Assembly: GCA_003216815.1 (NCBI GenBank)
Contig: QCIG01000004.1
Coordinates: 1-64,000, forward strand
DNA from: Prochlorococcus sp. AG-402-K14
Lineage (GTDB): Bacteria > Cyanobacteriota > Cyanobacteriia > PCC-6307 > Cyanobiaceae
Direction of reading: 5' to 3'
DNA length: 64,000 bases
Notes under the pieces: model-generated
Databases searched by the model: none
What the model was told of the DNA's origin: nothing
Seen by the model: only the letters and a program-made list of their open reading frames with translations
Made by a program: the position numbers and the translations under genes
Shown: piece after piece, positions 1 to 64,000 of the stretch
Layout of the letters: each line of letters starts with the position of its first letter
Numbering within the stretch: position 1 is the stretch's first letter

Positions 1-196
1 TGTAAATCTATCCGGGGCTCTTGGCATAAAATGCAAAACAATACTTAACCAAAAATCAGCATCTAGATGGGAGTTCGCAAAAAATGACCTATTTTACTAT
101 TGGTTCCCAACAGTGAAATTATTCAGATCCGATAACGATGAAAGCTTGAATAAGAATTTAAAAATCATCAAAAATGAACTTCAAGATTTTTGTTGA
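1..196 (+). CDS. C-terminal fragment of a TPR/glycosyltransferase-like protein (partial, cut by window edge)
   Basis: An open frame runs in from the left edge (frame beginning at base 2) and stops with TGA at 194-196, giving 64 residues. The segment SGALGIKC at the start and WFPTVKLFRSD about 30 residues later resemble the end of the glycosyltransferase family 9/O-GlcNAc-transferase-like domain that follows TPR repeats in many marine bacterial proteins (typically AGALG...WYPTMRLFRQ). The start and most of the gene lie outside the window, so function is inferred from this tail only. Confidence 0.55.
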   Translation, partial: VNLSGALGIKCKTILNQKSASRWEFAKNDLFYYWFPTVKLFRSDNDESLNKNLKIIKNELQDFC

Positions 197-826
197 TTTA
201 AAAAGTCTTAGATTTTAATTATAAAAGATATATATTCTACAAAAATATTACATACTTAATAAACTATTAATCAATAGCATGAATGTCAAACATTAACTAC
301 ATTGAATAGATATAAAGATTTGATATTAAATTTTTTCTATATATCGAAAGACTCAATGAATTTGTACTCTTAAAATACTTAGGAATACGTACAAAAAAAC
401 ATCTTAAATAATTTATAATAAGATTCGAAAATATTCCATCATGACTACATATCATCTATATTTTTTATATAGCATAAAAGAGATAGCTTTATAAACTCAG
501 AGAAAAACAGGAAGAAGAGAAACAGAGTTCCTAGCCATGGAAATCCTTGTTTAGATTTAGAAAGGTCTTCTTTTTTTAGCTTCAAAGGGAAAGACATTGT
601 TTTAGTTATCTCCTTCATCGAAGAAGATAACTAAAACAATGTCTATTCTAAAATTATACAATTAAAAATTTATTAGAATAAAACACTACTTTACTTATTA
701 TCGAACAATATCCAAAATTTTTACCACCGATCTAAGTGCAAAGTTTCTTTAGGATATTGCTTATAATTGATTTAAATCATATATTGAAAAAAGCAATTTC
801 AACCGAATTTACAGAATTATTAATTT
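197..826. other. Gene-free AT-rich stretch
   Basis: About 630 bases without a credible gene. The only structure I see is the long hairpin at 592-644, listed separately. The rest is low-complexity A/T sequence with stops in all frames. Confidence 0.6.
592..644. repeat. Long inverted repeat (25-bp stem, 3-base loop)
   Basis: The left arm AGACATTGTTTTAGTTATC (592-610) is the exact reverse complement of 626-644. The next six bases on each side (611-616 and 620-625) pair with one mismatch, closing on loop ATC at 617-619. No T-run follows on either strand, so it is not a textbook intrinsic terminator. It could be a terminator for the gene on the left, a small-RNA hairpin or a cruciform. Confidence 0.85.
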
Positions 827-1402
827 ATGGAAAATTTTATTTGCAAATTTAAAAAAAGTCTGTCCAATGAAAAATGTAAGGATCTTATCGATCTGTTTAA
901 AAAAGATGAATTAAAAAAAAAGATCAGGAAAGGTCCTATAAACGAATATACAAAAGTAAATAATACTTATTTCTATGAATTTTTTTCAATGAAGGTAACT
1001 GAGGCCATAATCAAAGAACTTGAGAAACCAATTACATTATATTTAAATAAGTTTAAATTTTTATCAGAAAAATCCTTAAAAATTGAAGAATACTGCAATC
1101 TCCAAAAATATATACCAGGCAATTCTTATACCAAAGAACATTGTGAAAATTCAGGAGAACCTAATCATCTTAGAAACTTGGCATGGATGTTTTATTTAAA
1201 TGACATAAATGATGAAGGAGGTACATTTTTTCCAAGTCAAAACTTAACCTTAACTCCCCATGCTGGTGATCTATACATTTGGCCTGCTTATTGGACACAT
1301 TCACATAGAGGAATTCCTTCAAAAACAGAAGAAAAATTTATTCTTACGGGTTGGTGTAGATTTTTAAGTCAGAAGGAGAAAGATCAGATGAAAAATGTTT
1401 AA
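827..1402 (+). CDS. 2-oxoglutarate/Fe(II)-dependent oxygenase, prolyl-4-hydroxylase-like
   Basis: The 191-residue protein matches the double-stranded beta-helix 2OG-Fe(II) oxygenases common in marine cyanobacteria and cyanophages. Visible features are the first metal motif H105-x-E107 (Glu in place of the usual Asp), the strand segment GGTFFP (131-136), the turn HAGDLYIWPA (145-154), the distal histidine in THSHRG (H160 most likely) and a basic residue near 170 (EEKF) that would bind 2-oxoglutarate. The substrate cannot be told; relatives hydroxylate peptidyl proline or other side chains. It stands alone, with over 400 gene-free bases before it and a gene-poor kilobase after it, next to a glycosyltransferase-like gene. 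This is an accessory context that may reflect transfer. Confidence 0.8.
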   Translation: MENFICKFKKSLSNEKCKDLIDLFKKDELKKKIRKGPINEYTKVNNTYFYEFFSMKVTEAIIKELEKPITLYLNKFKFLSEKSLKIEEYCNLQKYIPGNSYTKEHCENSGEPNHLRNLAWMFYLNDINDEGGTFFPSQNLTLTPHAGDLYIWPAYWTHSHRGIPSKTEEKFILTGWCRFLSQKEKDQMKNV

Positions 1403-1518
1403 GAATCAGCATCGATATATATAGTAAATTCATTCTCTAAACTTTAAAGGAGGCGAAATATTCATAGAAAGAACTAATATTAAATATTTTCTGTTAGAGG
1501 TAACAAATGAAAAGAGAG

Positions 1519-1674
1519 TTAAATAAGCTTTTCTTTGTTATTTGCTATGGAAGGGAATTTATTATCTATCTCATCTCTAAAACATGCCAAAGCAGCTTCT
1601 GAGAAAATCTCCCGAATCTTCCAATTAACTTCATGAGATGGGGTTGTTTTTCTTGATTTTGATGAGTCCTGCAT
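1519..1674 (-). CDS. Small hypothetical protein, 51 aa
   Basis: ATG at 1674 to TAA at 1519. The protein begins MQDSSKSRKTTPS, then HEVNWKIREIFSEAALACF, and ends NNKEKLI. It is soluble, charged and probably helical in the middle. Amino-acid use looks protein-like (Trp, Cys, balanced charges) and not like translated A/T noise, which is why I call it. No family is recognised and no strong ribosome binding site is seen. It is isolated in a gene-poor region. Confidence 0.5.
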   Translation of the reverse strand: MQDSSKSRKTTPSHEVNWKIREIFSEAALACFRDEIDNKFPSIANNKEKLI

Positions 1675-1859
1675 CAATTCTGATATTTTTTTCAATAGAA
1701 CAAAATTTAATTACTTTTTCAAGAGTTGTCTAAACAAGATCATTCATAACAAAAATTAATATAGAGAAATCATCCAGATTGTTTAAAAAAAAATTCATAC
1801 AGACATTCCCATTCAAGGTAAATAGCTCTCTTTAATGAGTTAGCTGTACATAACGATAC

Positions 1860-2080
1860 TTTTCCACATTTTTTTGTTTTCCTCATATTACGAAAAGTTT
1901 TGTCCTGGATTTTTAACAAGAACTTTTTAATGTATCAAGAGATACTAAACACCTGAAAGCTGTTGCAACAACTATGATTTACGGACACAGAGTTTTTTTT
2001 GTAATTTATCCACTTATTCAATTGACATCATCCCTATTGAGATTTTTTGAAAATCATGAATTCTGTGGAAAAGTGGAAAA
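1860..2080. other. Cluster of DnaA-box-like sites beside an A/T-rich tract
   Basis: Exact TTTTCCACA at 1860-1868; TTATCCACT (one mismatch from TTATCCACA) at 2006-2014; TGTGGAAAA at 2064-2072 (TTTTCCACA on the minus strand); AGTGGAAAA at 2072-2080 (one mismatch). An A/T-rich, T-run-containing stretch follows at about 2085-2200. Four sites in 221 bases of non-coding DNA resemble an origin or a DnaA-titration site. There is no dnaA or dnaN gene nearby, and one exact TTTTCCACA also occurs alone at 14194-14202. Confidence 0.4.
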
Positions 2081-2248
2081 CTAGTCTTAAAAGTCAGTAA
2101 AATCTATTTTTTTTTGTTCTATCAAATCAAAAGAAATCATTCCAAAATATCATTTTTTTTTAATCTTAAAATGAAAAACAATTCAAGCCGAAATGCAACT
2201 ATAGCTAGCCCATATAGCCTTTATAGCTTGAGGGAATTTCTTTTTCTT

Positions 2249-2343
2249 CTACTTCTTAGTCAATAGCTCTCGTTCCGTTTCAGGAGCATCAATTGTTTTC
2301 AAACTCAATACCTCTACAATTTCATTACCTAAAAATTTTTCAT
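2249..2343 (-). pseudogene. Possible frameshifted small ORF
   Basis: From ATG at 2343 the frame stops after four codons. In the shifted frame the DNA reads as a plausible peptide, KFLGNEIVEVLSLKTIDAPE followed by TERELLTKK and TAG at 2249-2251. The stretch is 95 bases, one short of 32 codons. Adding one A in the A-run just after the ATG would give an intact 31-residue ORF. Either a one-base deletion broke a small gene, or the resemblance is accidental. Confidence 0.35.
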
Positions 2344-2502
2344 ATTAAATTTCTTTCGTAATTTTTATTTATTGTCAAAGAGAAAAATCAAGATCTAAAT
2401 TCAATTATTTATGTTGAAAGTAAGTTTTAATAAAATAAGATGAATTAATTTATTTTGCTAACATTAAACCTATTAAAAAACAACTAGTGTCATAGTGTTT
2501 TA

Positions 2503-2724
2503 ATGCATAATCCTTTCTCGATTTATTGGAATAAAGATTGGACTTTTCAAATAGTACATATGGAAGGTGGGATTTATTTAGAGGCAAAAGGACTGGGAAT
2601 ACTTATAAGAAAACCTTTCTTACCAAATGAATGCCTTCTAACTGCTGCTGATGATTTAGTTTATGAAGAAGATAAAAATCGAAAATCTTTATTCAAATCT
2701 TGGAAGTCGACAAAAATTTTCTAG
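2503..2724 (+). CDS. Conserved-looking small hypothetical protein, 73 aa
   Basis: ATG start with no close competitor. The protein begins MHNPFSIYWNKDWTF and has a beta-rich middle (QIVHMEGGIYLEAKG, then LGILIRKPF) and an acidic/basic tail. There is no signal peptide or membrane segment. It faces lexA tail to tail, with 24 bases between the stops. No family is recognised. Composition and balanced residues support a real gene. Confidence 0.6.
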   Translation: MHNPFSIYWNKDWTFQIVHMEGGIYLEAKGLGILIRKPFLPNECLLTAADDLVYEEDKNRKSLFKSWKSTKIF

Positions 2725-2748
2725 TTTTTAATTTCTTTAAGAAAAACA

Positions 2749-3357
2749 TTAAGTTTGCCTCCAAACAGCCGCTAGCTTGCCTTGTACATGAACTTGTTCA
2801 GCATCTATTTCTATAGGTTCATAAGCTGGATTAGCTGCTTCTAAACGAACTAAACTTCCGTCACGAAAGAAATGTTTCAAAGTAGTCCCTAAGCCTGGAA
2901 CCATTGCGCTTACAACAGTTCCATTTCTTAAGCAAGAAGGGTCAATAACAGGTTCCATCAAGACCATATCTCCATCTGCGATATAAGAGTCAATCATTGA
3001 ATCTCCATTTACCGTCAAAGCAAATAGTCCTTTCAATTGAAGAACTGAATTAAAATCGAGAGTTTCTTGTACGTCATCAAAAGTTTCAACTAGTCCTCCT
3101 GCTGCTATTGCACCTAAAACAGGAACACCAGAGATGCTTTCTTCAATTAATTGAAGTGTTCTCGCCTGACCTTCTTGCCATTTTATCCAACCTTTTTCTT
3201 GTAAATGTCTTAAACGGCTTTGAATCGGTGCTGGAGATCTCAGGCCCATCGCTTGCATCATCTGCCTTATTGAAGGGCTATGATGTTGATCTTCGATAAA
3301 ATCAACAAGCCAGTCATAGAGTTCTTGCTGAGCTGTAGTTAAAGCTTCTCCGGGCAT
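2749..3357 (-). CDS. lexA: LexA-family repressor/autopeptidase
   Basis: SOS-type transcriptional repressor. An N-terminal winged-helix DNA-binding domain (about the first 65 residues, with SPSIRQMMQAMGL) is followed by an S24 peptidase domain. In the frame counted from the upstream TTG, the self-cleavage site is Ala89-Gly90 (GAIAAGG), the nucleophile Ser123 (GDSMID) and the general base Lys164 (TTLKHF); all are present, so it should be RecA-cleavable. The ATG at 3357 is preferred because it gives the usual LexA length (202 aa); a TTG at 3366 would add three residues. A palindromic operator-like element lies just upstream, which suggests autoregulation. Confidence 0.93.
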   Translation of the reverse strand: MPGEALTTAQQELYDWLVDFIEDQHHSPSIRQMMQAMGLRSPAPIQSRLRHLQEKGWIKWQEGQARTLQLIEESISGVPVLGAIAAGGLVETFDDVQETLDFNSVLQLKGLFALTVNGDSMIDSYIADGDMVLMEPVIDPSCLRNGTVVSAMVPGLGTTLKHFFRDGSLVRLEAANPAYEPIEIDAEQVHVQGKLAAVWRQT

Positions 3358-3369
3358 TCGAATCAATTA

Positions 3370-3399
3370 AGTACATATGTCCTTCAATACATATGTACC
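3370..3399. promoter_or_regulatory. Probable LexA operator upstream of lexA
   Basis: GTACATATGT (3371-3380) and ACATATGTAC (3389-3398) form a perfect 10-bp inverted repeat with an 8-base spacer, starting 13 bases upstream of the lexA ATG. Both arms resemble the cyanobacterial SOS-box pattern RGTACNNNDGTWCB: AGTACATATGTCC at 3370-3382 and ATACATATGTACC at 3387-3399 each differ at one position. LexA autoregulation is inferred. It could also fold as an RNA hairpin in the leader. Confidence 0.6.
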
Positions 3400-3422
3400 T
3401 AATTCTTGACAGCATTGCAACC

Positions 3423-4379
3423 CTAAAGTCCTCCCAGTTGAACAGCAAGTAAGGCTTGCTGAACATGCAGACGGTTCTCAGCTTGTTCAAAAACATAGCT
3501 ATTTTTACTCTCAATAGCCTCTTCTGTGATTTCTTCTCCTCTATGAGCAGGTAAACAATGCAATATAATTACATCTTTGTCGGCAAGATCTATTAATTTT
3601 TGATCAACCTTGTATTGTTCAAATATTTCTTTTCTCTTGTTATATTCTTCTTCTTGCCCCATTGAAGCCCAAACGTCTGTGTAAATCACCTGAGAGCCTT
3701 TTATTGCCTTCAAAGGGTCATTAAAAATAGAAATGTTTGAACCAAATTCAGAAAGAGATCTCGCCTTTTCTATGACATCAGAGGCTGCCTCAAAACCTTT
3801 TGGAGAGCAAACCCTTACGTTAACGCCCAACATTGCTCCGCAAATCATCAATGAATTCGCGACATTATTACCATCTCCAATATAAGAAAGATTTATACCT
3901 TTAAGCGTCCCAAATTTCTCCTGAATAGTGAGATAATCCGCAAGAGCCTGACACGGATGCTCATGATCAGTTAAAGCATTAATCACAGGGATATCAGACC
4001 ACATAGCATATTCTTCTAGCTCTTGTTGAGAAAAAGTTCGAATTGCAAGGGCATCGCAGTAGCGACTCAAAACCCTTGCTGTATCTTTAATAGGTTCCCC
4101 TCTTCCTAGCTGTGTAACTTGAGGATTCAAATCAACAGTTTGACCTCCAAGTCTTGCCATAGCGACTTGAAAACTAACCCTTGTCCTTGTAGAAGCTTTT
4201 TTGAAAATTAAGCCAAGAACTCTATTCCCAAGATCAATTCTTCTGTTTCCTCCTTTCAACTGTTTTGCTAATTCAAATAAAGATAAAATTTGATTGCTAT
4301 TTAAATCAGCTGAAGAAAGAAAATTAGTTTTACTAAAAGGACTTAATTTAGAAGCTAAGCCTAATGATGCTGAAGCCAT
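3423..4379 (-). CDS. argF: Ornithine carbamoyltransferase
   Basis: Joins ornithine and carbamoyl phosphate to make citrulline in arginine synthesis. The 318-residue length is standard. The carbamoyl-phosphate loop STRTR (63-67), HPCQ (141-144), the ornithine loop DVWASMG (235-241) and HCLP (274-277) with the catalytic Cys275 are all intact. ATG start. It follows ftsH on the same strand with 54 bases between, which contain a perfect hairpin (4393-4419). argD in the same window acts two steps earlier in the pathway. Confidence 0.97.
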   Translation of the reverse strand: MASASLGLASKLSPFSKTNFLSSADLNSNQILSLFELAKQLKGGNRRIDLGNRVLGLIFKKASTRTRVSFQVAMARLGGQTVDLNPQVTQLGRGEPIKDTARVLSRYCDALAIRTFSQQELEEYAMWSDIPVINALTDHEHPCQALADYLTIQEKFGTLKGINLSYIGDGNNVANSLMICGAMLGVNVRVCSPKGFEAASDVIEKARSLSEFGSNISIFNDPLKAIKGSQVIYTDVWASMGQEEEYNKRKEIFEQYKVDQKLIDLADKDVIILHCLPAHRGEEITEEAIESKNSYVFEQAENRLHVQQALLAVQLGGL

Positions 4380-4392
4380 AAGAAAGCCTCAA

Positions 4393-4419
4393 ATATCCTT
4401 TATCGTGGATAAAGGATAT
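4393..4419 (-). terminator. Hairpin between ftsH and argF
   Basis: ATATCCTTTATC (4393-4404) pairs perfectly with 4408-4419 around loop GTG. On the minus strand it lies after the ftsH stop and 13 bases before the argF start, followed only by TTTGAGG. It is therefore a weak terminator or a leader hairpin controlling argF. Confidence 0.5.
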
Positions 4420-4433
4420 AAAAGTCAAGTGTT

Positions 4434-6308
4434 TTAATTTAAAACTTTTTCGGGCAAAACACTGCTTGATAACATTTCTTTAAGCTCATCCCCCTCTATT
4501 ACTTCTTTCTCGAGGATCTTTTGAGAAATATCTTCTAATAAAGAGAGATTATTTTTAAGAATATTTAATGCATTTTCATGCCCATCATCTACCAAACTTC
4601 TAACTTCTTTATCAATTGCCTGAGCGGTAGCATCACTTAGTTCCCTTCTAGGATTGTTATTGCCACCGAGGAATTGACCACCTCCTTGCTTGTCATAAGC
4701 CAAAGGTCCCAAAATATCGCTCATGCCATAAGTCCCTACCATTTGTTCGGCAAGATCAGTAGCTCTTTGAAGGTCATTTGAGGCTCCTGTTGTGATTTTT
4801 CCAAAAATTATCTCTTCAGCAGATCTGCCTCCTAGAAGCGTAGCTATTTGTCCTTGTAACTCTTCTTTGGAATTTAAGAATCTTTCCTCTGTAGGTAATT
4901 GAAGGGTATAGCCCAATGCACTCATCCCTCTTGGAACTATAGAAATTTTTGCAACTTTGCTTCCTCCAGGCATTAGATGACCAACTATTGCATGACCAAC
5001 TTCATGATAAGCAACTATCTTTTTCTCATCGTCTTGTAAAACTCTGCTTTTTTTCTCTAGTCCGGCAACTACTCTTTCAATGGCTTCATTTAAATCTTTT
5101 TGTTCTACTTCAGATCGTTTTCCTCTTGCCGCAAGCAAAGCTGCCTCATTAACCATATTTGCTAAATCTGCTCCCGCAAATCCACTAGTAGCCTGAGCAA
5201 TTCTCTCTAAATCAATATTTTTTGAAAGCTTGACTTTTTTTGTATAGATCTCAAGGATAGTTTTTCTTCCTGATAAATCAGGTCTATCAACTAAAACCTG
5301 TCTGTCAAATCTACCTGGACGTAATAAAGCAGCATCTAAAACTTCAGGTTGGTTGGTAGCAGCAAGTACAATTACTGGTTTATCAGTTGAGGCAAAACCA
5401 TCCATTTCCGTAAGAAGCTGATTGAGGGTTTGCTCTCTCTCATCATTTCCTCCTACTACACCCATTGATCCAGAGCGACTTTTACCTATAGCGTCAAGCT
5501 CATCAATGAAAATAATGCAAGGTGCTTTTTTCTTGGCTTGTTCAAATAAATCTCTAACTCTTGCTGCACCAGCACCAACAAATAACTCGACAAATTCAGA
5601 TCCAGAAATTATAAAGAAAGGTACTTCAGCTTCACCAGCTACAGCTTTAGAAAGAAGTGTTTTGCCAGTTCCTGGAGGTCCAACTAATAAAACCCCTTTA
5701 GGTATCCTTGCTCCGATATCAGTATATCTTTGTGGCTTTTTGAGGAAATCAACTATTTCGGTTAGTTCGTCTTTTGCCTCATCAACTCCTGCGACATCAT
5801 CGAAAGTTACTTTAGATTCATCATCAGGTACATAAACTTTTGCTTTGCTTTTAGTGAAACTAAGTGCTCCTTGAGCTCCACCTCCACCCATGCTTCTGCG
5901 AGCAAAAAATTGAAGAACGAGAATAAAAATTAATGGTGGTACAACCCAACTCAGAATTGTTGTAAAGATATTTGGTTTCTTAGGAGGAGCAGCTGCAAAT
6001 TCTACGCCTTTATTTTCCAATCTTTGTGGCAAATCCATGTCAAAAATTGGAGTAGTAGCTAGAACAGATGGAGCTCCTTCCTCTGTTGATGACAATTCAT
6101 ATCTGATTTGATCTTGAGTAATGTATGCACGTTTAACTTCGCCATCATTAACTTGATTTATAAAAAGTGAATAAGGAACTCTGGGAACCTGCATATTCTG
6201 ACTAGGAAAGAAGCTACTAAAGAGAAGAAGAGCTCCAAAACCTATTAGAACTAAATTAATTATTCCAAAACGTCTGTTAGGTTGATTTTCGTCCTGTCGT
6301 ATTGGCAT
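4434..6308 (-). CDS. ftsH: ATP-dependent zinc metalloprotease FtsH
   Basis: Membrane-anchored AAA+ protease for quality control of thylakoid/plasma-membrane proteins. Two N-terminal membrane segments (about 17-37 and 119-138) bracket a lumenal or periplasmic domain. The AAA module has Walker A GPPGTGKT (about 212-219), Walker [12 protein letters not shown] (about 267-277) and the RPGRFDR second region of homology. The zinc site HEVGH is near 437-441. The ATG at 6308 is preferred over the TTG at 6314, giving 624 aa. Cyanobacteria carry several FtsH paralogues; the sequence seems closer to the FtsH1/3/4 types than to FtsH2, but I cannot assign which. Confidence 0.95.
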
Positions 6309-6414
6309 TAGCAAAAATTTTAATTATTACCAAGTTAAACAACTTTCTACCCAAATCGACCTGATTAACTGGAGGGAGATCCGAACGAATATATAAATGC
6401 TAAAAATTAACTAT

Positions 6415-7509
6415 CTAAAGAAGTAGTCTCCAGCAAAGATCTTTCCCTTTTCGATCTAAAAAAGAATGTTGCAATTTGTAGGTAGAATTTATAGATTCAA
6501 ATCCAAAGCTATCAAGAGGACTCATGGCAGACCTCCCACCCAAGAGCTTTGGCGCAATAAAAACAACTAACTCTTGCACACATTTTGCCTCGATGGCACT
6601 TGTAGCAAGAAGGGGACCACATTCCCAAAGAATTTTGTTACAACCCTTTTTCCCAAGTTCAGTTAGTAATTCAGATGGGTCATTTGAATCAAGAGATAAT
6701 TTTTCTGGACCATCTGGCAAATCAAAAAAGAAAGATTCATTCCCCTCTGGTCCATAAGCAATTAGGGTTTTAGCAGTTTTTGTATTCCATAGATTTGCGG
6801 ATTTAGGTAATTCCAATGACCTAGAAAAAACAACTCTTAATGGTTCAAGCTCTGATTTGCCTCTAGATGTTAAAAGTGGATTATCAGATCTGAGAGTTCC
6901 GCCTCCAATAATTACTGCATCACATTTAGCTCTAATTTGATGAACTGAATCTCTTGAAGATTCATTGGTAATCCACTTGCTGATGCCATTAGGCAATCCG
7001 ATTCTTCCATCAAGGCTCATTGCCCATTTCAGAATCCCCCAGGGACGTCCATTACGAACTCGAAAAATAAATTCACGATTAATCCTTTTACATTCCTGAT
7101 TCAAAACTCCCTCGACAACTTCTAATCCGGAATCTTTCAATCTTGAAATTCCATTTCCTGAAACTCTTGGATCTGGATCAACCATTCCAATAACGACTCT
7201 CTTTAAACGTGCTTTTATTAGCGCTTCTGTACAAGGAGGGGTTAATCCATGATGGCAACAGGGTTCTAAGGTTACAACTATTGTCCCATTTACTGATTTT
7301 TCTCCAGCTTGAGCAAGTGCTTCAATTTCAGCATGAGCGTTTCCTGCACCTGTATGAAATCCCTCACCAACAAGTCTTCCACTAGAGTCCAACACAACAG
7401 CCCCAACAAGCGGATTAGGGCTTGTCCGATTTTCAGCCAGTAGCGCCAATTGGATTGAACGTCTCATCCAATGAACCCATTTTTTTTTATCCACTGGCAA
7501 ATCAATCAT
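6415..7509 (-). CDS. ribD: Bifunctional riboflavin deaminase/reductase RibD
   Basis: Catalyses the second and third steps of riboflavin synthesis. From ATG at 7509 (364 aa) the cytidine-deaminase-like zinc site is H59-A-E61 with C84 and C93 (LEPCCHHGLTPPC), followed by a reductase domain from about residue 150 (GRPWGILKWAMSLDGRI). A GTG at 7536 would give an N-terminal extension. The ATG overlaps the stop of the upstream DUF3122 gene by 8 bases, which suggests translational coupling. It pairs functionally with ribF at 13.1 kb. Confidence 0.95.
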   Translation of the reverse strand: MIDLPVDKKKWVHWMRRSIQLALLAENRTSPNPLVGAVVLDSSGRLVGEGFHTGAGNAHAEIEALAQAGEKSVNGTIVVTLEPCCHHGLTPPCTEALIKARLKRVVIGMVDPDPRVSGNGISRLKDSGLEVVEGVLNQECKRINREFIFRVRNGRPWGILKWAMSLDGRIGLPNGISKWITNESSRDSVHQIRAKCDAVIIGGGTLRSDNPLLTSRGKSELEPLRVVFSRSLELPKSANLWNTKTAKTLIAYGPEGNESFFFDLPDGPEKLSLDSNDPSELLTELGKKGCNKILWECGPLLATSAIEAKCVQELVVFIAPKLLGGRSAMSPLDSFGFESINSTYKLQHSFLDRKGKDLCWRLLL

Positions 7510-8041
7510 TATGTACAACCAATGTTCTCCATTCACTTACTAAGTAAGGAGGTATTGGTAAATCATTTATTAATCCAGGCAAGCAAAGCCTTAAAGGTCT
7601 ATTTTTATCCAATTCAGCAATCAAAGGGGTTAGATCAAATTCTGCCGCAGAATCATTCAATATTTCGACTTCAGCTTTATTTTTTTTACTTATGTCTTTT
7701 AAGTCCCACTTCTTTCTACCTGAAGAAACTATCAAACTAGAAGGGTGATCAATCCTCAATGAGCCTGGATAACCAACAATTCTTAAAATTAAATCGTTTG
7801 AGACTTGAGAGCCTGGATATACAATAATTTGCCAAGTTTGGGAATCCAAGTCTTGCAAGCTTTCTAGACTTCTATTAATCACTTTTTTATCATGATATTC
7901 ATTTACATTTGAATCTGCATATGTATTTTTTGCATTAGTAAAAAAACAACAGCCAATAAAACAAAAAGCAATTATAAGATAAAAAATCTTATGAAATCTT
8001 TCCTTAACTAATGTCGTATTGTTCCGATTCAAGTAGCGCAT
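7502..8041 (-). CDS. DUF3122-family protein with N-terminal signal/anchor
   Basis: 179 residues. A hydrophobic stretch (about 18-38, ending CCFFTNAKNTYA) looks like a signal peptide or anchor. The rest resembles the cyanobacterial DUF3122 family (SLQDLDSQTWQIIVYPG..., then GYPGSLRIDHP). Function unknown; probably periplasmic or lumenal. It overlaps the end of the upstream 90-aa gene by 38 bases and the ribD start by 8, so the three appear to form an operon. A later start would reduce the first overlap, but none is obvious. Confidence 0.7.
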   Translation of the reverse strand: MRYLNRNNTTLVKERFHKIFYLIIAFCFIGCCFFTNAKNTYADSNVNEYHDKKVINRSLESLQDLDSQTWQIIVYPGSQVSNDLILRIVGYPGSLRIDHPSSLIVSSGRKKWDLKDISKKNKAEVEILNDSAAEFDLTPLIAELDKNRPLRLCLPGLINDLPIPPYLVSEWRTLVVHND

Positions 8042-8276
8042 CTAAAGCTATTGCTGAACGAACAAGTGACTGATATTTCTTAATGATACGTTGATTGCGC
8101 TCAATAATTTTCGAAGAATCATATTTTTCTGAATGATTTATAGGATTGTTAAGAATTTGAACTCCGTCTTCCATTAATTCTAAATCTTTTTGTTGGTTAA
8201 TCAAAGCTATCAAAATCTCATGCAGTCGAAATCTTCTATTTGTGGTTTCTTCTGCTTCATTTTTTTTAAGATTCAC
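8004..8276 (-). CDS. Small conserved hypothetical protein, 90 aa
   Basis: GTG start at 8276. It is helical and charged (RRFRLHEILIALINQQKDLE; later IIKKYQSLVRSAIALDALLE), with no signal or membrane segment. First gene of the minus-strand group leading to DUF3122 and ribD, divergent from cobL. No known domain is recognised. The function could be linked to its neighbours only by context. Confidence 0.6.
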   Translation of the reverse strand: MNLKKNEAEETTNRRFRLHEILIALINQQKDLELMEDGVQILNNPINHSEKYDSSKIIERNQRIIKKYQSLVRSAIALDALLESEQYDIS

Positions 8277-8375
8277 AAAACTTTTAAAATAACTAATGAA
8301 GTTTTAGTTGATTTTAAGCAAAAACATAGTAAAGCTATAAAAAAGAAAATTTTTCTTCGTCCACTTATCTTAACT

Positions 8376-9659
8376 ATGCCTAATGATTCTAAACAGATAC
8401 AAATAATAGGAATTGATACCTCAAGTATTGAATTTTTTTTTGAATCTAAAGAAAAACAAATTTTGAAAGCTGAAAGGATAGCCGGTCCACAAAGAATTAT
8501 AGATTCGTTGAAAATTTGGTTAAAGAAAAAAAAAGTAACAACTTTCAAAGTAGAATTCATTTCTACTGAAAAATTAAATGGCTTTATAGATGTATTAAAA
8601 AAAGAAGAGAAAAAAACAATTATATTCTCAGGAGGAGATCCACTTTGGTTTGGAATTGGTAGATTATTAATTCAAAACTTTCCATTATCAAAACTATATT
8701 TCGAGCCAGCAGCTACCTCTTTTCAACTAGCTTTTTCAAGACTGGGTAAACCTTGGCAAGACGCACAATGGATAAGTCTTCATGGAAGAGACCCACTTTT
8801 ATTCGAAAAAGCAATTAAAAAACTTCCTTCTTCACTAGTAGTCTTGACTGACCCAAAAAGATATGGGGCTAAAGAAGTCTTTCAATTGCTTCATTCATTA
8901 GTGCTTGAAAAAAATTATGAGTTTTGGACTTTCGAAAGGCTTGGATATGCAAATGAAAGAATTATAAAAATTAATTCCATTCAGGATTTTCCAATTGATC
9001 TTGATCCATTGCATCTGGTTATTCTTTATAAAAGAGAAGAACCAATAAAAACATCAGAAGATTTGCCATTATTTGGAATTAATGATTCGGTTTTCCTTCA
9101 AAATGAAGATTGCCCTGGATTAATGACAAAAAAAGAAATTAGAGTTCAACTTCTTTCAGAACTGAACCTACCAAAGGAAGGGACGATATGGGATATAGGT
9201 AGTGGTGTTGGAAGCATAGGTTTAGAGGCTTTAAGAATATCTCCAAATCTCAAATTAGTTTCAATTGACAAAAGGATTGGAAGTAAAAATATAATTGAAG
9301 AAAATGCTAGAAGACTTGGAGTTAATCCATCTTTGATAATTGAAGATGAAGCATTAAATGTATTAAAGAAAAACAAAATAGCAAATAATCTTTTACATCC
9401 AGATAGAGTTATAATAGGAGGAGGTGGATCGAGTTCAAATTTAATTATTGAAGAAGTTTTAAAAAAAATAAATAATTTCTGTATTTTAATAATACCTTTA
9501 ATATCATTAAAATCCTTATCAAAATTAGAGTCGATACTAAAGCCTAAAGTTAACAAGCTATCTATTAGTCAACATCAGTCATATAGAGGTATAAATATTG
9601 GAGATGATATTAGATTGTCACCGTTAAATCCTGTTTTCATTTTGAAAGGGGAAATTTAA
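8376..9659 (+). CDS. cobL: Precorrin-6Y C5,15-methyltransferase (CbiE-CbiT fusion)
   Basis: Cobalamin synthesis: methylates C5 and C15 and decarboxylates the precorrin ring. From ATG at 8376 (427 aa) the N-terminal half is the CbiE-type tetrapyrrole methylase (SGGDPLWFGIGR at 85-96). The C-terminal half is the CbiT-type SAM methyltransferase (WDIGSGVGSIGLEAL near 272-286). The open frame extends back to 8190, but that part overlaps the divergent gene and looks non-homologous, so the internal ATG is chosen. cobD at 56.8 kb belongs to the same pathway. Confidence 0.9.
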   Translation: MPNDSKQIQIIGIDTSSIEFFFESKEKQILKAERIAGPQRIIDSLKIWLKKKKVTTFKVEFISTEKLNGFIDVLKKEEKKTIIFSGGDPLWFGIGRLLIQNFPLSKLYFEPAATSFQLAFSRLGKPWQDAQWISLHGRDPLLFEKAIKKLPSSLVVLTDPKRYGAKEVFQLLHSLVLEKNYEFWTFERLGYANERIIKINSIQDFPIDLDPLHLVILYKREEPIKTSEDLPLFGINDSVFLQNEDCPGLMTKKEIRVQLLSELNLPKEGTIWDIGSGVGSIGLEALRISPNLKLVSIDKRIGSKNIIEENARRLGVNPSLIIEDEALNVLKKNKIANNLLHPDRVIIGGGGSSSNLIIEEVLKKINNFCILIIPLISLKSLSKLESILKPKVNKLSISQHQSYRGINIGDDIRLSPLNPVFILKGEI

Positions 9660-9665
9660 TATTTT

Positions 9666-10574
9666 TTATCTTTTATCAGGCTTAGCATCATGGGGTAGTC
9701 CCCAACCTAATTTATTTCTAAGAACTTGAAAGAACTCATGATCTGAAAGTCTAATAAATTTGACTGGATGATCACTTTTTCGAATTAATACTCGATCCTC
9801 TGGCCATACATAACAACCCGCACTGCCATCTACAACCATCATCAATCTCTCAGGTGTAGCAGGGAAAACTGTCACTGGTTCTTTATTGCTAAAGACAAGA
9901 GCTCTAGAGGCAAGTGAATGAGGAGATATAGGGGTAAGCTGCAAAACCGGACAATCAGGGGTAATCACTGGCCCACCAGCACTGAGTGAATAAGCTGTTG
10001 AGCCGGTAGGAGTAGAAAGGATTACGCCATCTGCAGAAATATCTACGGGCGCATGCCGACCAACAGAAATTTCAAAATGACACATGCTTGTCATAGGTTC
10101 TCTATGCAATGCCATTTCATTAAGACAAAGAGCTTCCCATCGACATTGATCTCCTCGCAAAACACTTACGACTAGACTAGTTCTCTCCTCAATATTCCAT
10201 TGCCTTGCAACCAAATGTTTAAAAATTTTATCTATATCAGAAAGATAGGCCTCCGCTAAAAAGCCTAGATGTCCTGTATTTATAGTGAGTATAGGAATTC
10301 CCATTGGTGCAGTTTGTCTTGCCGCAGACAAAACAGTCCCATCCCCTCCTAAAACGATGGCAAGCAAAATTGAAGAATCGAATCCATCTGGAATACATGA
10401 GTTGTATCCTTGAGAACTAATGTATTGATCAGGATTAGCGAAACCTAATAAACCGCCTGCGCTACTAACTCTGATAACTTCATAACCAGAATCTTCTAGT
10501 TTTTTTTGAAAAGTTTTTGCTGTCTTAACAGCAAGCTCTTTCCCGTCATTAACGATCAGTCCTACTCGGGGCAC
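9666..10574 (-). CDS. nadK: NAD kinase
   Basis: Phosphorylates NAD to NADP. 302 residues with the GGDG signature at 76-79 ([13 protein letters not shown]) and the NAD-binding segment [23 protein letters not shown] in the C-terminal beta-sandwich. GTG start at 10574. It converges on cobL with six bases between stops. Marine cyanobacteria usually have two NAD kinase paralogues; which one this is cannot be told. Confidence 0.94.
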
Positions 10575-10670
10575 CGATCATACTTCACAAACTATTTATC
10601 AATATTAGCAATTAAAGGTGAATAATATTTAATAATTACAATTAAAAATTAATTCAAAAAATATTTAAGT

Positions 10671-11678
10671 TTAAAATTGTTCTAAAAATCTGAGATCACT
10701 TGTATATAACTTTCGAATATCATCTAAGCCATGACGAACCATACAAAATCTTTCAACACCAAGTCCAGCGGCAAATCCACTATATTTCTCAGGATCAATT
10801 CCTAAGCCTTCGAGGACAGCAGGATCTACCATTCCACAACCCATAACCTCTAGCCATTTTCCTCTCCATTGGACATCAACTTCTGCTGATGGTTCAGTAA
10901 ATGGGAAATAACTAGCTCTGAAACGAATAGGCAGGTCTCCAAAAAACGCTTTTAAAAAAGCCATTACTGTTCCTCTTAAATGACTAAAATCGAGCTTTTC
11001 ATCTATTGCTAGTACCTCTATTTGATGAAAAACGGGCGAATGAGTAGCATCGACTGAATCTCGTCGATAGACCCTACCAGGAGAGACAATTCTTACAGGA
11101 GGTCTCTTGCTCTCAAGAGAACGAATCTGAACAGGCGAAGTATGAGTTCTTAAAAGATATTCACCTCCCAAATAAAAAGTATCTTGCATATCTCTAGCAG
11201 GGTGGTCAGGAGGAATATTTAGCGCCTCAAAATTGTAGTAATCATTTTCTATTTCAGGTCCTTCAGAAACTTGATATCCCAGTCCTAGAAAAAGATCAAT
11301 TATTTGCTCAGTAGTTGTTATTAATGGGTGCTTATGTCCTTGAGGGACACCAGTGGGAGGAGCTGTAACATCTATAGTTTCTTTTATTAGTATCTGATTT
11401 AAAGCTTGAGTTTTTAAAAATTCAAGCTTTTCCTTTATTAACTCTTGCAATTGACTTTTTAAAACATTCGCTCTTTGACCAATTAAAGGTCTCTCCTCAC
11501 TAGAAAGATTTTTCATCTCTCCCAACAAAAAAGAGATTTTCCCTTTTTTCCCAAGGAAACCCAACCTTAATTTCTCTATTGATTCAGAATTTTCAGCAGA
11601 AGCAATCTCTTTTGCAGCCTCGCTTTCTAAAATCTCTAGCTCGTTAATGAGCTGTTTTAGGGATAATTTTGAACTCAA
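10671..11678 (-). CDS. pheS: Phenylalanyl-tRNA synthetase alpha subunit
   Basis: Class II synthetase catalytic subunit. It has an N-terminal coiled coil that binds tRNA (residues 1 to about 95), class II motif 2 [15 protein letters not shown] (253-267) and motif 3 [11 protein letters not shown] (301-311). 335 residues is normal. The beta subunit gene (pheT) is not in the window. Transcribed toward nadK, with 96 AT-rich bases between. Confidence 0.97.
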
Positions 11679-11746
11679 TGAATTTCTATCTCAATCACTA
11701 GTTTAATCGGCAATCAGTCCCAGTTCTAAAACCAACATCAAAAAAA

Positions 11747-12535
11747 ATGAAACCATTGAAAATTTTAATTAGTAATGATGATGGAGTTTTTGCAGAAGGA
11801 ATAAGAACTCTTGCAGCGACAGCAGCAAGCCGGGGCCATGACGTCACTGTCGTTTGCCCTGATCAGGAAAGATCAGCAACTGGTCATGGATTAACCTTGC
11901 ATTCACCAATAAGAGCTGAAAGAGCAGACGAATTATTCGAGGAAAACATCATAGCTTGGGGTTGTAGTGGGACCCCTGCAGATTGCGTGAAACTCGCACT
12001 TAATGAACTTCTTGACCGAAAGCCAGATTTAATTCTTTCTGGAATTAATCACGGACCCAATCTCGGTACCGATATTTTCTGCTCCGGAACTGTAGCTGCT
12101 GCACTTGAAGGGACTTTGGATGGAATCCCTTCAATAGCAGTAAGCATTGCAAGTTTTCAATGGAAAAGTTTTAATTACGCTGGAAAACTAGCCCTAGATC
12201 TTGCAGAGAAAGCAATTAAACAAAATTGGCCAAACAATCTATTACTAAATTTAAATGTTCCCCCTTGCGATGAGAAACAAATGAGATCTTTAGTGTGGAC
12301 AAGACTTTCCATAAGACAATACGAGGAACAATTCATCCGTCGAGTCGATCCTCGAGGAAATACCTATTTTTGGATGGCTGGGGAAGCAGTAAAAGATATT
12401 CAATCAGCTGGTGAAGGACCAAAAGAATGGCCAAGCGATGTATCACAAATAGCTTTATGTTCACCTTCTTTAACTCCTATTCAACCCGATCTTTTTTGGA
12501 GAGGAAATTTAAATGACTTGCCAAACCTAATATGA
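11747..12535 (+). CDS. surE: 5'/3'-nucleotidase SurE
   Basis: Metal-dependent nucleoside monophosphatase for stress survival and nucleotide housekeeping. Metal-site residues Asp11 and Asp12 ([11 protein letters not shown]), Ser43 (ERSATGHG) and Asn101 ([12 protein letters not shown]) are all present. 262 residues, typical length. Divergent from pheS. Its stop lies two bases from the stop of the convergent DUF3611 gene. Confidence 0.95.
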
Positions 12536-12544
12536 AGTTAGGTT
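12524..12544. terminator. Short bidirectional hairpin at convergent stops
   Basis: AACCTAA (12524-12530) pairs with TTAGGTT (12538-12544) around a 7-base loop, spanning the stops of surE and the DUF3611 gene. T-runs flank it only weakly, so termination here is a guess from position and symmetry. Confidence 0.35.
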
Positions 12545-13101
12545 TTCCTGAAAATTCTCTGCAATAACCATAAAGAAAAAATCAGCCCAATCAAATGCGC
12601 AAATAAAACTTGTGTATTACTTAAGACAGAGAGCATTTCTAAAGAAGTAATTGGATAATTTTCCATTGCTCTCATTCCCGCACCTATTGAAATTCCAGGA
12701 GCTTGCATTGACGCCTGAACGAACAAAGCACCTGCCAAAGATTGATATCCGACCGATGAGAAAACCAATCCCAACAAGTCAACAATTAAGCCTCTTTTAA
12801 TTAATCGACTTGTTTCTCCTCTACTTGGTCGAGCTTCACTATCTATTGCTCTCCCAGTCTTAACAACCAGCCAACCCTGCCAAAGGCTAAAAAGCAATAA
12901 AATAAAAGCCAATGTCGTGAGAGACAAACCTGGTCCAAGGCCCAATGCTCTCTCTGAGTTTCGGGCTAAACTACTTCCAACATTGTTGAACAACAAAACA
13001 CCCACTACTACTACACCCAAAATTGTTTGAATCCAAAACCGAATCCAACCAATTCTTCTCATTCCTAAAGAAAGCAATTGAAAGTCGCGTTGATCTGCCA
13101 T
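12538..13101 (-). CDS. DUF3611-family membrane protein
   Basis: 187 residues from ATG at 13101 (a GTG three bases upstream is possible). About four membrane segments are visible: near 20-42, 62-82, 107-130 and the C-terminus (LIGLIFSLWLLQRIF). The pattern resembles DUF3611, a family shared by cyanobacteria and plastids with no settled function, presumably in the thylakoid or plasma membrane. Confidence 0.7.
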   Translation of the reverse strand: MADQRDFQLLSLGMRRIGWIRFWIQTILGVVVVGVLLFNNVGSSLARNSERALGLGPGLSLTTLAFILLLFSLWQGWLVVKTGRAIDSEARPSRGETSRLIKRGLIVDLLGLVFSSVGYQSLAGALFVQASMQAPGISIGAGMRAMENYPITSLEMLSVLSNTQVLFAHLIGLIFSLWLLQRIFRKT

Positions 13102-13128
13102 CACGATGAATAAGGCGATAAACCAAAC

Positions 13129-14082
13129 TTGCCATCAAAGCACAAAAATTGCACGCTTATTTTGATCCCTCTCTGTGCTCCTGAAAATGCAAAACTTCCT
13201 ACAGCACTAGCTTTAGGTAGTTTCGATGGCCTTCACTTAGGTCATAAAAAAGTAATAAAAGCTATCACAAAAGAGTCCATTGGTATCCCAACAGTGGTTA
13301 GCTTCTGGCCTCACCCACGCGAAGTTTTATTCGGAGAATCCAGGTTAAGACTTGACTTACCTAATGAAAAAACATTGCTGCTCAAGCCGCTTGGGATAGA
13401 GCAATTAGTTTTAGTTCCATTTAATAAAACCCTTGCTTCTAAAAGTGCTGAAAATTTTGTAAACGAAATCCTAGTAAAAACTCTTCATGCTAAACACATA
13501 GCAGTTGGTGAAAACTTTAAGTTTGGTCGCAATAGAGAAGGTGACATTACTACTTTGAAACAAATTGGAGAATCACTAGGCATCAAGGTTTCAATAATTC
13601 CTATCCTTGAAGACCCTGATGGTCGACTTAGTAGTAGCAGAATACGAAAATCACTAACTGAGGGAGATTTAAAGCAAGCAAAATATCTTTTGAACCGTCC
13701 CTATACCTTTAGAGGAACAGTTGAAAGAGGTAAAGGTTTAGGTAAAAAAATTGGATGGCCAACAGCAAATTTAAAAATAGATGGACGAAAGTTTCTTCCA
13801 TCGTTGGGGGTTTATGCAGCTTGGGCTTCCATAACAAATAAAAAAGAACGTTTCTATGCAGTTATGAATCTTGGTCCTCAGCCTACAATTGATCCAAACT
13901 CTTCTTCAGCTGTAGAAGTTCATCTTATAGACAAAGAAATCAACCTATTGGGACAAGAATTAATCATTGAACCAGTGCAAAGGATAAGACTTCAAAGAAA
14001 GTTTGAAAGCATTGAAACATTGAGCAAACAAATAAACTTAGATGCCAAATTTGCAAAAGAAATATTGACTAACAATATTTAA
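13129..14082 (+). CDS. ribF: Bifunctional riboflavin kinase/FMN adenylyltransferase
   Basis: Makes FMN and FAD from riboflavin. The N-terminal adenylyltransferase has GSFDGLHLGH (30-39). The C-terminal flavokinase has RGTVERGKGLGKKIGWPTAN near 187-206. The start is uncertain: TTG at 13129 opens the frame, and a TTG at 13162 (just before IPLCAPENAK) would give a start closer to the conserved domain. It is divergent from DUF3611 with only 27 bases between. Confidence 0.92.
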   Translation: MPSKHKNCTLILIPLCAPENAKLPTALALGSFDGLHLGHKKVIKAITKESIGIPTVVSFWPHPREVLFGESRLRLDLPNEKTLLLKPLGIEQLVLVPFNKTLASKSAENFVNEILVKTLHAKHIAVGENFKFGRNREGDITTLKQIGESLGIKVSIIPILEDPDGRLSSSRIRKSLTEGDLKQAKYLLNRPYTFRGTVERGKGLGKKIGWPTANLKIDGRKFLPSLGVYAAWASITNKKERFYAVMNLGPQPTIDPNSSSAVEVHLIDKEINLLGQELIIEPVQRIRLQRKFESIETLSKQINLDAKFAKEILTNNI

Positions 14083-14084
14083 CT

Positions 14085-14177
14085 TCAAGTAATTGTGGGA
14101 TAAGCGTTAGATAGTCCCCAGACGACAAACAAGCCTATGCCACCTAGCAAAACCACTCCCCAAATAAGCACATTCAT
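14085..14177 (-). CDS. Tiny single-span membrane protein, 30 aa
   Basis: ATG at 14177 to TGA at 14085. The peptide begins MNVLIWGVVLLGGIGLF and ends VVWGLSNAYPTIT: one clean membrane helix with a short polar tail, like the small subunits of photosynthetic complexes. I do not recognise it as any named Psb, Psa or Pet subunit. It sits antisense between ribF and thiE, ending two bases from the ribF stop. Too short for most gene callers. Confidence 0.5.
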   Translation of the reverse strand: MNVLIWGVVLLGGIGLFVVWGLSNAYPTIT

Positions 14178-14219
14178 ATTGTTTTCAGAATCATTTTCCA
14201 CAATAAAATTTAAATACAT

Positions 14220-14236
14220 ATCCTTTAGTAAAGGAT
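14220..14236 (+). promoter_or_regulatory. Hairpin masking the thiE ribosome binding site
   Basis: ATCCTTTA (14220-14227) pairs with TAAAGGAT (14229-14236), realistically a 7-bp stem with an AGT loop. The right arm contains AAAGGA, the Shine-Dalgarno sequence four bases before the thiE ATG at 14240. Such a hairpin could limit translation. It does not resemble a THI-box riboswitch. Confidence 0.4.
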
Positions 14237-14239
14237 GAC

Positions 14240-15286
14240 ATGAAATCAATGACTGTCACCCCTCCATCTGATAATCGTATTGCTCAATTAATTGACGCGA
14301 ACCTTGATCGAGCAAGAGAAGGGTTAAGAGTTATGGAAGATTGGTGCAGGTTTGGTCTTAAGAGAAATGATTTATCTATCCAAATCAAAGATTGGAGGCA
14401 TCAATTAGGATCACTCCACCACAAAATCTACAGAGAAGCAAGACTTACATCCGAAGATCCAGCCATGGGATCTTCACATCCGTTACAACAAAAAAGACTA
14501 ACTCCAGAGGATATATTTATTGCAAACTCATCCAGAGTTCAAGAAGCTTTAAGAGTATTAGAAGAATTCACTCGAATAACAGATCCAAAGCTCTCTGAAC
14601 TAGCAACAAGAATTAGATACGAAACTTATGAGATCGAAATCAAAGTACTTAATGTAAAAGAAGGTATAGACAAAAGGCAAATCCTGAAAGAATGTCCTCT
14701 ATATTTAATCACTGCAAATAGTCAAAACCTTAAAGAAATTGTCCTTCAAGCTTTAGAAGCAGGTATAAAAATAGTTCAATATAGAGAGAAATTTTTAAAA
14801 GATAGCCAAAAAGTTAATCAAGCTAAAGACTTAGCATCTCTTTGTAAAAAATATAATTCTCTTTTTATAGTTAATGATCGTATTGATATCGCCCTTGCTG
14901 TTGACGCCGATGGAATTCATTTAGGGCAAGAAGATATCCCAACCAAAATCGCTAGAGACCTCTTGGGGGATCAAAAGATTATTGGACGAAGTACACACTG
15001 TCTTAAAGACATAAAGAATGCCGAAGAGGAAGGCTGTGATTATATTGGGATAGGTCCTATTTTCCCCTCTGAAACAAAAAAGAAACTAAATCCAATTGGG
15101 ATTGACTACCTTCGAAAGGGATTAAAAAACACTCTCCTACCAGCTTTTGCTATTGGCGGAATCAATAGCTCAAATATCAACAAAATAAACCAAATCAACA
15201 ATCTACGTATCGCTGTCTCAAATGCAATCATTAATTCAAATGACCCTTTTTCAAAGACCAAAGAGCTATTAAAGTTTTTAACATGA
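14240..15286 (+). CDS. thiE: Thiamine-phosphate synthase, cyanobacterial two-domain form
   Basis: Joins the HMP-PP and thiazole-phosphate halves of thiamine. The N-terminal ~130 residues are the helical ThiD2-like domain found in cyanobacterial ThiE (IDANLDRAREGLRVMEDWC). The C-terminal TIM barrel carries QYREK, FIVNDR, DGIHLGQED, GPIFPSETKK and AIGGI. 348 aa, typical for this fused form. Its TGA overlaps the thiS ATG by four bases (ATGA), which indicates coupling. Confidence 0.95.
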   Translation: MKSMTVTPPSDNRIAQLIDANLDRAREGLRVMEDWCRFGLKRNDLSIQIKDWRHQLGSLHHKIYREARLTSEDPAMGSSHPLQQKRLTPEDIFIANSSRVQEALRVLEEFTRITDPKLSELATRIRYETYEIEIKVLNVKEGIDKRQILKECPLYLITANSQNLKEIVLQALEAGIKIVQYREKFLKDSQKVNQAKDLASLCKKYNSLFIVNDRIDIALAVDADGIHLGQEDIPTKIARDLLGDQKIIGRSTHCLKDIKNAEEEGCDYIGIGPIFPSETKKKLNPIGIDYLRKGLKNTLLPAFAIGGINSSNINKINQINNLRIAVSNAIINSNDPFSKTKELLKFLT

Positions 15287-15501
15287 GATTAAGAATTAAC
15301 GGTGAAGTCAAAACCATTGACAATTCTGATGAAGAATTCTTCCTGGAGGGTTTAATTAAACATTTAGGCTATCAACCTCAATTGGTCGTAGTTGAATTAA
15401 ATGGCATCATCATCAACCCAAATAGTTGGATCAATACAAAAATAAAAGATGGAGATTGCTTAGAGGTTGTGACAATTGTTGGAGGAGGTTCTTACAGTTA
15501 A
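15283..15501 (+). CDS. thiS: Sulfur carrier protein ThiS with extended C-terminus
   Basis: Ubiquitin-like sulfur donor for thiazole formation. 72 residues: N-terminal strand MRLRINGEVKTI, core LVVVELNGIIINP and end CLEVVTIVGGGSYS. Family members must end in Gly-Gly to be adenylated and thiocarboxylated. Here three residues (Ser-Tyr-Ser) follow the glycines, so trimming would be needed for activity. Coupled to thiE by a 4-base overlap. Confidence 0.9.
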   Translation: MRLRINGEVKTIDNSDEEFFLEGLIKHLGYQPQLVVVELNGIIINPNSWINTKIKDGDCLEVVTIVGGGSYS

Positions 15502-15519
15502 TTCTTACAGAATAAAAAA

Positions 15520-16485
15520 GTGCTCAATTCTACTCGCATTCACTGGATTAAAAGAAAAAGAATTTTTTCTTTTCTGGCTGCTTCAGCAATAATCTTTTCT
15601 CTTATATTTATCAATCCTAGCCTTGCAACAGCTGCCAGTGGTGGACGAATAGGCGGAGGAAGCTTCAAGGCTCCTTCTGCTCCACGAAGTCAAAACTACG
15701 GAGGCTATGGAGGTAATAACTTTCGAGGCTATGGAGGTGGTTATAGAGGTAGTGGAATAGGCTTTCCTTTCTTATTGCCAATATTCGGCTTTGGTGGGGG
15801 TGGAATTTTTGGATTTTTAATACTTATGTCAATCGTTGGTGTAATTGTTAATTCATTTAAAAACTCTTCAACTATTTCTAGCCCAAGGAATAATGAAATA
15901 GTTTCTCAATCAGGAAACACAACGAAAGTTTCCTTAATACAGTTTCAGATTGGATTACTTGCAAGTGCTAAGGAAATCCAAGTAAAGCTTAGAGACCTTG
16001 CTTCTTCCTCAGACACCGCAACATCATCCGGTCTTCAAAGAGTTCTTCAAGACACAACTCTTGCCTTATTAAGGAAGCCTGAACTATGGGTCTACTCAAA
16101 TATAGAGACAGGATCCGTTCCATTCTCCTCCGCAGAATCAACATTTAATAGGATTTCAATAACTGAAAGAAGCAAATTAGAAGCAGAGCTCACTTCAAAC
16201 TATTCCGGCGAAATATCTACATCAGAAAGTACTGAATTCAAACCTGGTGATTCCGACCAAACTAATGAATTTATTGCGATAACAATTCTTGTAGCAACCA
16301 AAAAGAATTTAAGCCTAGACAACTCGGCAAATAACGAAGTTATAACAGAGGCCTTGAGGCTCTTAGGGTCAATATCCTCAAATGACTTGATAGCCTTAGA
16401 AGTTATCTGGCAGCCAGAAGGAAAAGGAGAGACTTTGAGAGAAGAGGAACTAGTAACTCAATACCCAAATCTTAAACATTTATAA
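15520..16485 (+). CDS. DUF1517-family membrane protein
   Basis: 321 residues from GTG at 15520. A positively charged N-terminus and hydrophobic segment (about 13-38, ending LATAASG) look like a signal peptide. A Gly-rich stretch with repeated GYGG follows (about 40-80), then a membrane segment (GIFGFLILMSIVGVIVNSF), then a soluble C-terminal domain. This order matches the DUF1517 family of cyanobacteria and plastids, which has no established role. It follows thiS by 18 bases. Confidence 0.8.
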   Translation: MLNSTRIHWIKRKRIFSFLAASAIIFSLIFINPSLATAASGGRIGGGSFKAPSAPRSQNYGGYGGNNFRGYGGGYRGSGIGFPFLLPIFGFGGGGIFGFLILMSIVGVIVNSFKNSSTISSPRNNEIVSQSGNTTKVSLIQFQIGLLASAKEIQVKLRDLASSSDTATSSGLQRVLQDTTLALLRKPELWVYSNIETGSVPFSSAESTFNRISITERSKLEAELTSNYSGEISTSESTEFKPGDSDQTNEFIAITILVATKKNLSLDNSANNEVITEALRLLGSISSNDLIALEVIWQPEGKGETLREEELVTQYPNLKHL

Positions 16486-16612
16486 AGTCAGTGCCCAAAG
16501 TAACAAAAAATCTGATTTCTTTATATTTTTTTCAACTTATTTACGTAAACAACATGCGAAAAACACACAAATAACAGTTAGCATTCCCTCACAGTATTTA
16601 TTAATTATAGAA

Positions 16613-16780
16613 GTGTCGGCTTCTTCTCACCCAGAACCTCGTTCAATGAAATGGGAAAGCTCAGGCGAGCTTGCTCAAAGAGATCTATCGGAACTTGTTA
16701 ATCGTCTTCTTGATGTTGAATCAAGCAATAATAGTGATGAACTAACAAGACTTGGTAGCAAATATGACGAAGAATCTTAA
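16613..16780 (+). CDS. Small acidic hypothetical protein, 55 aa
   Basis: GTG start. The peptide begins MSASSHPEPRSMKWESSGEL and continues with the helical LAQRDLSELVNRLLDVE, then an acidic tail. Codon pattern and composition look genuine. No membrane segment, no known family. It lies in the 525-base interval between DUF1517 and larB with the next small gene. Confidence 0.55.
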   Translation: MSASSHPEPRSMKWESSGELAQRDLSELVNRLLDVESSNNSDELTRLGSKYDEES

Positions 16781-16845
16781 GACTATAAATACCCCCTTGC
16801 GCTCCTTAAGTTCTTAGCTCAATTTAAGACAAAGAGAAAGAATTA

Positions 16846-16986
16846 ATGAGAAGAAAAACTATACAATGGATAAATACACCCGTTCTATCTGAGGCAATAT
16901 TCCGTTACCAAAAAGGCCTACTCCCTAATTCAATGAAATTATGGTTAGAGCAAGTTTTAGAGATAAACCATAAGAAATCTATTTAA
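16846..16986 (+). CDS. Small basic hypothetical protein, 46 aa
   Basis: ATG start to TAA at 16984-16986. Basic peptide beginning MRRKTIQWINTPVLSEAIF and containing LWLEQVLEINHKK; probably helical and soluble. No family recognised. It lies 65 bases after the 55-aa gene on the same strand, so the two may be co-transcribed, and it converges on larB. Confidence 0.5.
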   Translation: MRRKTIQWINTPVLSEAIFRYQKGLLPNSMKLWLEQVLEINHKKSI

Positions 16987-17010
16987 AATGTTTAGATAAT
17001 TTCCTGAAAA

Positions 17011-17031
17011 TTAAGAAGACAAAATTCTTAA
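17011..17031 (-). terminator. Weak hairpin at the end of larB
   Basis: TTAAGAA (17011-17017) pairs with TTCTTAA (17025-17031). On the minus strand the second arm is followed by TTTTC. It overlaps the larB stop codon, so it may act as a weak terminator. Confidence 0.35.
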
Positions 17032-17658
17032 AGCAGCCATTGCCGCCCCATACCCATTATCAATATTCACTACTAATAATCCTGGAGCACAACTTGCCAG
17101 CATTCCCTCTAAAGCGGTTTTTCCACCATCACTAATCCCATAACCAACTGAAACAGGAAGTCCAATAATTGGCTGAGGAATTAATCCAGCTAGCACCGTC
17201 GGAAGAGCACCTTCCATCCCAGCACATGCAATGACTACTTTTGCTAATTTAATTTCTTCTATCCTTTCCAGAAGTCTATGAAGCCCTGCTACTCCAACAT
17301 CAATCAATAACTTAGTTTTTATTCCATGTACCTTCAATGCTATTTCGGCTTCGGCTGCCACTCCTAAATCACTTGTCCCTCCAGTCAAAATAATTACTTC
17401 CTCCCCAGAAAAGGTACATTCCTCAATCACTCCCATAGTTAAACAACCAGATATTTCATGAAAATTTGCAGAAGGAAATTCAATTAAAAGTTTTTCTCCC
17501 TTTTTTTTTGTAAGTCTTGTCACCAAAGCCGTTTCAGAGGCTAGCTGATATTTCCTCAATATTTTAGAAATTTGTTCAATTGATTTATGCTCTCCCCATA
17601 TGGCCTCAATCACGCCAAGACGACTTCGTCTTTGAAAATCAATAATTGATTCATCCAT
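17011..17658 (-). CDS. larB: LarB/CpmA-family (AIR-carboxylase-like) protein
   Basis: 215 residues with the PurE-like fold signature: ILTGGTSDLGVAAEAE, VDVGVAGLHRL, VIACAGMEGALPTVLAGL and GYGISDGGKTALEGML. In lactobacilli LarB carboxylates nicotinic acid adenine dinucleotide for the nickel-pincer cofactor; in Synechococcus the homologue is the circadian phase modifier CpmA. No larC or larE is in the window, so which role applies here is unknown. It follows the TIGR03792 gene with a two-base gap. Confidence 0.85.
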   Translation of the reverse strand: MDESIIDFQRRSRLGVIEAIWGEHKSIEQISKILRKYQLASETALVTRLTKKKGEKLLIEFPSANFHEISGCLTMGVIEECTFSGEEVIILTGGTSDLGVAAEAEIALKVHGIKTKLLIDVGVAGLHRLLERIEEIKLAKVVIACAGMEGALPTVLAGLIPQPIIGLPVSVGYGISDGGKTALEGMLASCAPGLLVVNIDNGYGAAMAALRILSS

Positions 17659-17660
17659 TT

Positions 17661-18116
17661 TTATTCTGGGTTTAGTTCCCCCTCAAAAATCAGTGGGAAA
17701 GGATTTCCATTTTTTTCACCAGTTTCCTTTCTGGCAATCTTTTCGAAATCCTGCTGTACAAGGTTGACTTCTGACTGTGAGATGTTTTTCCAAACTTCTC
17801 TTGACTCCCAACCGATCAATAATGTTGCTTCTTCAACTTTAGGATCCCAAAAAAGTTGGCGTCCCAAAAAACCATCTTGTTTTAATAACCATGGTTCCCA
17901 ACTACCCTCTTCGGCTTTCAACCAAGCATTTTTAAATTTTTTCGGGACATCAAGCTTAAGGTGCTCGACAATAGAGTCCTTTGGAAGATTTAGTTTAAAA
18001 GAAGACTCAGCTTGAATGTTTTTCACGTTTCCAAAAAAGGACAATAGAAGCATCAAAATAATTAAAAGAAAACTAAATGTTTTTTCAATAAAGAATTTTT
18101 TCCTACTGGTTCTCAT
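17661..18116 (-). CDS. TIGR03792-family exported protein
   Basis: 151 residues. A basic N-terminus and hydrophobic segment (about 13-35, ending IQA) form a probable signal peptide. The mature part contains [20 protein letters not shown] and [20 protein letters not shown], the hallmark of a cyanobacterial family (TIGR03792) with an ABM-like ferredoxin fold. Function unknown. Overlaps the end of ispF by 14 bases; operon ispF, this gene, larB. Confidence 0.75.
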
Positions 18117-18612
18117 TTTTTCTCATCAACACAACTGCATGACAAGATATACCTTCCTCTCTCCCCTCAGCACCTAATTTCTCATTTGTAGTTGCTTTGA
18201 CTCCAATATCATTAATATTCACTCCTATTTTTTTTGATATGTTCTCCTTCATTAAGTCAATATAAGGTTTTAATTTTGGCCTTTCAGCAACAATAACTGA
18301 ATCAATATTTTGTACATGCCAACCTTTTTTCTCAATTATTTGAATAACCTTTTCAAGAAGAATCAAACTATCTGCATTTTTCCATTGAGGGTCATCTGGA
18401 GGGAAATACTTCCCAATATCTCCAAGAGATAAAGCCCCTAAAATTGCATCCATAATTGCATGAGTAAGAACATCTGCATCACTATGTCCATCAAGGCCTA
18501 ATCCTTCAGGATGTTTTAAATTGACACCTCCAAGAATTAGGGGACGGCCCGGCACCAAGCGGTGCATATCATAGCCGTTGCCGATCCGGAGCTGAGGGGA
18601 ATTATCAATCAT
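18103..18612 (-). CDS. ispF: 2-C-methyl-D-erythritol 2,4-cyclodiphosphate synthase
   Basis: Fifth enzyme of the MEP isoprenoid pathway feeding carotenoids, phytol and quinones. Metal ligands Asp15 and His17 (GYDMHRL) and His51 ([10 protein letters not shown]), plus [12 protein letters not shown], are intact. 169 residues, normal length. First gene of the minus-strand group continuing into the TIGR03792 gene and larB. Confidence 0.95.
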
Positions 18613-18829
18613 ACCAATCGATCTCGAGAGAGGATTTTCGACCTGAGACTCATCTTTGATTCAATTACATAAGTTTATGAACAACTTAATTAATAGGATG
18701 TGTCATTCAATTTCATCATAGTTCAAATCCGAACGAACGTAAGTTGATTTATATACAAGCAATTTAAAACCTAATGTTATAGTCAAATTTCAAATACTTA
18801 CTAATATTTTCTTCAAAGAAGTGAAAACA

Positions 18830-18991
18830 ATGATTTTTATACCTGCCAGAATGAAAAGTTCCAGATTCCCTGGAAAACCTTTGGCACCTATAGATGGTAT
18901 TCCTATGGTCGTACACTGTGCAAGAAATGCAATTAAGACTGGATTGGAAGTATATGTATGTACAGATTCAAAAGAAATAGATTATCTTTGA
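18830..18991 (+). pseudogene. Truncated kdsB remnant (CMP-KDO synthetase N-terminus)
   Basis: ATG at 18830 to TGA at 18991 gives 53 residues beginning MIFIPARMKSSRFPGKPLAP and continuing IDGIPMVVHCARNA, then VYVCTDSKEI. This is the nucleotide-binding N-terminus of 3-deoxy-manno-octulosonate cytidylyltransferase, a protein of about 250 residues. The rest is absent: sequence after the stop is A/T-rich and non-homologous. It lies alone between ispF and trmD, which suggests decay of an LPS gene. A working short protein is unlikely. Confidence 0.75.
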
Positions 18992-19108
18992 GAAAAACTT
19001 ATTAAATAAAAATTGTTTGAATTTAATTGATTCTCTTTTTGTGACCTATCTGTGACGCTCTTTTCTAAGCACAGATTTCTTTAGATGTTAGTCATAGCTG
19101 GAATCTGT

Positions 19109-19888
19109 TCACCAATCTGGGTAACATTCGTATTCTTTGCCCATTAGTAAGCTCTCTTCAGCTTTTAATAATGAACTCCTTTGATCGAATGACAATTTGT
19201 CGAGCTTCCAGAGTTCATATAAATCTGGTCTACGTAACTGGGTTCTGATTTCTCTTTGCTTCTTTCTCCATTCTTTAATTAATTTATGGTTTCCACTTAG
19301 AAGGATATCAGGAACTTTCAAACCTCTGAAATCTGATGGTCGTGTGTATTGAGGATGTTCTAAAAGAAACTCATTATGGCTTTCTTCTCTCAAAGATTCC
19401 ACACTGCCAAGAGTTCCAGGTAATAGGCGTACTATTCCATTAATAATAGTTATTGCAGGTATTTCTCCCCCAGTAAGAACAAAGTCTCCAACTGATATCT
19501 CTTCATCCGCTAAAGACCTAATCCTCTCATCAAAGCCTTCATAGCTACCACATAGCAATATGAGTTGATCTTCTTTTGACCATCTGTAAAAGTCAGATTG
19601 AGATATTTTTCTACCTTGTGGGGTCATCAAAATCACTCTTCTTTTTTTGAACTTAGGGATTTGCTCAAATACAGAAAAATAGGGTTCTGGCTTTAAGACC
19701 ATTCCAGAACCTCCCCCGTATGGCTCATCATCAACTTTTCGATAATTATCTATTGCATATTCACGTGGGTTATGTGTATGAATAGATGCTATTTCCTTTT
19801 CAAATGACTTTTTTATAATTCCATGATTAAAAAAACTATTAAAAGCTTCTGGGAAAAGACTTACTACATCGAACCTCAATTTACACAT
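19109..19888 (-). CDS. trmD: tRNA (guanine37-N1)-methyltransferase
   Basis: Methylates G37 next to the anticodon to prevent frameshifting. 259 residues with the trefoil-knot SAM site LLCGSYEGFDERI and SVGDFVLTGGEIPA, plus GSGMVLKPEPYF. ATG start. Encoded five bases after era on the same strand, so probably co-transcribed. Confidence 0.96.
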   Translation of the reverse strand: MCKLRFDVVSLFPEAFNSFFNHGIIKKSFEKEIASIHTHNPREYAIDNYRKVDDEPYGGGSGMVLKPEPYFSVFEQIPKFKKRRVILMTPQGRKISQSDFYRWSKEDQLILLCGSYEGFDERIRSLADEEISVGDFVLTGGEIPAITIINGIVRLLPGTLGSVESLREESHNEFLLEHPQYTRPSDFRGLKVPDILLSGNHKLIKEWRKKQREIRTQLRRPDLYELWKLDKLSFDQRSSLLKAEESLLMGKEYECYPDW

Positions 19889-19893
19889 ATAAA

Positions 19894-20835
19894 CTAACTC
19901 CCTTCATAACCAAAACTATTAAGCCTAGAAGATTTACTTCTCCAATCAGGCTCCACTTTAACAAATAATTCCAAATAGACATTTCCATTAATTAAAGTTT
20001 GAATTTGCAATCTTGATTCCTTGCCAATTTTTTTCAACATGCTTCCACCTTTACCAATTAAAATTCCTTTTTGACTTTTTTTCTCAACACAAATAGTTGC
20101 AAGAATTCCTATTCTTGAATTCTGATTAGATTTTTTCTTCGAAGGTATGTTTTCAATTTTATCAATAGTCACTGCGACACTATGAGGAACTTCTTCGCGT
20201 GTATTTATTAAAACTTGTTCTCTTATAAATTCAGCCATTAAAAATTCCTCAGGCTGGTCACAAGTTATATGACTTGGATACAACTGAGGTCCAAAAGGTA
20301 TTCTTTCTTCTATTTCATTAATCAAATCATTACATGCCTCTCCTGTACGGGCACTGCAACAAAAAATTGGCCAATTTATGCCCTCAAAAAATTCAAAATA
20401 TTCTCTCTTTCTCTCTGTAAATTGACTTGACTCTAAAAGATCCCATTTATTTAAAGCAACAATCACAGGGATTTTTAAATTCTTGATCAAATTAAAAATA
20501 AATGCGTCACCCCTTCCGGGAGAATGGTTGGCTTCAAAAATAACTAAAACTGCATCGACCTCTCCGATTGACCTCTTAGCACTCTGCACCAGTCTTTCAC
20601 CTAATAAATGATGTGGTTTATGAATTCCAGGAGTATCAACAAAAATAATTTGAGATTTTTCCTTTGTTAGTATTACTTTTAATCTATTTCTAGTGGTTTG
20701 AGCAATAGGGGATGTAATTGCTATTTTTTCACCAATAAATTTGTTAATTAAAGATGATTTACCTACATTAGGTCTGCCTATTAATGCAATAAATCCTGAC
20801 CTAAAGTTTTCTTGATTTAAATCTCTCAAAGACAT
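19894..20835 (-). CDS. era: GTPase Era
   Basis: Ribosome-assembly GTPase that binds the 3' end of 16S rRNA. G1 GRPNVGKS (20-27), G3 DTPG (67-70) and G4 NKWD (129-132) are present. The C-terminal KH domain has the GKGGSMLKKIG loop. 313 residues, normal. Upstream of trmD in the same direction and divergent from the 170-aa gene. Confidence 0.96.
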   Translation of the reverse strand: MSLRDLNQENFRSGFIALIGRPNVGKSSLINKFIGEKIAITSPIAQTTRNRLKVILTKEKSQIIFVDTPGIHKPHHLLGERLVQSAKRSIGEVDAVLVIFEANHSPGRGDAFIFNLIKNLKIPVIVALNKWDLLESSQFTERKREYFEFFEGINWPIFCCSARTGEACNDLINEIEERIPFGPQLYPSHITCDQPEEFLMAEFIREQVLINTREEVPHSVAVTIDKIENIPSKKKSNQNSRIGILATICVEKKSQKGILIGKGGSMLKKIGKESRLQIQTLINGNVYLELFVKVEPDWRSKSSRLNSFGYEGS

Positions 20836-20884
20836 TTACTCTCTCTTCGATTATCTATCCTTACTCTAAAAGTGTAATAAAACC

Positions 20885-21397
20885 ATGAATGATCAGAAAC
20901 CAACTTTTAAGCAAGCCATGAACGCAACAATGATATGGTGCAAAAGTTGGGAAAATGATGAAATAAGTGACGAAGTTATTGCTGATCGAATTAGCGAGCT
21001 AATTAAAACAGTTGAGGGGGCAAGAGGTTTTTTTGTAGTTAGTCTCTCAATAGATTGTCCTTTGATGGATAGATTTCCTGATGCTTTAATTTTCCAATTA
21101 AGAAGTTGTGGTGAAATTGTTGTTGACTTAATCGTAAAAAATCTTGCCATGAGCTCAGCAATGGTAATCGCTCATCGAGAAAATAGTGATCCTCAAGAAT
21201 TTCAATCAGAGAGAATAAAAATTCGCTGCATTGAGTTACTTAAATTACTGGATTCAAATAAGGTAAAAAAACGTTTAGATGTTTTACTTGAAGCAACAAA
21301 AGGAAATGGAAAAGATTTGAGATTTCTTAATAAATGGGGGTATAATAATAAACAAATAAACGCAATATCAGAGAGTATTTATAAGGTCGCGACATAA
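20885..21397 (+). CDS. Conserved hypothetical protein, 170 aa
   Basis: Soluble, mixed alpha/beta protein with no signal or membrane segment. Notable segments are FKQAMNATMIWCKSWENDEI at the start, GARGFFVVSLSIDCPLMDRF in the middle and KDLRFLNKWGYNNKQINAIS near the end. It looks like a cyanobacterial family, but I cannot name a domain. It is divergent from era and ends in a strong terminator. Confidence 0.7.
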   Translation: MNDQKPTFKQAMNATMIWCKSWENDEISDEVIADRISELIKTVEGARGFFVVSLSIDCPLMDRFPDALIFQLRSCGEIVVDLIVKNLAMSSAMVIAHRENSDPQEFQSERIKIRCIELLKLLDSNKVKKRLDVLLEATKGNGKDLRFLNKWGYNNKQINAISESIYKVAT

Positions 21398-21423
21398 AAA
21401 AAGAGCCTTTCGGCTCTTTTTTT
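21396..21423. terminator. Strong bidirectional intrinsic terminator
   Basis: AAGAGCC (21401-21407), loop TTTC, GGCTCTT (21412-21418), with an A-run on the left and a T-run on the right. It works in both directions for the converging 170-aa gene and the Bax-inhibitor-like gene. It begins at the stop codon of the former. Confidence 0.9.
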
Positions 21424-21439
21424 ATCTTGAGTTAAAGAA

Positions 21440-22177
21440 TTAATCTCTTCTTCCACCGCCCTGAAGAGCAATAATCAAACGAAGAACAAAAACAAATAAA
21501 TTTATATAAGTTAAGTACATCCCCAATGCCCCTGCTAAATATTGTTCATCGTTATATCTCCTTGGCATTGTATAGAAATCTACGAATGACATTGCAACAA
21601 AAAGTACCGTTCCAAAGCCAGCAATCATTAATTCAAATCCACTTCCTCCGAACATACCTGGAGCAAAAAAACCTCCAATAAATTGGAAAACCATTGCAAT
21701 AATCAACCCAAGCAACCCAAGGCCCACTGCACCTTGCAAAGCTTGGCCAACGTTATCACTCATTTTCCTACCAACTGAAGATGCAATCACAAAAGTGATC
21801 CCAGTAGCGAATACAGCAGTTCCTATCGCTCCCATTCCTGCAACTTGAATAGCTAGTCCAACAATCCCACTAAGAGTGAAACCAGTAAGCAAGCTAAATC
21901 CAGTCAAGAGTGGAAGAGCTTTAGAATTATTTGCATTGTTGGCAGCACTGCTTGCCATGAAGAATAGAACTATCTCGGCAATAAAGGCCACGATAAATAA
22001 CGGGCCGAATATAGGATTATTAGTTACCTGTAAGGAAAGTCCACCTAGGACACCTAATCCAGTTAAGGCCATACCTCCGCCCACATAAGGCAGAGCTTTG
22101 TTTACTACATTTGGACCAATAAGTGCACTTGATTGTGCTTCACGAATAGCCTGTTGGAAATTGCTGTTTGCTGGCAT
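21440..22177 (-). CDS. Bax inhibitor-1/YccA-family membrane protein
   Basis: 245 residues with six or seven membrane helices, small-residue rich (GGGMALTGLGVLGGLSLQV, GAIGTAVFATGITFVIASSV), and the family's typical middle and C-terminal pattern FVAMSFVDFYTMPRRYNDEQ. Bacterial relatives are linked to calcium leak and to FtsH-mediated quality control; the role here is unknown. Integral membrane, probably plasma membrane. Confidence 0.85.
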   Translation of the reverse strand: MPANSNFQQAIREAQSSALIGPNVVNKALPYVGGGMALTGLGVLGGLSLQVTNNPIFGPLFIVAFIAEIVLFFMASSAANNANNSKALPLLTGFSLLTGFTLSGIVGLAIQVAGMGAIGTAVFATGITFVIASSVGRKMSDNVGQALQGAVGLGLLGLIIAMVFQFIGGFFAPGMFGGSGFELMIAGFGTVLFVAMSFVDFYTMPRRYNDEQYLAGALGMYLTYINLFVFVLRLIIALQGGGRRD

Positions 22178-22256
22178 AACGCACCAGATAATTAATTATT
22201 ACTGCCTACTTTGACACAAATAAAAAAAGTTTTCAGAAATGTGAATGCGGATCACC

Positions 22257-23234
22257 CTATCGTCTTCTTTTATCTAGTTCTGCATAAGCATCAACCACAC
22301 TTTGAACTAATGGATGTCTTACTACATCTGCAGAGGTAAGTCTGCATACTGAAATCCCATCAACCTTTTCGAGTAAATCTGCCGCTTCAATAAGTCCACT
22401 TACCTGCCCGAATGGCAAGTCTACTTGGGTTATATCTCCAGTTACGACCATTCTTGATCTCTCACCAAGCCTTGTAAGCACCATTCTCATTTGAGCTTGG
22501 GTCGTATTTTGAGCTTCATCTAGTATCACAAAAGATTCTTCTAGCGTCCTCCCTCGCATATAAGCCAAAGGAGCAACCTCAATCACATTTTTCTCTATTA
22601 ATAAATTAGTTTTTTCTTGTCCAAGTAAAGAATGAAGTGAATCATATAAAGGTCTCAAATAAGGATCTACCTTTTGCTGAAGATCTCCTGGCAAAAAACC
22701 CAATCTTTCTCCAGCTTCAACTGCAGGTCTAGTCAAAATAATTTTCTCAATTTTTCTATCTGTAAGCATTCGCACAGCTAATAAAGTTGCTAAGAATGTC
22801 TTACCTGTTCCTGCTGGACCTAAAGCAAAGGTAAGATCATTTTTTTCCATTTCTTCTACATAAATTTTTTGTCTAATTGTTCTTGGTCTTAAAAGATTTC
22901 CTCTTTGACTTCTAGCTAAAACTTTATTTGTAGATGACGCATAATCATTTTTTTTTCCATTATCCAATGCTCCAGCCGCGGCATGTAAATCAACAGCTGA
23001 GACAATTTGTCCGTCTTGCCAAATTGGTCTAACTAATTCAACAATTGCTGCAGCTCTCTCTAATTGACAAGAGTTTCCTTTAATTTCTAGTTGTAGCCCC
23101 CTTAATGCAAAAGTAGCACCAGTAAGACTTTCCAATCTATGTAGCGTTGCCTGGCCAGTTCCTGACAAAGCAGTAGCAGCATCAGAGTCAGGCAGATCAA
23201 TACAAAAGCGACCTTCAGTGGTTGCTTCAGACAT
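22257..23234 (-). CDS. phoH: PhoH-like ATPase
   Basis: 325 residues. An N-terminal KH-like segment (about 20-90) precedes the ATPase, with Walker A GPAGTGKT (139-146) and Walker B FVILDEAQNT further on, then TGDITQVDLP. PhoH/YbeZ proteins act with YbeY in rRNA maturation and RNA decay; phosphate control, the source of the name, is uncertain here. Downstream of rpsP on the same strand. Confidence 0.92.
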   Translation of the reverse strand: MSEATTEGRFCIDLPDSDAATALSGTGQATLHRLESLTGATFALRGLQLEIKGNSCQLERAAAIVELVRPIWQDGQIVSAVDLHAAAGALDNGKKNDYASSTNKVLARSQRGNLLRPRTIRQKIYVEEMEKNDLTFALGPAGTGKTFLATLLAVRMLTDRKIEKIILTRPAVEAGERLGFLPGDLQQKVDPYLRPLYDSLHSLLGQEKTNLLIEKNVIEVAPLAYMRGRTLEESFVILDEAQNTTQAQMRMVLTRLGERSRMVVTGDITQVDLPFGQVSGLIEAADLLEKVDGISVCRLTSADVVRHPLVQSVVDAYAELDKRRR

Positions 23235-23272
23235 AAATTTTCTTGAAGTTATTGATATTCATCTAAAACTTC

Positions 23273-23605
23273 TTATTCAGAAGTTTCGGATGCAGGTGCA
23301 TCTTTTTTCTTTGCCAATCTCTCTTCCTCTTGTTTTTGCTTACCTATTACTTCAGCTGGCCGAACTTTCTTTTCAAGGATTCCTCCTTTTTCTAATAAAG
23401 TCCTAACAGCATTTGTAGGCTGTGCGCCCTGACCAAGTCGAATTCTCAAGGCCTCAGTATCTAGTCTCGTTTCTTTGGTTCTTGGATTGTAAAAGCCTAA
23501 TTCCTGAAGGGGGCGACCATCTCGCCTTGATGTGCTATTACAGGCAACTAGACGAAAACTGGATTCACGCTTTTTACCAAACCGCTTTAGGCGGAGCTTG
23601 ATCAT
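23273..23605 (-). CDS. rpsP: 30S ribosomal protein S16
   Basis: Small-subunit assembly protein. The core is [20 protein letters not shown] followed by [14 protein letters not shown]; the C-terminal tail is basic/acidic and low-complexity ([14 protein letters not shown]), giving 110 residues, longer than the ~80 of E. coli as is usual in cyanobacteria. Lies between ffh and phoH on one strand. Confidence 0.96.
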
Positions 23606-23692
23606 CTTCGATTTATTTGTAAGTGGATTGAACTCAAAGGTTCTTCAATTTAATAATACTCCAATGAGGTTTGATTTCGCCTTTTGGTATCT

Positions 23693-25156
23693 CTAAAGGT
23701 CACCAAAACCTTTCTTTTTTCTTATTGGTCGCTTTCTTCGAGGAGCTGCACCAGGGACTCCTCTTCCTTTTCTCGACTGATTTGGATTAGCGCCTAAAGA
23801 AGGCATCCCAGAAAGTTCTCCCATACCAGGAAGGCCTCCTCCCATACCAGGAAGACCTCCTCCAGTTGACATCTGCTTCATTAAGCCTCGCATCCTCTGG
23901 AAATCTGAAAGAACTTTATCCACATCTGCCGGTTGATGGCCGCTTCCTTTTGCAACTCTTCGACGTCTTGATGGTTGTGCTGCCAATAATTCAGGCTTAA
24001 TCCTTTCATCAGATGTCATTGAACCAATCATTGCTTCAATTTTTTTAAGTTGATCTTCTCCACTTTTAATCATTCCATCATCAATTTTATTCATCCCAGG
24101 AATCATTTTTAACAATCCTCCTAAAGAGCCCATTCTCTTAATCATCCTCATCTGCTTGACAAAATCTGAGAAATCAAAAGTTGCTTCTTGAAGCTTTTTT
24201 TGCATGACTTCTGCATCAGCTATCTCTACCTCTTTCTGTGCTTTTTCAACAAGTGTTAAAACATCGCCCATCCCCAAAATTCTGCTTGCCATCCTTTCGG
24301 GATAAAAAGGTTGTAATGCCTCAACTTTTTCTCCAGTACCTATAAATTTGATTGGTTTTCCACTTATTTTTCTAATTGAAAGAGCAGCGCCACCTCTTGA
24401 ATCTCCATCAAGCTTCGTAAGGACAGCTCCTGTTATCCCAACTTTTTCATGAAAACTTCTCGTAATATCTGCGGCCTCTTGGCCAATCATTGAATCAACT
24501 ACCAACAAAACCTCATCAGGTTGGACGGCCTCTTTGATACGAACCATCTCGCCCATCATTTCTGTATCTATTTGAAGTCGCCCAGCAGTATCCACAAGAA
24601 CAGTATCAAATCCTTCTTCCCTAGCTTTTTCCAATCCTTTTCTAGCAATCTCCTCAGGATTCAAGTTGGAACCTAGATTTAAAACTGTTACATCAATTTG
24701 ATTCCCTAAAGTTACTAATTGATCAATAGCTGCTGGTCTGTATGTATCAGCTGCAACTAATAATGGCTTTTGATTTTTTTCTTTAAGAAGCAACCCAAGT
24801 TTTGCTGTGGCTGTAGTTTTTCCTGCCCCCTGAAGTCCAGCCATCAAAATAACAGTTGGTTTTTCCTTTGAATTTGCCAAGGGATCATTCTCCCCCCCCA
24901 TGACATTCACAAGTTGCTCATGAACTACTTGAATGAATTTCTGTCCTGGGTTAATACCTCTGACAACTTCTGTACCAATAGCCTTTACTCTTACTTCTTC
25001 AATAAATTCTTTTACTACAGATAAACTTACATCTGCTTCTAATAGAGCTCGTCTGACCTGCTTGAGAGCTTCATCAACGTTTTCCTCTGAAATCTTGGCC
25101 TCACCCTTAAATGCCTTTACAGCATCTTCAAATTGATTTGTTAGTTCTTCAAACAT
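23693..25156 (-). CDS. ffh: Signal recognition particle protein Ffh
   Basis: GTPase that delivers nascent membrane proteins to the translocon. N domain (1 to about 95), P-loop GLQGAGKTT (107-115), DTAGR and TKLDGDSRGG in the G domain, then the Met-rich M domain (QMRMIKRMGSLGGLLKMIPG). The tail has tandem Gly-Leu-Pro-Gly-Met repeats (GGGLPGMGGGLPGMG) and a basic end. 487 aa. Its RNA partner is encoded at 50959-51052. Confidence 0.96.
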   Translation of the reverse strand: MFEELTNQFEDAVKAFKGEAKISEENVDEALKQVRRALLEADVSLSVVKEFIEEVRVKAIGTEVVRGINPGQKFIQVVHEQLVNVMGGENDPLANSKEKPTVILMAGLQGAGKTTATAKLGLLLKEKNQKPLLVAADTYRPAAIDQLVTLGNQIDVTVLNLGSNLNPEEIARKGLEKAREEGFDTVLVDTAGRLQIDTEMMGEMVRIKEAVQPDEVLLVVDSMIGQEAADITRSFHEKVGITGAVLTKLDGDSRGGAALSIRKISGKPIKFIGTGEKVEALQPFYPERMASRILGMGDVLTLVEKAQKEVEIADAEVMQKKLQEATFDFSDFVKQMRMIKRMGSLGGLLKMIPGMNKIDDGMIKSGEDQLKKIEAMIGSMTSDERIKPELLAAQPSRRRRVAKGSGHQPADVDKVLSDFQRMRGLMKQMSTGGGLPGMGGGLPGMGELSGMPSLGANPNQSRKGRGVPGAAPRRKRPIRKKKGFGDL

Positions 25157-25195
25157 TTTCTTAGAGCTACAGAATTAATTTAAAAAATTATTTTT

Positions 25196-27250
25196 TTAAT
25201 TTCCACTAATATAATCAACTACCTGCCAAATATTTTTATTCTTACCTATAATATATTTCACTTTAAGAGAAGGAATGACTGTTTCGGACAATATTTCACC
25301 TGTAGAACTAATTCTTTTATCTTTATAATTCAATTCAACATCTGCTGCGATTCTATTATTTGATCTTTGAACAATATTGATTGTAGTTATATTTGCATCA
25401 ATAACCTGACTTTGACTCAATAATTTATCTTTTTTTCTTTGATTAATAACTCTTTTAAAAAGAGATGGTCTAGCCACATCAATAAGAATATCACTTTCCA
25501 ATCCTTTCAAAATATCAGCTTTCCCCTTCAACCATGATTTAATAAGAAATTCAATTTCCAGATCCGAAGGCACAACAGAAATCAAAGGAATTGATTTATA
25601 AACATCGAACCTTTCATTATTAATTAACATTTCATTAGATCGATTATTTTTAGCTTTAATGTCGCCTTCTTTACTAATTTCGGAGCTAGGAACATTATTT
25701 AAATTGTTATTCTCAGATGATTTTCTCTGTGTAAGTATTCCTAAACTTGTTCCAACAATAAATAATCCAAAAAATGCTATAAAACTAGTATAAATTGGTC
25801 GTTTTAATATATAAGATTTAAAATTTGAGTTAGTTATCTTTGCAAATATTGAATTATATTTAGAAATTAACTTTTTAATTAAATCAAGTCTTAATAAAGC
25901 TTCTTTACTTTTTAATCTAGGTTTGGAAGGATTTTCTTTAAAAATTTCATCCACAACTCCTCCTGGCATTTGCAAATTGGCCTCTCCATCTATGGCATTA
26001 GAGGAATTGTTCTCTATTTGTTGTTCAGGACCTAAAGAAGATAAGAATGAAAAACCTGCCTTTGCAATTCCTAATGCTCCTTTTGTTTCCAATTGCTCTA
26101 CATATTCTTGTACTGCTCCAGAGGCGAACCACTCATCAAGATTTACATTTTGTGTTTCAACGTCACTAAAACCAACCAAAACATCTTTTTTCAACCAATT
26201 TCGACAATAATCACACAGGGCTCCCAGCGTTTCACCAGGATAATTATTTAACCAATCTTTTAATTTTTCATCTGAACTACTTCTAAAACGAGATTCAGCT
26301 TGTTTTATATCGCCTAATAAGAGGTCAAGGCATCCAATTAATGGCATTGCATCAAAACCATTAATGTTGATATTTCGAAGATATTTACGAGCCTCTTGCA
26401 TGAGTTCTGGATTCCTATAGCAGAAGCCAGATGCAATTAAAGAGAACGCGGCAAGAAATCCTGCATCTTCTGATCCCCTTCTATACCAATTTATGTAAAG
26501 TTTTGACTGTTCTTTTGCAGTCAAAAATTTCCTAATTTGAAGGAAAAACAACTCAAAATCATTTTGATTTAATCCTCCTATTTTTTCTGAATTTCTTTTC
26601 CCTTCAAGTCCACCCCTTTTATTAACAAAATCCTCCAATAGCCTCAAACCTTCCTGATGAGACTTTTCATCAGCTTTATCTCTACTTAATAAGTCGAGAA
26701 TTCTATATGGAAGTAAAGTTTCTAAATCAGATTCAAGAGTTTTTCTTTCTTCTACAAGCTTTCCCATTCTTTGCAGTAGCTGTATACCTTCCTGAAGCAA
26801 CTCTGCACCTGAGGCATATCTTCTACATGACTGCTCATCAATAGATGCATCTCTACAAGACAAGGCTGCAATTAATGTCAAATCAGACTCTCTGCCACTA
26901 CCCAAAGCAGGGGCTTGTGGTGGTTGCAATGCTTTTTTTGCAAGCTTAAAAGCTTGCAAAGAAGCATTTGATTCCCAGAGAAGAAGTAAACCGGCAACTT
27001 CTCGATTTGAAGACAAATCAAGCCCAGAAGAGCCCTCAATAAGAGCAAGCTCGTAAGATTGACGCTGACTGGGATTAGACAGAAGATCTGCAGAAAGTCT
27101 TAGAAGCTCAGATCGCTGAGCTAAAACTTCGAAAGTAAATCCTTGCTTGGGAGGACGATCTAGTCTTAACTGAAAAGCCCGTAAGACTTCTTCAGCATTT
27201 GCAGCAGGGCTAACCCCCAATAAGCGAAAATGATCAATAGGTAATTCCAA
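25196..27250 (-). CDS. ARC6/Ftn2-like cell-division protein
   Basis: 684 residues. A J-domain-like N-terminus (LPIDHFRLLGVSPAANAEEV) precedes a long helical repeat region. One membrane helix lies near 490-510 (SFIAFFGLFIVGTSLGIL), and the C-terminal IMS-type domain (about 565-684) ends IGKNKNIWQVVDYISG. This architecture matches cyanobacterial Ftn2/ZipN and plant ARC6, which tether FtsZ rings to the membrane; ftsZ is in this window. The body carries an internal hairpin at 26928-26968. The assignment is by architecture. Confidence 0.82.
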   Translation of the reverse strand: MELPIDHFRLLGVSPAANAEEVLRAFQLRLDRPPKQGFTFEVLAQRSELLRLSADLLSNPSQRQSYELALIEGSSGLDLSSNREVAGLLLLWESNASLQAFKLAKKALQPPQAPALGSGRESDLTLIAALSCRDASIDEQSCRRYASGAELLQEGIQLLQRMGKLVEERKTLESDLETLLPYRILDLLSRDKADEKSHQEGLRLLEDFVNKRGGLEGKRNSEKIGGLNQNDFELFFLQIRKFLTAKEQSKLYINWYRRGSEDAGFLAAFSLIASGFCYRNPELMQEARKYLRNININGFDAMPLIGCLDLLLGDIKQAESRFRSSSDEKLKDWLNNYPGETLGALCDYCRNWLKKDVLVGFSDVETQNVNLDEWFASGAVQEYVEQLETKGALGIAKAGFSFLSSLGPEQQIENNSSNAIDGEANLQMPGGVVDEIFKENPSKPRLKSKEALLRLDLIKKLISKYNSIFAKITNSNFKSYILKRPIYTSFIAFFGLFIVGTSLGILTQRKSSENNNLNNVPSSEISKEGDIKAKNNRSNEMLINNERFDVYKSIPLISVVPSDLEIEFLIKSWLKGKADILKGLESDILIDVARPSLFKRVINQRKKDKLLSQSQVIDANITTINIVQRSNNRIAADVELNYKDKRISSTGEILSETVIPSLKVKYIIGKNKNIWQVVDYISGN
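26928..26968. repeat. Hairpin inside the ARC6-like gene
   Basis: TTTGCAAGCTT (26937-26947) pairs perfectly with 26950-26960 around two bases. Pairing extends outward with one bulge and one mismatch to about 20 bp (AATGC... against ...GCATT). It encodes part of the QAFKLAKKAL segment. Confidence 0.7.
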
Positions 27251-27345
27251 TCGCTGCTAGGTAATTAGAAAAAAGCTCTAGGCATCGTAAGGGGTTTTAA
27301 CCATTTTGCATCCATTGACGCTTAAAGTCTAAAAAGGATTGATAC

Positions 27346-28440
27346 GTGAATATGAAAGAAGTCATGTCTTCCAAACCAAACCAAATCAGCCAAGACCCTA
27401 CTCAGCACAGGGAACACGCCGACAGATTAACCAATCTAGATGATTCTAAACCTGCTGAAATCAACAGAGAAATTGGTTTAAATCTTTTCAAAGATATGAC
27501 ATTGGGAAGAAGATTTGAGGATAAATGCGCTGAAATGTATTACAGAGGAAAGATGTTTGGGTTTGTTCATCTTTACAACGGGCAGGAAGCAATTAGTACA
27601 GGTGTTATTGGAGCGATGAAACGAAAACATGACTGGTTTTGCAGCACCTACAGAGATCATGTTCATGCTTTGAGTGCAGGAGTACCTGCAAAAGAGGTAA
27701 TGAGCGAGCTATTTGGGAAAGAGACAGGCTGCAGTAAAGGCAGAGGGGGGTCTATGCATCTCTTTTCAAAAGAACATCATCTTCTTGGAGGTTATGCCTT
27801 TATAGGCGAGGGTATTCCAGTAGCTCTTGGGGCGGCTTTCAGCAGCAAATACAAGAGGGAGGCTCTTAAAGAAAAGAGCGATGCTGTAACCGCAGCCTTT
27901 TTTGGAGACGGAACTTGTAATATTGGGCAATTTTATGAATGTTTAAACATGGCCCAATTGTGGAAGTTACCGATCATATTCGTAGTAGAAAATAATAAAT
28001 GGGCAATTGGAATGGCCCATGATAGGGCAACTAGTGAGACAGAAATATGGAGAAAAGCTTCTGCATTTGGGATGCCAGGAGAAGAGATTGATGGAATGGA
28101 TGTTTTAGCTGTAAGGGGTGCCACTCAAAGAGCTTTAGAGCGCGCTAGAGCCGGGGATGGACCTACCTTAATAGAATGCCTTACTTATAGATTTAGAGGG
28201 CATTCATTAGCTGATCCAGATGAGCTGAGATCTGAGAAAGAGAAAGAATTCTGGGCCAAAAGAGATCCCATCAAAAAGCTAAAAAAAGATCTAACTATTG
28301 CTGGATTAGCATCCGATGAAGAATTGAAAAATATTGAAAAAGAAATTGATTTAGAAGTTAATGAGGCTGTTGAATTTGCTCTAAATGCACCGGAACCTGA
28401 CCCCAAAGAGCTAACCAAATATATCTGGGCAGAAAACTAG
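27346..28440 (+). CDS. pdhA: Pyruvate dehydrogenase E1 component, alpha subunit
   Basis: Thiamine-diphosphate-dependent decarboxylase of the pyruvate dehydrogenase complex. The TPP/Mg motif [20 protein letters not shown] is intact, as are [13 protein letters not shown] and the phosphorylation-loop region [15 protein letters not shown] at 27346 has AAGGA seven bases upstream and is favoured; ATG at 27352 or 27364 are alternatives. 364 aa. The E3 subunit gene lpdA is at 36.4 kb. Confidence 0.95.
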
Positions 28441-28452
28441 GATAATAAATTT

Positions 28453-29394
28453 TCAAATTCCACTTGGGAGCTTTCGTGTGAGGTTTCTCAATTTCCTCAA
28501 AGCTTTTAGTTCTACTTGTCTAACCCTCTCACGCGAAACCTGTAACAATCTTCCTATCTCTGCAAGTGTATGCCTTTCATTACCTTCTAATCCAAATCTA
28601 AGCCTAATAACGTGCTGCTCTTGTTCACTTAAATGACTCAACCACCTTCCTAGTTGCTCTTGATGAATTTTTTGTTCAACTTTATCTAAGGGTTCTTCTC
28701 CTGATCCATCTGCTATTAAATCTCCCAAAAAGCTACGACCTTCATCTCCATTCACTGGTGCATCAAGACTACTTGTAGTAAGAGCTTGTCTCAAAATCGA
28801 ATCAAGTTCTTCTACCTCAATTTCCATTGCCTCAGCTATTTCAAGGCGGCTGGGCATAGCTCCAAGTTTATGAGCCAAGTCCAAACTAATTTTTCTTATA
28901 GTCGCTAATCTTTCACTTAAATGAACAGGTAGTCGAATAGTTCTTGACTGACAGGCAATGGCCCTAGTCATACTTTGTCTAATCCACCAAAAAGCATAAG
29001 TAGAGAACTTATAACCACGAGTAGGATCAAATTTTTCTACCGCTCTTTCTAAACCAAGAGAGCCTTCTTGAACTAGATCAAGTAGTTCAAGGCCTTTTCC
29101 TTGATACTTCTTTGCAACGCTAACTACTAATCGAAGATTGGCTTTCATCATTCTCTCTTTGGCTCTTCTCCCAATTCGAATCAATCTTCTTTGATGAGAA
29201 TTAAATTCCTTACTTTGCTCTTTTATTTGCCCATCTTCTGTGAGACTCATCATCGTTTGAACCTGATTCCCAAGTTCAATTTCTTCAGCAGGTGTTAACA
29301 GAGGAACCCTTCCAATCGAGGAAAGGTACCAACTAATTGGATCACTGCTGCGTCGTTTTTGTGATTCAGCAGGCTTGGGTGCAGATGAAACCAT
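28453..29394 (-). CDS. Group 2 RNA polymerase sigma factor (RpoD/SigA-like)
   Basis: Sigma-70 with regions 1.2 (DPISWYLSSIGRVPLLTPAE), 2 (KANLRLVVSVAKKYQGKGLE, FDPTRGYKFSTYAFWWIRQ), 3 and 4 (HTLAEIGRLLQVSRERVRQV). At 313 aa without region 1.1 it is a non-essential group 2 type, several of which occur per cyanobacterium. The ATG at 29394 is preferred over the upstream TTG at 29448, because conserved sequence begins just after it. Which paralogue this is cannot be decided. Confidence 0.93.
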   Translation of the reverse strand: MVSSAPKPAESQKRRSSDPISWYLSSIGRVPLLTPAEEIELGNQVQTMMSLTEDGQIKEQSKEFNSHQRRLIRIGRRAKERMMKANLRLVVSVAKKYQGKGLELLDLVQEGSLGLERAVEKFDPTRGYKFSTYAFWWIRQSMTRAIACQSRTIRLPVHLSERLATIRKISLDLAHKLGAMPSRLEIAEAMEIEVEELDSILRQALTTSSLDAPVNGDEGRSFLGDLIADGSGEEPLDKVEQKIHQEQLGRWLSHLSEQEQHVIRLRFGLEGNERHTLAEIGRLLQVSRERVRQVELKALRKLRNLTRKLPSGI

Positions 29395-29552
29395 TGTTTC
29401 TAGACCCCTTACTTCAAAGTGATAAGACTTTCCTACAGAAATCGTCAAAGAAGCCTGGGTTTCAAGAAGGCTTCAGATTCTGTTGACGATTAGTTAACAA
29501 ATGGCACAAAATTGACCTTTTTTAGCCCTGTAAATGTTTGTTTCAAAACATA

Positions 29553-31067
29553 TCAACTGCTTTCTTTTTTTATTAATTCACTAAGAAAAGTGCAAATAGT
29601 GCTAGCTGTGCTCCCTTTTGAGCAAGCTGCACCAGCATATGCATGCATTAATGCTGATGCAGCTAGCAAATTAGTATCCAATCGCTTATTACTTGCCAGG
29701 CCAAAAGCTCCCATCCCTGAAACAAAACCAGCCAAAACATCGCCAAGGCCAGTTCTTGCAACACTTGAATTCACTTGTCCAATTTGCCAGGTTTTCCCTT
29801 TTGGATCAGAAATAACACTATGTGCACATTTCAGTAAAACCGAAGAACTGCAAATTTTTGCAGCTTCAATTCCAGCCTTCATAGGATTCGAACAATCGAT
29901 AAAAGGAAATAGCCTTTTAAATTCATCAAGATGAGGGGTAAGCCAGGTAGGTCCTTTTCTATCATTTAGCCATTTCCAACCTTTAGAAGTTATCGACATA
30001 CGATTTATTGCATCAGCATCAAGAACAAGTAGTCCTTTGAAATCCTGTAAATTTTCGCCAAAACAATCTTTTTCATCTGAAATTCCTAATCCAGGTCCAA
30101 GCAAAATCGAGTCAAACCTATTTAATTCAACTTCATTTAAAACTTTGGAAAAATCTGAAGAACCGTCCTGAAAAGTATTTAGATCTCCAAGCCATAAGAC
30201 TTCAGGGTGCGTGCTCCAAAGAGCGGATGAAACAGAATTAGGCAAAAAGGCGCTAACACTACCAATTCCGCTTGCCAAAACACCATTCAAAGCAAGGGAT
30301 GCTGCTCCCCTGTATTTATCACTTCCTGCAACGACCAGAACTCTTCCTCTTTGGTATTTACTTTTACTTTTACTTGGCTTCGGCCAAGCATAAGTAGACA
30401 AATCTGAGAAAGAAATCCTTAGAGGCTGGGTTTCAGGAAGATCAGCCAAAATCTTATCTGGGATCCCGATATCTAATCTCTCTAAATCACCTACAAAATC
30501 AATAGCTGAATCTTGAATCAACCCAGACTTAAATAGGCCCAAAGATAATGTAGAAGAGGCTCTGCATGATGTATTTGATATTATATTTCCTTTATCTGAG
30601 TCCAATCCTGCAGGGACATCAATACTAATTAATTTATCAGGACTAAATGTCTTCTTCTTATTCAATAAGTGAACTATTTCATCAGAAATAATTCTTGATT
30701 GACCTAATCCAAATAAAGCCTCAATCCATAATAAATCAGAATTCGAATCGGGTTTATTCAAAAGGGTTTTAATACCAATCTGCACTGCATAATCGAAATG
30801 TTTTTGTGTTAATTCTTTTTTCAATGGGAATGGACACCAAATAGAGATATCAACACCTGCCATATAAAGTTCTCTTGCAACAACGAGACCATCGCCTCCA
30901 TTGTGACCTGGCCCTACTAAAACTATTGCACCATTTTCAATCAATCCTTGTCTGTCTAATATCCATGAAGAGATACCAATCCCTACTTTTTCCATAAGAG
31001 CTTCAATAGGCATACCCATAGAAAACATTTTTTTTTCTATGTTTTGCATCTGCTCTGAAGAAACCAT
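29553..31067 (-). CDS. nnrD: Bifunctional NAD(P)H-hydrate epimerase/dehydratase
   Basis: Repairs hydrated NAD(P)H. The N-terminal YjeF_N epimerase has VLVGPGHNGGDGLVVARELY. The C-terminal dehydratase has LLGPGLG, LLVLDADAINR, TPHLDEFKRLFP and ARTGLGDVLAGFVSG. The frame runs back to 31241 but would overlap mnmA. ATG at 31067 (504 aa) starts at the epimerase domain; TTG at 31100 is a good alternative and would add NWPQFDSKHL. Confidence 0.9.
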   Translation of the reverse strand: MVSSEQMQNIEKKMFSMGMPIEALMEKVGIGISSWILDRQGLIENGAIVLVGPGHNGGDGLVVARELYMAGVDISIWCPFPLKKELTQKHFDYAVQIGIKTLLNKPDSNSDLLWIEALFGLGQSRIISDEIVHLLNKKKTFSPDKLISIDVPAGLDSDKGNIISNTSCRASSTLSLGLFKSGLIQDSAIDFVGDLERLDIGIPDKILADLPETQPLRISFSDLSTYAWPKPSKSKSKYQRGRVLVVAGSDKYRGAASLALNGVLASGIGSVSAFLPNSVSSALWSTHPEVLWLGDLNTFQDGSSDFSKVLNEVELNRFDSILLGPGLGISDEKDCFGENLQDFKGLLVLDADAINRMSITSKGWKWLNDRKGPTWLTPHLDEFKRLFPFIDCSNPMKAGIEAAKICSSSVLLKCAHSVISDPKGKTWQIGQVNSSVARTGLGDVLAGFVSGMGAFGLASNKRLDTNLLAASALMHAYAGAACSKGSTASTICTFLSELIKKESS

Positions 31068-31144
31068 CAAATGTTTCGAATCAAATTGAGGCCAATTCAA
31101 AATCAAAAAGCAACCAAACTCACTATGAATAGAAGCTACTATCA

Positions 31145-32359
31145 ATGCCCATGAATGTGGAAGCAAGAGAAACAAAAAAAGTTTTAAATCATTTGACTTC
31201 AGAAGAAACAGTCGCGAAAACATTAAAAAGACTGCAAACATTTTCTGGAAATCATTCGGTTGTAGTGGGGCTTTCCGGAGGTGTAGATAGCTCCTTAACT
31301 GCTGCTCTTTTGTGTGAAGCTGGTTGGGATGTAGTTGGATTAACTTTGTGGCTAATGAAAGGGAAAGGTTCTTGCTGCTCAGATGGATTAATTGATGCTG
31401 CAGGAATATGTGATCAACTGGGAATCAAGCATCACATAATGGATTCAAAAGAACTCTTTCAAAAAGAAATAATCAAAAATGTCGTAGAAGGATATGAGGA
31501 AGGAATTACCCCTTTGCCCTGCTCACGCTGCAACAAATCAGTCAAATTCTCGGAGATGATGAAATGGGTTAAAGAAAATAAAAATATCGAAAAGATCGCT
31601 ACCGGGCATTACGCAAGGATTAGATACTCAAATGAATCTTTCAACAAAAATGATCTCCCAAGTGATGGAATTAAAAGACATAAGCTTTTAAGAGGTAAAG
31701 ATCTCAACAAAGATCAAAGCTATTTCTTATATGATCTCCCTCAAGAAATTTTAGGAAAAACAATTTTTCCTCTTGGAGAATTAACTAAAGAGATAACACG
31801 AATCGAAGCTTTTAAACATTCATTAAAAACTGCCAAAAAACCAGAGAGTCAAGACCTTTGTCTTGCTGAACATTACGGATCAATGAATGCATTTATTGAT
31901 AAGTATCTACCCCAAAGAAAAGGAGAAGTTGTCCTTAAAAATGGACAAATCATAGGGTCCCATAATGGAATTCAGCATTTTACAATAGGACAAAGAAAAG
32001 GATTAGGTATTGCATGGGAAGTTCCTTTATATGTTGTTGAAATCAATGCCTCTTCAAACAGAGTAATTGTTGCCCCAAGAGAAGATTCTGGCAAGTCAAA
32101 GTGTATTATCAAAGATATAAATTGGGTGTCAATTGAAGCGCCTCAAAAACCAATAGAAGTTGAGGTCCAAATTAGATATAGAAGCAAAGCAGTGAAAGCA
32201 AAGTTAATTCCAATTATTGATAGTGACAAAGAAAATTATTGTTATAAATGTCATATTCATTTTGAAGAAAATCAATTTTCAATTACTCCTGGACAAGCAG
32301 CAGTATTTTACAAGGGGGATTATGTATTAGGAGGAGGAATTATTTCAAAAGAGTATTAA
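31145..32359 (+). CDS. mnmA: tRNA-specific 2-thiouridylase MnmA
   Basis: Adds sulfur at U34 of Glu, Gln and Lys tRNAs. PP-loop GLSGGVDSS, the first catalytic Cys in [14 protein letters not shown] and the second in [12 protein letters not shown] are present, with [14 protein letters not shown] between them. 404 aa. Divergent from nnrD; its stop is two bases before the end of the convergent lnt gene. Confidence 0.95.
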
Positions 32360-32361
32360 TA

Positions 32362-33834
32362 TCAACCATACTTCCGTAATCGCAAAACTCCTATTAAACT
32401 TATAAAAATCACTAAAATTAATGGTAAATCAGAAATAAATGTATATACTGTTTTCTTTTCATTGAGTTCCAGGTTAACGAGTTGAACAAGTTCTTTATTT
32501 GGTTTAAGAAGGGTATCAATTCTTCCATTACTTTTAATCAAAGATGTTGGACCAGTATTGGATACAGATATTAAATTTTTTGATGTTTCAATACTCCTTA
32601 ATTGAGCCATAGATAAAAACTGTCTCTGCAAAGAAATAGGATAGGGATCTAAATTTGCAATCACCAAAATCCATTTAGCCCCTTGCTTTACTGCTTTAGC
32701 GATAGCTTTTCCATTACTTAATTCATAACAAATAGCGCCTGCAAAAGATGGGCCCTCCCAGTCAAGAAGTCTTGATGGATTCCCACTTTCAATTCCACCT
32801 ACTGCAGAAAGACCATTTTTCAAAAAGGTGGGTAATGCAGGAATCCATTCGCCCAAAGGGACTAATCTAGATTTATCCAATACATACGAAAAAGATTCAT
32901 CACCAGGATTAAATACTAATAGAGAACTTCGCAGAGAACCATTAATTTTTCTGAAACCTCCAGAGAGAAATTTAATAGGAAAATCTCTAATCTTTGATCT
33001 ATCCAAAGGCAAAGTTCCCTCTGGAGAAATTAAAAAAGATGCATTCATTTTTATAGCCTCAGTGAATGCTCTATTTACTTTTGAAGGAAAAACATTTATT
33101 TCCTCCTGACTAAATTTTTGTCTTATTGGAATATTTGTTTGCCACAACGCAACCTGTTCTGCCGAATCAGTTGGAGAATCCAACAACAAAGTAAATCCAA
33201 TCAAATGAGCTAACGAAAAACAAGCAAAGCCAAGAGCAATCAATTTCTTGAATGGTTTTCTAGCTTGAAAAGCACTTGAAATTTGCCAAATCCACCATCC
33301 AATTAAAAGATGGATAGAGGCCAAACCGCCTGAACCTATCCATCTTGCTAATCCAGCCAAATATCTATCTTGTGGTAATAAACTTGACCCTAAACCCATC
33401 CAAAACAAAGGCCCTCTAGAAAGTATTTCTTCAGATAGACCCCATATTGTTGATAACAAAACGGCATATATAAACTTATTTTCTAATTTAGAAAACTGAA
33501 GTCTTCCAGGGGCCAAAAAGCTACTCAAAGCTGACCAAATAAAAACCAGACCCCCTCCAAAGGCTCCACAAACAAACCATATAAAGATGGTAATAGGTAA
33601 GCTTAAATTTGAGTTTATTCCTACCCAACTTATTGGATGCAAAGCTAGCAACCATTTATGACTCCACAAGATAGCCATTGCACCCCAACAAAAACCTCCC
33701 CATGGATTCCTACTAACGGGCCAAAGCAAAGATATCCCTAAAAGCATAAATATATAATTTCCTTCACTAAGAGATATTCCTGCTAGACACCCCCCAGCCA
33801 AAGCTTTAAAAAAAAGAGAGTAGATATTAGTCAT
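32362..33834 (-). CDS. lnt: Apolipoprotein N-acyltransferase
   Basis: Last step of lipoprotein maturation in the plasma membrane. Several N-terminal membrane helices (1 to about 220) precede a nitrilase-like domain with the Glu of ISPEGTLPLD and the Cys of GAICYELSNG, plus a C-terminal helix (LPLILVIFISLIGVLRL). 490 aa is typical. The central catalytic Lys cannot be placed with certainty by eye. Divergent from the FKBP gene. Confidence 0.88.
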   Translation of the reverse strand: MTNIYSLFFKALAGGCLAGISLSEGNYIFMLLGISLLWPVSRNPWGGFCWGAMAILWSHKWLLALHPISWVGINSNLSLPITIFIWFVCGAFGGGLVFIWSALSSFLAPGRLQFSKLENKFIYAVLLSTIWGLSEEILSRGPLFWMGLGSSLLPQDRYLAGLARWIGSGGLASIHLLIGWWIWQISSAFQARKPFKKLIALGFACFSLAHLIGFTLLLDSPTDSAEQVALWQTNIPIRQKFSQEEINVFPSKVNRAFTEAIKMNASFLISPEGTLPLDRSKIRDFPIKFLSGGFRKINGSLRSSLLVFNPGDESFSYVLDKSRLVPLGEWIPALPTFLKNGLSAVGGIESGNPSRLLDWEGPSFAGAICYELSNGKAIAKAVKQGAKWILVIANLDPYPISLQRQFLSMAQLRSIETSKNLISVSNTGPTSLIKSNGRIDTLLKPNKELVQLVNLELNEKKTVYTFISDLPLILVIFISLIGVLRLRKYG

Positions 33835-33953
33835 AAAACCAATTTAGATAAAATATACACTGAGAAAATTCTTGTTCTCTGGTTAGTTATCTTTTAAATA
33901 GATCTAATTTGGGTATTAATCTGTAAGAATAATTCCGTCTACTTAATATTGCT

Positions 33954-34553
33954 GTGAGAGAAATCTTAATTAGCTTTTCTGTTTGCCTTAGCTGCTTGAT
34001 GATTGCAGTAATCAGCCAAATCATCTCACCAACCCCAACAAATGCATTGCAAATTGAACAACCAATCCAATCGGATGTAAGGCAATCCACAAAAACCAGT
34101 AAGACTTTAACTAATCTATTCGAATTAGACCCAGAAGACCCTAATCCATCACTCTTTACTATGGCTTCAGACAAAACCAATTCAAGCAAAGCTCCTCTCG
34201 GAGTAGCTGAGATAGGAGCATCTCAAGTAACGTCAAGTGGACTAAAAATTACTGAATTAGTTTTAGGAGATGGTCAAGAAGCCACCCCAGGAACGAATGT
34301 CTCAGTAAATTACAAGGGTACTCTTGATGATGGGAAAGAATTTGACAGCAGTTATGGAAGAGGTCCTTTTGAGTTTTCTTTAGGTGCAGGAATGGTAATA
34401 AAAGGTTGGGATGAAGGTGTTGCAGGCATGAAAGTTGGAGGCAAAAGAAAATTAGTCATCCCTCCAGAATTGGGTTATGGCAGCAGAGGGATAGGTCCAA
34501 TCCCCCCTAATTCGGTTTTAACTTTTGAAGTGGAATTATTGGGTGTTAAGTGA
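33954..34553 (+). CDS. Exported FKBP-type peptidyl-prolyl isomerase
   Basis: 199 residues from GTG at 33954. A hydrophobic N-terminus (about 4-26) acts as signal peptide or anchor. A linker of about 70 residues leads to the FKBP domain (about 105-199): [53 protein letters not shown] and [14 protein letters not shown]. Helps fold periplasmic or lumenal proteins. Followed by a hairpin and then sodN. Confidence 0.92.
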
Positions 34554-34588
34554 ATTTCTTAAATTATTCAAAGGGTCTAAAAAAACTT

Positions 34589-34612
34589 ATGGCGTTTGTT
34601 GACAAACGCCAT
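34589..34612. repeat. Hairpin between the FKBP gene and sodN
   Basis: ATGGCGTTTGT and ACAAACGCCAT form a perfect 11-bp stem around two bases. No T-run follows on the plus strand, while a T-run follows on the minus strand. It may terminate weakly after the FKBP gene or sit in the sodN leader as a control element. Confidence 0.6.
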
Positions 34613-34626
34613 TAATGTAAAAAAAA

Positions 34627-35118
34627 ATGTTCTCAATTTATTATCAGATGTTGAGCGAAACACTTACATCAATTTTTAACAAGCTTCCAGCTAAATCTGT
34701 TCACGCTCACTGTGATGGACCTTGCGGAGTATACGACCCTGCTTCTGCGAGAGTTGCTGCGGAAGCAGTTTTGTCTATGACAAAAAAACTTATTGCTCTA
34801 GCTCCAGCTGGTAACGATCAAGCTTCCATTTCAGCTTATAACAATACTTTTTCTCGCTTCGTTGCCATTAAAGAAGAAGAGTCACAAAAGACCAAAAAAG
34901 AACTTTTAATCCTCTGGACAGATTATTTCAAGCCTGAGCACTTAGCTACATATCCAGATCTTCATGACACTTTTTGGAAAGCAGCAAAGCTTTGTAGTGC
35001 ATGCAAGGTAAGCATAGATCAAACTAAAGCAGAGGAATTATTAGCAGCTGTTCAAAAGATTCACTCAATGTTTTGGTCTTCAAAAGGTAGAAGTGATAGC
35101 TGGATTACAGCAAGCTAA
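34627..35118 (+). CDS. sodN: Nickel superoxide dismutase precursor
   Basis: Detoxifies superoxide with a nickel centre. The mature N-terminus HCDGPCGVYDP begins at His28, with nickel ligands His28, Cys29 and Cys33. The preceding propeptide ends KSVHA and must be removed to form the nickel hook. The ATG at 34627 or the ATG at 34648 (MLSETLTSIF) could start translation; the mature protein is the same. Overlaps the sodX protease gene by 26 bases. Confidence 0.97.
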   Translation: MFSIYYQMLSETLTSIFNKLPAKSVHAHCDGPCGVYDPASARVAAEAVLSMTKKLIALAPAGNDQASISAYNNTFSRFVAIKEEESQKTKKELLILWTDYFKPEHLATYPDLHDTFWKAAKLCSACKVSIDQTKAEELLAAVQKIHSMFWSSKGRSDSWITAS

Positions 35119-35470
35119 TAAAAGTCTTTTCCAAAAGCCAGACTTACTTACTCTATTTACTTTAATAATCGGTTACCGACAACATTTACGTGTTGTCGGT
35201 AACTCTATGGAAGGAACACTTAAAGAGGGAGATTTAATAACATATAAAAAATTAAATCCAAAAAATATTGACTTAAAAATTGGTGATATCGTCGTTGCCT
35301 CTCATCCAAAAATAAAAAATAAGTTAATAATTAAAAGAATTAATATGATTTATCAAAATAAATTTGATTTAAGGGGAGATAACTCCATGTCAAGCACTGA
35401 TAGTCGAGAATTGGGTTTGATTGAATTAGATTTAATAATTGGAAAAGTTGACAAAATTTTCTCTAAGTAG
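35093..35470 (+). CDS. sodX: Nickel-SOD maturation protease
   Basis: S26-type signal-peptidase-like enzyme expected to cleave the SodN propeptide. Catalytic Ser38 is in VVGNSMEGTL, the general-base Lys near 81 in LIIKRI, and the box-E segment RGDNSMSSTDSRELG near 94-108. GTG start at 35093, inside the sodN 3' end, so coupled. The catalytic-Ser region is encoded within a perfect 13-bp hairpin. Confidence 0.92.
   Translation: MIAGLQQANKSLFQKPDLLTLFTLIIGYRQHLRVVGNSMEGTLKEGDLITYKKLNPKNIDLKIGDIVVASHPKIKNKLIIKRINMIYQNKFDLRGDNSMSSTDSRELGLIELDLIIGKVDKIFSK
35172..35203. repeat. Perfect hairpin inside sodX
   Basis: GTTACCGACAACA (35172-35184), loop TTTACG, TGTTGTCGGTAAC (35191-35203). 13 perfectly paired bases with several G-C pairs, just after the sodN stop and over the codons for YRQHLRVVGN. 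Confidence 0.8.
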
Positions 35471-35503
35471 ATTGAAGATATTGGCGCAGATCTTTTAATT
35501 AAT

Positions 35504-36391
35504 TTATAAGGTACCAATTAACTTTTCAACTCCACTTAATATATCTTCCTGTGACATTAGAGATTCACCAACCAAAACAGCATCAGCCCCGTAGCTCTTT
35601 ACCAAGGCTAAATCCTCGCGATTAAACAAACCTGATTCGCTTACCAAAGTAATAGAATTTTCCTTGATTTGACTAGCATAATAATTAGCCAATTCCTTTG
35701 TAACTTCAAGATCAGTTTTAAAACTCTTTAAATTTCTATTATTAATACCTATTAAATTAAATACATTAATATTTAGTACTCTTTCAAGTTCTTCTGCGTC
35801 ATGAACCTCTACTAATATTGTCAGTCCCAAATGTTCAGCGACCTTAGATAAGTACTTTAAATCAGAATCAGTTAGGATTGCTGCTATCAAAAGTGCAGCA
35901 TCAGCGCCCGCAGCTCTTGCCTGGTAAAGCTGATAGGGATAAAGAATAAAATCCTTGCATAGGATTGGGATCGTGATTTCCTTTCTAACTTCAAATAAAA
36001 CATCAAAGCCACCTTGAAAAAATTTTTTATCTGTTAAAACTGATATACAGCTAGCACCTCCCTTTTGATACATTTTACCTATCATTCTCGCGTCAAAGTC
36101 GTCTCTAATTACCCCTCTACTCGGACTAGCTTTTTTTATTTCTGAGATTAGTGCAGGTTTCGATTTACTATTTTTTAATGCTTCAACGAAATTTTTTGTT
36201 TTTGGTAAACCCTTGATCTTTTTCTTTAAATCTTCAAGTGAAACTTTTTTCCTTGCAACCTCAACTTCTAGATGTTTTTCCCAAACAATTTCCTCCAAAA
36301 TATTTTTAGGTTTTGAATCTGGATGAGGGATTGCATACTCTAAATTAGCTACTTTAATACTTGGATTAGGAGGTCTTCTTCTGATTTCCAT
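35504..36391 (-). CDS. trpC: Indole-3-glycerol-phosphate synthase
   Basis: Tryptophan synthesis. TIM barrel with [53 protein letters not shown] and [13 protein letters not shown]. 295 residues; an N-terminal extension of about 20 residues is normal for cyanobacteria. ATG start. Encoded downstream of lpdA on the same strand, 43 bases after it. Confidence 0.96.
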
Positions 36392-36434
36392 AATTTAAAT
36401 AATTGATGATCTATAAAAATAAAATTTGATTTAA

Positions 36435-37886
36435 CTACTTATTTATTTGTAAAGATGCCTGTTTATAGGCAACCTCTACAACTTCGCTTAATGTTGGATG
36501 AGTATGAACTTCTTTTGCTAAGTCATTGACTCGTTGTCTTCTAGAAATTGCATTTGAAACTTCTTGTATAAGATCAGCCGCATGTAATCCATAAATATGA
36601 GCACCAAGGACCTCACCCGTCTCTTTATTAAAAATCAACTTCATAATTCCATCACTTTCTAATTCAGCCAAGGCCTTGGAATTCGCTTTAAAATAACTCC
36701 TAACCATTCCAAGTTCAAAGCCTTCTTTTTTCGCTAGATCTTTCGCTTCTTCTTCCGACAGTCCAACGGAACTTATCTCAGGGTGAGTAAAAGTCGCGGC
36801 AGGAATACTTCTGTAGTCAATTTCTATTGCTTTACCTAAAATATTTTCTACAGCAATACTCCCTTGAGCTGCAGCAGTATGGGCCAACATCAACTTACCC
36901 GTAACATCTCCCACTGCCCATAAATTAGAAACTGGTTTTTCATTTATCAACACTCTCATCTGATCATCAATTGGAATAAAACCTCTAGTTGTTTCAACTC
37001 CAACAGATTGTAGATTTAGATTTTTAGTCGACGGTACACGGCCTGTTGCAACCAGAACAGCGTCTACTTGTAACTCCTCAATCACTTCTCTACTCTTTGC
37101 ATCGGTAAGCTCGACCTCAACGGGACAACCTGGCTTAACTTTAGTAGCGAACACTCCAGCTCGAGTTTCAATATCTCTTTTATCAATTAGGTTTCTTGAA
37201 GCAATTTTCGTGATGTCAGGATCAAAAGTAGGCATTACTTTCTCTAAAGCTTCAATCATGGTTACCTCGCAACCTAAAGCTGTATAAATATCGGCGAATT
37301 CCAAACCTATGTAGCCACTACCTATTATTGCAATCCATCTTGGCAGCCACTCTAGATTAATAGCCTCATCACTTGTAAAAACAGTTCGTCCATCAATTTC
37401 AATTCCAGGCGGTACGAAAGGGTCTGAGCCTGTAGCCAAGATAATATCTCTAGCGGAAAGAATTCTATCGACTCCATTAGTTTCTCTTAAACCGACCTTT
37501 TGATTGCCTTCTAACCGCCCTTCTCCTCTAAGTATCTCAACTCCCGATCTTTCCAGTGTTTTAGTTAAATTTTTCCGAATTGTCTCAACTAAGTTTTTTG
37601 CATGTTCTGCAATTTTTTTACGTTCAAATCTAACCGGGGCGGAATGTATCCCAAATTCAGCAAGATGAGGAACATTTGCAAGCTCACGAACTTTACCACT
37701 AGCTGCTAGTAATGCTTTAGAGGGGACACAGCCTCTGTTAACACAGGTTCCTCCCATATCTCTTGATTCGACAATCGCAACTTTCAATCCAGCCTCTGCT
37801 GCATGTTTAGCAGCATCAAAGCCTCCATATCCAGCCCCGACAACAATTAAATCAAAGTCAAAAGAAGTTTCACTCACGGTTTTCAT
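36435..37886 (-). CDS. lpdA: Dihydrolipoyl dehydrogenase (E3)
   Basis: Reoxidises lipoamide in 2-oxoacid dehydrogenases; works with PdhA of this window. FAD site VVGAGYGGFDAAKHAAEAG, redox disulfide GGTCVNRGCVPSK, NAD site IIGSGYIGLEFADIYTALG and C-terminal His-Glu in HTHPTLSEVVEVA. 483 aa. ATG overlaps the stop of the upstream methyltransferase gene by four bases. Confidence 0.95.
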   Translation of the reverse strand: MKTVSETSFDFDLIVVGAGYGGFDAAKHAAEAGLKVAIVESRDMGGTCVNRGCVPSKALLAASGKVRELANVPHLAEFGIHSAPVRFERKKIAEHAKNLVETIRKNLTKTLERSGVEILRGEGRLEGNQKVGLRETNGVDRILSARDIILATGSDPFVPPGIEIDGRTVFTSDEAINLEWLPRWIAIIGSGYIGLEFADIYTALGCEVTMIEALEKVMPTFDPDITKIASRNLIDKRDIETRAGVFATKVKPGCPVEVELTDAKSREVIEELQVDAVLVATGRVPSTKNLNLQSVGVETTRGFIPIDDQMRVLINEKPVSNLWAVGDVTGKLMLAHTAAAQGSIAVENILGKAIEIDYRSIPAATFTHPEISSVGLSEEEAKDLAKKEGFELGMVRSYFKANSKALAELESDGIMKLIFNKETGEVLGAHIYGLHAADLIQEVSNAISRRQRVNDLAKEVHTHPTLSEVVEVAYKQASLQINK

Positions 37887-38710
37887 TGGATACCCTTAAC
37901 CATTTTTACTCTTTGTCGCTCCAACAAGAGAGGAACTGCAGCAGATGCCACATTAAGTGAATCAACTAATGAGCTATGAGGCAACGTAACAAAGTCTGTA
38001 CAACAGGCCTCAATTGAAGCATGAACACCAGAGCCTTCATTACCAAGAACCAATACAGTAGGGAGATTCCAGTCTAAATCCCAATAAGGTTTGACTTTCT
38101 TGTCAGTAATTTTATTAGGTGAAATTGTTCCTACTACTTGGTAATTATTATCAATTGCAATATTGAGTTTTGAAACAAGGATTTCAATACTTGAAGAAAA
38201 TGAATCTCCTATCCGTTCAAAAGGCAAATGAAGAACTGAGCCAGCTGAGGATCTTAAAACCTTTTGATTTAGGGGATCTGCGCCAGAAGCCAACCAAATA
38301 ACTTCATATTCACCAGCAAGAGCTGATCGGAATAAATTTCCCAAATTGCCAGGATCTTGAATCCTATCTAAAGCTAAAATGTGTTTTGGGGCTTTTCCCT
38401 GTTTTGGTAAACCTAGTATAGGGAATATCGCTGCGACTCCATCAGGGGTCACTGTTGATAGAGATGCTTCTAAAACGTTTCTAGTTACTAGGGTTAATAA
38501 AGATCTTGAAGATATTTTTTTTAACACTTCCTGATGCTCATCACACCATTCAGGAGTAGCAATAACTTCTGTTGGCAAAAAATTTGTTTTCAAAGCCTCT
38601 TCTAACAAATGAGACCCCTCAAGCAGAAGAGAAGAATGCTCATCACGTCCAGTTTTTTTCAAAAGAGACCTTAATTTCCTAACCAAAGGATTTCTTTTAC
38701 TTGTTATCAA
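37883..38710 (-). CDS. SpoU/TrmH-family RNA 2'-O-methyltransferase
   Basis: 275 residues with the SPOUT knot motifs LDRIQDPGNLGNLFRSALA (motif 1), LVLGNEGSGVHASI (motif 2) and LPHSSLVDSLNVASAAVPLL (motif 3), and an N-terminal substrate-binding domain (ITSKRNPLVRKLRSL). It methylates rRNA or tRNA ribose; the target is unknown. TTG start at 38710. Coupled to lpdA by ATGA. Confidence 0.9.
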   Translation of the reverse strand: MITSKRNPLVRKLRSLLKKTGRDEHSSLLLEGSHLLEEALKTNFLPTEVIATPEWCDEHQEVLKKISSRSLLTLVTRNVLEASLSTVTPDGVAAIFPILGLPKQGKAPKHILALDRIQDPGNLGNLFRSALAGEYEVIWLASGADPLNQKVLRSSAGSVLHLPFERIGDSFSSSIEILVSKLNIAIDNNYQVVGTISPNKITDKKVKPYWDLDWNLPTVLVLGNEGSGVHASIEACCTDFVTLPHSSLVDSLNVASAAVPLLLERQRVKMVKGIQ

Positions 38711-38952
38711 TGGCGAATATGAATTAATAATTTTCCAACCTCAAATTATTTAATTTTTTGAAGAACAGAAAAGTTTCTTTCATTAAAAAAACCCTGATTT
38801 TCTTCTTAAATTCAATAAAAACTATATTAAAAATTTTATTCAAACTTTCAACATTATCAATATTTAATTTGAACCCATCAATTTTCAATAAGGTTGACTG
38901 GACTATTTTAAGTCCACTTGGCATTATGGCTGGGTAAGCAGTTCGCTCAAAT

Positions 38953-40329
38953 ATGAGTAGTGTGGCGACAGTTAGAAGGAAATTCATCCCGCCACATCTG
39001 GAGGTAAAAGGAGGACATCCGCTTAGTGGGGTTTTAAAAGTTAGTGGAGCAAAAAATTCTGCGCTAGTTTTGATGGCTGCAGCTCTTCTTACGAAAGAAA
39101 GACTCCTCATTAAAAATGTCCCACAACTTACGGACATTGAAGTCATGTCAAAGATTCTCCTTAATTTGGGGGCAAAATTAATTAAAACAAATAATTCTAT
39201 AGAGATTAATTCAGAGTCCATTCATAATGCCGAATTACCCTATCAACTAGTTCATAGCCTGAGAGCAAGTTTTTTTTGTGTTGGGCCCTTACTTACAAGA
39301 CTTGGAGAAGCAAAAATTCCTTTACCAGGTGGTTGCAATATTGGAGCAAGACCTGTTGATGAACATATCAATGGTCTAAAAGCTTTAGGAGCAGAAGTTG
39401 AAGTTAAGAATGATGTTGTAAAAGCTCAAGTTTCAACTAAAAACAAAAGATTACGCGGAGCAAATATTACTCTTAGATATCCCAGCGTTGGAGCTACGGA
39501 AACTATCTTGATGGCTTCTTGCTTAGCTTTAGGCAAAACAACAATATCAAATCCCGCTAGAGAACCAGAGATACAGGATCTTGCGAAAATGCTTAATTCA
39601 ATGGGAGCAAAAGTTTTTGGAGCAGGAACGAAAAGAATCACAATCATTGGAGTGGAATCCTTAAGCGGGACTTCTCATCGTGTTATCCCCGACAGGATAG
39701 AAGCAGGAACTTTTCTTATTGCGGCAGCAATAACACGCTCACCACTCATTATTGGTCCATTAATTCCAAATCATTTGAGCGCTGTTATTTCAAAACTACA
39801 AGAATGTGGCTGTTCAATATCTCATCATGGGAATCATCATTTAAAAATCATTCCACGAGATATTTCAGGAGTTGACATAACCACAAGTCCGTTCCCTGGT
39901 TTTCCAACTGATCTTCAGGCTCCATTTATGTCATTAATGGCCACAGCCAAAGGTTCAAGCAAAATCAAAGAAAGAGTTTTTGAGAAAAGAATGCAACATG
40001 TTATAGAGCTAAACAAAATGGGAGCCTGTATTTATCTAGAAAACAATACTGCTCATATAAAAGGGGTGAAAGAACTTATAGGTTCAAATGTAGAAGGAGG
40101 AGATTTACGTTCTTCTGCTGCCATTATCCTTGCATGTTTGTTTGCCAAAGGAAATAGTATTTTCACGGGTCTAGAACACTTAGATAGAGGCTATGAAAAA
40201 TTAGAAGAAAAATTAACTAATGCAGGTTGCATTATTTCTAGAAAATCTGATCAAACAGCATCTCATAGTTCCTTCTCTAGCAAAATAATTAGTGAAGACA
40301 ATATTGATACTCAAAAAAATGCAGCTTAG
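38953..40329 (+). CDS. murA: UDP-N-acetylglucosamine 1-carboxyvinyltransferase
   Basis: First committed step of peptidoglycan synthesis. Lys34-Asn35 (SGAKNSALV) binds substrate, and catalytic Cys128 ([15 protein letters not shown]) is the fosfomycin-type cysteine. 458 aa is slightly long, because of a polar C-terminal tail. ATG start. Followed closely by tRNA-Leu. Confidence 0.96.
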
Positions 40330-40368
40330 TTTCATATTTTTGCTAGTTTTGACATAAAATAATCAAAT

Positions 40369-40450
40369 GGGAGCGTGGTGGAATTGGTAGACGCACCGCA
40401 CTCAAAATGCGGCACCTTCGGGTTTGTCGGTTCAAGTCCGACCGCTCCCA
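40369..40450 (+). tRNA. tRNA-Leu (anticodon CAA)
   Basis: 82 bases. Acceptor GGGAGCG pairs with CGCTCCC. The anticodon arm CCGCA-CTCAAAA-TGCGG gives CAA (reads TTG). A long variable arm typical of tRNA-Leu and a T-loop GTTCAAGTC are present. The CCA end is not encoded. A TAAAAT at 40355-40360 is a possible -10 element. Confidence 0.95.
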
Positions 40451-40458
40451 CTTCATTG

Positions 40459-41640
40459 ATGAAAACTTATAATCGTTTTCCCTTAGACCTAGTTAAGGGT
40501 AAAGGCTCATGGGTTTGGGACAACAAAGGCCGTAAATATCTTGATGCTGTCGCTGGCATTGCAACTTGTTCACTAGGCCACAGTGATAAAGCATTAATCA
40601 AATCATTATCAAAACAATTAAGGAAACTTCAACATGTATCTAATCTTTACGGAATACCAGAGCAAGAAGAACTAGCTAAATGGTTAACTTCACAAAGTTT
40701 TGCCAAGAGTGTATTTTTTTGCAATAGCGGCGCCGAAGCAAACGAAGCTGCAATTAAATTGGCAAGAAAATATGGCCATATTGAACGAAACATCGATAAT
40801 CCAGTCATTCTTTGCTCAAAGGAAAGCTTTCACGGAAGAACACTTGCAGCTGTAAGTGCTACAGGGCAACCGAAATACCACAAAGGCTTCGAGCCAATGG
40901 TTCAGGGATTTAAGTTTTTTTCTTATAACAACAGTGAATCTTTTGAAAATCTATTTGATGACTTAGAAAAAACAGGTCCAAAAATTGCAGCTGTATTTAT
41001 TGAACCTATACAAGGTGAGGGAGGCATAAATATTGGAGAAAAATCATTTTTTGAACTCTTAAGAAAAAAATGTACCAACAGCAATGTTTTATTGATATTT
41101 GACGAAGTCCAAACTGGAATGGGAAGGACAGGTACTCTTTGGGGATACGAACAACTGGATATTGAACCTGATGTTTTCACACTAGCGAAAGGACTTGGTG
41201 GAGGTCATGCCATTGGAGCTCTATTGGTTAATCAACTAGCTGATGTCTTTGAGCACGGTGATCATGCCAGCACTTTTGGAGGGAACCCTTTCGCTTGTAG
41301 AGCAGCTCTAACCGTTGGGAAAGAAATACAGAGAAGAGACCTCCTAAACAGAGTCACCGAGAGAGGGGATCAATTAAAAGAAGGATTAATTAATCTTTCA
41401 GATAAATATTCAGATATATTTATTTCCACTAGAGGCGTTGGTCTTCTTCAAGGTCTCGTTATAAAAGACAATATCAAAACAACATCTCTTGATATTGTCA
41501 AATCCGCCTTAGAAGAAAAACTCCTTCTAGTATCAGCTGGTATAAAAGTATTAAGGATAGTTCCTCCTCTAACTATTACTAAAAAAGAAATCAACGAGCT
41601 TTTATCAAGACTAGACAAATGTCTGATGAAACTCTCATAA
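40459..41640 (+). CDS. argD: Acetylornithine aminotransferase
   Basis: PLP aminotransferase of arginine synthesis. FCNSGAEANEAAIKLAR, ESFHGRTLAAVSATGQ, LIFDEVQTGMGRTG and the PLP-lysine region FTLAKGLGGGHAIGALL. ATG at 40459 (393 aa) is chosen because the open frame further upstream runs through the tRNA gene. The 3' end overlaps folC by 22 bases. Confidence 0.95.
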   Translation: MKTYNRFPLDLVKGKGSWVWDNKGRKYLDAVAGIATCSLGHSDKALIKSLSKQLRKLQHVSNLYGIPEQEELAKWLTSQSFAKSVFFCNSGAEANEAAIKLARKYGHIERNIDNPVILCSKESFHGRTLAAVSATGQPKYHKGFEPMVQGFKFFSYNNSESFENLFDDLEKTGPKIAAVFIEPIQGEGGINIGEKSFFELLRKKCTNSNVLLIFDEVQTGMGRTGTLWGYEQLDIEPDVFTLAKGLGGGHAIGALLVNQLADVFEHGDHASTFGGNPFACRAALTVGKEIQRRDLLNRVTERGDQLKEGLINLSDKYSDIFISTRGVGLLQGLVIKDNIKTTSLDIVKSALEEKLLLVSAGIKVLRIVPPLTITKKEINELLSRLDKCLMKLS

Positions 41641-42857
41641 CTCAATCGAATTTGATTTCTAAAAGCAAGTGCACAGAATATAAAGATATGAATCTGGGCA
41701 TAGATCGTATGTCATTGGCTATTAATGCCATGGGAGACCCCTGTAAAAGGACACCGGCTATACATATAGCAGGAACAAACGGGAAAGGCTCTATTGCCGC
41801 TTTCATTAATAGTGTTCTTAGCTTAGTAAATATCAAAACTGGTGTTACCACTTCTCCCCATTTAGTGGATTGGGTCGAGAGAATATGTATCAACAAGTCT
41901 CAAATATCAAAAGAAGAATTTCAATCATTAAGTCTGACTCTTGCTCCAATTGCAAAGAAATATAGCTTGACTCCTTTTGAATGTGTTATTGCAATAGCAC
42001 TTAAATACTTTACCTTGAAGGAAGTTAAACTTCTTATTCTTGAAGTAGGACTTGGAGGGAGACTTGATGCAACAACCGCTCATAAATATAGACCTATTAT
42101 TGCATTTGGAGCCATTGGTCTTGATCATTGTGAATATTTAGGCGATAGTCTAGAAAGAGTAGCTATTGAGAAAGCAGCTATAATAACTACAAAGAGTACT
42201 GTCATTACAGCTGCTCAACACGATATTGTAAAAAGAGTTTTAGAGGAGACTGCCATGAGGAAACAAGCAGTCATTCATTGGGTAGATCCACTTCCATCAG
42301 ACTGGCAACTCGGCCTATCAGGATCAATCCAAAAAGAAAATGCAGCTGTAGCAAAAGGGGTTATTGAATCCTTAAAAAATATTGGATGGACTATTTCTAA
42401 AGGACAAATTCGAGAAGGTTTGTCTCTTGCTAAATGGCCTGGAAGACTTCAAACAACAAAATGGAAAGGGCTTCCCATAGTTCTTGATGGTGCACATAAT
42501 CCTCATGCGGCTAAGCAATTATCAATTGAAAGAGACGTATGGTCTGATCAAGAAAGTGGAATTATTTGGATACTAGGTATTCAAAAAAGAAAAGACATGA
42601 TAGGCATTTTGCAAAAGCTAATTAGAGAGAAAGATTTAGCTTGGATAGTTCCTGTCCCAGGCCAACAAAGCTGGTCTAAAGATCAAATTTTAAGTTCTTG
42701 CCCTGAATATAAAAACCAAATCAAAGAAGCGTTTTGTGTAGAAGAAGTTTTATCAGCACTTAAGAAACAAAGCAGATGGCCCTCTCCACCACCTATCATT
42801 TCAGGATCGCTATATTTAATAGGTGATCTTTTTCAAAGGCAAGTTTTGACAAATTAA
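41619..42857 (+). CDS. folC: Folylpolyglutamate synthase/dihydrofolate synthase
   Basis: Adds glutamate to folates. P-loop IHIAGTNGKGSIAAFI, VGLGGRLDATT and VLDGAHNPHAAKQL are the three hallmark motifs. 412 aa. ATG at 41619 inside the argD end suggests coupling. Converges on the FAD-oxidase gene. Confidence 0.93.
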   Translation: MSDETLITQSNLISKSKCTEYKDMNLGIDRMSLAINAMGDPCKRTPAIHIAGTNGKGSIAAFINSVLSLVNIKTGVTTSPHLVDWVERICINKSQISKEEFQSLSLTLAPIAKKYSLTPFECVIAIALKYFTLKEVKLLILEVGLGGRLDATTAHKYRPIIAFGAIGLDHCEYLGDSLERVAIEKAAIITTKSTVITAAQHDIVKRVLEETAMRKQAVIHWVDPLPSDWQLGLSGSIQKENAAVAKGVIESLKNIGWTISKGQIREGLSLAKWPGRLQTTKWKGLPIVLDGAHNPHAAKQLSIERDVWSDQESGIIWILGIQKRKDMIGILQKLIREKDLAWIVPVPGQQSWSKDQILSSCPEYKNQIKEAFCVEEVLSALKKQSRWPSPPPIISGSLYLIGDLFQRQVLTN

Positions 42858-42884
42858 TGTTTAAAAAAAAATAGAGTACTTCAA

Positions 42885-44237
42885 TTAATTGACTTTTATA
42901 TTCCACCCTTTGAGTTTACCTGGATTCAGAATCCCTTTTGGATCAAAATTACTCTTTGCTTGAACTTGATCAGCATCAACAACACCAAGGCCTCCATCTT
43001 CAACAGTGATTGTATGAGGATTAAAAATCACTGCACCAAGTTCTTTGCATTGACTAATTAAAAGATTCATGGCTTCTTCCCCCTGCCATTTAACAAGAGG
43101 AAGTGAAGCTAATCTTTGAACTCCGTTTTGACGAACACATTCTAAATGCCACAAAAGATTTGATCCCCACTCGGATTTCAATTTCCTCATCATTTCCGAC
43201 TCAGGCTGAGGAAGAAGCATTTGCAAATATGTCCAATCAGGATCAATGCCACGCATGTGTAAAGTTGTATGATTCCAAGAAAGCTCTCGAAGACCTGTAC
43301 CTGCCTTCAGATTTTCTGACCCTAAGTCATCAAAATCTGCACCAGCTGATTTAGCAAGTCGCTCAATTGTACTTACACTATCAGGTGAAACTAAAAGTAA
43401 AATTCTATGCTTGCCTGAGGGTTTACCAGACCAATGTGGAAGAGAATTGACAATTTCTTTCTCTAGTAATGTTCCCAAGTAAAGCTCAAGTGCCGCACAA
43501 CTAAATTTACTTAATAACTCAACAGCCTGATTCCACTCACAACAATCGACAACTATTTGTTGCCATTTAACATATGGAGCAGTTGTGAATGTCAATGCAG
43601 TAATAATTCCATTAGTTCCATAAGCATGGTTTAAAGCTTCAGAATTATTTGCATTCAATTCAAGTTTTCTTGGAGGATCCTCAGTCGTTACTATTTCTAA
43701 TGCTTGCAAATGCCCAGGATCTCTAAGGAAGCCCCAACGAACAGATCCTATCCCACCTGAGCCACCAGCTATAAAGCCACCAATCGAAGCGCTTCTCCAT
43801 GTGCTCGGAAGCAAGCGTAACTGACGACCATGTTGAATCAACTCATCATTAATATCTCTAAGTAAACAACCAGATTCAACTGTGATTTCACCAGATTTCG
43901 AATCGAAACTTCTAATCTTCCTTAGACCAGACATAACCATAACAACGCCACCTCTCAGTGGAACACACTGTCCGTAATTCCCTGTCCCAGAACCTCTTAG
44001 GGTCAAAGGAGTTGAGAACTTATTACAAATTTGAGCCACAAGAATAATTACATCTACCGAAAGTGGTCGAACGACAATATCAGCCAAACAATCTTTTAAT
44101 TCATTAATTAATATCGGCGAATAATCAAAAAAGTCTTTAGAGAATCTTTTTAAATCACTAGTCTTATGATAGATCTCTAGATCAGATAATGATTTTAGTT
44201 CACTTAAAACTAAAGCTACTTTCTCTGTATTGGTCAT
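42885..44237 (-). CDS. FAD-linked oxidase (GlcD/E-like, PCMH domain)
   Basis: 450 residues. FAD-binding PCMH segment LRGSGTGNYGQCVPLRGG and SASIGGFIAGGSGGIGSVRW, then a C-terminal cap ending NPGKLKGWNI, as in glycolate or D-lactate oxidase subunits. The substrate is unknown; no glcE or glcF neighbour is seen. ATG overlaps the deaminase-like gene by four bases, so the two are a coupled pair and may act on related small molecules. Confidence 0.82.
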   Translation of the reverse strand: MTNTEKVALVLSELKSLSDLEIYHKTSDLKRFSKDFFDYSPILINELKDCLADIVVRPLSVDVIILVAQICNKFSTPLTLRGSGTGNYGQCVPLRGGVVMVMSGLRKIRSFDSKSGEITVESGCLLRDINDELIQHGRQLRLLPSTWRSASIGGFIAGGSGGIGSVRWGFLRDPGHLQALEIVTTEDPPRKLELNANNSEALNHAYGTNGIITALTFTTAPYVKWQQIVVDCCEWNQAVELLSKFSCAALELYLGTLLEKEIVNSLPHWSGKPSGKHRILLLVSPDSVSTIERLAKSAGADFDDLGSENLKAGTGLRELSWNHTTLHMRGIDPDWTYLQMLLPQPESEMMRKLKSEWGSNLLWHLECVRQNGVQRLASLPLVKWQGEEAMNLLISQCKELGAVIFNPHTITVEDGGLGVVDADQVQAKSNFDPKGILNPGKLKGWNIKVN

Positions 44238-45580
44238 GAATCAGAATTACTTAATGTAAATTTTTTGTCTTTAGGCATTTCATTCAGGAATTCACCATTG
44301 ACTACTACTTTTCTTTTTGACCTTTCAGACAAAGCATTCACCCAACTATTAGAATCTAACAAAATGAAATTGGCAGGGCTGCCCTGTTGAAAAAGGCCAT
44401 CCCATTGAAGGCTTAGAATATGTGCCGATGATGTAGTGAATGGAGAAAGGCCCAATCTATCCCAAGGAGACAAATGAGCAATTGGCATCGAGAAAGCCAT
44501 TAAATTTATAGGATCAAAATTAGACAAGGGAAACCATGCATCATTTACATTGTCCCCTCCTACAGATACAACAACCCCTGCCTGTTGAAGTTGAAATATT
44601 GGTGCTATAGGCCTTTTCATTAAAGTACATCGATCTTTTCTTCCAAGTAGCCAAGAATTAGTAAGTGGTAAAGCAACTACTTTTAATTTGTTTCTAGCCA
44701 TTTTTTTGGCTAAATGTGAAATCGCTTTTTCTCTTAGCAATCCCATGCTACTCAAATGACTACAAGTTATTGATATTTCATTCTTGACTTGGTCTAATAC
44801 TTCAAGAAGTAATTTCAACCCCGCTGCTGGACAAGACTGAGACTCATCGATGTGAAGATCAATATTACATCTAAGTCTATTTGCGAGTTGCACTAAGTGT
44901 AATAAAGACTTAAACGTCTTCTTCTTATTAAAAGGAGGAGCTATGACTCCTCCTAGAAGATCTCCATTGAAAGCAACTTTTTGCGCTAAAAGCTCACCTT
45001 GATAAGTTTGCCAAAAATCAAGTGGAACCAAAGCTACGAACTGTAAGAAAATTTTCTCTCGCCATTTTGTTCTAACATTTTCTAGCAAATCCCAATCACT
45101 CATTGCAGTTTTTCCAAAGCTATCAATATGAGATCTAATTGCTCCGATGCCATTAACAAGGGCAAGGTTCAGAGATTTCTCAATGCTAAAAAGTAATTCC
45201 TTTTTCGACCTCAATTGATATTCACTGAGATTTGCTGCTAGGGCTTCTTCGTAACTACCCTTCAAGTTTGGAGAGCGGGACCATGAGAATGCTTTATCTA
45301 TATGAGCATGAGGTTCTACAAATCTTGGCAAAAGAATTTGCGTAGGGATTTTAGAGGTCTCTTTTAAACCCATAATTGAGCTAATCGTTCCATCCCTCCA
45401 CTCAACTTGAACAAAAGACAAGCCCTCTTTATCAATTGAGGTACCTAAGACATCCTGTCCATTACCAATCAAACATCTTGGGACAAGAGCATCTATACAC
45501 CCAGACTTTGTAGGACTTCCAATTAATTCAACATTTTTTGCAAAATTCACTTTCGAATAGATTTTAATCCCGACTTTCAT
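44234..45580 (-). CDS. Cytosine-deaminase-like amidohydrolase
   Basis: 448 residues of the metal-dependent hydrolase fold. Metal motif PHAHIDKAFSW, then NIDLHIDESQ, ITCSHLSSM and the Asp of VVSVGGDNVNDAWFP match the cytosine/creatinine deaminase group. Substrate is not certain. First gene of a two-gene unit with the FAD oxidase. Confidence 0.82.
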   Translation of the reverse strand: MKVGIKIYSKVNFAKNVELIGSPTKSGCIDALVPRCLIGNGQDVLGTSIDKEGLSFVQVEWRDGTISSIMGLKETSKIPTQILLPRFVEPHAHIDKAFSWSRSPNLKGSYEEALAANLSEYQLRSKKELLFSIEKSLNLALVNGIGAIRSHIDSFGKTAMSDWDLLENVRTKWREKIFLQFVALVPLDFWQTYQGELLAQKVAFNGDLLGGVIAPPFNKKKTFKSLLHLVQLANRLRCNIDLHIDESQSCPAAGLKLLLEVLDQVKNEISITCSHLSSMGLLREKAISHLAKKMARNKLKVVALPLTNSWLLGRKDRCTLMKRPIAPIFQLQQAGVVVSVGGDNVNDAWFPLSNFDPINLMAFSMPIAHLSPWDRLGLSPFTTSSAHILSLQWDGLFQQGSPANFILLDSNSWVNALSERSKRKVVVNGEFLNEMPKDKKFTLSNSDS

Positions 45581-45754
45581 TAATACGGGTACTTATTCCA
45601 CAGTAACTTCATTACCTGTCAATTGCGTTGTGATCAAGATATAAAAAGTGATAATTTTAATGCTTACTATCTACAATCATCTCAGGCAAAATTTGTTTAC
45701 CAAAATCATTTTGAAATTTCAAAATGACAATTCATTGGTAGATTGATAGCACAA

Positions 45755-45828
45755 GGCGGGCGTCGCCAAGTGGTTAAGGCAGCGGCTTGTGGCGCCGCTA
45801 TTCGGGGGTTCGAATCCCCTCGCTCGCC
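45755..45828 (+). tRNA. tRNA-His (anticodon GTG)
   Basis: Acceptor GCGGGCG (45756-45762) pairs with CGCTCGC (45821-45827). The extra G at 45755 pairs with C at 45828, the G-1:C73 pair special to tRNA-His. Anticodon loop TTGTGGC gives GTG. T-loop GTTCGAATC is standard. CCA not encoded. Confidence 0.96.
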
Positions 45829-45892
45829 CTTGAACAATTCTTTTAGGAATCAATTTCAAAAATCTTTTTCCCAAGAAAAAAATACATCTGCG

Positions 45893-47284
45893 ATGACTGC
45901 ATCCATAGCATCTAGAAAACAGAACGCATCTATTAAAACGAACAGAGGAAGCTATTGGATCACCACTTTTGGCTGCCAAATGAATAAAGCTGATTCAGAG
46001 AGAATGTCTGGCATACTCCAAAAAATGGGTTACGAGCTTGCAGAAGAGGAACTCAAAGCGGATTTAATTCTCTATAACACTTGTACTATTCGTGACAATG
46101 CCGAACAAAAAGTTTATAGCTATTTAGGCAAGCAAGCTAGAAGAAAAAAATTAGATCCACATTTGAAAATCATCATTGCAGGCTGCTTAGCTCAACAAGA
46201 AGGTGAAACATTATTAAGAAGAGTTCCAGAGATTGATCTTGTGATGGGGCCTCAGCATGCCAATCGACTTGAGACGCTACTTAATCAAGTTGATAATGGT
46301 AACCAAGTTCTGGCCACCGATGAACAGCATATATATGAAGACATCACAACAGCACGAAGAGAGAGCGCTATCTGTGGCTGGGTCAACATTATCTATGGAT
46401 GCAATGAAAGATGCACTTATTGCGTAGTACCTTCGGTTAGAGGAAAAGAACAATCAAGGAGTCCACAAGCGATTAAAAAAGAGATAGAGGAATTAGCAAA
46501 AATTGGATATAAAGAAATAACTCTTCTAGGACAAAATATAGATGCTTATGGCAGAGACTTTAAAGCTGATGAATATGATCTTACGGGGCAATTAACGCTT
46601 TCGTACTTATTAGAATATATTCATGATATTAAGGGTATTGAGCGTATTAGATTTGCCACAAGTCATCCTAGATATTTCACTAAGGAGTTAATAGATGTTT
46701 GCGCTAAACTTCCTAAAGTTTGCGAACATTTTCATATCCCATTTCAAAGCGGTAGCAATACAATACTCAAAAAAATGGCTAGAGGCTATACCATTGAAAC
46801 GTATAAAGATATTATAAATTATATTAAACAAACCATGCCTAAATCATCTATCACTGCTGATGCAATTGTAGCTTTTCCTGGCGAAACGAATGCAGAGTTT
46901 GAAGAAACTTTATCAATAATAGATGATATTAAATTTGACCTTGTAAACACTGCAGCATACTCACCAAGGCCAAACACACCAGCAGCTTCATGGCCTAATC
47001 AATTGTCAGAAATAATAAAAATAGATAGACTTAGAGAGATAAATAAATTAGTCGAGAAGACTGCAAAAGAAAGAAATCTAAGATACTATGGCTCAACGCA
47101 AGAAATACTTATTGAGAATATAAATTCTAAAGATAATTCTCAATTAATGGGGAGAACGCGAACAAATCGATTAACATTCTTCCCTAGATCATCAAGCAAT
47201 GGAAAATCATATAAACCTGGTGAAATAGTTAATATAAAAATTAATGAGATACGTCCATTTTCATTGACTGGAAATTTATTATAA
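45893..47284 (+). CDS. miaB: tRNA-2-methylthio-N6-dimethylallyladenosine synthase MiaB
   Basis: Radical-SAM methylthiotransferase acting on A37 of tRNA. N-terminal cluster cysteines 28, 64 and 98; radical-SAM cysteines 170, 174 and 177 ([10 protein letters not shown]); C-terminal TRAM domain. ATG at 45893 (463 aa) is chosen because the longer frame overlaps tRNA-His. Confidence 0.96.
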
Positions 47285-47337
47285 AATGTTAATTACTGAA
47301 GTAAATTATCTAAAAAATCATTCATGATTAAAACAAC

Positions 47338-48399
47338 ATGTCAAGCAAGAAAATCAATGTAGGTCTAGTATTTGGTGGAGACTCAAGTGAACATGAGGTT
47401 TCTATCAAATCAGCTAAAACTATATACAATGCTTTATCTGATTCAGGTAATAATAAACGCTATTTTGTAAGTCCAATATATATAAATAAATGTGGTTTTT
47501 GGGGAGATTATGAATATTCAAAATCAATTTTATTGGGTCATGAAAAATCGAATGCAAATATAAAAATCACTAAAGATACGGCGAATAATCTATCTAATCT
47601 ACCCAAAGCAATCAATAAAATAGATGTCTGGTTCCCTGCATTACATGGACCTAATGGTGAAGATGGAGCTATTCAAGGATTATTCAAATTAACAGGAAAA
47701 CCTTTTATTGGTTCAGGAATTCTAGGCTCATCTTTAGGAATGGATAAAATAGCAATGAAATCTATTTTAAAATCATTCAATCTTCCCCAAGCACCATATA
47801 TTTATTTAAACAAAGAAGATGTATTAAATACTTTTTTGATGCAATCGATATTTGATAAAATAGATAAAAGGATAAACTATCCATGTTTTGTAAAGCCAGC
47901 CAACCTAGGTTCGTCTATTGGCATAACAAAAGCTTACTCAAAAGAAGAACTTATTAAAGCAATCAAAGTTGCTGCAAGTTTTGATGAGAGGATTATTGTA
48001 GAAAAATTTATAGAAGGAAGAGAATTAGAATGCGGAGTATTAGGGAAGTCAATCATGAGATCTTCAGTTGTTGGCGAAATTAAATTTGAAACTGATTGGT
48101 ACACATATGAGTCAAAATATAATGAGAATCTAAGCAGAACAATTATCCCAGCTGAGTTAAACATAGATATATCTAATAAGATTCAACAATTAGCTATTGA
48201 TGCATGCAAGGCCATAAATGCTTTTGGTTTAGCAAGAGTCGATTTCTTTTATCAAGAAAATACACAAAAGATTTACATAAATGAAGTCAATACATTACCT
48301 GGGTTTACAAAAACCAGCATGTATCCAATGTTATGGGAAGCTTCTGGATTAAAACTAGAAAAACTTGTTGCTAGTCTCATAGAAATATCAAGAGAATAA
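47338..48399 (+). CDS. ddl: D-alanine--D-alanine ligase
   Basis: ATP-grasp ligase making the D-Ala-D-Ala end of peptidoglycan. LVFGGDSSEHEVSIKSAK, FPALHGPNGEDG, PCFVKPANLGSSIG and INEVNTLPGFTKTSMYP are conserved. 353 aa. Begins the ddl, 136-aa gene, ftsQ, ftsZ cluster. Confidence 0.96.
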   Translation: MSSKKINVGLVFGGDSSEHEVSIKSAKTIYNALSDSGNNKRYFVSPIYINKCGFWGDYEYSKSILLGHEKSNANIKITKDTANNLSNLPKAINKIDVWFPALHGPNGEDGAIQGLFKLTGKPFIGSGILGSSLGMDKIAMKSILKSFNLPQAPYIYLNKEDVLNTFLMQSIFDKIDKRINYPCFVKPANLGSSIGITKAYSKEELIKAIKVAASFDERIIVEKFIEGRELECGVLGKSIMRSSVVGEIKFETDWYTYESKYNENLSRTIIPAELNIDISNKIQQLAIDACKAINAFGLARVDFFYQENTQKIYINEVNTLPGFTKTSMYPMLWEASGLKLEKLVASLIEISRE

Positions 48400-48436
48400 A
48401 TTCAACCATGGCCTTTTTAGAACTTTCTTTGCAAAA

Positions 48437-48847
48437 ATGATTCACGGTCTCCTTTGGTTGCCATTGTTGATGGCTTTCGTTCTTATAGCTGCCCTTGGTT
48501 GGCTAGAAAGAAGGCGACAAAATCTCTATCTCATTTGGGCTAAAGGTTCAGAGCTGGCCAAACTTGATGGGACAGGCGCTGCTCGATTAAAAGATGGTTT
48601 TTTATGTTGGAGCAGCTTCGAAGCAGGTTCTTTCAAGGAAGAAGCAACTTTCGAAGTTAAAAGATTAGAGATGGTTGAACTAATGGCCCTTAGTTCAGGA
48701 GAAGCACCCTTAACAAAAGAATCTCAAGGGCGATGTCGACTCAGGCTTATTGGTTCAGGGAAAGAAATAGATGTACCTTTTTCAGATGCTGAGCGTGCCC
48801 GTCAATGGATGGATCAACTTATGTCTAAAGCAAGATGCGATCTTTGA
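48437..48847 (+). CDS. Conserved membrane-anchored hypothetical protein, 136 aa
   Basis: One N-terminal membrane helix (about 3-23, LLWLPLLMAFVLIAALGW) followed by a soluble basic/acidic domain containing LIWAKGSELAKLDGTGAAR and, near the end, DAERARQWMDQLM. The soluble part looks like a small PH-like or beta domain, but this is a guess. The position between ddl and ftsQ, overlapping ftsQ by 13 bases, suggests a role in wall synthesis or division. No known family recognised. Confidence 0.7.
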   Translation: MIHGLLWLPLLMAFVLIAALGWLERRRQNLYLIWAKGSELAKLDGTGAARLKDGFLCWSSFEAGSFKEEATFEVKRLEMVELMALSSGEAPLTKESQGRCRLRLIGSGKEIDVPFSDAERARQWMDQLMSKARCDL

Positions 48848-49674
48848 AATCAAACACAAAAAAACGCCGAAAATCAACTAATGACAAACGTATAACAACT
48901 AAAAAAAACTCAAATATTTTTCAAAATACAAATTTTCTAATTGAAATATGGCAATTACTTGTTTTTTCCAGTACATCAATTTTTTTAATTTTTATATTTT
49001 TAAATCAGGCTTGGGAACCAATAGGTTTTGATCAAACATACATAACAGGTCTCTATGGAATAACAAAAAATGATATAAAAAAAATTACTGATAATTTTTA
49101 TCCAAGAAATTTATTGGAATTAAATCCAAAGGAAATTGAATCATATTTGAGAAAAAACCTGCCAATTAAAGATATTTCAGTATCAAGAAGTTTTTTTCCT
49201 CCTAAAATTCAACTAAACATAAAAGAAAGAGAACCAATTGCTTTTGCAATTCGAGACTTATTAAATAGTACAGAAAAAGGGATGATTGATCTTGAGGGGG
49301 CTTGGATCCCTCTTCAATATGTAAATAAATCAAACAAAAATAAAATAAAATTGTTCATAGAAAATTGGACTCCCAATAAGAAAAATGAAATCACTAAAAT
49401 AATAAAGAATAGATTTATTCTTCAAAGCCCTCTTCAAAAAATCAAAATCAGTCCCCTTCAAGAAATCAGTATAAAAACCGAGCATTTCAATGCAGTCCTG
49501 TTAGGGGCTGACACTGATCGTCTTATTGAGCAAATTAATAAACTTAACCAGCTACAAAATTCATTACCAAATCTTTTAATCAACACAAAAGTAAAGATTG
49601 TTGACCTCACAGATCCAAGCAAACCAGAATTAAAAATCGAAAGAATGCTAAAAAATGAGGAGCAAACCCCTTGA
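48835..49674 (+). CDS. ftsQ: Cell division protein FtsQ (POTRA domain)
   Basis: 279 residues. Basic cytoplasmic tail, one membrane helix (about 38-58, LLVFSSTSIFLIFIFLNQAW), then a POTRA-like domain (ITKNDIKKITDNFYPRNLLE, LPIKDISVSRSFFPPKIQLN) and the FtsQ/DivIB beta domain. Links early and late divisome parts. Position directly before ftsZ supports the call; sequence is divergent and very Lys/Asn rich. Confidence 0.85.
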   Translation: MRSLKSNTKKRRKSTNDKRITTKKNSNIFQNTNFLIEIWQLLVFSSTSIFLIFIFLNQAWEPIGFDQTYITGLYGITKNDIKKITDNFYPRNLLELNPKEIESYLRKNLPIKDISVSRSFFPPKIQLNIKEREPIAFAIRDLLNSTEKGMIDLEGAWIPLQYVNKSNKNKIKLFIENWTPNKKNEITKIIKNRFILQSPLQKIKISPLQEISIKTEHFNAVLLGADTDRLIEQINKLNQLQNSLPNLLINTKVKIVDLTDPSKPELKIERMLKNEEQTP

Positions 49675-49822
49675 TATGACATGTTTTTTTATAGATACCC
49701 AAGTAATCAAGAGAGATTCCTCGAGAATTATAGAAATTAATTTGTTAATCAATTTTAACCAATAAGCCAACAGAATTCATGGATGATGTTCATAATGCCC
49801 AAAACAAGTTCTAATCCTAAAT

Positions 49823-50932
49823 ATGGTGATGGGAATTGGAAACAAACCTGGTTTCAACATGGATGAAGGAATCCTACCCAGTCAATCTGCACGTATTGAG
49901 GTTATTGGTGTTGGGGGTGGAGGAAGCAATGCCGTCAACCGAATGATCAATAGTGATCTTGATGGAGTTACATATCGAGTACTCAATACAGATGCTCAGG
50001 CTCTGATCCAATCATCTGCAACCCATAGAGTTCAGCTTGGTCAAAGCTTAACTAGAGGTCTTGGGGCAGGAGGGAACCCAAGCATTGGTCAAAAGGCAGC
50101 AGAAGAATCGAGAACTGATCTTCAGCAAGCCCTAGAGGGAGTTGACTTGGTATTTATAGCCGCTGGCATGGGAGGAGGCACTGGGACAGGGGCAGCACCA
50201 GTTGTTGCTCAGGTTGCCAAGGAAAGTGGAGCCTTGACAGTTGGGATAGTAACCAAACCATTTAGCTTTGAAGGGAAACGTCGCTTAAGGCAAGCCGATG
50301 AAGGCATTGCAAGACTTGCAGAAAATGTAGATACACTCATAGTCATTCCAAATGACAGACTGAAGGACGTAATTTCAGGAGCTCCTTTGCAAGAAGCTTT
50401 TAGAAGTGCTGACGATGTTCTAATGAAAGGAGTTCAAGGAATAAGCGATATAATTACATGCCCAGGATTGGTTAATGTAGATTTTGCTGATGTACGATCT
50501 GTTATGACAGAAGCTGGTACTGCACTACTAGGAATAGGGTTAGGTTCAGGTAGATCAAGAGCTTTAGAAGCTGCTCAAGCAGCAATTAATAGTCCACTTT
50601 TAGAAGCAGCTAGAATCGACGGAGCCAAGGGATGTGTAATAAACATAACTGGCGGTAAAGATATGACTCTTGAAGATATGACATCTGCTTCCGAGGTTAT
50701 ATCTGACGTGGTGGATCCTGAAGCCAACATCATTGTTGGGACTGTTGTAGATGAAAAACTTGAGGGTGAGATTCAGGTAACTGTTATTGCAACTGGATTT
50801 GATAGTAATCAAATTTACTCAAATGAAAGGAATAGGGCAAGACTTTCGCCTCAGTCACTTTATGAACAATCTGAAGGGAAAGAGGCAGGAGCATCAATAC
50901 CAGAGTTTTTACGTCTAAGACAAAATCGTTGA
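49823..50932 (+). CDS. ftsZ: Cell division protein FtsZ
   Basis: Tubulin-like GTPase forming the division ring. GTP site [13 protein letters not shown], tubulin signature GGGTGTG (117-123) and synergy-loop region [15 protein letters not shown]. The C-terminal peptide [11 protein letters not shown], which binds membrane tethers such as the ARC6-like protein, is intact. 369 aa from ATG at 49823; 148 bases separate it from ftsQ. Confidence 0.97.
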
Positions 50933-50958
50933 AACTTATAAAATCACTTGAATAAGGT

Positions 50959-51052
50959 GACCCGGATTCCACGCCTGCTTTGAGCATCCAATGTGGCTGC
51001 TACCTTCCGGTCCTGACCAGGTTTAGGCGTCACAGCCGCATGGGGCCGAGTC
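50959..51052 (-). ncRNA. ffs: Signal recognition particle RNA (4.5S type)
   Basis: On the minus strand the conserved core CCTGGTCAGG-ACCGGAAGGTAGCAGCC reads with the GGAA tetraloop. The ends GACTCGG and CCGGGTC pair to close a long hairpin, and GACGCC with GGCGT pair within. About 94 nt, the small bacterial form. Encoded antisense in the ftsZ-panB gap; Ffh is its protein partner. Confidence 0.95.
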
Positions 51053-51094
51053 AATAATATTCTAGCAATAGCCAACCACGTTATTAAGAATTAA

Positions 51095-51913
51095 ATGCAA
51101 ACCACAGATTTGGTTCGTTTAAAGAAGTTGGGCAAACAGATAACTGTATTAACTGCTTGGGATGCAATCTCATCATCAATAGTTGAAGCATCGGGCGCTG
51201 ATGTTGTTCTTGTAGGAGATTCACTTGGAATGGTTGTTTTAGGACATGCAACGACTCTTCCAGTAACACTTGATCAAATGCTTCACCATACACAGGCTGT
51301 TTGCAGGGGGTTTTGCAAAACACTTTCCAAGCAACCATTGGTAGTTTGCGATCTGCCTTTTCTTAGTTATCAATGTGGAGAAGACAAGGCTGTTGAAGCA
51401 GCTGGAACTCTACTCAAAAATTCATGTGCTTCAGCAGTAAAGCTTGAAGGAGCTGCGCCTGAAACTTTATTAGTAATTAAAAGACTTATAAGAATGGGAA
51501 TCCCAGTAATGGGCCACCTAGGCTTAACTCCGCAATCAGTTCATCAAATTGGATACAAATCTCAAGCTAGGGACAAAGATAGTCAAGAAAAAATTCTTAA
51601 AGATTCCAAAATACTTCAAGAATCAGGATGTTTTGCAATTGTTCTAGAACATATCCCAGGAGAACTTGCCAGCAGGCTAAAAAAATATTTAACCATTCCT
51701 GTAATTGGTATTGGAGCAGGAAGTGATTGCGATGGGCAAGTAAGAGTTACTGCTGATATTCTTGGTCTTTCAATTGAACAGCCTCCTTTTGCAAAGCCTT
51801 TATTTGCAGGACGAGAACTTTGCATCGATGCTCTAAAAAAATGGATTGAACTGACTAATGTAAACCAAGAGAATCCCACCACAAAAACATCTGAATCAAA
51901 ATCTGATTGCTAA
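51095..51913 (+). CDS. panB: 3-methyl-2-oxobutanoate hydroxymethyltransferase
   Basis: First step of pantothenate synthesis. TIM barrel with [51 protein letters not shown] and [14 protein letters not shown]. 272 aa. The last 59 bases overlap the convergent hemW gene. Confidence 0.96.
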
Positions 51914-53084
51914 TCTGCATCCCCTCGGGATCACTCAAGAAAAATCTTCCATTTTTTTTCACTACATAACCTTCCTTTAAAAAATTTAGCCAATATTTTT
52001 CAAGTAATTTCAAATTTTCATGGCATTCTTTTTGGGTCCATCCACAATTGTTAGCCAGTTCCTCGAAATTGACACCTTCCCGTCTTCGGAGACCAATCAT
52101 CAATAATTCATCCATTGGCATTGGGCTCGAATCCTCAATAAACAATGTTTTCTCTAAAAATTGACTTTCTTGTTGCTCAACCCATTTTTTATAACCAGAA
52201 ATTGTTCTTGGCCTTGAAAATCTTTCACCCCAAGGAGCACTAGTTGCGCCCATACCAAACCCCCACCAACCAGAACCACTCCAATACATGCGATTATGTC
52301 GAGAAGCATGTCCTGGCAAAGAATAACTTGAAATCTCATATCTAGAAAAACCTCTACTTTTAAGATATCTATTAGTTTCAAAATCTATTTTTTGAGCCTC
52401 AGATTCAATTGGAATATTTAACATGCCTTTTTTATGCTTTCTTCCAAAAACCGTCTCTGGTTCGATAGTTAAATCATAAATTGACAAATGAGGAGCTTCA
52501 GTTTCAATTGCTTGCTCTAACTCTTTAAACCACTTACACAAATTTAATCCTGGAAGATTTTGAATCAAATCAAGGCTCCAGCTACTTAACATCCCATTTT
52601 TAAATAATTTATTTACCCAATTACAAGCCTCTATTAATTGAGAACGATTATGCTTTCTGCCTATTGAAGCCAAAGTGCTGTCATCAAATGACTGACCTCC
52701 TAAACTCAATCTATTAATTCCGATTTCTAAATATCCTTTAAGATCATTTTCTTTAAATGTTGCTGGATCAACCTCCATAGTTATTTCAGCCCCATCCTGA
52801 AATCGAAATTTTCTTCGAAGCTTTTCCAACAAATCCCCCAACTCTTTTTTATTTAATAAGGAGGGCGTTCCACCACCCAAATAGATGGTTGATAGAGCAG
52901 GGCCTTTGGGGGAATTTAAAATTTCTCTATGGATCAAATCCAAATATGCGTTAATAGAATTTATCCCTGGACGACCTGGAGCTGCAACACTTTCACCTAG
53001 AGGGATAATAGAAAAATCACAGTAAAAACATCTTTTATAACAAAAAGGAATATGCACATATGCACTTCTTGGTGGAATTTTCAT
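51855..53084 (-). CDS. hemW: HemW-like radical-SAM protein
   Basis: 409 residues. Radical-SAM motif [12 protein letters not shown] (Cys15, Cys19, Cys22) with CDF rather than CxC, plus [27 protein letters not shown] and the C-terminal HemN domain. The CDF ending favours HemW, a heme chaperone, over true coproporphyrinogen oxidase HemN. 3' end overlaps panB by 59 bases. Confidence 0.88.
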
Positions 53085-53192
53085 TTGAGCTCTAGATATT
53101 CAAACCTAAATAATTGGTTATTTTTACAATCAAAATCTTTGAAAATAAATAAAGCTCTAGTAAAAAACGTGAAGCAAGCATAACCTGAATAT

Positions 53193-54302
53193 ATGGCAGA
53201 CTTAGTTATTCTGGTTTTATTTCTTGTTTCAGGTGCAATCACCGGATGGATTGGGGTCAATTGGTTACCTCAAGAAACCTTAGATCAAATTACTAATCTA
53301 AAAAATCTAAAAATAGCTTTATCAGGATTACTAGCTTTAATAGGTCTTTTAATAGCTTTTCTTTTTCAACAATTTAGAAATAAATTAACTAAAAAGATAA
53401 GAACTATGCCCACCGACCTACTTTTTAGTAGATCGGTGGGCATAGTTCTTGGACTAGTAATAGCAACCCTTTTATTGATACCTGTACTACTATTACCTCT
53501 ACCAACTGAATTATTTTTTGTAAAGCCTATTTTTGCTGTACTTAGCAATATTTTTTTTGGAGTGCTTGGATATAACCTCGCTGATGTGCATGGTCGAACT
53601 ATTTTACGACTTTTCAATCCAAATAGCACTGAATCATTATTAATGGCGGATGGAATACTAACCCCAGCCAGTGCAAAGGTTTTAGATACAAGTGTAATAA
53701 TAGATGGTCGTATTCAGTCCCTGCTTAGATTTGGATTAATAGAAGGGCAAATTATTGTAGCTCAATCAGTTATCGATGAACTCCAAAAGCTAGCCGACTC
53801 AAGTAACAACGAAAAGAGAGGGAAAGGAAGAAGAGGTCTAAAGTTGTTAAACCAATTAAGAGAAAGTTACGGTAGAAGATTGGTCATAAACAGCACAAAA
53901 TATGAAGGAGATGGAACAGATGAAATTCTTTTAAAATTAACCTCAGATATATTAGGAATATTAATCACCGTTGATTACAACTTATCTCAAGTAGCGCAAG
54001 TACAGGAAATAAAAGTTTTGAACCTAAGTGATCTAGTCCTAGCAGTTAGACCTGAAGTTCAACCTGGTGAAAAGCTAAATCTAAAAGTAGTTAGGGAGGG
54101 CAAGGAAAATTCGCAAGGTATTGCCTATCTTGAAGATGGCACAATGGTAGTTATTGAGGAGGGGCTCCAATGGATTGGTAAAAGAATAGAAGTAGTTGTA
54201 ACTGGAGCATTACAAACACCGACAGGCCGAATGGTTTTTAGTAAAGCTTCAAATGATCAACCCCCAAACACACTTGAGACAAGAAAAGCATCTCAAGGCT
54301 AG
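53193..54302 (+). CDS. YacL-like PIN-TRAM membrane protein
   Basis: 369 residues. Four N-terminal membrane helices (about 3-25, 44-62, 85-107 and 112-135), then a PIN ribonuclease-like domain starting KVLDTSVIIDGRIQSL, and a C-terminal TRAM RNA-binding domain (PGEKLNLKVVREGKENSQGI). Acidic PIN residues are present, so nuclease activity is possible. ATG start. A 23-bp near-perfect hairpin lies within the coding sequence at the start of the third helix. Confidence 0.88.
   Translation: MADLVILVLFLVSGAITGWIGVNWLPQETLDQITNLKNLKIALSGLLALIGLLIAFLFQQFRNKLTKKIRTMPTDLLFSRSVGIVLGLVIATLLLIPVLLLPLPTELFFVKPIFAVLSNIFFGVLGYNLADVHGRTILRLFNPNSTESLLMADGILTPASAKVLDTSVIIDGRIQSLLRFGLIEGQIIVAQSVIDELQKLADSSNNEKRGKGRRGLKLLNQLRESYGRRLVINSTKYEGDGTDEILLKLTSDILGILITVDYNLSQVAQVQEIKVLNLSDLVLAVRPEVQPGEKLNLKVVREGKENSQGIAYLEDGTMVVIEEGLQWIGKRIEVVVTGALQTPTGRMVFSKASNDQPPNTLETRKASQG
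53399..53450. repeat. Near-perfect 23-bp hairpin inside the PIN-TRAM gene
   Basis: The left arm 53399-53421 (AAGAACTATGCCCACCG...) and right arm 53428-53450 (...CGGTGGGCATAGTTCTT) pair with one mismatch around loop TTTTTA. It encodes IRTMPTDLLFSRSVGIV, which still looks family-conserved. A T-run lies in the loop, not after the stem. Confidence 0.9.
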
Positions 54303-54340
54303 ATCTAGCTAGGCTCCCATCCAAGAAGACTTAACTTCAT

Positions 54341-55018
54341 ATGACAACATCTGCTCCGTATTATGGCGATTCAGCTGTAATGAGAACTCCACCTCCTGAT
54401 TTGCCTTCACTTTTACTTAAGGAAAGGATTGTTTATTTAGGCTTGCCATTATTTTCTGATGATGATGCAAAGAGGCAGCTGGGAATGGACGTCACTGAAC
54501 TCATAATTGCTCAACTTCTTTTTCTAGAATTTGATAACTCAGAGAAACCCATTTATTTCTACATAAACTCAACTGGCACAAGTTGGTACACAGGAGATGC
54601 AATTGGATTTGAAACAGAAGCCTTTGCAATTTGCGATACTCTCAGGTACGTGAAACCTCCCGTTCACACAATTTGCATAGGTCAAGCAATGGGAACAGCA
54701 GCAGTAATTCTCTCTGCTGGGACTAAAGGGCAAAGAGCCGCATTGCCCCATGCTTCAATTGTTCTTCATCAGCCTAGAAGTGGGGCACAAGGTCAAGCAA
54801 CTGATATTCAAATCAGAGCCAAGGAAGTCATTCACAATAAAAAAGCGATGTTAGAAATCCTTAGTCAAAACACAGGAAGATCAGTAGACCAATTATCTAA
54901 AGACTCCGATAGAATGAGCTATCTTAATCCCCAAGAGGCAGTAGAATATGGGATTATTGACCGTGTTCTTAAAAGTAGAAAAGACTTACCAAGCGAGATG
55001 GTATTGCCCAAACAATAA
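54341..55018 (+). CDS. clpR: ClpR: ClpP-like subunit lacking the catalytic serine
   Basis: 225 residues, ClpP fold (ILSAGTKGQRAALPHASIVL, HQPRSGAQGQATDIQIRAKE). At the nucleophile position active ClpP has [14 protein letters not shown]; here the line is GQAMGTAAVILSAG, so Ser is replaced, making it a ClpR-type structural subunit. It sits 60 bases before an intact clpP, matching the mixed ClpP3/R core of cyanobacteria. Confidence 0.9.
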   Translation: MTTSAPYYGDSAVMRTPPPDLPSLLLKERIVYLGLPLFSDDDAKRQLGMDVTELIIAQLLFLEFDNSEKPIYFYINSTGTSWYTGDAIGFETEAFAICDTLRYVKPPVHTICIGQAMGTAAVILSAGTKGQRAALPHASIVLHQPRSGAQGQATDIQIRAKEVIHNKKAMLEILSQNTGRSVDQLSKDSDRMSYLNPQEAVEYGIIDRVLKSRKDLPSEMVLPKQ

Positions 55019-55078
55019 ATTTACTTTATTAAAAAATTTATTTTAAATCTTCTTAAAACAATCAATTATTAATTCACC

Positions 55079-55681
55079 ATGCCAATAGGTACACCAAGCG
55101 TTCCATACCGTCTTCCAGGAAGTCAATTCGAAAGATGGGTTGATATATATACAAGGCTAGGTGCAGAGAGAATTTTATTCCTTGGCCAAGAGGTCAATGA
55201 TGGCATTGCAAATAGCCTCGTAGCACAAATGCTCTATCTTGATTCTGAAGATAGTAGCAAACCTATTTATTTGTATATCAATAGCCCTGGAGGCTCAGTA
55301 ACGGCTGGTTTAGCGATCTATGACACGATGAAATATGTCAAAAGTGATCTAGTTACCATTTGTGTAGGCTTAGCAGCCTCAATGGGTGCTTTTTTGTTGT
55401 CTGCAGGAACAAAAGGTAAAAGGCTTGCACTTCCCCACAGCAGAATCATGATCCACCAACCACTGGGTGGAACTGCCCAAAGACAGGCCAGCGATATTGA
55501 GATAGAAGCGCGTGAAATCCTCCGAATCAAAGAGATGCTTAACAAATCAATGGCAGAGATGACTGGACAAACCTATGAAAAAATAGAAAAGGATACTGAT
55601 CGTGATTACTTTTTGAGTGCTGAAGAAGCAAAAAATTATGGTCTAATAGACAGAGTAATAACCCATCCAAATGAGAGTTAA
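55079..55681 (+). CDS. clpP: ATP-dependent Clp protease proteolytic subunit
   Basis: Active serine protease ring subunit. Ser101 (GLAASMGAF), His126 (IMIHQPLGG) and the Asp of KDTDRDYF form the triad. 200 aa. Same strand and order as clpR, so the pair likely assembles together with ClpC. Confidence 0.96.
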
Positions 55682-55786
55682 TAAGGTAGATTTGAGGATC
55701 CTATTATTTAAATTGTCTTGATAGTCAAAAAAATATATCAATGGAAGTGGTTTCAATAGCACTCTATTTCGTAAGCTCAGCCTTAA

Positions 55787-56806
<1,020 letters not shown>

Positions 56807-56813
56807 ACAAATC

Positions 56814-57815
56814 ATTAACTTAATTCTATTTGCATATCTTTTTGATCTTTCAATAGGTGATCCCAAAAGCCTGCCTCACCCAGTCGAATTTATGGGTTTA
56901 ACAATTGATTTCTTAAAAGGATTTGCTGAGAAAATTGCAAAAGGCAATAAATTAAAGTTATATATTGGTGGCGCAATAATTACATTTATAGTTGTATTTC
57001 TCAGTGGAATATCTGGATGGATTATAGAAAGGTTATTTCTATTTTATATAATAAAAAGACCTATTTTTAGCACATTATTATTTACTTTTATTTTAAGTAG
57101 TTCACTTGCATCAAGAAGTCTCAATCAAAGTATTATTGAGCTTCTAAATTTAATTAGTCAAGACAATGTTGAAGACAATCTTCAACATGTAAGACACAAA
57201 TTAAGCTTTATTGTTGGCAGAGATGTTGAGAATTTAGATAAAGATGAAATTCTTCGAGCAACTGCTGAAACTGCCAGTGAAAATTCTGTAGATGGTATTT
57301 TTGCTCCATTATTTTGGATGTTTGTAGGAACAATTTTTTGGCAATTCAATCAATTCATGCCTGGTCCATTAGCGATGGCTTGGGTTTTCAAAGCATCTAG
57401 CACTATTGATTCAATGCTTGGCTATAAAGAAGGGACTTTGCGATGGCTAGGGTTCTCAGGAGCAAAGTTGGATGATTTACTGACATGGATTCCTTCAAGA
57501 ATTGTTTTAATAACTCTTCCTTTTTGCTGCAGAACAGGACAATCAATTTTAAAAACCATCAAATATGCATTTAAAGATGGCTTAGTTGATTCTTCACCAA
57601 ACTCAGGAATCTCAGAAGCAATATTTGCTTATTGTGCCAATGTGAGAATGGGAGGGATAAATTTTTATAAGGGCAAAAAAAAAATAAAGCCTCTAATAGC
57701 CACTTCTTATCCAATTGCAAATATAAATTCAGTCAAAAGGATACTTAATCTAAGTCTTAGGCTTCAAATCGCCTGGATATTTAGTATGTCATTGATATTG
57801 AAATTTATAAATTGA
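56814..57815 (+). CDS. cobD: Adenosylcobinamide-phosphate synthase CobD/CbiB
   Basis: Membrane enzyme adding the aminopropanol arm in cobalamin synthesis. The conserved N-terminal motif LFDLSIGDPKSLPHPVEFMG is encoded in frame upstream of the first ATG (56892), so the gene must start earlier. Between the in-frame TAG at 56760 and that motif there is no ATG, GTG or TTG. ATT at 56814, seven bases after the ilvC stop, is the best-placed start and gives 333 aa. AETASENSVDGIFAPLFWMF and later helices match the family. Confidence 0.75.
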   Translation: MNLILFAYLFDLSIGDPKSLPHPVEFMGLTIDFLKGFAEKIAKGNKLKLYIGGAIITFIVVFLSGISGWIIERLFLFYIIKRPIFSTLLFTFILSSSLASRSLNQSIIELLNLISQDNVEDNLQHVRHKLSFIVGRDVENLDKDEILRATAETASENSVDGIFAPLFWMFVGTIFWQFNQFMPGPLAMAWVFKASSTIDSMLGYKEGTLRWLGFSGAKLDDLLTWIPSRIVLITLPFCCRTGQSILKTIKYAFKDGLVDSSPNSGISEAIFAYCANVRMGGINFYKGKKKIKPLIATSYPIANINSVKRILNLSLRLQIAWIFSMSLILKFIN

Positions 57816-57821
57816 TAAAAT

Positions 57822-58574
57822 TCAAAAAGCGCCTCTATCCATGGGAAAGAGTAAAACACCTAATGTAAGAATAATGATTTCTAAATCGAGTAAAAAAGTT
57901 CTATTTCTTGCATAAACCAGATCTAACTGTACTCTTTTCTTGTAACTAAGGTTATTCCTACCGCTAACCTGCCACAACCCAGTCAAACCGGGCCTAACAG
58001 AAATAACTTCTTCCATAAAAAGGCTATATTTATTAATCTCATGACTTACGATTGGTCTTGGTCCCACAACACTCATTTCGCCTTTAAGAACATTAAAGAA
58101 CTGGGGTAATTCATCTAGACTTGATCGTCTCAGAAACCTTCCTAGTTTTGTGATTCTTGGATCATGCCTTAATTTATAATCTTGCTCGAATTCCTTTCTC
58201 ATAAGAGGATATTTCTTTAATAAATTTGGAAGCAACTCATCAGCATCTTTATACATAGTACGAAACTTAATACACCCAAACTGTTTATAATTTCTTCCTA
58301 CTCTTTTTTGAATATAAAAAATAGATCCAGGAGAACTTAACTTTACTAATATTCCAATTAAAATAAAAATTGGCGATCCAAAAATTATAACTAGCAAGGA
58401 AAAAACAACATCTCCTATTCTTTTTAATGTTCGTCCGTATCTGCTCTGATTTCTTATTATTTCTGCAGCGGGCAAGGAAGAAGGTTCTTTTGAAATCACT
58501 TCAAAAGGTATTCTCGGAGATCCTTTACGAAACTCAGACCATCGTAATAAAGATTTGCCAGGATTAGTTTGCAC
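57822..58574 (-). CDS. Polyprenyl-phosphate sugar-1-phosphate transferase
   Basis: 250 residues of the bacterial sugar transferase family. One membrane helix (about 52-74, GDVVFSLLVIIFGSPIFILIG) then the cytosolic catalytic part: GCIKFRTMYKDADELLP, LGRFLRRSSLDELPQFFNVL, GEMSVVGPRP and RPGLTGLWQVSGRN. It loads the first sugar onto the lipid carrier for surface polysaccharide. Convergent with cobD and 68 bases downstream of the glycosyltransferase. Confidence 0.9.
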   Translation of the reverse strand: MQTNPGKSLLRWSEFRKGSPRIPFEVISKEPSSLPAAEIIRNQSRYGRTLKRIGDVVFSLLVIIFGSPIFILIGILVKLSSPGSIFYIQKRVGRNYKQFGCIKFRTMYKDADELLPNLLKKYPLMRKEFEQDYKLRHDPRITKLGRFLRRSSLDELPQFFNVLKGEMSVVGPRPIVSHEINKYSLFMEEVISVRPGLTGLWQVSGRNNLSYKKRVQLDLVYARNRTFLLDLEIIILTLGVLLFPMDRGAF

Positions 58575-58642
58575 AAATTATTGAGTTAATAAAGCTCAAG
58601 ACTGCAACAAAATCACACAATACTTAATTAGGAATTTCTTGA

Positions 58643-59860
58643 TCAATACCTAAGGTCACTAGTAGCAATGTCACAAGAATTTTTATGCTCACTCCATAAT
58701 TTATTGAGGATCTTTTTAAATTGTGATTTAAATGAATCTTGAGAAAAAGAATCAGCCCAATATCTAATTAGTTCAGGATTTAAATTATTCCACAGTTGTT
58801 TTTCATTGAAAAATTCAATTGCTTCAACCAAAGACTTAACAGTCTGTGCAGGAAACAAAAGTCCAGTTGCCCCTTTCGCTGGATTAGAGTTAAAGCATTT
58901 GACCGTATCTAAAATCCCTCCCTTTCCAAATGCAATAACAGGAGCTCCTGAAGCCATTGCCTCAACAGGAGCGATTCCAAAATCCTCAACGCCAGCGTAA
59001 ACGAATGCTCTACATTGGCTCATTAGATCTTCAACCTTCTCCATACTTTGGAAGCCAATAATTTGAACTGTTGGACCTGCAAGGGCTTTTAAATATGCTT
59101 TCTCGACTCCATCACCGACAATAATCAAGGGTAATTTGAGCTTATTGAAAGCTCTCACAAGTAAGTCAACTCTTTTATTTGGTACTAATCGGCATACACT
59201 TAGATAAAAATCTTCTCTAGGTTTATTCCATTCAAAACGATTCACATTGACTGGTGGATGTAGAACCTCTGAATGCCTTCTCCAATACTTCCAAATTCTC
59301 TTTGACGTAAAATTAGAATTAGCTAACAAGTAATCAATTCTTGAGCTGCTTAATTGATCCCATTGTCTTAAGGCATGTAATTGCCATCTAATTAATGGTC
59401 CTAAACCTATTCTTCTCAAAAAAGATCGTTTCAAATAAATATTCATCTGATCCCATGCGTATCGCACAGGTGTATGTACATAACTGATGTGAAGCTGATC
59501 TGGCGAAGTCAAAATCCCCTTAGCCACAAGATGACTACTGCTAATAACTAATGGGTATCCATCGATATCAAGTTGTTCAATAGCAAAAGGTAAAAGGGGT
59601 AAATAATGTTGAACATGGGAACTTCCAAATGGTAATTGCTGGATAAAGCTAGTATTTACTTTTCTATTAAACAACCAACTACTTTTTTGTAAATTCTCTT
59701 CATTCACTAAAGAAAAGAGTTCTGGCTGTGATGCGATTTCAGTCAACAAATCATCAATGACCTTAACAACATTCTCAGCACCACCAGTAGATCCAGGAGT
59801 AAACCATTCATGTACTAACGCAATATTGCTTGGAAGATCTATAGATGAATTAACGCGCAA
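58643..59860 (-). CDS. GT4-family glycosyltransferase
   Basis: 405 residues, GT-B fold. N-terminal EWFTPGSTGGAENVVKVID, middle YLSVCRLVPNKRVDLLVRAF and the nucleotide-sugar site EDFGIAPVEAMASGAPVIAF. The donor is not known. With the sugar transferase it forms a two-gene surface-polysaccharide unit. Confidence 0.9.
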   Translation of the reverse strand: MRVNSSIDLPSNIALVHEWFTPGSTGGAENVVKVIDDLLTEIASQPELFSLVNEENLQKSSWLFNRKVNTSFIQQLPFGSSHVQHYLPLLPFAIEQLDIDGYPLVISSSHLVAKGILTSPDQLHISYVHTPVRYAWDQMNIYLKRSFLRRIGLGPLIRWQLHALRQWDQLSSSRIDYLLANSNFTSKRIWKYWRRHSEVLHPPVNVNRFEWNKPREDFYLSVCRLVPNKRVDLLVRAFNKLKLPLIIVGDGVEKAYLKALAGPTVQIIGFQSMEKVEDLMSQCRAFVYAGVEDFGIAPVEAMASGAPVIAFGKGGILDTVKCFNSNPAKGATGLLFPAQTVKSLVEAIEFFNEKQLWNNLNPELIRYWADSFSQDSFKSQFKKILNKLWSEHKNSCDIATSDLRY

Positions 59861-59991
59861 AGTAAAGCTCTTAAATCCTAAATATTATTTTAATTTTATT
59901 ACAACTCAGATATTATGACAACATAGGAATAAAAGATCAATTATTCGAACATAATTTTATTATTAACACTTTAAATTATTACGTAATGTCG

Positions 59992-60453
59992 CTAAAAAGA
60001 TATACCTATTTTATCTAAAGATGCTATCGAAGGATCATAAATGTTGTGAAAAAGACTCCCACTAAAAGAAAATAAGTAAAGAAAACCACTAATAAGTCCT
60101 AGAAAAATAAAGTATCTAACATAGCCGTTCTTTCTTTTTAACCTAGTAAAGGAAAAAAGCATAATCAACAAGAAAATCAAACCTATTAATTCCGAGAATA
60201 TTAAGGCCGGTCTATCTACAACTAATTCAAAATTACTGCCAAAAACTAAATCATTACCATATATATTTTTCTTCAACAAGACAAAGTTAATTATTTCAGA
60301 AAAAGAAAGACTAGTGATAATAAAATACGATACTGGCTTTGTAAGCCTATTCATTGTTTTACTAAAATTCAATAAGAGCATTCCTATAAAAATAGACGCA
60401 ATTATTGGAAGGCCAGGGATCAACCAAGTAAGATTTAATAGCATAGTCCTCAT
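59992..60453 (-). CDS. NdhF N-terminus-like membrane protein, 153 aa
   Basis: Four membrane helices. The start LTWLIPGLPIIASIFIG and MNRLTKPVSY, then VDRPALIFSELIGLIFLLIM and GYVRYFIFLGLISGFL, follow the order of the first helices of NdhF/NuoL (WLIPLLPL, MNRLRKP, DPLT..., GYVRFF). The protein stops before the antiporter core, so it lacks the Glu and Lys of the proton channel. It is the last gene of a coupled three-gene operon and may be a stand-alone accessory subunit or a decayed copy. The homology is judged by eye. Confidence 0.6.
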   Translation of the reverse strand: MRTMLLNLTWLIPGLPIIASIFIGMLLLNFSKTMNRLTKPVSYFIITSLSFSEIINFVLLKKNIYGNDLVFGSNFELVVDRPALIFSELIGLIFLLIMLFSFTRLKRKNGYVRYFIFLGLISGFLYLFSFSGSLFHNIYDPSIASLDKIGISF

Positions 60454-60563
60454 CCAAGCTTACTTTTATATGCAACCGAAAGCTCCTTTATTAGTTCTCG
60501 CAGGCCAAGAAAAACAAGACCAAAAGAAACTAAAACAAGAATAATTGGAACTGCACTACTCAT
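60450..60563 (-). CDS. Single-span membrane protein, 37 aa
   Basis: ATG at 60563 to TGA at 60450. The protein begins MSSAVPIILVLVSFGLVFLG and continues LRELIKELSVAYKSKLG: one helix and a basic tail. Its stop overlaps the next ATG (ATGA), and its own ATG shares a base with the stop of the gene before (TGATG). Such tight coupling argues that it is real. No family recognised. Confidence 0.6.
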   Translation of the reverse strand: MSSAVPIILVLVSFGLVFLGLRELIKELSVAYKSKLG

Positions 60564-60706
60564 CACTTAAAAACATTTAATATTTTTTTAGCAATAAAAT
60601 CACTCAAAAACAAGATATCAATTAATAGCAAAACAAAACTTAATAAGAAAAAGTTAAGTCTTTTAAGCCATATCAAAACTCTTTTATTTTTTGATCTATT
60701 AACCAT
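60563..60706 (-). CDS. Single-span membrane protein, 47 aa
   Basis: ATG at 60706 to TGA at 60563. The basic start MVNRSKNKRVLIWLKRL precedes one helix (FFLLSFVLLLIDILFL) and a short tail ending NVFK. First gene of the three-gene minus-strand unit. It lies beside the A/T-only inverted repeat at 60715-60755, which may hold its promoter. No family recognised. Confidence 0.55.
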   Translation of the reverse strand: MVNRSKNKRVLIWLKRLNFFLLSFVLLLIDILFLSDFIAKKILNVFK

Positions 60707-60711
60707 AGAAG

Positions 60712-60903
60712 TTGATAATATATATTTTTAAATATCATTTAAAAATATATATTATAGTATTATTTTTATTGATTCTTTTCTTTTCAATTTTAGGTTTTGT
60801 TGTAAATAAAGCCGAAACTTACTCACTTTCAAAAAAGTCCAGACGAATGCTAAAACCTCGAAAAAAAGGCATTGGAACAAAAACCTTAAAAAATAGCTTA
60901 TAA
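60712..60903 (+). CDS. Possible small membrane protein, up to 63 aa
   Basis: Open from TTG at 60712, but the first 15 codons are only the translated inverted repeat. A TTG at 60769 would give 44 residues starting MILFFSILGFVVNKAE with a basic tail rich in Lys and Arg (SKKSRRMLKPRKKGIG). One membrane helix. Real start and reality are uncertain. Confidence 0.4.
   Translation: MIIYIFKYHLKIYIIVLFLLILFFSILGFVVNKAETYSLSKKSRRMLKPRKKGIGTKTLKNSL
60715..60755. repeat. Perfect A/T-only 19-bp inverted repeat
   Basis: ATAATATATATTTTTAAAT (60715-60733), loop ATC, exact reverse complement at 60737-60755. It sits between the divergent 47-aa and 63-aa genes. It could extrude as a cruciform, bind a regulator or form a leader hairpin. 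Confidence 0.85.
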
Positions 60904-60935
60904 TTATTAATTATGAAAATAGCTATCTAATTCAA

Positions 60936-61229
60936 ATGCAAGAAAATGATTCTATGACCAATAATCAAGGTATGGATTCAGAGAATGATGGTCAAAATAA
61001 AATCAAACCTATAAATGGTCCAGAACTTTTTAAGCAAACCTCAAGTCCTAGACCCTCACCTAAATGGATTAACAATAGAGGAGAAGAGGTAAAACAAGTT
61101 TTTGGATTTAATGAAAATGCTGAACTGGTTAATGCCAGAGTAGCAATGATCGGTTTTTTAATGCTAATACTTACTGAACTTGCTTTCGCTGGGGAACCGG
61201 CGACTCAGAAAATTTTTGGAATTAACTAG
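60936..61229 (+). CDS. hli: High-light-inducible protein (chlorophyll a/b-binding-like)
   Basis: 97 residues. The C-terminal half has the one-helix signature FNENAELVNARVAMIGFLML with the ExxNxRxAMIGF chlorophyll-binding pattern. The N-terminal ~50 residues are polar and Asn/Gln-rich, longer than in most short cyanobacterial Hli proteins. Thylakoid photoprotection. ATG at 60936 (MQEND); a second Met follows six residues later. Confidence 0.92.
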   Translation: MQENDSMTNNQGMDSENDGQNKIKPINGPELFKQTSSPRPSPKWINNRGEEVKQVFGFNENAELVNARVAMIGFLMLILTELAFAGEPATQKIFGIN

Positions 61230-61274
61230 AGTAAAATATTTATACTATTATCCCAACTAATCAATTTATAGGCT

Positions 61275-61487
61275 ATGAATAAAAAAACATTAGTAGGTAT
61301 TTCATATGTATCTGCTTGGATAATTATTTGGGGAACAATTGGTTCACTCATTGATTTTTATTTCCTGCAAAATACATATCTTCCTGGTTCTCCAGGTCAA
61401 TTTTTAACATTTATCATTACAGCAATTATTACCTCAATAATAGCTGTAAGAATATTCCCAATAGTAAATAATAAATTTATAAGTTAA
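61275..61487 (+). CDS. Small two-span membrane protein, 70 aa
   Basis: ATG start. Helix one is LVGISYVSAWIIIWGTIGSL, then a short turn (NTYLPGSPG), then helix two FLTFIITAIITSIIAVRIF. Follows hli by 45 bases on the same strand, so may be co-expressed under light stress. No family recognised. Confidence 0.6.
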   Translation: MNKKTLVGISYVSAWIIIWGTIGSLIDFYFLQNTYLPGSPGQFLTFIITAIITSIIAVRIFPIVNNKFIS

Positions 61488-61723
61488 TAACGATAACGTT
61501 TAAGAACTTGAGAAGGTTGATCACTCACTCCCTTCTGATAGAGAAGCCATTGATTAGTTTCAAGATCATGATCACACCCCAATCCTTCAAGTTCAATAGA
61601 TTTTAATCTCATTTGATAGTGGCATTGCTGATCCGCTTCAAATGCTGATTTGTAACCTGTAAAAAAGTATAAAAATCCAAGAATAATTGCTATTAAAGAT
61701 ATAAACAAAATAGTAAACTTCAT
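61484..61723 (-). CDS. Small membrane-anchored hypothetical protein, 79 aa
   Basis: N-terminal helix (about 3-22, FTILFISLIAIILGFLYFF) then a soluble part with two cysteines (QQCHYQMRLKSIELEGLGCD) that could form a disulfide outside the cytoplasm. 3' end overlaps the plus-strand 70-aa gene by four bases. No family recognised. Confidence 0.6.
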   Translation of the reverse strand: MKFTILFISLIAIILGFLYFFTGYKSAFEADQQCHYQMRLKSIELEGLGCDHDLETNQWLLYQKGVSDQPSQVLKRYRY

Positions 61724-61785
61724 CTTATTATAGTAAATTATTATTTAATATTAGCTTTAATCGGAGAGAAAAGAAAGAATTATGA

Positions 61786-61968
61786 TTATTCCTTTATTTC
61801 TTTTTCTAAAGGTATTTCACATTCAGTTAAATCTTGATCATTTAAACGGTCTAGTATACGAACCATATCAATAGATGACAACTCACCATTAGTTCCCCAC
61901 TTAAGAGTTGTCTTTCTCTGTTGTGGAATATTTTTTGTTTTTTGCTCCTGTTTTTTCTCTGGCAACAT
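61786..61968 (-). CDS. Small soluble hypothetical protein, 60 aa
   Basis: Basic start MLPEKKQEQKTKN, then KWGTNGELSSIDMVRILDRL and an acidic end ECEIPLEKEIKE. No membrane segment. Same strand as the 79-aa gene, 62 bases upstream of it. No family recognised. Confidence 0.5.
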   Translation of the reverse strand: MLPEKKQEQKTKNIPQQRKTTLKWGTNGELSSIDMVRILDRLNDQDLTECEIPLEKEIKE

Positions 61969-62140
61969 TAGTAATTAAGCCCTCTATTAGAAATCTTAAA
62001 ATATTGATGTTCAATATAAGAACTCAGGAAAGTATTCTTAGTTAAACTTTACTTTTATTTTTCCTTAATAGTAACTTTTTCCTATTCTCAGAAAGTTAGC
62101 AGGTGATTTGTGTGGTTACAAAAACAAGGTCATAAAAATA

Positions 62141-62416
62141 CTAACCTCGTCCAAAATTGTAAACAAAATCCTGAAACGATGGATTATAAAAATAAACTAA
62201 AACACTAATAACTAATAAAACATTCAACCCAATTACTATTGAACCTATAATTACTCTCTGACGTTTACCAGGCACTTTATATTTCAAGCCAGCGGGAAGG
62301 TTAACCAATACATCGGGATCTCTAGGGCTTGATTTCTTAAATTTATTCTCTTTGACCTTATTGGTCTTAATTGCCTTATCCTTATTTTTCTTGGAATTAG
62401 AATCTTTGGAGACCAT
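62141..62416 (-). CDS. Small single-span membrane protein with basic tail, 91 aa
   Basis: Very Lys-rich cytosolic N-terminus (1-55) with PDVLVNLPAGLKYKVPGKR, then one helix (VIIGSIVIGLNVLLVISVLVY) and a short end (FQDFVYNFGRG). ATG start. No family recognised; the PAGLKYKVPGKRQR segment looks constrained. Confidence 0.6.
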   Translation of the reverse strand: MVSKDSNSKKNKDKAIKTNKVKENKFKKSSPRDPDVLVNLPAGLKYKVPGKRQRVIIGSIVIGLNVLLVISVLVYFYNPSFQDFVYNFGRG

Positions 62417-62539
62417 TTTCTTAGTAAGAATAAATTCTTTATTTTTATAGTTCTAAGCTTACTTAATATAAATCAGATAAAACCTATTTTGTTCTAGTTT
62501 TTCACATTATTTTTTTTTTTGAGTCAACAAACAAAAATA

Positions 62540-62563
62540 ACGTTATCAATTTATTGATAACGT
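62540..62563 (-). terminator. Hairpin terminator of the 108-aa gene
   Basis: ACGTTATCAAT pairs with ATTGATAACGT around two bases. On the minus strand it begins immediately after the stop codon and is followed by TATTTTTG. Confidence 0.7.
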
Positions 62564-62890
62564 CTAGCAATATTTTTTTAAAGCATCAAGAATACTTTTA
62601 GCATTTTGTCTTTTTAAGTTAGAATTATTAGCCATTATTAAATTTGCTTCCAAGCCAAGCAATCTAGTCTGACAAGAAAATTTTTTATCCATTGCGGCAT
62701 TTTTTTGATATTTGTGTATCTGAAGTAATGCTTTATTACAAGAATTAATATCTCTATAACAACTCTTTACTAACAAATTAATTATCTTATGATCTCTAGA
62801 TTCAAAGGCCAGGAGGGGCGTCGAAGCAAAAAAAATATATATGTATAAAATAAATAGGAATTTGATTTTTTTTAATGGATAGATAATCAA
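62564..62890 (-). CDS. Small exported hypothetical protein, 108 aa
   Basis: Basic start and hydrophobic stretch (about 10-29, FLFILYIYIFFASTPLLAF) form a likely signal peptide. The mature part has four cysteines (SCYRDINSC, SCQTR, KKYC) suited to disulfides in the periplasm. No family recognised. Ends in its own terminator hairpin. Confidence 0.6.
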   Translation of the reverse strand: MIIYPLKKIKFLFILYIYIFFASTPLLAFESRDHKIINLLVKSCYRDINSCNKALLQIHKYQKNAAMDKKFSCQTRLLGLEANLIMANNSNLKRQNAKSILDALKKYC

Positions 62891-63002
62891 AGCATAATCC
62901 CCATCAAAAAAAGTGGATAAATCATTTCTATTTTAAGTAAGATTTCTTTCTTAGAAAAAGAATGGTTTTTCTATCAGGCTAAATGTATATCTTTACAAAA
63001 AA

Positions 63003-63027
63003 GGGACTCCTATTTTAAAAGAGTCCC
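63003..63027 (-). terminator. Intrinsic terminator of the HU gene
   Basis: GGGACTC (63003-63009) and GAGTCCC (63021-63027). On the minus strand the stem is followed by TTTTTT, 46 bases after the HU stop. Confidence 0.85.
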
Positions 63028-63072
63028 GTTAAGTAAGAAATTGTTAATTAAAAAATTTAGATTTTCAACAAA

Positions 63073-63348
63073 TCATCCCTGAACTCGATCCTTAAACAGC
63101 TTTCCAGCAGTGAAGGCAGGCACACGCTTAGCAGGTATTGCTATCTTTTCTCCAGTTTTAGGGTTTAAACCTTGACGAGCGGAACGATCGCGGGGCTCAA
63201 ACGAACCAAACCCCAGAATGGAGACTTTCTTACCCTCCACTACAGAATCAATAATTGTGTCTATGGCGGCATCAACTACCAGAGAGACGTCTGTTTTAGT
63301 TAGCTCTGTACGAGCTGCAACTAGGTTGACTAAATCTGCTTTGTTCAT
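63073..63348 (-). CDS. hupB: HU-family nucleoid protein
   Basis: DNA-bending histone-like protein. 91 residues from ATG at 63348: MNKADLVNLVAARTELTKT, VSILGFGSFEPRDRSARQGL, NPKTGEKIAIPAKRVPAF and KLFKDRVQG. The frame continues upstream to 63447, but that part is not HU. Complete and typical. Confidence 0.96.
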   Translation of the reverse strand: MNKADLVNLVAARTELTKTDVSLVVDAAIDTIIDSVVEGKKVSILGFGSFEPRDRSARQGLNPKTGEKIAIPAKRVPAFTAGKLFKDRVQG

Positions 63349-63448
63349 TGGAAAGATTGTATGTAGCAGGGAGTAAAAGGAAGAAAACCAAATAGAGGAA
63401 TTAGTTTCCAAAAAACCCAATCTTGCTAATGGTATGGACCAAATCACT

Positions 63449-64000
63449 TAGCTGCAACCCAAAGACCCTGTGGCAGTGAGCTTTATAAAAAGTATATGGG
63501 CTTATTTTTTTGATTAAATAATCATTCAGAGATTTTCAAAGAATCACTTGAATAAAATACAATCTTCCGATTTTTGCCCAAACACTAGTCAGGACGTGCT
63601 TTCTTGAAAGATGCGTTTTCTAATTTATTAAGCAAAAAAGGTACTAACTTTTGAAATTAATTATTTTTTCGACTTAAAACAATACATTTAATTAAATTCA
63701 CCTGAATTCACAAAGATCCGCAGAACAGCACATTTATTGGTATTACAAAATAATTAACAGTCAAAAAAGGAAGGCTATAAATTCTAAATCTCACTTTTTT
63801 CAGCTCAAAGCTTCCATTTGAAGCTCTCATCCTAAAAAACCTCTAAAATTTTTTTCCAAGACTTGAAAAAATAAAATTTTGCTACCAGAATCAGATCTAT
63901 CAACTTCATCAAGAAAACTAAATCAAACAAAATAATTAGATCAGTAAACTAAAAGGATTTAGTAATGATTTAAGACAAATCCCTCAATTCTTACCACAAA
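63449..64000. other. Gene-free A/T-rich stretch to window end
   Basis: About 550 bases upstream of the HU gene with no credible ORF on either strand. It must hold the HU promoter, but I see no clear -35/-10 pair. A small hairpin (AGCTTC-CATTT-GAAGCT, near 63808-63824) is the only structure noticed. Confidence 0.5.

Follow-up and report, generated by a model that had tools for sequence, protein, structure and literature searches.

A conserved four-site DnaA-box cluster outside the origin of Prochlorococcus as a putative DnaA control locus

Is a DnaA-box cluster in non-coding DNA of Prochlorococcus sp. AG-402-K14 a replication origin, a DnaA-binding site outside the origin or a site with another function? 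The cluster lies in a 64,000-nucleotide stretch of contig QCIG01000004.1 (hereafter the window), and an earlier note had read it as either an unannotated origin element or a DnaA-titration site. The source assembly consists of 64 contigs and is 85% complete. Its dnaN gene is located on another contig, and no dnaA gene is found in the assembly above the family cut-off, consistent with the note's remark that neither gene is nearby.

Arrangement and conservation of the box sites

The element spans 221 bases from the left box to the right outer box and sits between two short ORFs at positions 1519-1695 (minus strand) and 2503-2724 (plus strand), neither of which matches a Pfam family (Table 1). 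Its main motif, TTTTCCACA, is described in passages of PMC4674748 as the DnaA box of most cyanobacteria. The two exact and two one-mismatch boxes that the earlier note had listed within 221 non-coding bases are all found at their positions. The list had overlooked the middle box, TTATCCACT, which is far better conserved than the listed site at 1877. The right inner and outer boxes form a 17-base tandem with a one-base overlap (TTTTCCACTTTTCCACA on the minus strand).

Table 1. Features of the element in the window
Feature	Position	Strand	Conservation and remarks
Whole element, DnaA-box cluster in non-coding DNA	1860..2080	.	Core of the stretch conserved in the genus; box architecture kept in other genera
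Left DnaA box, TTTTCCACA	1860..1868	+	Exact in 33/33 genus loci with the pair, 9/9 g11 loci and 21/21 rows of alignment A2
Weak box-like site, TTTTCCTCA, one mismatch	1877..1885	+	Partly conserved within the genus, not between genera
Spacer palindrome, GTATCAAGAGATAC	1932..1945	.	GTATC-n4-GATAC-like in 30/34 genus rows of alignment A1
Middle DnaA box, TTATCCACT (TAATCCACT in many relatives)	2006..2014	+	Pairwise identity of 0.95 at 2004-2017, 33 loci
Right inner DnaA box, TTTTCCACA	2064..2072	-	Invariant in 33/33 loci
Right outer DnaA box, TTTTCCACT, one mismatch	2072..2080	-	Shares one base with the inner box

Across the whole window, 33 sites match TTTTCCACA with at most one mismatch, compared with a mean of 34.6 in shuffled sequences. 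Because this number is at the chance level, only the clustering is unusual, as the earlier note had argued. None of 300 windows simulated with a second-order Markov model contained at least four sites, including at least two exact ones, inside 221 bases; two exact sites within 221 bases and any cluster of four were each observed in one of the 300. The cluster is confirmed as real, with support beyond a mere motif match.

The intergenic DNA, used as a query, matches 35 of the 41 genomes of the genus (g1), its own genome counted. Several of these genomes align only at query positions 453-680 (window positions 1855-2082), which correspond to the box cluster. An exact left box and an exact right pair, offset by 200-205 bases, are present in 33 of the 35 genus loci examined. 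The element is also present in L051 (G035), where the tandem differs by a single base; the 35th locus, L052 (G033), is not the element, and none was found in the G033 assembly (76% complete). In the 33 loci, the pairwise identity is 1.00 for the left box, 0.95 for the middle box and 1.00 for the right tandem, compared with approximately 0.70 for the spacers and 0.48 and 0.42 for the flanks. The A/T-rich, T-run-rich tract that the earlier note had pointed out on the right is present but is not conserved, with a mean pairwise identity of 0.42 versus 1.0 for the boxes.

The tandem TGTGGAAAWGTGGAAAA occurs in one copy each in 34 of the 41 genus genomes. These include every one of the 20 genomes with a completeness of 87% or more, and the seven genomes without it are 54-86% complete. 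In a search of 400 family genomes, the tandem was found in 47 and its reversed control in none. The element is shown to be normally single copy and non-coding.

Distribution outside the genus

A sequence-only profile built from 34 loci (R1) was run on 300 family genomes with an E-value threshold of 0.01. It matches 36 genomes, 13 of which lie outside the genus, and 12 of these 13 matches cover nearly the full length. At two weak partial matches, G018:C18 (L123) and G106:C2 (L114), none of the genes used as queries gave a match.

In genus g11, the tandem occurs in 9 of 14 genomes, and the five genomes without it are 54-82% complete. In an alignment of the nine g11 loci, nearly invariant runs of at least six columns are restricted to the left box, CCACTTAT and both tandem halves. 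The left-to-right offset is 199-202 bases in 9/9 loci. The middle box is retained as CCACTTAT, 59-60 bases ahead of the right tandem, compared with 60 in the window. The right inner box is present in all nine loci, where it reads TTTTCCACA or is preceded by one changed tandem base. The spacer palindrome GTATCAAGAGATAC, to which a second protein may bind, is not seen in this nine-locus alignment. The comparison among strains that the earlier note had proposed as a check therefore yields boxes and spacing conserved both within and between genera, which strongly strengthens the half of its reading that concerned a DnaA site outside the origin.

The complementarity of the left and right boxes and the small inverted repeats in the spacer would fit a non-coding RNA gene. 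This interpretation is very improbable. The covariation term is 0.09, 11 of the 21 predicted pairs are the inverted boxes themselves, and 5 of the 21 show changes on both sides in one or more sequences. The spacer is gone in g11, and Rfam gives no match in window positions 1-5000 except sub-threshold ones at 589-647. The RNA gene was rejected on the Rfam result and the near-nil covariation. Separately, a long perfect inverted repeat (GACATTGTTTTAGTTATCT ... AGATAACTAAAACAATGTC) is located at window positions 594-643, to the left of a 2OG-Fe(II) oxygenase gene, and Rfam assigns only sub-threshold microRNA matches to it.

In genus g4, loci L112 and L113 keep the left and right boxes and lack the middle box. 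The g4 genome G099 contains two candidate copies, L112 and L115, in different gene contexts, one of them without the middle box; a duplication or a stray contig is a possible source of this pair. A broader profile (R2), run on 40 relatives, gives one strong match, in G043. Among the R2 matches listed, the best of the weak ones has an E-value of 5.7e-5 (G083), and inspection of the boxes at ten weaker loci (L201-L210) revealed the architecture in none.

Genus g18 is taken here, from genome size and composition, to be high-light Prochlorococcus, and the low-light and high-light labels of the other numbered genomes are likewise our assumption. The two-box pattern with a gap of 175-205 bases occurs in none of 45 sampled relatives from 16 genera (12 genomes from g18), which are high-light-type and Synechococcus-type genomes; its reversed control gave one match (G212) among the same 45. 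Among the 400 family genomes, no listed g18 genome contains the tandem. This absence from the sampled high-light-type and Synechococcus-type genomes indicates that the element is not generally needed, a point against the control locus proposed below.

The left-right pattern was also found in at least 39 stretches of GTDB contigs, of which 33 are titled Prochlorococcus and 6 come from unrelated bacteria. The count is a lower bound, as complete carriers such as G002-G007 and G050 are absent from the titles of this list. R1 matches 31 of the 33 listed Prochlorococcus stretches (all except L126 and L139) and one of the six others, weakly (L132, E-value of 0.12). A wide spread of the element was rejected on these listed stretches. 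A phage origin was also rejected, given that the single IMG/VR match to the pattern (L199) fails profile R1.

Position relative to dnaN and to neighbouring genes

The element and dnaN are 509-539 kb apart in six g1 genomes (G002-G007), which corresponds to 26-28% of the chromosome. The distance is approximately 53% in G050 and G104 and approximately 34% in G043, and is thus constant within g1 and different between genera. An effect of position-dependent dosage was rejected on this pattern.

Skew was sampled at about one fifth of each genome; the G003 sample consists of 20 segments, each 20 kb long. In G003, GC and T/A skew switch sign at dnaN, with a noisy GC skew elsewhere. The T/A skew turns back at 0.31-0.38 Mb, and the element lies mid-arm at 0.80 Mb. 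The G050 record begins at dnaN, and its T/A skew turns at 0.83-0.90 Mb, with a noisier GC skew; the element is located at 0.92 Mb.

The DNA upstream of dnaN carries exact TTTTCCACA boxes in g1, g11 and g4, with two to three in six g1 loci, two in two g11 loci, one in g4 and none in one g18 locus. The boxes of this region are followed by CTA repeats, and CTACTACT is invariant in 10 of 10 aligned loci. On the other strand, the repeats read TAG TAG, the DnaA-trio layout for origin unwinding according to excerpts of PMC8287927. Three consecutive CTA or TAG triplets occur in none of the 34 A1 rows or 21 A2 rows of element copies, and profile R1 matches none of five dnaN-upstream loci. As for the other initiation gene, seven dnaA loci (L030-L036) contain no exact TTTTCCACA, in agreement with passages of PMC4674748 that report Prochlorococcus to be without a DnaA box near dnaA.

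By these criteria, the proposal of an unannotated origin element is not supported and was rejected. The skew changes sign at dnaN in G003, the trios stand upstream of dnaN and in no aligned element copy, dnaN is 509-539 kb away, and the A/T-rich tract is not conserved. A second or accessory origin, as DnaA boxes in an A/T-rich neighbourhood might suggest, is extremely improbable on the same grounds and because the G050 element adjoins the T/A skew turn opposite dnaN. Of the two observations that the earlier note had named as counting against it, a skew that places the origin elsewhere was made, and a lack of box conservation was not.

The dnaN-linked origins also bear on which protein may bind the boxes. 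In G080, an ORF judged by eye to be dnaN-like has the 17-mer tandem and the adjacent CTACTACTACTA in its upstream DNA, and this location next to CTA repeats links the tandem to DnaA. A different DNA-binding protein, with the TTTTCCAC core in common with DnaA, could account for the conservation of the middle site beyond the 9-mer (ATTnATCCACTTATnnnnTTG) and for the conserved spacer palindrome of g1. Such a protein is nevertheless quite improbable as the owner of the sites, since relatives carry both the 9-mer and the 17-mer tandem next to dnaN at their origins.

The genes around the element change between genera. In g1, the element has lexA to its right in 16 of the 18 loci tested, and the other two loci end too soon. 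In g11, it is flanked by a small ORF and by mfd (identified by Pfam TRCF, DEAD and UvrB_inter), both of which end at the element in 6/6 loci with enough context. The G043 element is near a homologue of the g11 small ORF. In G003, homologues of this ORF (408 kb) and the element (804 kb) are 395 kb apart, and four g1 loci with such homologues contain neither mfd nor an exact box. The element is thus shown not to be tied to one neighbouring gene. The neighbours changed while the boxes stayed, which disfavours a shared role as the promoter of one gene, as do the convergent gene ends in g11.

A related alternative is that DnaA bound to the element controls an unannotated short transcript or the small ORFs on either side (1519-1695 and 2503-2724). 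In its favour, the two short ORFs of g1 have their starts facing the element, and a homologue of the left one adjoins L115, a g4 copy. This alternative is distinctly unlikely in view of the g11 gene ends described above. In addition, the right-hand small ORF is absent from five of the g1 loci examined (L042, L045, L046, L048 and L049), and promoter-like matches number 8, compared with 7.3 expected by chance.

A putative DnaA control locus and other box sites

The element comprises four box sites (left and middle on the plus strand and the right tandem with both boxes on the minus strand) at a near-fixed spacing, and these are shown to be conserved far beyond their surroundings in several low-light-type genera. 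We infer, with a probability of roughly 60%, that the element binds DnaA and acts as a control locus of the chromosome away from the origin, in the manner of datA and the DnaA-box clusters of Bacillus and Streptomyces. Its probable role is to help time the copying of the chromosome.

DnaA would bind at the left box, the middle box and the tandem, and the bound molecules would meet across the bent or looped spacer of approximately 200 bases. A single nucleoprotein complex is suggested because the spacing is near-rigid across otherwise free DNA. The complex would keep DnaA from oriC, most simply by titration, and might also favour ATP hydrolysis by DnaA. Replication of the locus would double its dose and thereby help to prevent early re-initiation.

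Titration is ranked before a nucleotide switch because the DnaA protein of Synechococcus elongatus opens its origin in vitro about as well with ADP as with ATP (excerpts of PMC8287927). The same observation bears on a locus similar to DARS, at which the DnaA complex would promote ADP release and so reactivate DnaA. A fixed arrangement of three to four boxes and independence from neighbouring genes would suit such a locus as well. It is unlikely nonetheless, since a cyanobacterial DnaA that opens the origin with ADP (PMC8287927, in part) has less need for reactivation.

For the preferred control locus, modelling excerpted from PMC9640692 indicates that titration alone produces stable cycles at low growth rates and fails with overlapping replication rounds. 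We draw from this that low-growth-rate titration would fit an organism that grows slowly and in step with the day. A set of four or five boxes may not suffice to titrate DnaA through its number alone. Each Prochlorococcus-type genome searched contains 20-36 exact TTTTCCACA sites anyway, about as many as the reversed control, and any special effect must therefore come from the arrangement. The variable distance from dnaN between genera, the lack of an IHF consensus in the genus and the two g4 copies without the middle box count against a control locus.

Known loci outside oriC that lower or raise active DnaA include datA, DARS1 and DARS2 of Escherichia coli (passages of PMC4585315, also for the following E. 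coli comparisons). Like the element, datA is a non-coding DnaA-box cluster outside oriC. The spacing between key datA boxes matters, and that of the element is conserved in 33/33 genus and 9/9 g11 loci. The box layouts differ, however, and datA requires an IHF site, whereas the E. coli IHF consensus WATCAANNNNTTR has no exact match between the boxes in 34/34 genus rows and occurs in 1 of 21 A2 rows. DARS1 and DARS2 are also non-coding and have a three-box core, and DARS2 requires IHF and Fis. The E. coli loci keep their position relative to oriC; the position of the element differs between genera. For Bacillus subtilis and Streptomyces coelicolor, a citing paper (PMC10950094) describes DnaA-box clusters that are likened to datA and reported to repress untimely initiation. 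The dnaN-linked oriC of the same organisms as the element shares the TTTTCCACA boxes and, in G080, the identical 17-mer tandem, but adjoins dnaN, has CTACTACT and marks the skew turn, none of which applies to the element.

DnaA-box clusters outside oriC are thus already known, and the element differs in its layout, lack of an IHF consensus and changing position. Among open-licence publications on Prochlorococcus or cyanobacterial DnaA sites, the titles and abstract beginnings describe no such element. Passages of a study published in 2010 on the high-light strain PCC9511 (PMC2921402) state that no seqA, dam or hda homologue was identified and invoke a DnaA threshold. A more specific version of the control locus is tentative and, taken as a whole, doubtful. 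In this version, an independently evolved, IHF-site-free DnaA regulator with a rigid four-box scaffold would be retained in low-light-type lineages and lacking in the sampled high-light-type genomes. It would stand in for the SeqA/Hda-type control that is reported missing and help set the single daily S phase, at varied chromosome positions including one near the terminus.

A conserved non-origin DnaA scaffold would offer a defined 221-base target for studying how Prochlorococcus confines replication to one daily window. It would also be a natural example in which a putative DnaA control site moved to other chromosome positions and other neighbours with its geometry intact. Genome G050, a carrier of the element, is presumably that of strain SS120. 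SS120 began replication 1-2 h earlier than MED4 (PMC2921402, in part), and the presence of the element may therefore be worth relating to replication timing.

Two further sites with exact boxes were observed. A second conserved box pair consists of TTTTCCACA and its reverse complement, 44-45 bases apart, and is located in L053 at 1509-1561 (G003:C1:930408-930460) and also in L054-L057, L170, L171 and L172. It adjoins a DUF2811 gene (Pfam), near a DUF1818 gene and an rpoZ-like ORF. The pair is not exact in G104 or G049; it is exact in G001-G005, G050, G043 and G057 (g18), a wider spread than that of the element. A lone exact box is found at window positions 14194-14202, between ribF- and thiE-like genes. 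The earlier note had placed this site correctly and took it as a sign that isolated matches can arise by chance. It has counterparts 12.25-12.34 kb beyond the left box in five genomes (G001, G002, G003, G004 and G005) and is therefore probably not a chance match.

Follow-up and report, generated by a model that had tools for sequence, protein, structure and literature searches.

A short, free-standing paralogue of NdhF1 in Prochlorococcus and the conservation of its TM1-TM2 loop

Results

Open reading frames at the locus

The window analyzed here is a 64,000-nucleotide stretch of contig QCIG01000004.1 from Prochlorococcus sp. AG-402-K14, whose genome assembly comprises 1.65 Mb in 64 contigs. 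In a preliminary description of the window, three minus-strand ORFs of 47, 37, and 153 codons, chained by TGATG and ATGA overlaps, had been proposed to form a translation unit. These ORFs and both junctions are indeed present, and the region comprises the following features.

59992..60453, minus strand: NdhF-N, 153 aa from ATG 60453 (NF005626, 6hum_F, AlphaFold2/Foldseek, pN/pS)
ATG 60444, minus strand: conserved start of NdhF-N, giving the 150-aa form (relatives)
60325..60369, minus strand: TM1-TM2 loop of NdhF-N, NFSKTMNRLTKPVSY, residues 26-40 of the 150-aa form, the most conserved stretch
60450..60563, minus strand: 37-aa single-helix ORF from ATG 60563, 'GxRELxKE' family (frame retention, pN/pS)
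60611..60646, minus strand: conserved non-coding block, consensus TTATTAAGTTTTGTTTGACTATTAATTGATAGCTTG (pairwise identity, single copy in the genome)
60563..60706, minus strand: 47-aa ORF, rejected as a gene (its frame crosses the conserved block without a stop in just 6 of 30 relatives)
60936..61229, plus strand: HLIP-type (chlorophyll a/b-binding) protein, divergent neighbour outside the proposed unit (PF00504, 1.2e-8)
58643..59860, minus strand: group 1 glycosyltransferase, downstream neighbour outside the proposed unit (PF00534, 1.2e-25)

An alignment of 30 same-genus loci indicated that the ATGA overlap between the 37-aa and 153-aa ORFs occurs in the window alone. The relatives have their NdhF-N start at the next ATG, 5 nt past the TGA of the 37-aa frame, and 27 of the 30 loci have a length of 150 codons from this conserved start. 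The chained overlaps had been taken as strong evidence of a real unit; as the junctions are not conserved, they provide no evidence for one made of three genes.

A shortened relative of NdhF1

In a profile search, residues 5-125 of NdhF-N matched NF005626 (8.4e-14), and a search of PDB sequences returned 6hum_F (7e-7). The score for PF00662 was below the cut-off (18.8 versus 24.5 bits). The antiporter core PF00361 was not matched and the lateral helix is absent, the protein having 153 aa as compared with about 650 aa for the full subunit. An AlphaFold2 model computed from a 38-row alignment (pLDDT 84, pTM 0.77) contained helices at residues 3-26, 35-58, 78-101, 108-127, and 130-145, with a hairpin at 63-76. 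When this model was compared with the PDB using Foldseek, the best match was NdhF1 of Thermosynechococcus NDH-1, followed by chloroplast NdhF and NuoL; the fold superposed on NdhF1 over about 135 residues with a TM-score of 0.69-0.76 by query length. These searches confirmed the earlier assignment of the 153-aa product as an NdhF/NuoL-type N-terminus that stops short of the proton-channel core. Compared with NdhF1 (subunit 5 of NDH-1L, NuoL family; chain F in 6hum, 6khi, and 6l7o), with the N-terminus of which residues 5-125 align, NdhF-N is without TM5-TM16, the proton-channel core, and the lateral helix.

The window genome also encodes an intact NdhF1 of 668 aa. Its gene is followed by one for NdhD, which lies at the end of the contig, and another gene for an NdhD-type protein is present elsewhere. 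Since a complete NdhF1 exists in the same genome, the 153-aa protein represents an extra paralogue in shortened form. As judged from its sequence and predicted fold, NdhF-N corresponds to the N-terminal helices of NdhF1 and forms a free-standing paralogue that does not pump and coexists with the full protein.

Constraint on NdhF-N

Within the window genus, dN/dS for NdhF-N was mostly 0.15-0.35 in close pairs, indicative of purifying selection, and differences by codon position were 0.17/0.07/0.32. In 15 genomes with both genes (105 pairs), pN/pS amounted to 0.265 in NdhF-N and to 0.038 in the equivalent stretch of NdhF1. By these measures the 153-aa ORF is a real, conserved gene under purifying selection, about 7-fold looser than that on NdhF1, and a pseudogene can be rejected on the basis of the pN/pS value and the fixed frame length.

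Conservation in NdhF-N, as opposed to NdhF1, is centred on the TM1-TM2 loop. The fraction of genomes having the majority residue was 0.86 at residues 26-40 (TM1-TM2) and 0.74 at residues 102-112 (TM3-TM4), as compared with 0.45-0.65 elsewhere, and F27, T30, R33, L34, K36, and P37 were invariant in the 38 alignment rows. From the positive-inside rule and a NuoL-type topology, we take both loops to be stromal.

The region upstream of NdhF-N

The preliminary description had assigned two one-helix partners to NdhF-N, and neither was borne out as such. Read in the frame of the 47-aa ORF, 6 of the 30 loci have no stop in the region, whereas the other 24 are interrupted, 23 of them by a TGA inside a conserved block. 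Since the frame is closed in most relatives and the block consensus itself carries the in-frame TGA, the ORF was rejected as a gene and, with it, the translation unit of 47, 37, and 153 codons. What the 47-aa frame overlies is a non-coding block, TTATTAAGTTTTGTTTGACTATTAATTGATAGCTTG, with a pairwise identity of 0.88 over 45 nt versus 0.65 for the 60 nt upstream (30 same-genus loci). The block occurs once in its own genome and precedes the 37-aa ORF in each of the 30 loci. It had no match in Rfam, and RNA folding of the upstream region was no better than that of shuffled sequences (z 0.19), so that a known RNA element was rejected; the block is a candidate promoter or 5' UTR element.

The 37-aa ORF is a partly eroded, leader-like ORF. 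A deletion has removed it from L027 and a frameshift disrupts it in L018, but at least 25 of the 30 loci have no stop over 36 codons of its frame, as compared with 9.7 expected and a maximum of 20 in 100 neutral simulations (run on the NdhF-N tree at matched divergence, with substitutions only and the consensus as ancestor). Its conservation among relatives thus holds for the frame, and for the peptide only in window-like lineages: in the window-like subset that keeps the motif (the window copy with L005, L015, L029, and L034), pN/pS was 0.51 and the second-position difference 0.13; in 17 other relatives (e.g. L006, L009, L012, L026), pN/pS reached 1.40 and third codon positions varied least. 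An open frame selected without selection on the peptide fits a ribosome-coupling leader. We therefore consider the ORF to be probably a translated leader, with a peptide constrained only in window-like lineages. As in known translated coupling leaders, the frame persists although the peptide changes, and it ends 5 nt before the conserved start of NdhF-N; unlike in them, the peptide is constrained in window-like lineages and has relatives encoded elsewhere, with which it forms a small protein family.

Further copies of this 'GxRELxKE' family, for which no database family match was found, occur elsewhere in several low-light-type genomes. Single-helix members of about 37-50 aa were also noted at unrelated loci (L144, L146, L147, L149, L153, L158, L159, L160; around position 1500).

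In size the 37-aa ORF resembles NdhP and NdhQ, single-helix, small membrane proteins of the NdhD1/NdhF1 module (PMC7021789). The 37-aa and 47-aa ORFs and the profiles of the 37-aa family gave nothing beyond chance against PDB chains, the sequences being short and the NdhP and NdhQ chains perhaps not in the set searched. An identity with NdhP or NdhQ had no support from PDB, Pfam, or NCBIfam, and a weak Myrrcad match was well under the cut-off.

Occurrence and origin of the shortened forms

A free NdhF copy was found in 36 of 41 genomes of the window genus. The five genomes without it are at most 86% complete, NdhF-N being present in every genome of the genus with a completeness of at least 87%. 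We also sorted 22 genomes of the family by their NdhD content, a criterion independent of NdhF-N, into a Prochlorococcus type with two NdhD-type proteins and a Synechococcus type with three or four. A shortened NdhF (open frames of 146-314 aa) was present in all 10 genomes of the first type and in none of the 12 of the second. The distribution of NdhF-N thus coincides with the absence of further NdhD copies, and this may reflect a single event on the tree. The same NdhD counts, exactly two in genomes with NdhF-N and three or four in the other family members compared, were noted in connection with L003:1228-2802. Another larger genome, G139, has a split NdhF fragment of 263 aa.

In a scan of 84,980 species genomes, which was seeded with the loop motif and is therefore not an unbiased test of absence, the best 80 loci all came from Prochlorococcus records but one. 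The exception, L114 (NYVZ01000003.1), is a contig filed under a Pelagibacteraceae MAG that carries a Prochlorococcus-type NdhF-N; this filing is probably a binning error. No relatives of NdhF-N were found in the viral contigs or phage genomes searched, and carriage by phages was rejected on this basis.

Shortened forms exist in two sizes, about 300 aa in genera g60, g57, g59, g74, and g15 and about 150 aa in the remaining genera. Six aligned versions of about 300 aa have the same homologous end point after TM8. They still span the region of the TM5 glutamate of the WELVG motif, yet this glutamate is replaced in all six; the region is absent from the 150-aa forms. The common end point and the loss of the glutamate suggest one ancestral truncation with an early loss of pumping. 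NdhF3/NdhF4-type proteins of CO2-uptake NDH-1 are also paralogues of NdhF1 in the same cyanobacterial family. They differ by being full length (about 620-690 aa) and share only about 30% identity with the 300-aa form of g60, as compared with 49-60% for NdhF1 proteins. An NdhF3/F4 origin was rejected on these identities, the branching order not being resolved by the tree. A 49-row tree was compatible with a single origin of all shortened forms beside NdhF1, with modest to weak support (81/47) and long branches.

Loop conservation in NdhF1 and NdhF-N

The TM1-TM2 loop of NdhF1, approximately SFNRT[IV]NRLRKPV, matched at a mean of 12.7 of 13 positions in 21 Synechococcus-type genomes and 12.8 in six genomes with the 300-aa form. 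This average fell to 9.8 in 46 genomes with the 150-aa form, and the changes differed by genus: the loop reads SFNDLFNRSRKP in the window genus, SINKKINNSREI in g18, and GFNKAMNGFKKP in a g11 genome. The decay appeared to be specific to the loop. We compared 223 columns of NdhF1 that are conserved in 22 genomes of the Synechococcus type or with the 300-aa form. In 17 genera having the 150-aa form, the ten columns within the loop showed a mean of 3.7 deviations each, as compared with 1.0 in residues 1-27, 0.59 past the loop to residue 150, and 0.38 in residues 151-300 (permutation P = 0.0006, in a test that was exploratory, the contrast having been noticed beforehand, and whose statistic ignores the kinship of genomes).

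In 23 genomes with both genes, the T, R, L, and P of the loop were each kept in 23 of 23 NdhF-N proteins and in 5, 12, 15, and 16 of the 23 NdhF1 proteins, respectively, a comparison that ignores kinship and in which the NdhF-N loops were located by a pattern containing these four residues (matched in every genome). The NdhF1 loop is intact despite a 150-aa form in G135, G131, G120, and the g83 members G219 and G185. Several genera therefore do not conform to a hand-over of the loop, which is not universal. Furthermore, the TM1-TM2 loop varies in the NdhF1 of other cyanobacterial families, so that NDH-1 in general can do without it; the conservation seems to be a feature of the window's family.

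These findings suggest that a protein distinct from NdhF1, and apparently not described before, has taken over part of its job. We read them as a hand-over of the loop's task from NdhF1 to NdhF-N, most likely within NDH-1.

Alternative functions of NdhF-N

We considered the possibility that NdhF-N works outside NDH-1, for instance as a partner of PTOX (plastoquinol terminal oxidase) or of some other complex in the thylakoid, the NdhF fold serving as a membrane anchor. No linkage to ndh genes was observed in any locus examined. The window copy has an HLIP-type gene on one side and the glycosyltransferase gene on the other, and an HLIP-type gene is also found near the copies in L135 and L142. 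In g18 (L139:2927-3867), NdhF-N is convergent with a PTOX/AOX gene (PF01786, 1.1e-16), with an overlap of 4 nt at its 3' end. Yet the locus is not fixed and neighbours differ between genera, the PTOX gene next to the g18 copy is convergent rather than co-directional, and that of the window genome lies on another contig. The decay of the TM1-TM2 loop in NdhF1, complementary to its retention in NdhF-N, suggests a task common to both proteins. We therefore regard a function outside NDH-1 as rather unlikely.

Another possibility was that NdhF-N replaces NdhF1 in a shortened NDH-1 ending in NdhD1 or NdhD2, where it would cap the face of NdhD, with fewer protons pumped per electron. The retention of the N-terminal helices and the hairpin is consistent with such a cap, and genomes with NdhF-N have two NdhD-type proteins for one full NdhF and lack the additional copies of NdhD that other members of the family have. 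However, a second NdhD is present also in genomes without NdhF-N, and the distribution may simply follow one clade, in which case the association would be a coincidence. This arrangement appears improbable.

Finally, the preliminary description had offered a reduced remnant as one option, which is apt as to history; as a duplicated ndhF still shrinking under relaxed constraint in streamlined genomes and devoid of present function, such a remnant would account for the two sizes, the looser constraint, and the lost channel residues, but it is very improbable and, in its strict form, contradicted by the selection data, since dN/dS is low, the 150-codon length is fixed, the gene is kept at different genomic positions and in all sufficiently complete (at least 87%) genomes of the genus, and its loop, better kept than in NdhF1 of the same genomes, is near-invariant over all aligned genera.

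Discussion

NdhF-N is likely to have an accessory role in NDH-1, as argued for by the complementary conservation of its loop. We propose that a copy of NdhF1 would first have been cut to about 300 aa, with loss of the TM5 glutamate, and that a second cut would have left about 150 aa, comprising TM1-TM3 and TM4. In many lineages, the free protein would then have taken over from NdhF1 the task of its stromal TM1-TM2 loop. The protein would bind the membrane arm of NDH-1, at its NdhD/NdhF1 end or close by, and would present the loop to a putative partner, acting as a subunit with an accessory or an assembly function. This part of the complex comprises the NdhD1-NdhF1-NdhP-NdhQ module, which is specific to NDH-1L and held by lipids and carotenoids (PMC7021789). 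Upstream, the 37-aa ORF would be translated mainly to couple ribosomes to the NdhF-N start, and its peptide would matter only in some lineages.

Taken jointly, the truncation history, the loop hand-over, docking on NDH-1, and the 37-aa leader form an explanation to which we assign about an even chance (a probability of roughly 0.5). A bolder statement is that the loop function of NdhF1 has moved in trans to a four-helix fragment, which would now be a lineage-defining NDH-1 subunit of Prochlorococcus and leave the NdhF1 loop free to decay; we offer it only tentatively.

No description of a shortened or extra NdhF in Prochlorococcus was found in the open-access literature searched, which agrees with the preliminary description; most subscription papers lie outside that literature, and this is not proof of novelty. 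What is new here is the decay of a near-invariant NdhF1 loop in most lineages with the 150-aa form, together with its retention in the free protein.

Prochlorococcus is a dominant ocean phototroph and has a streamlined genome, yet it has retained an extra NdhF-derived gene. If NdhF-N is a subunit of NDH-1, the lists of cyanobacterial NDH-1 subunits drawn up from Synechocystis and Thermosynechococcus would be incomplete for Prochlorococcus. Furthermore, the complementary conservation of the loop singles out T30, R33, L34, K36, and P37 for probing the role of helices 1-3 of antiporter-like subunits.
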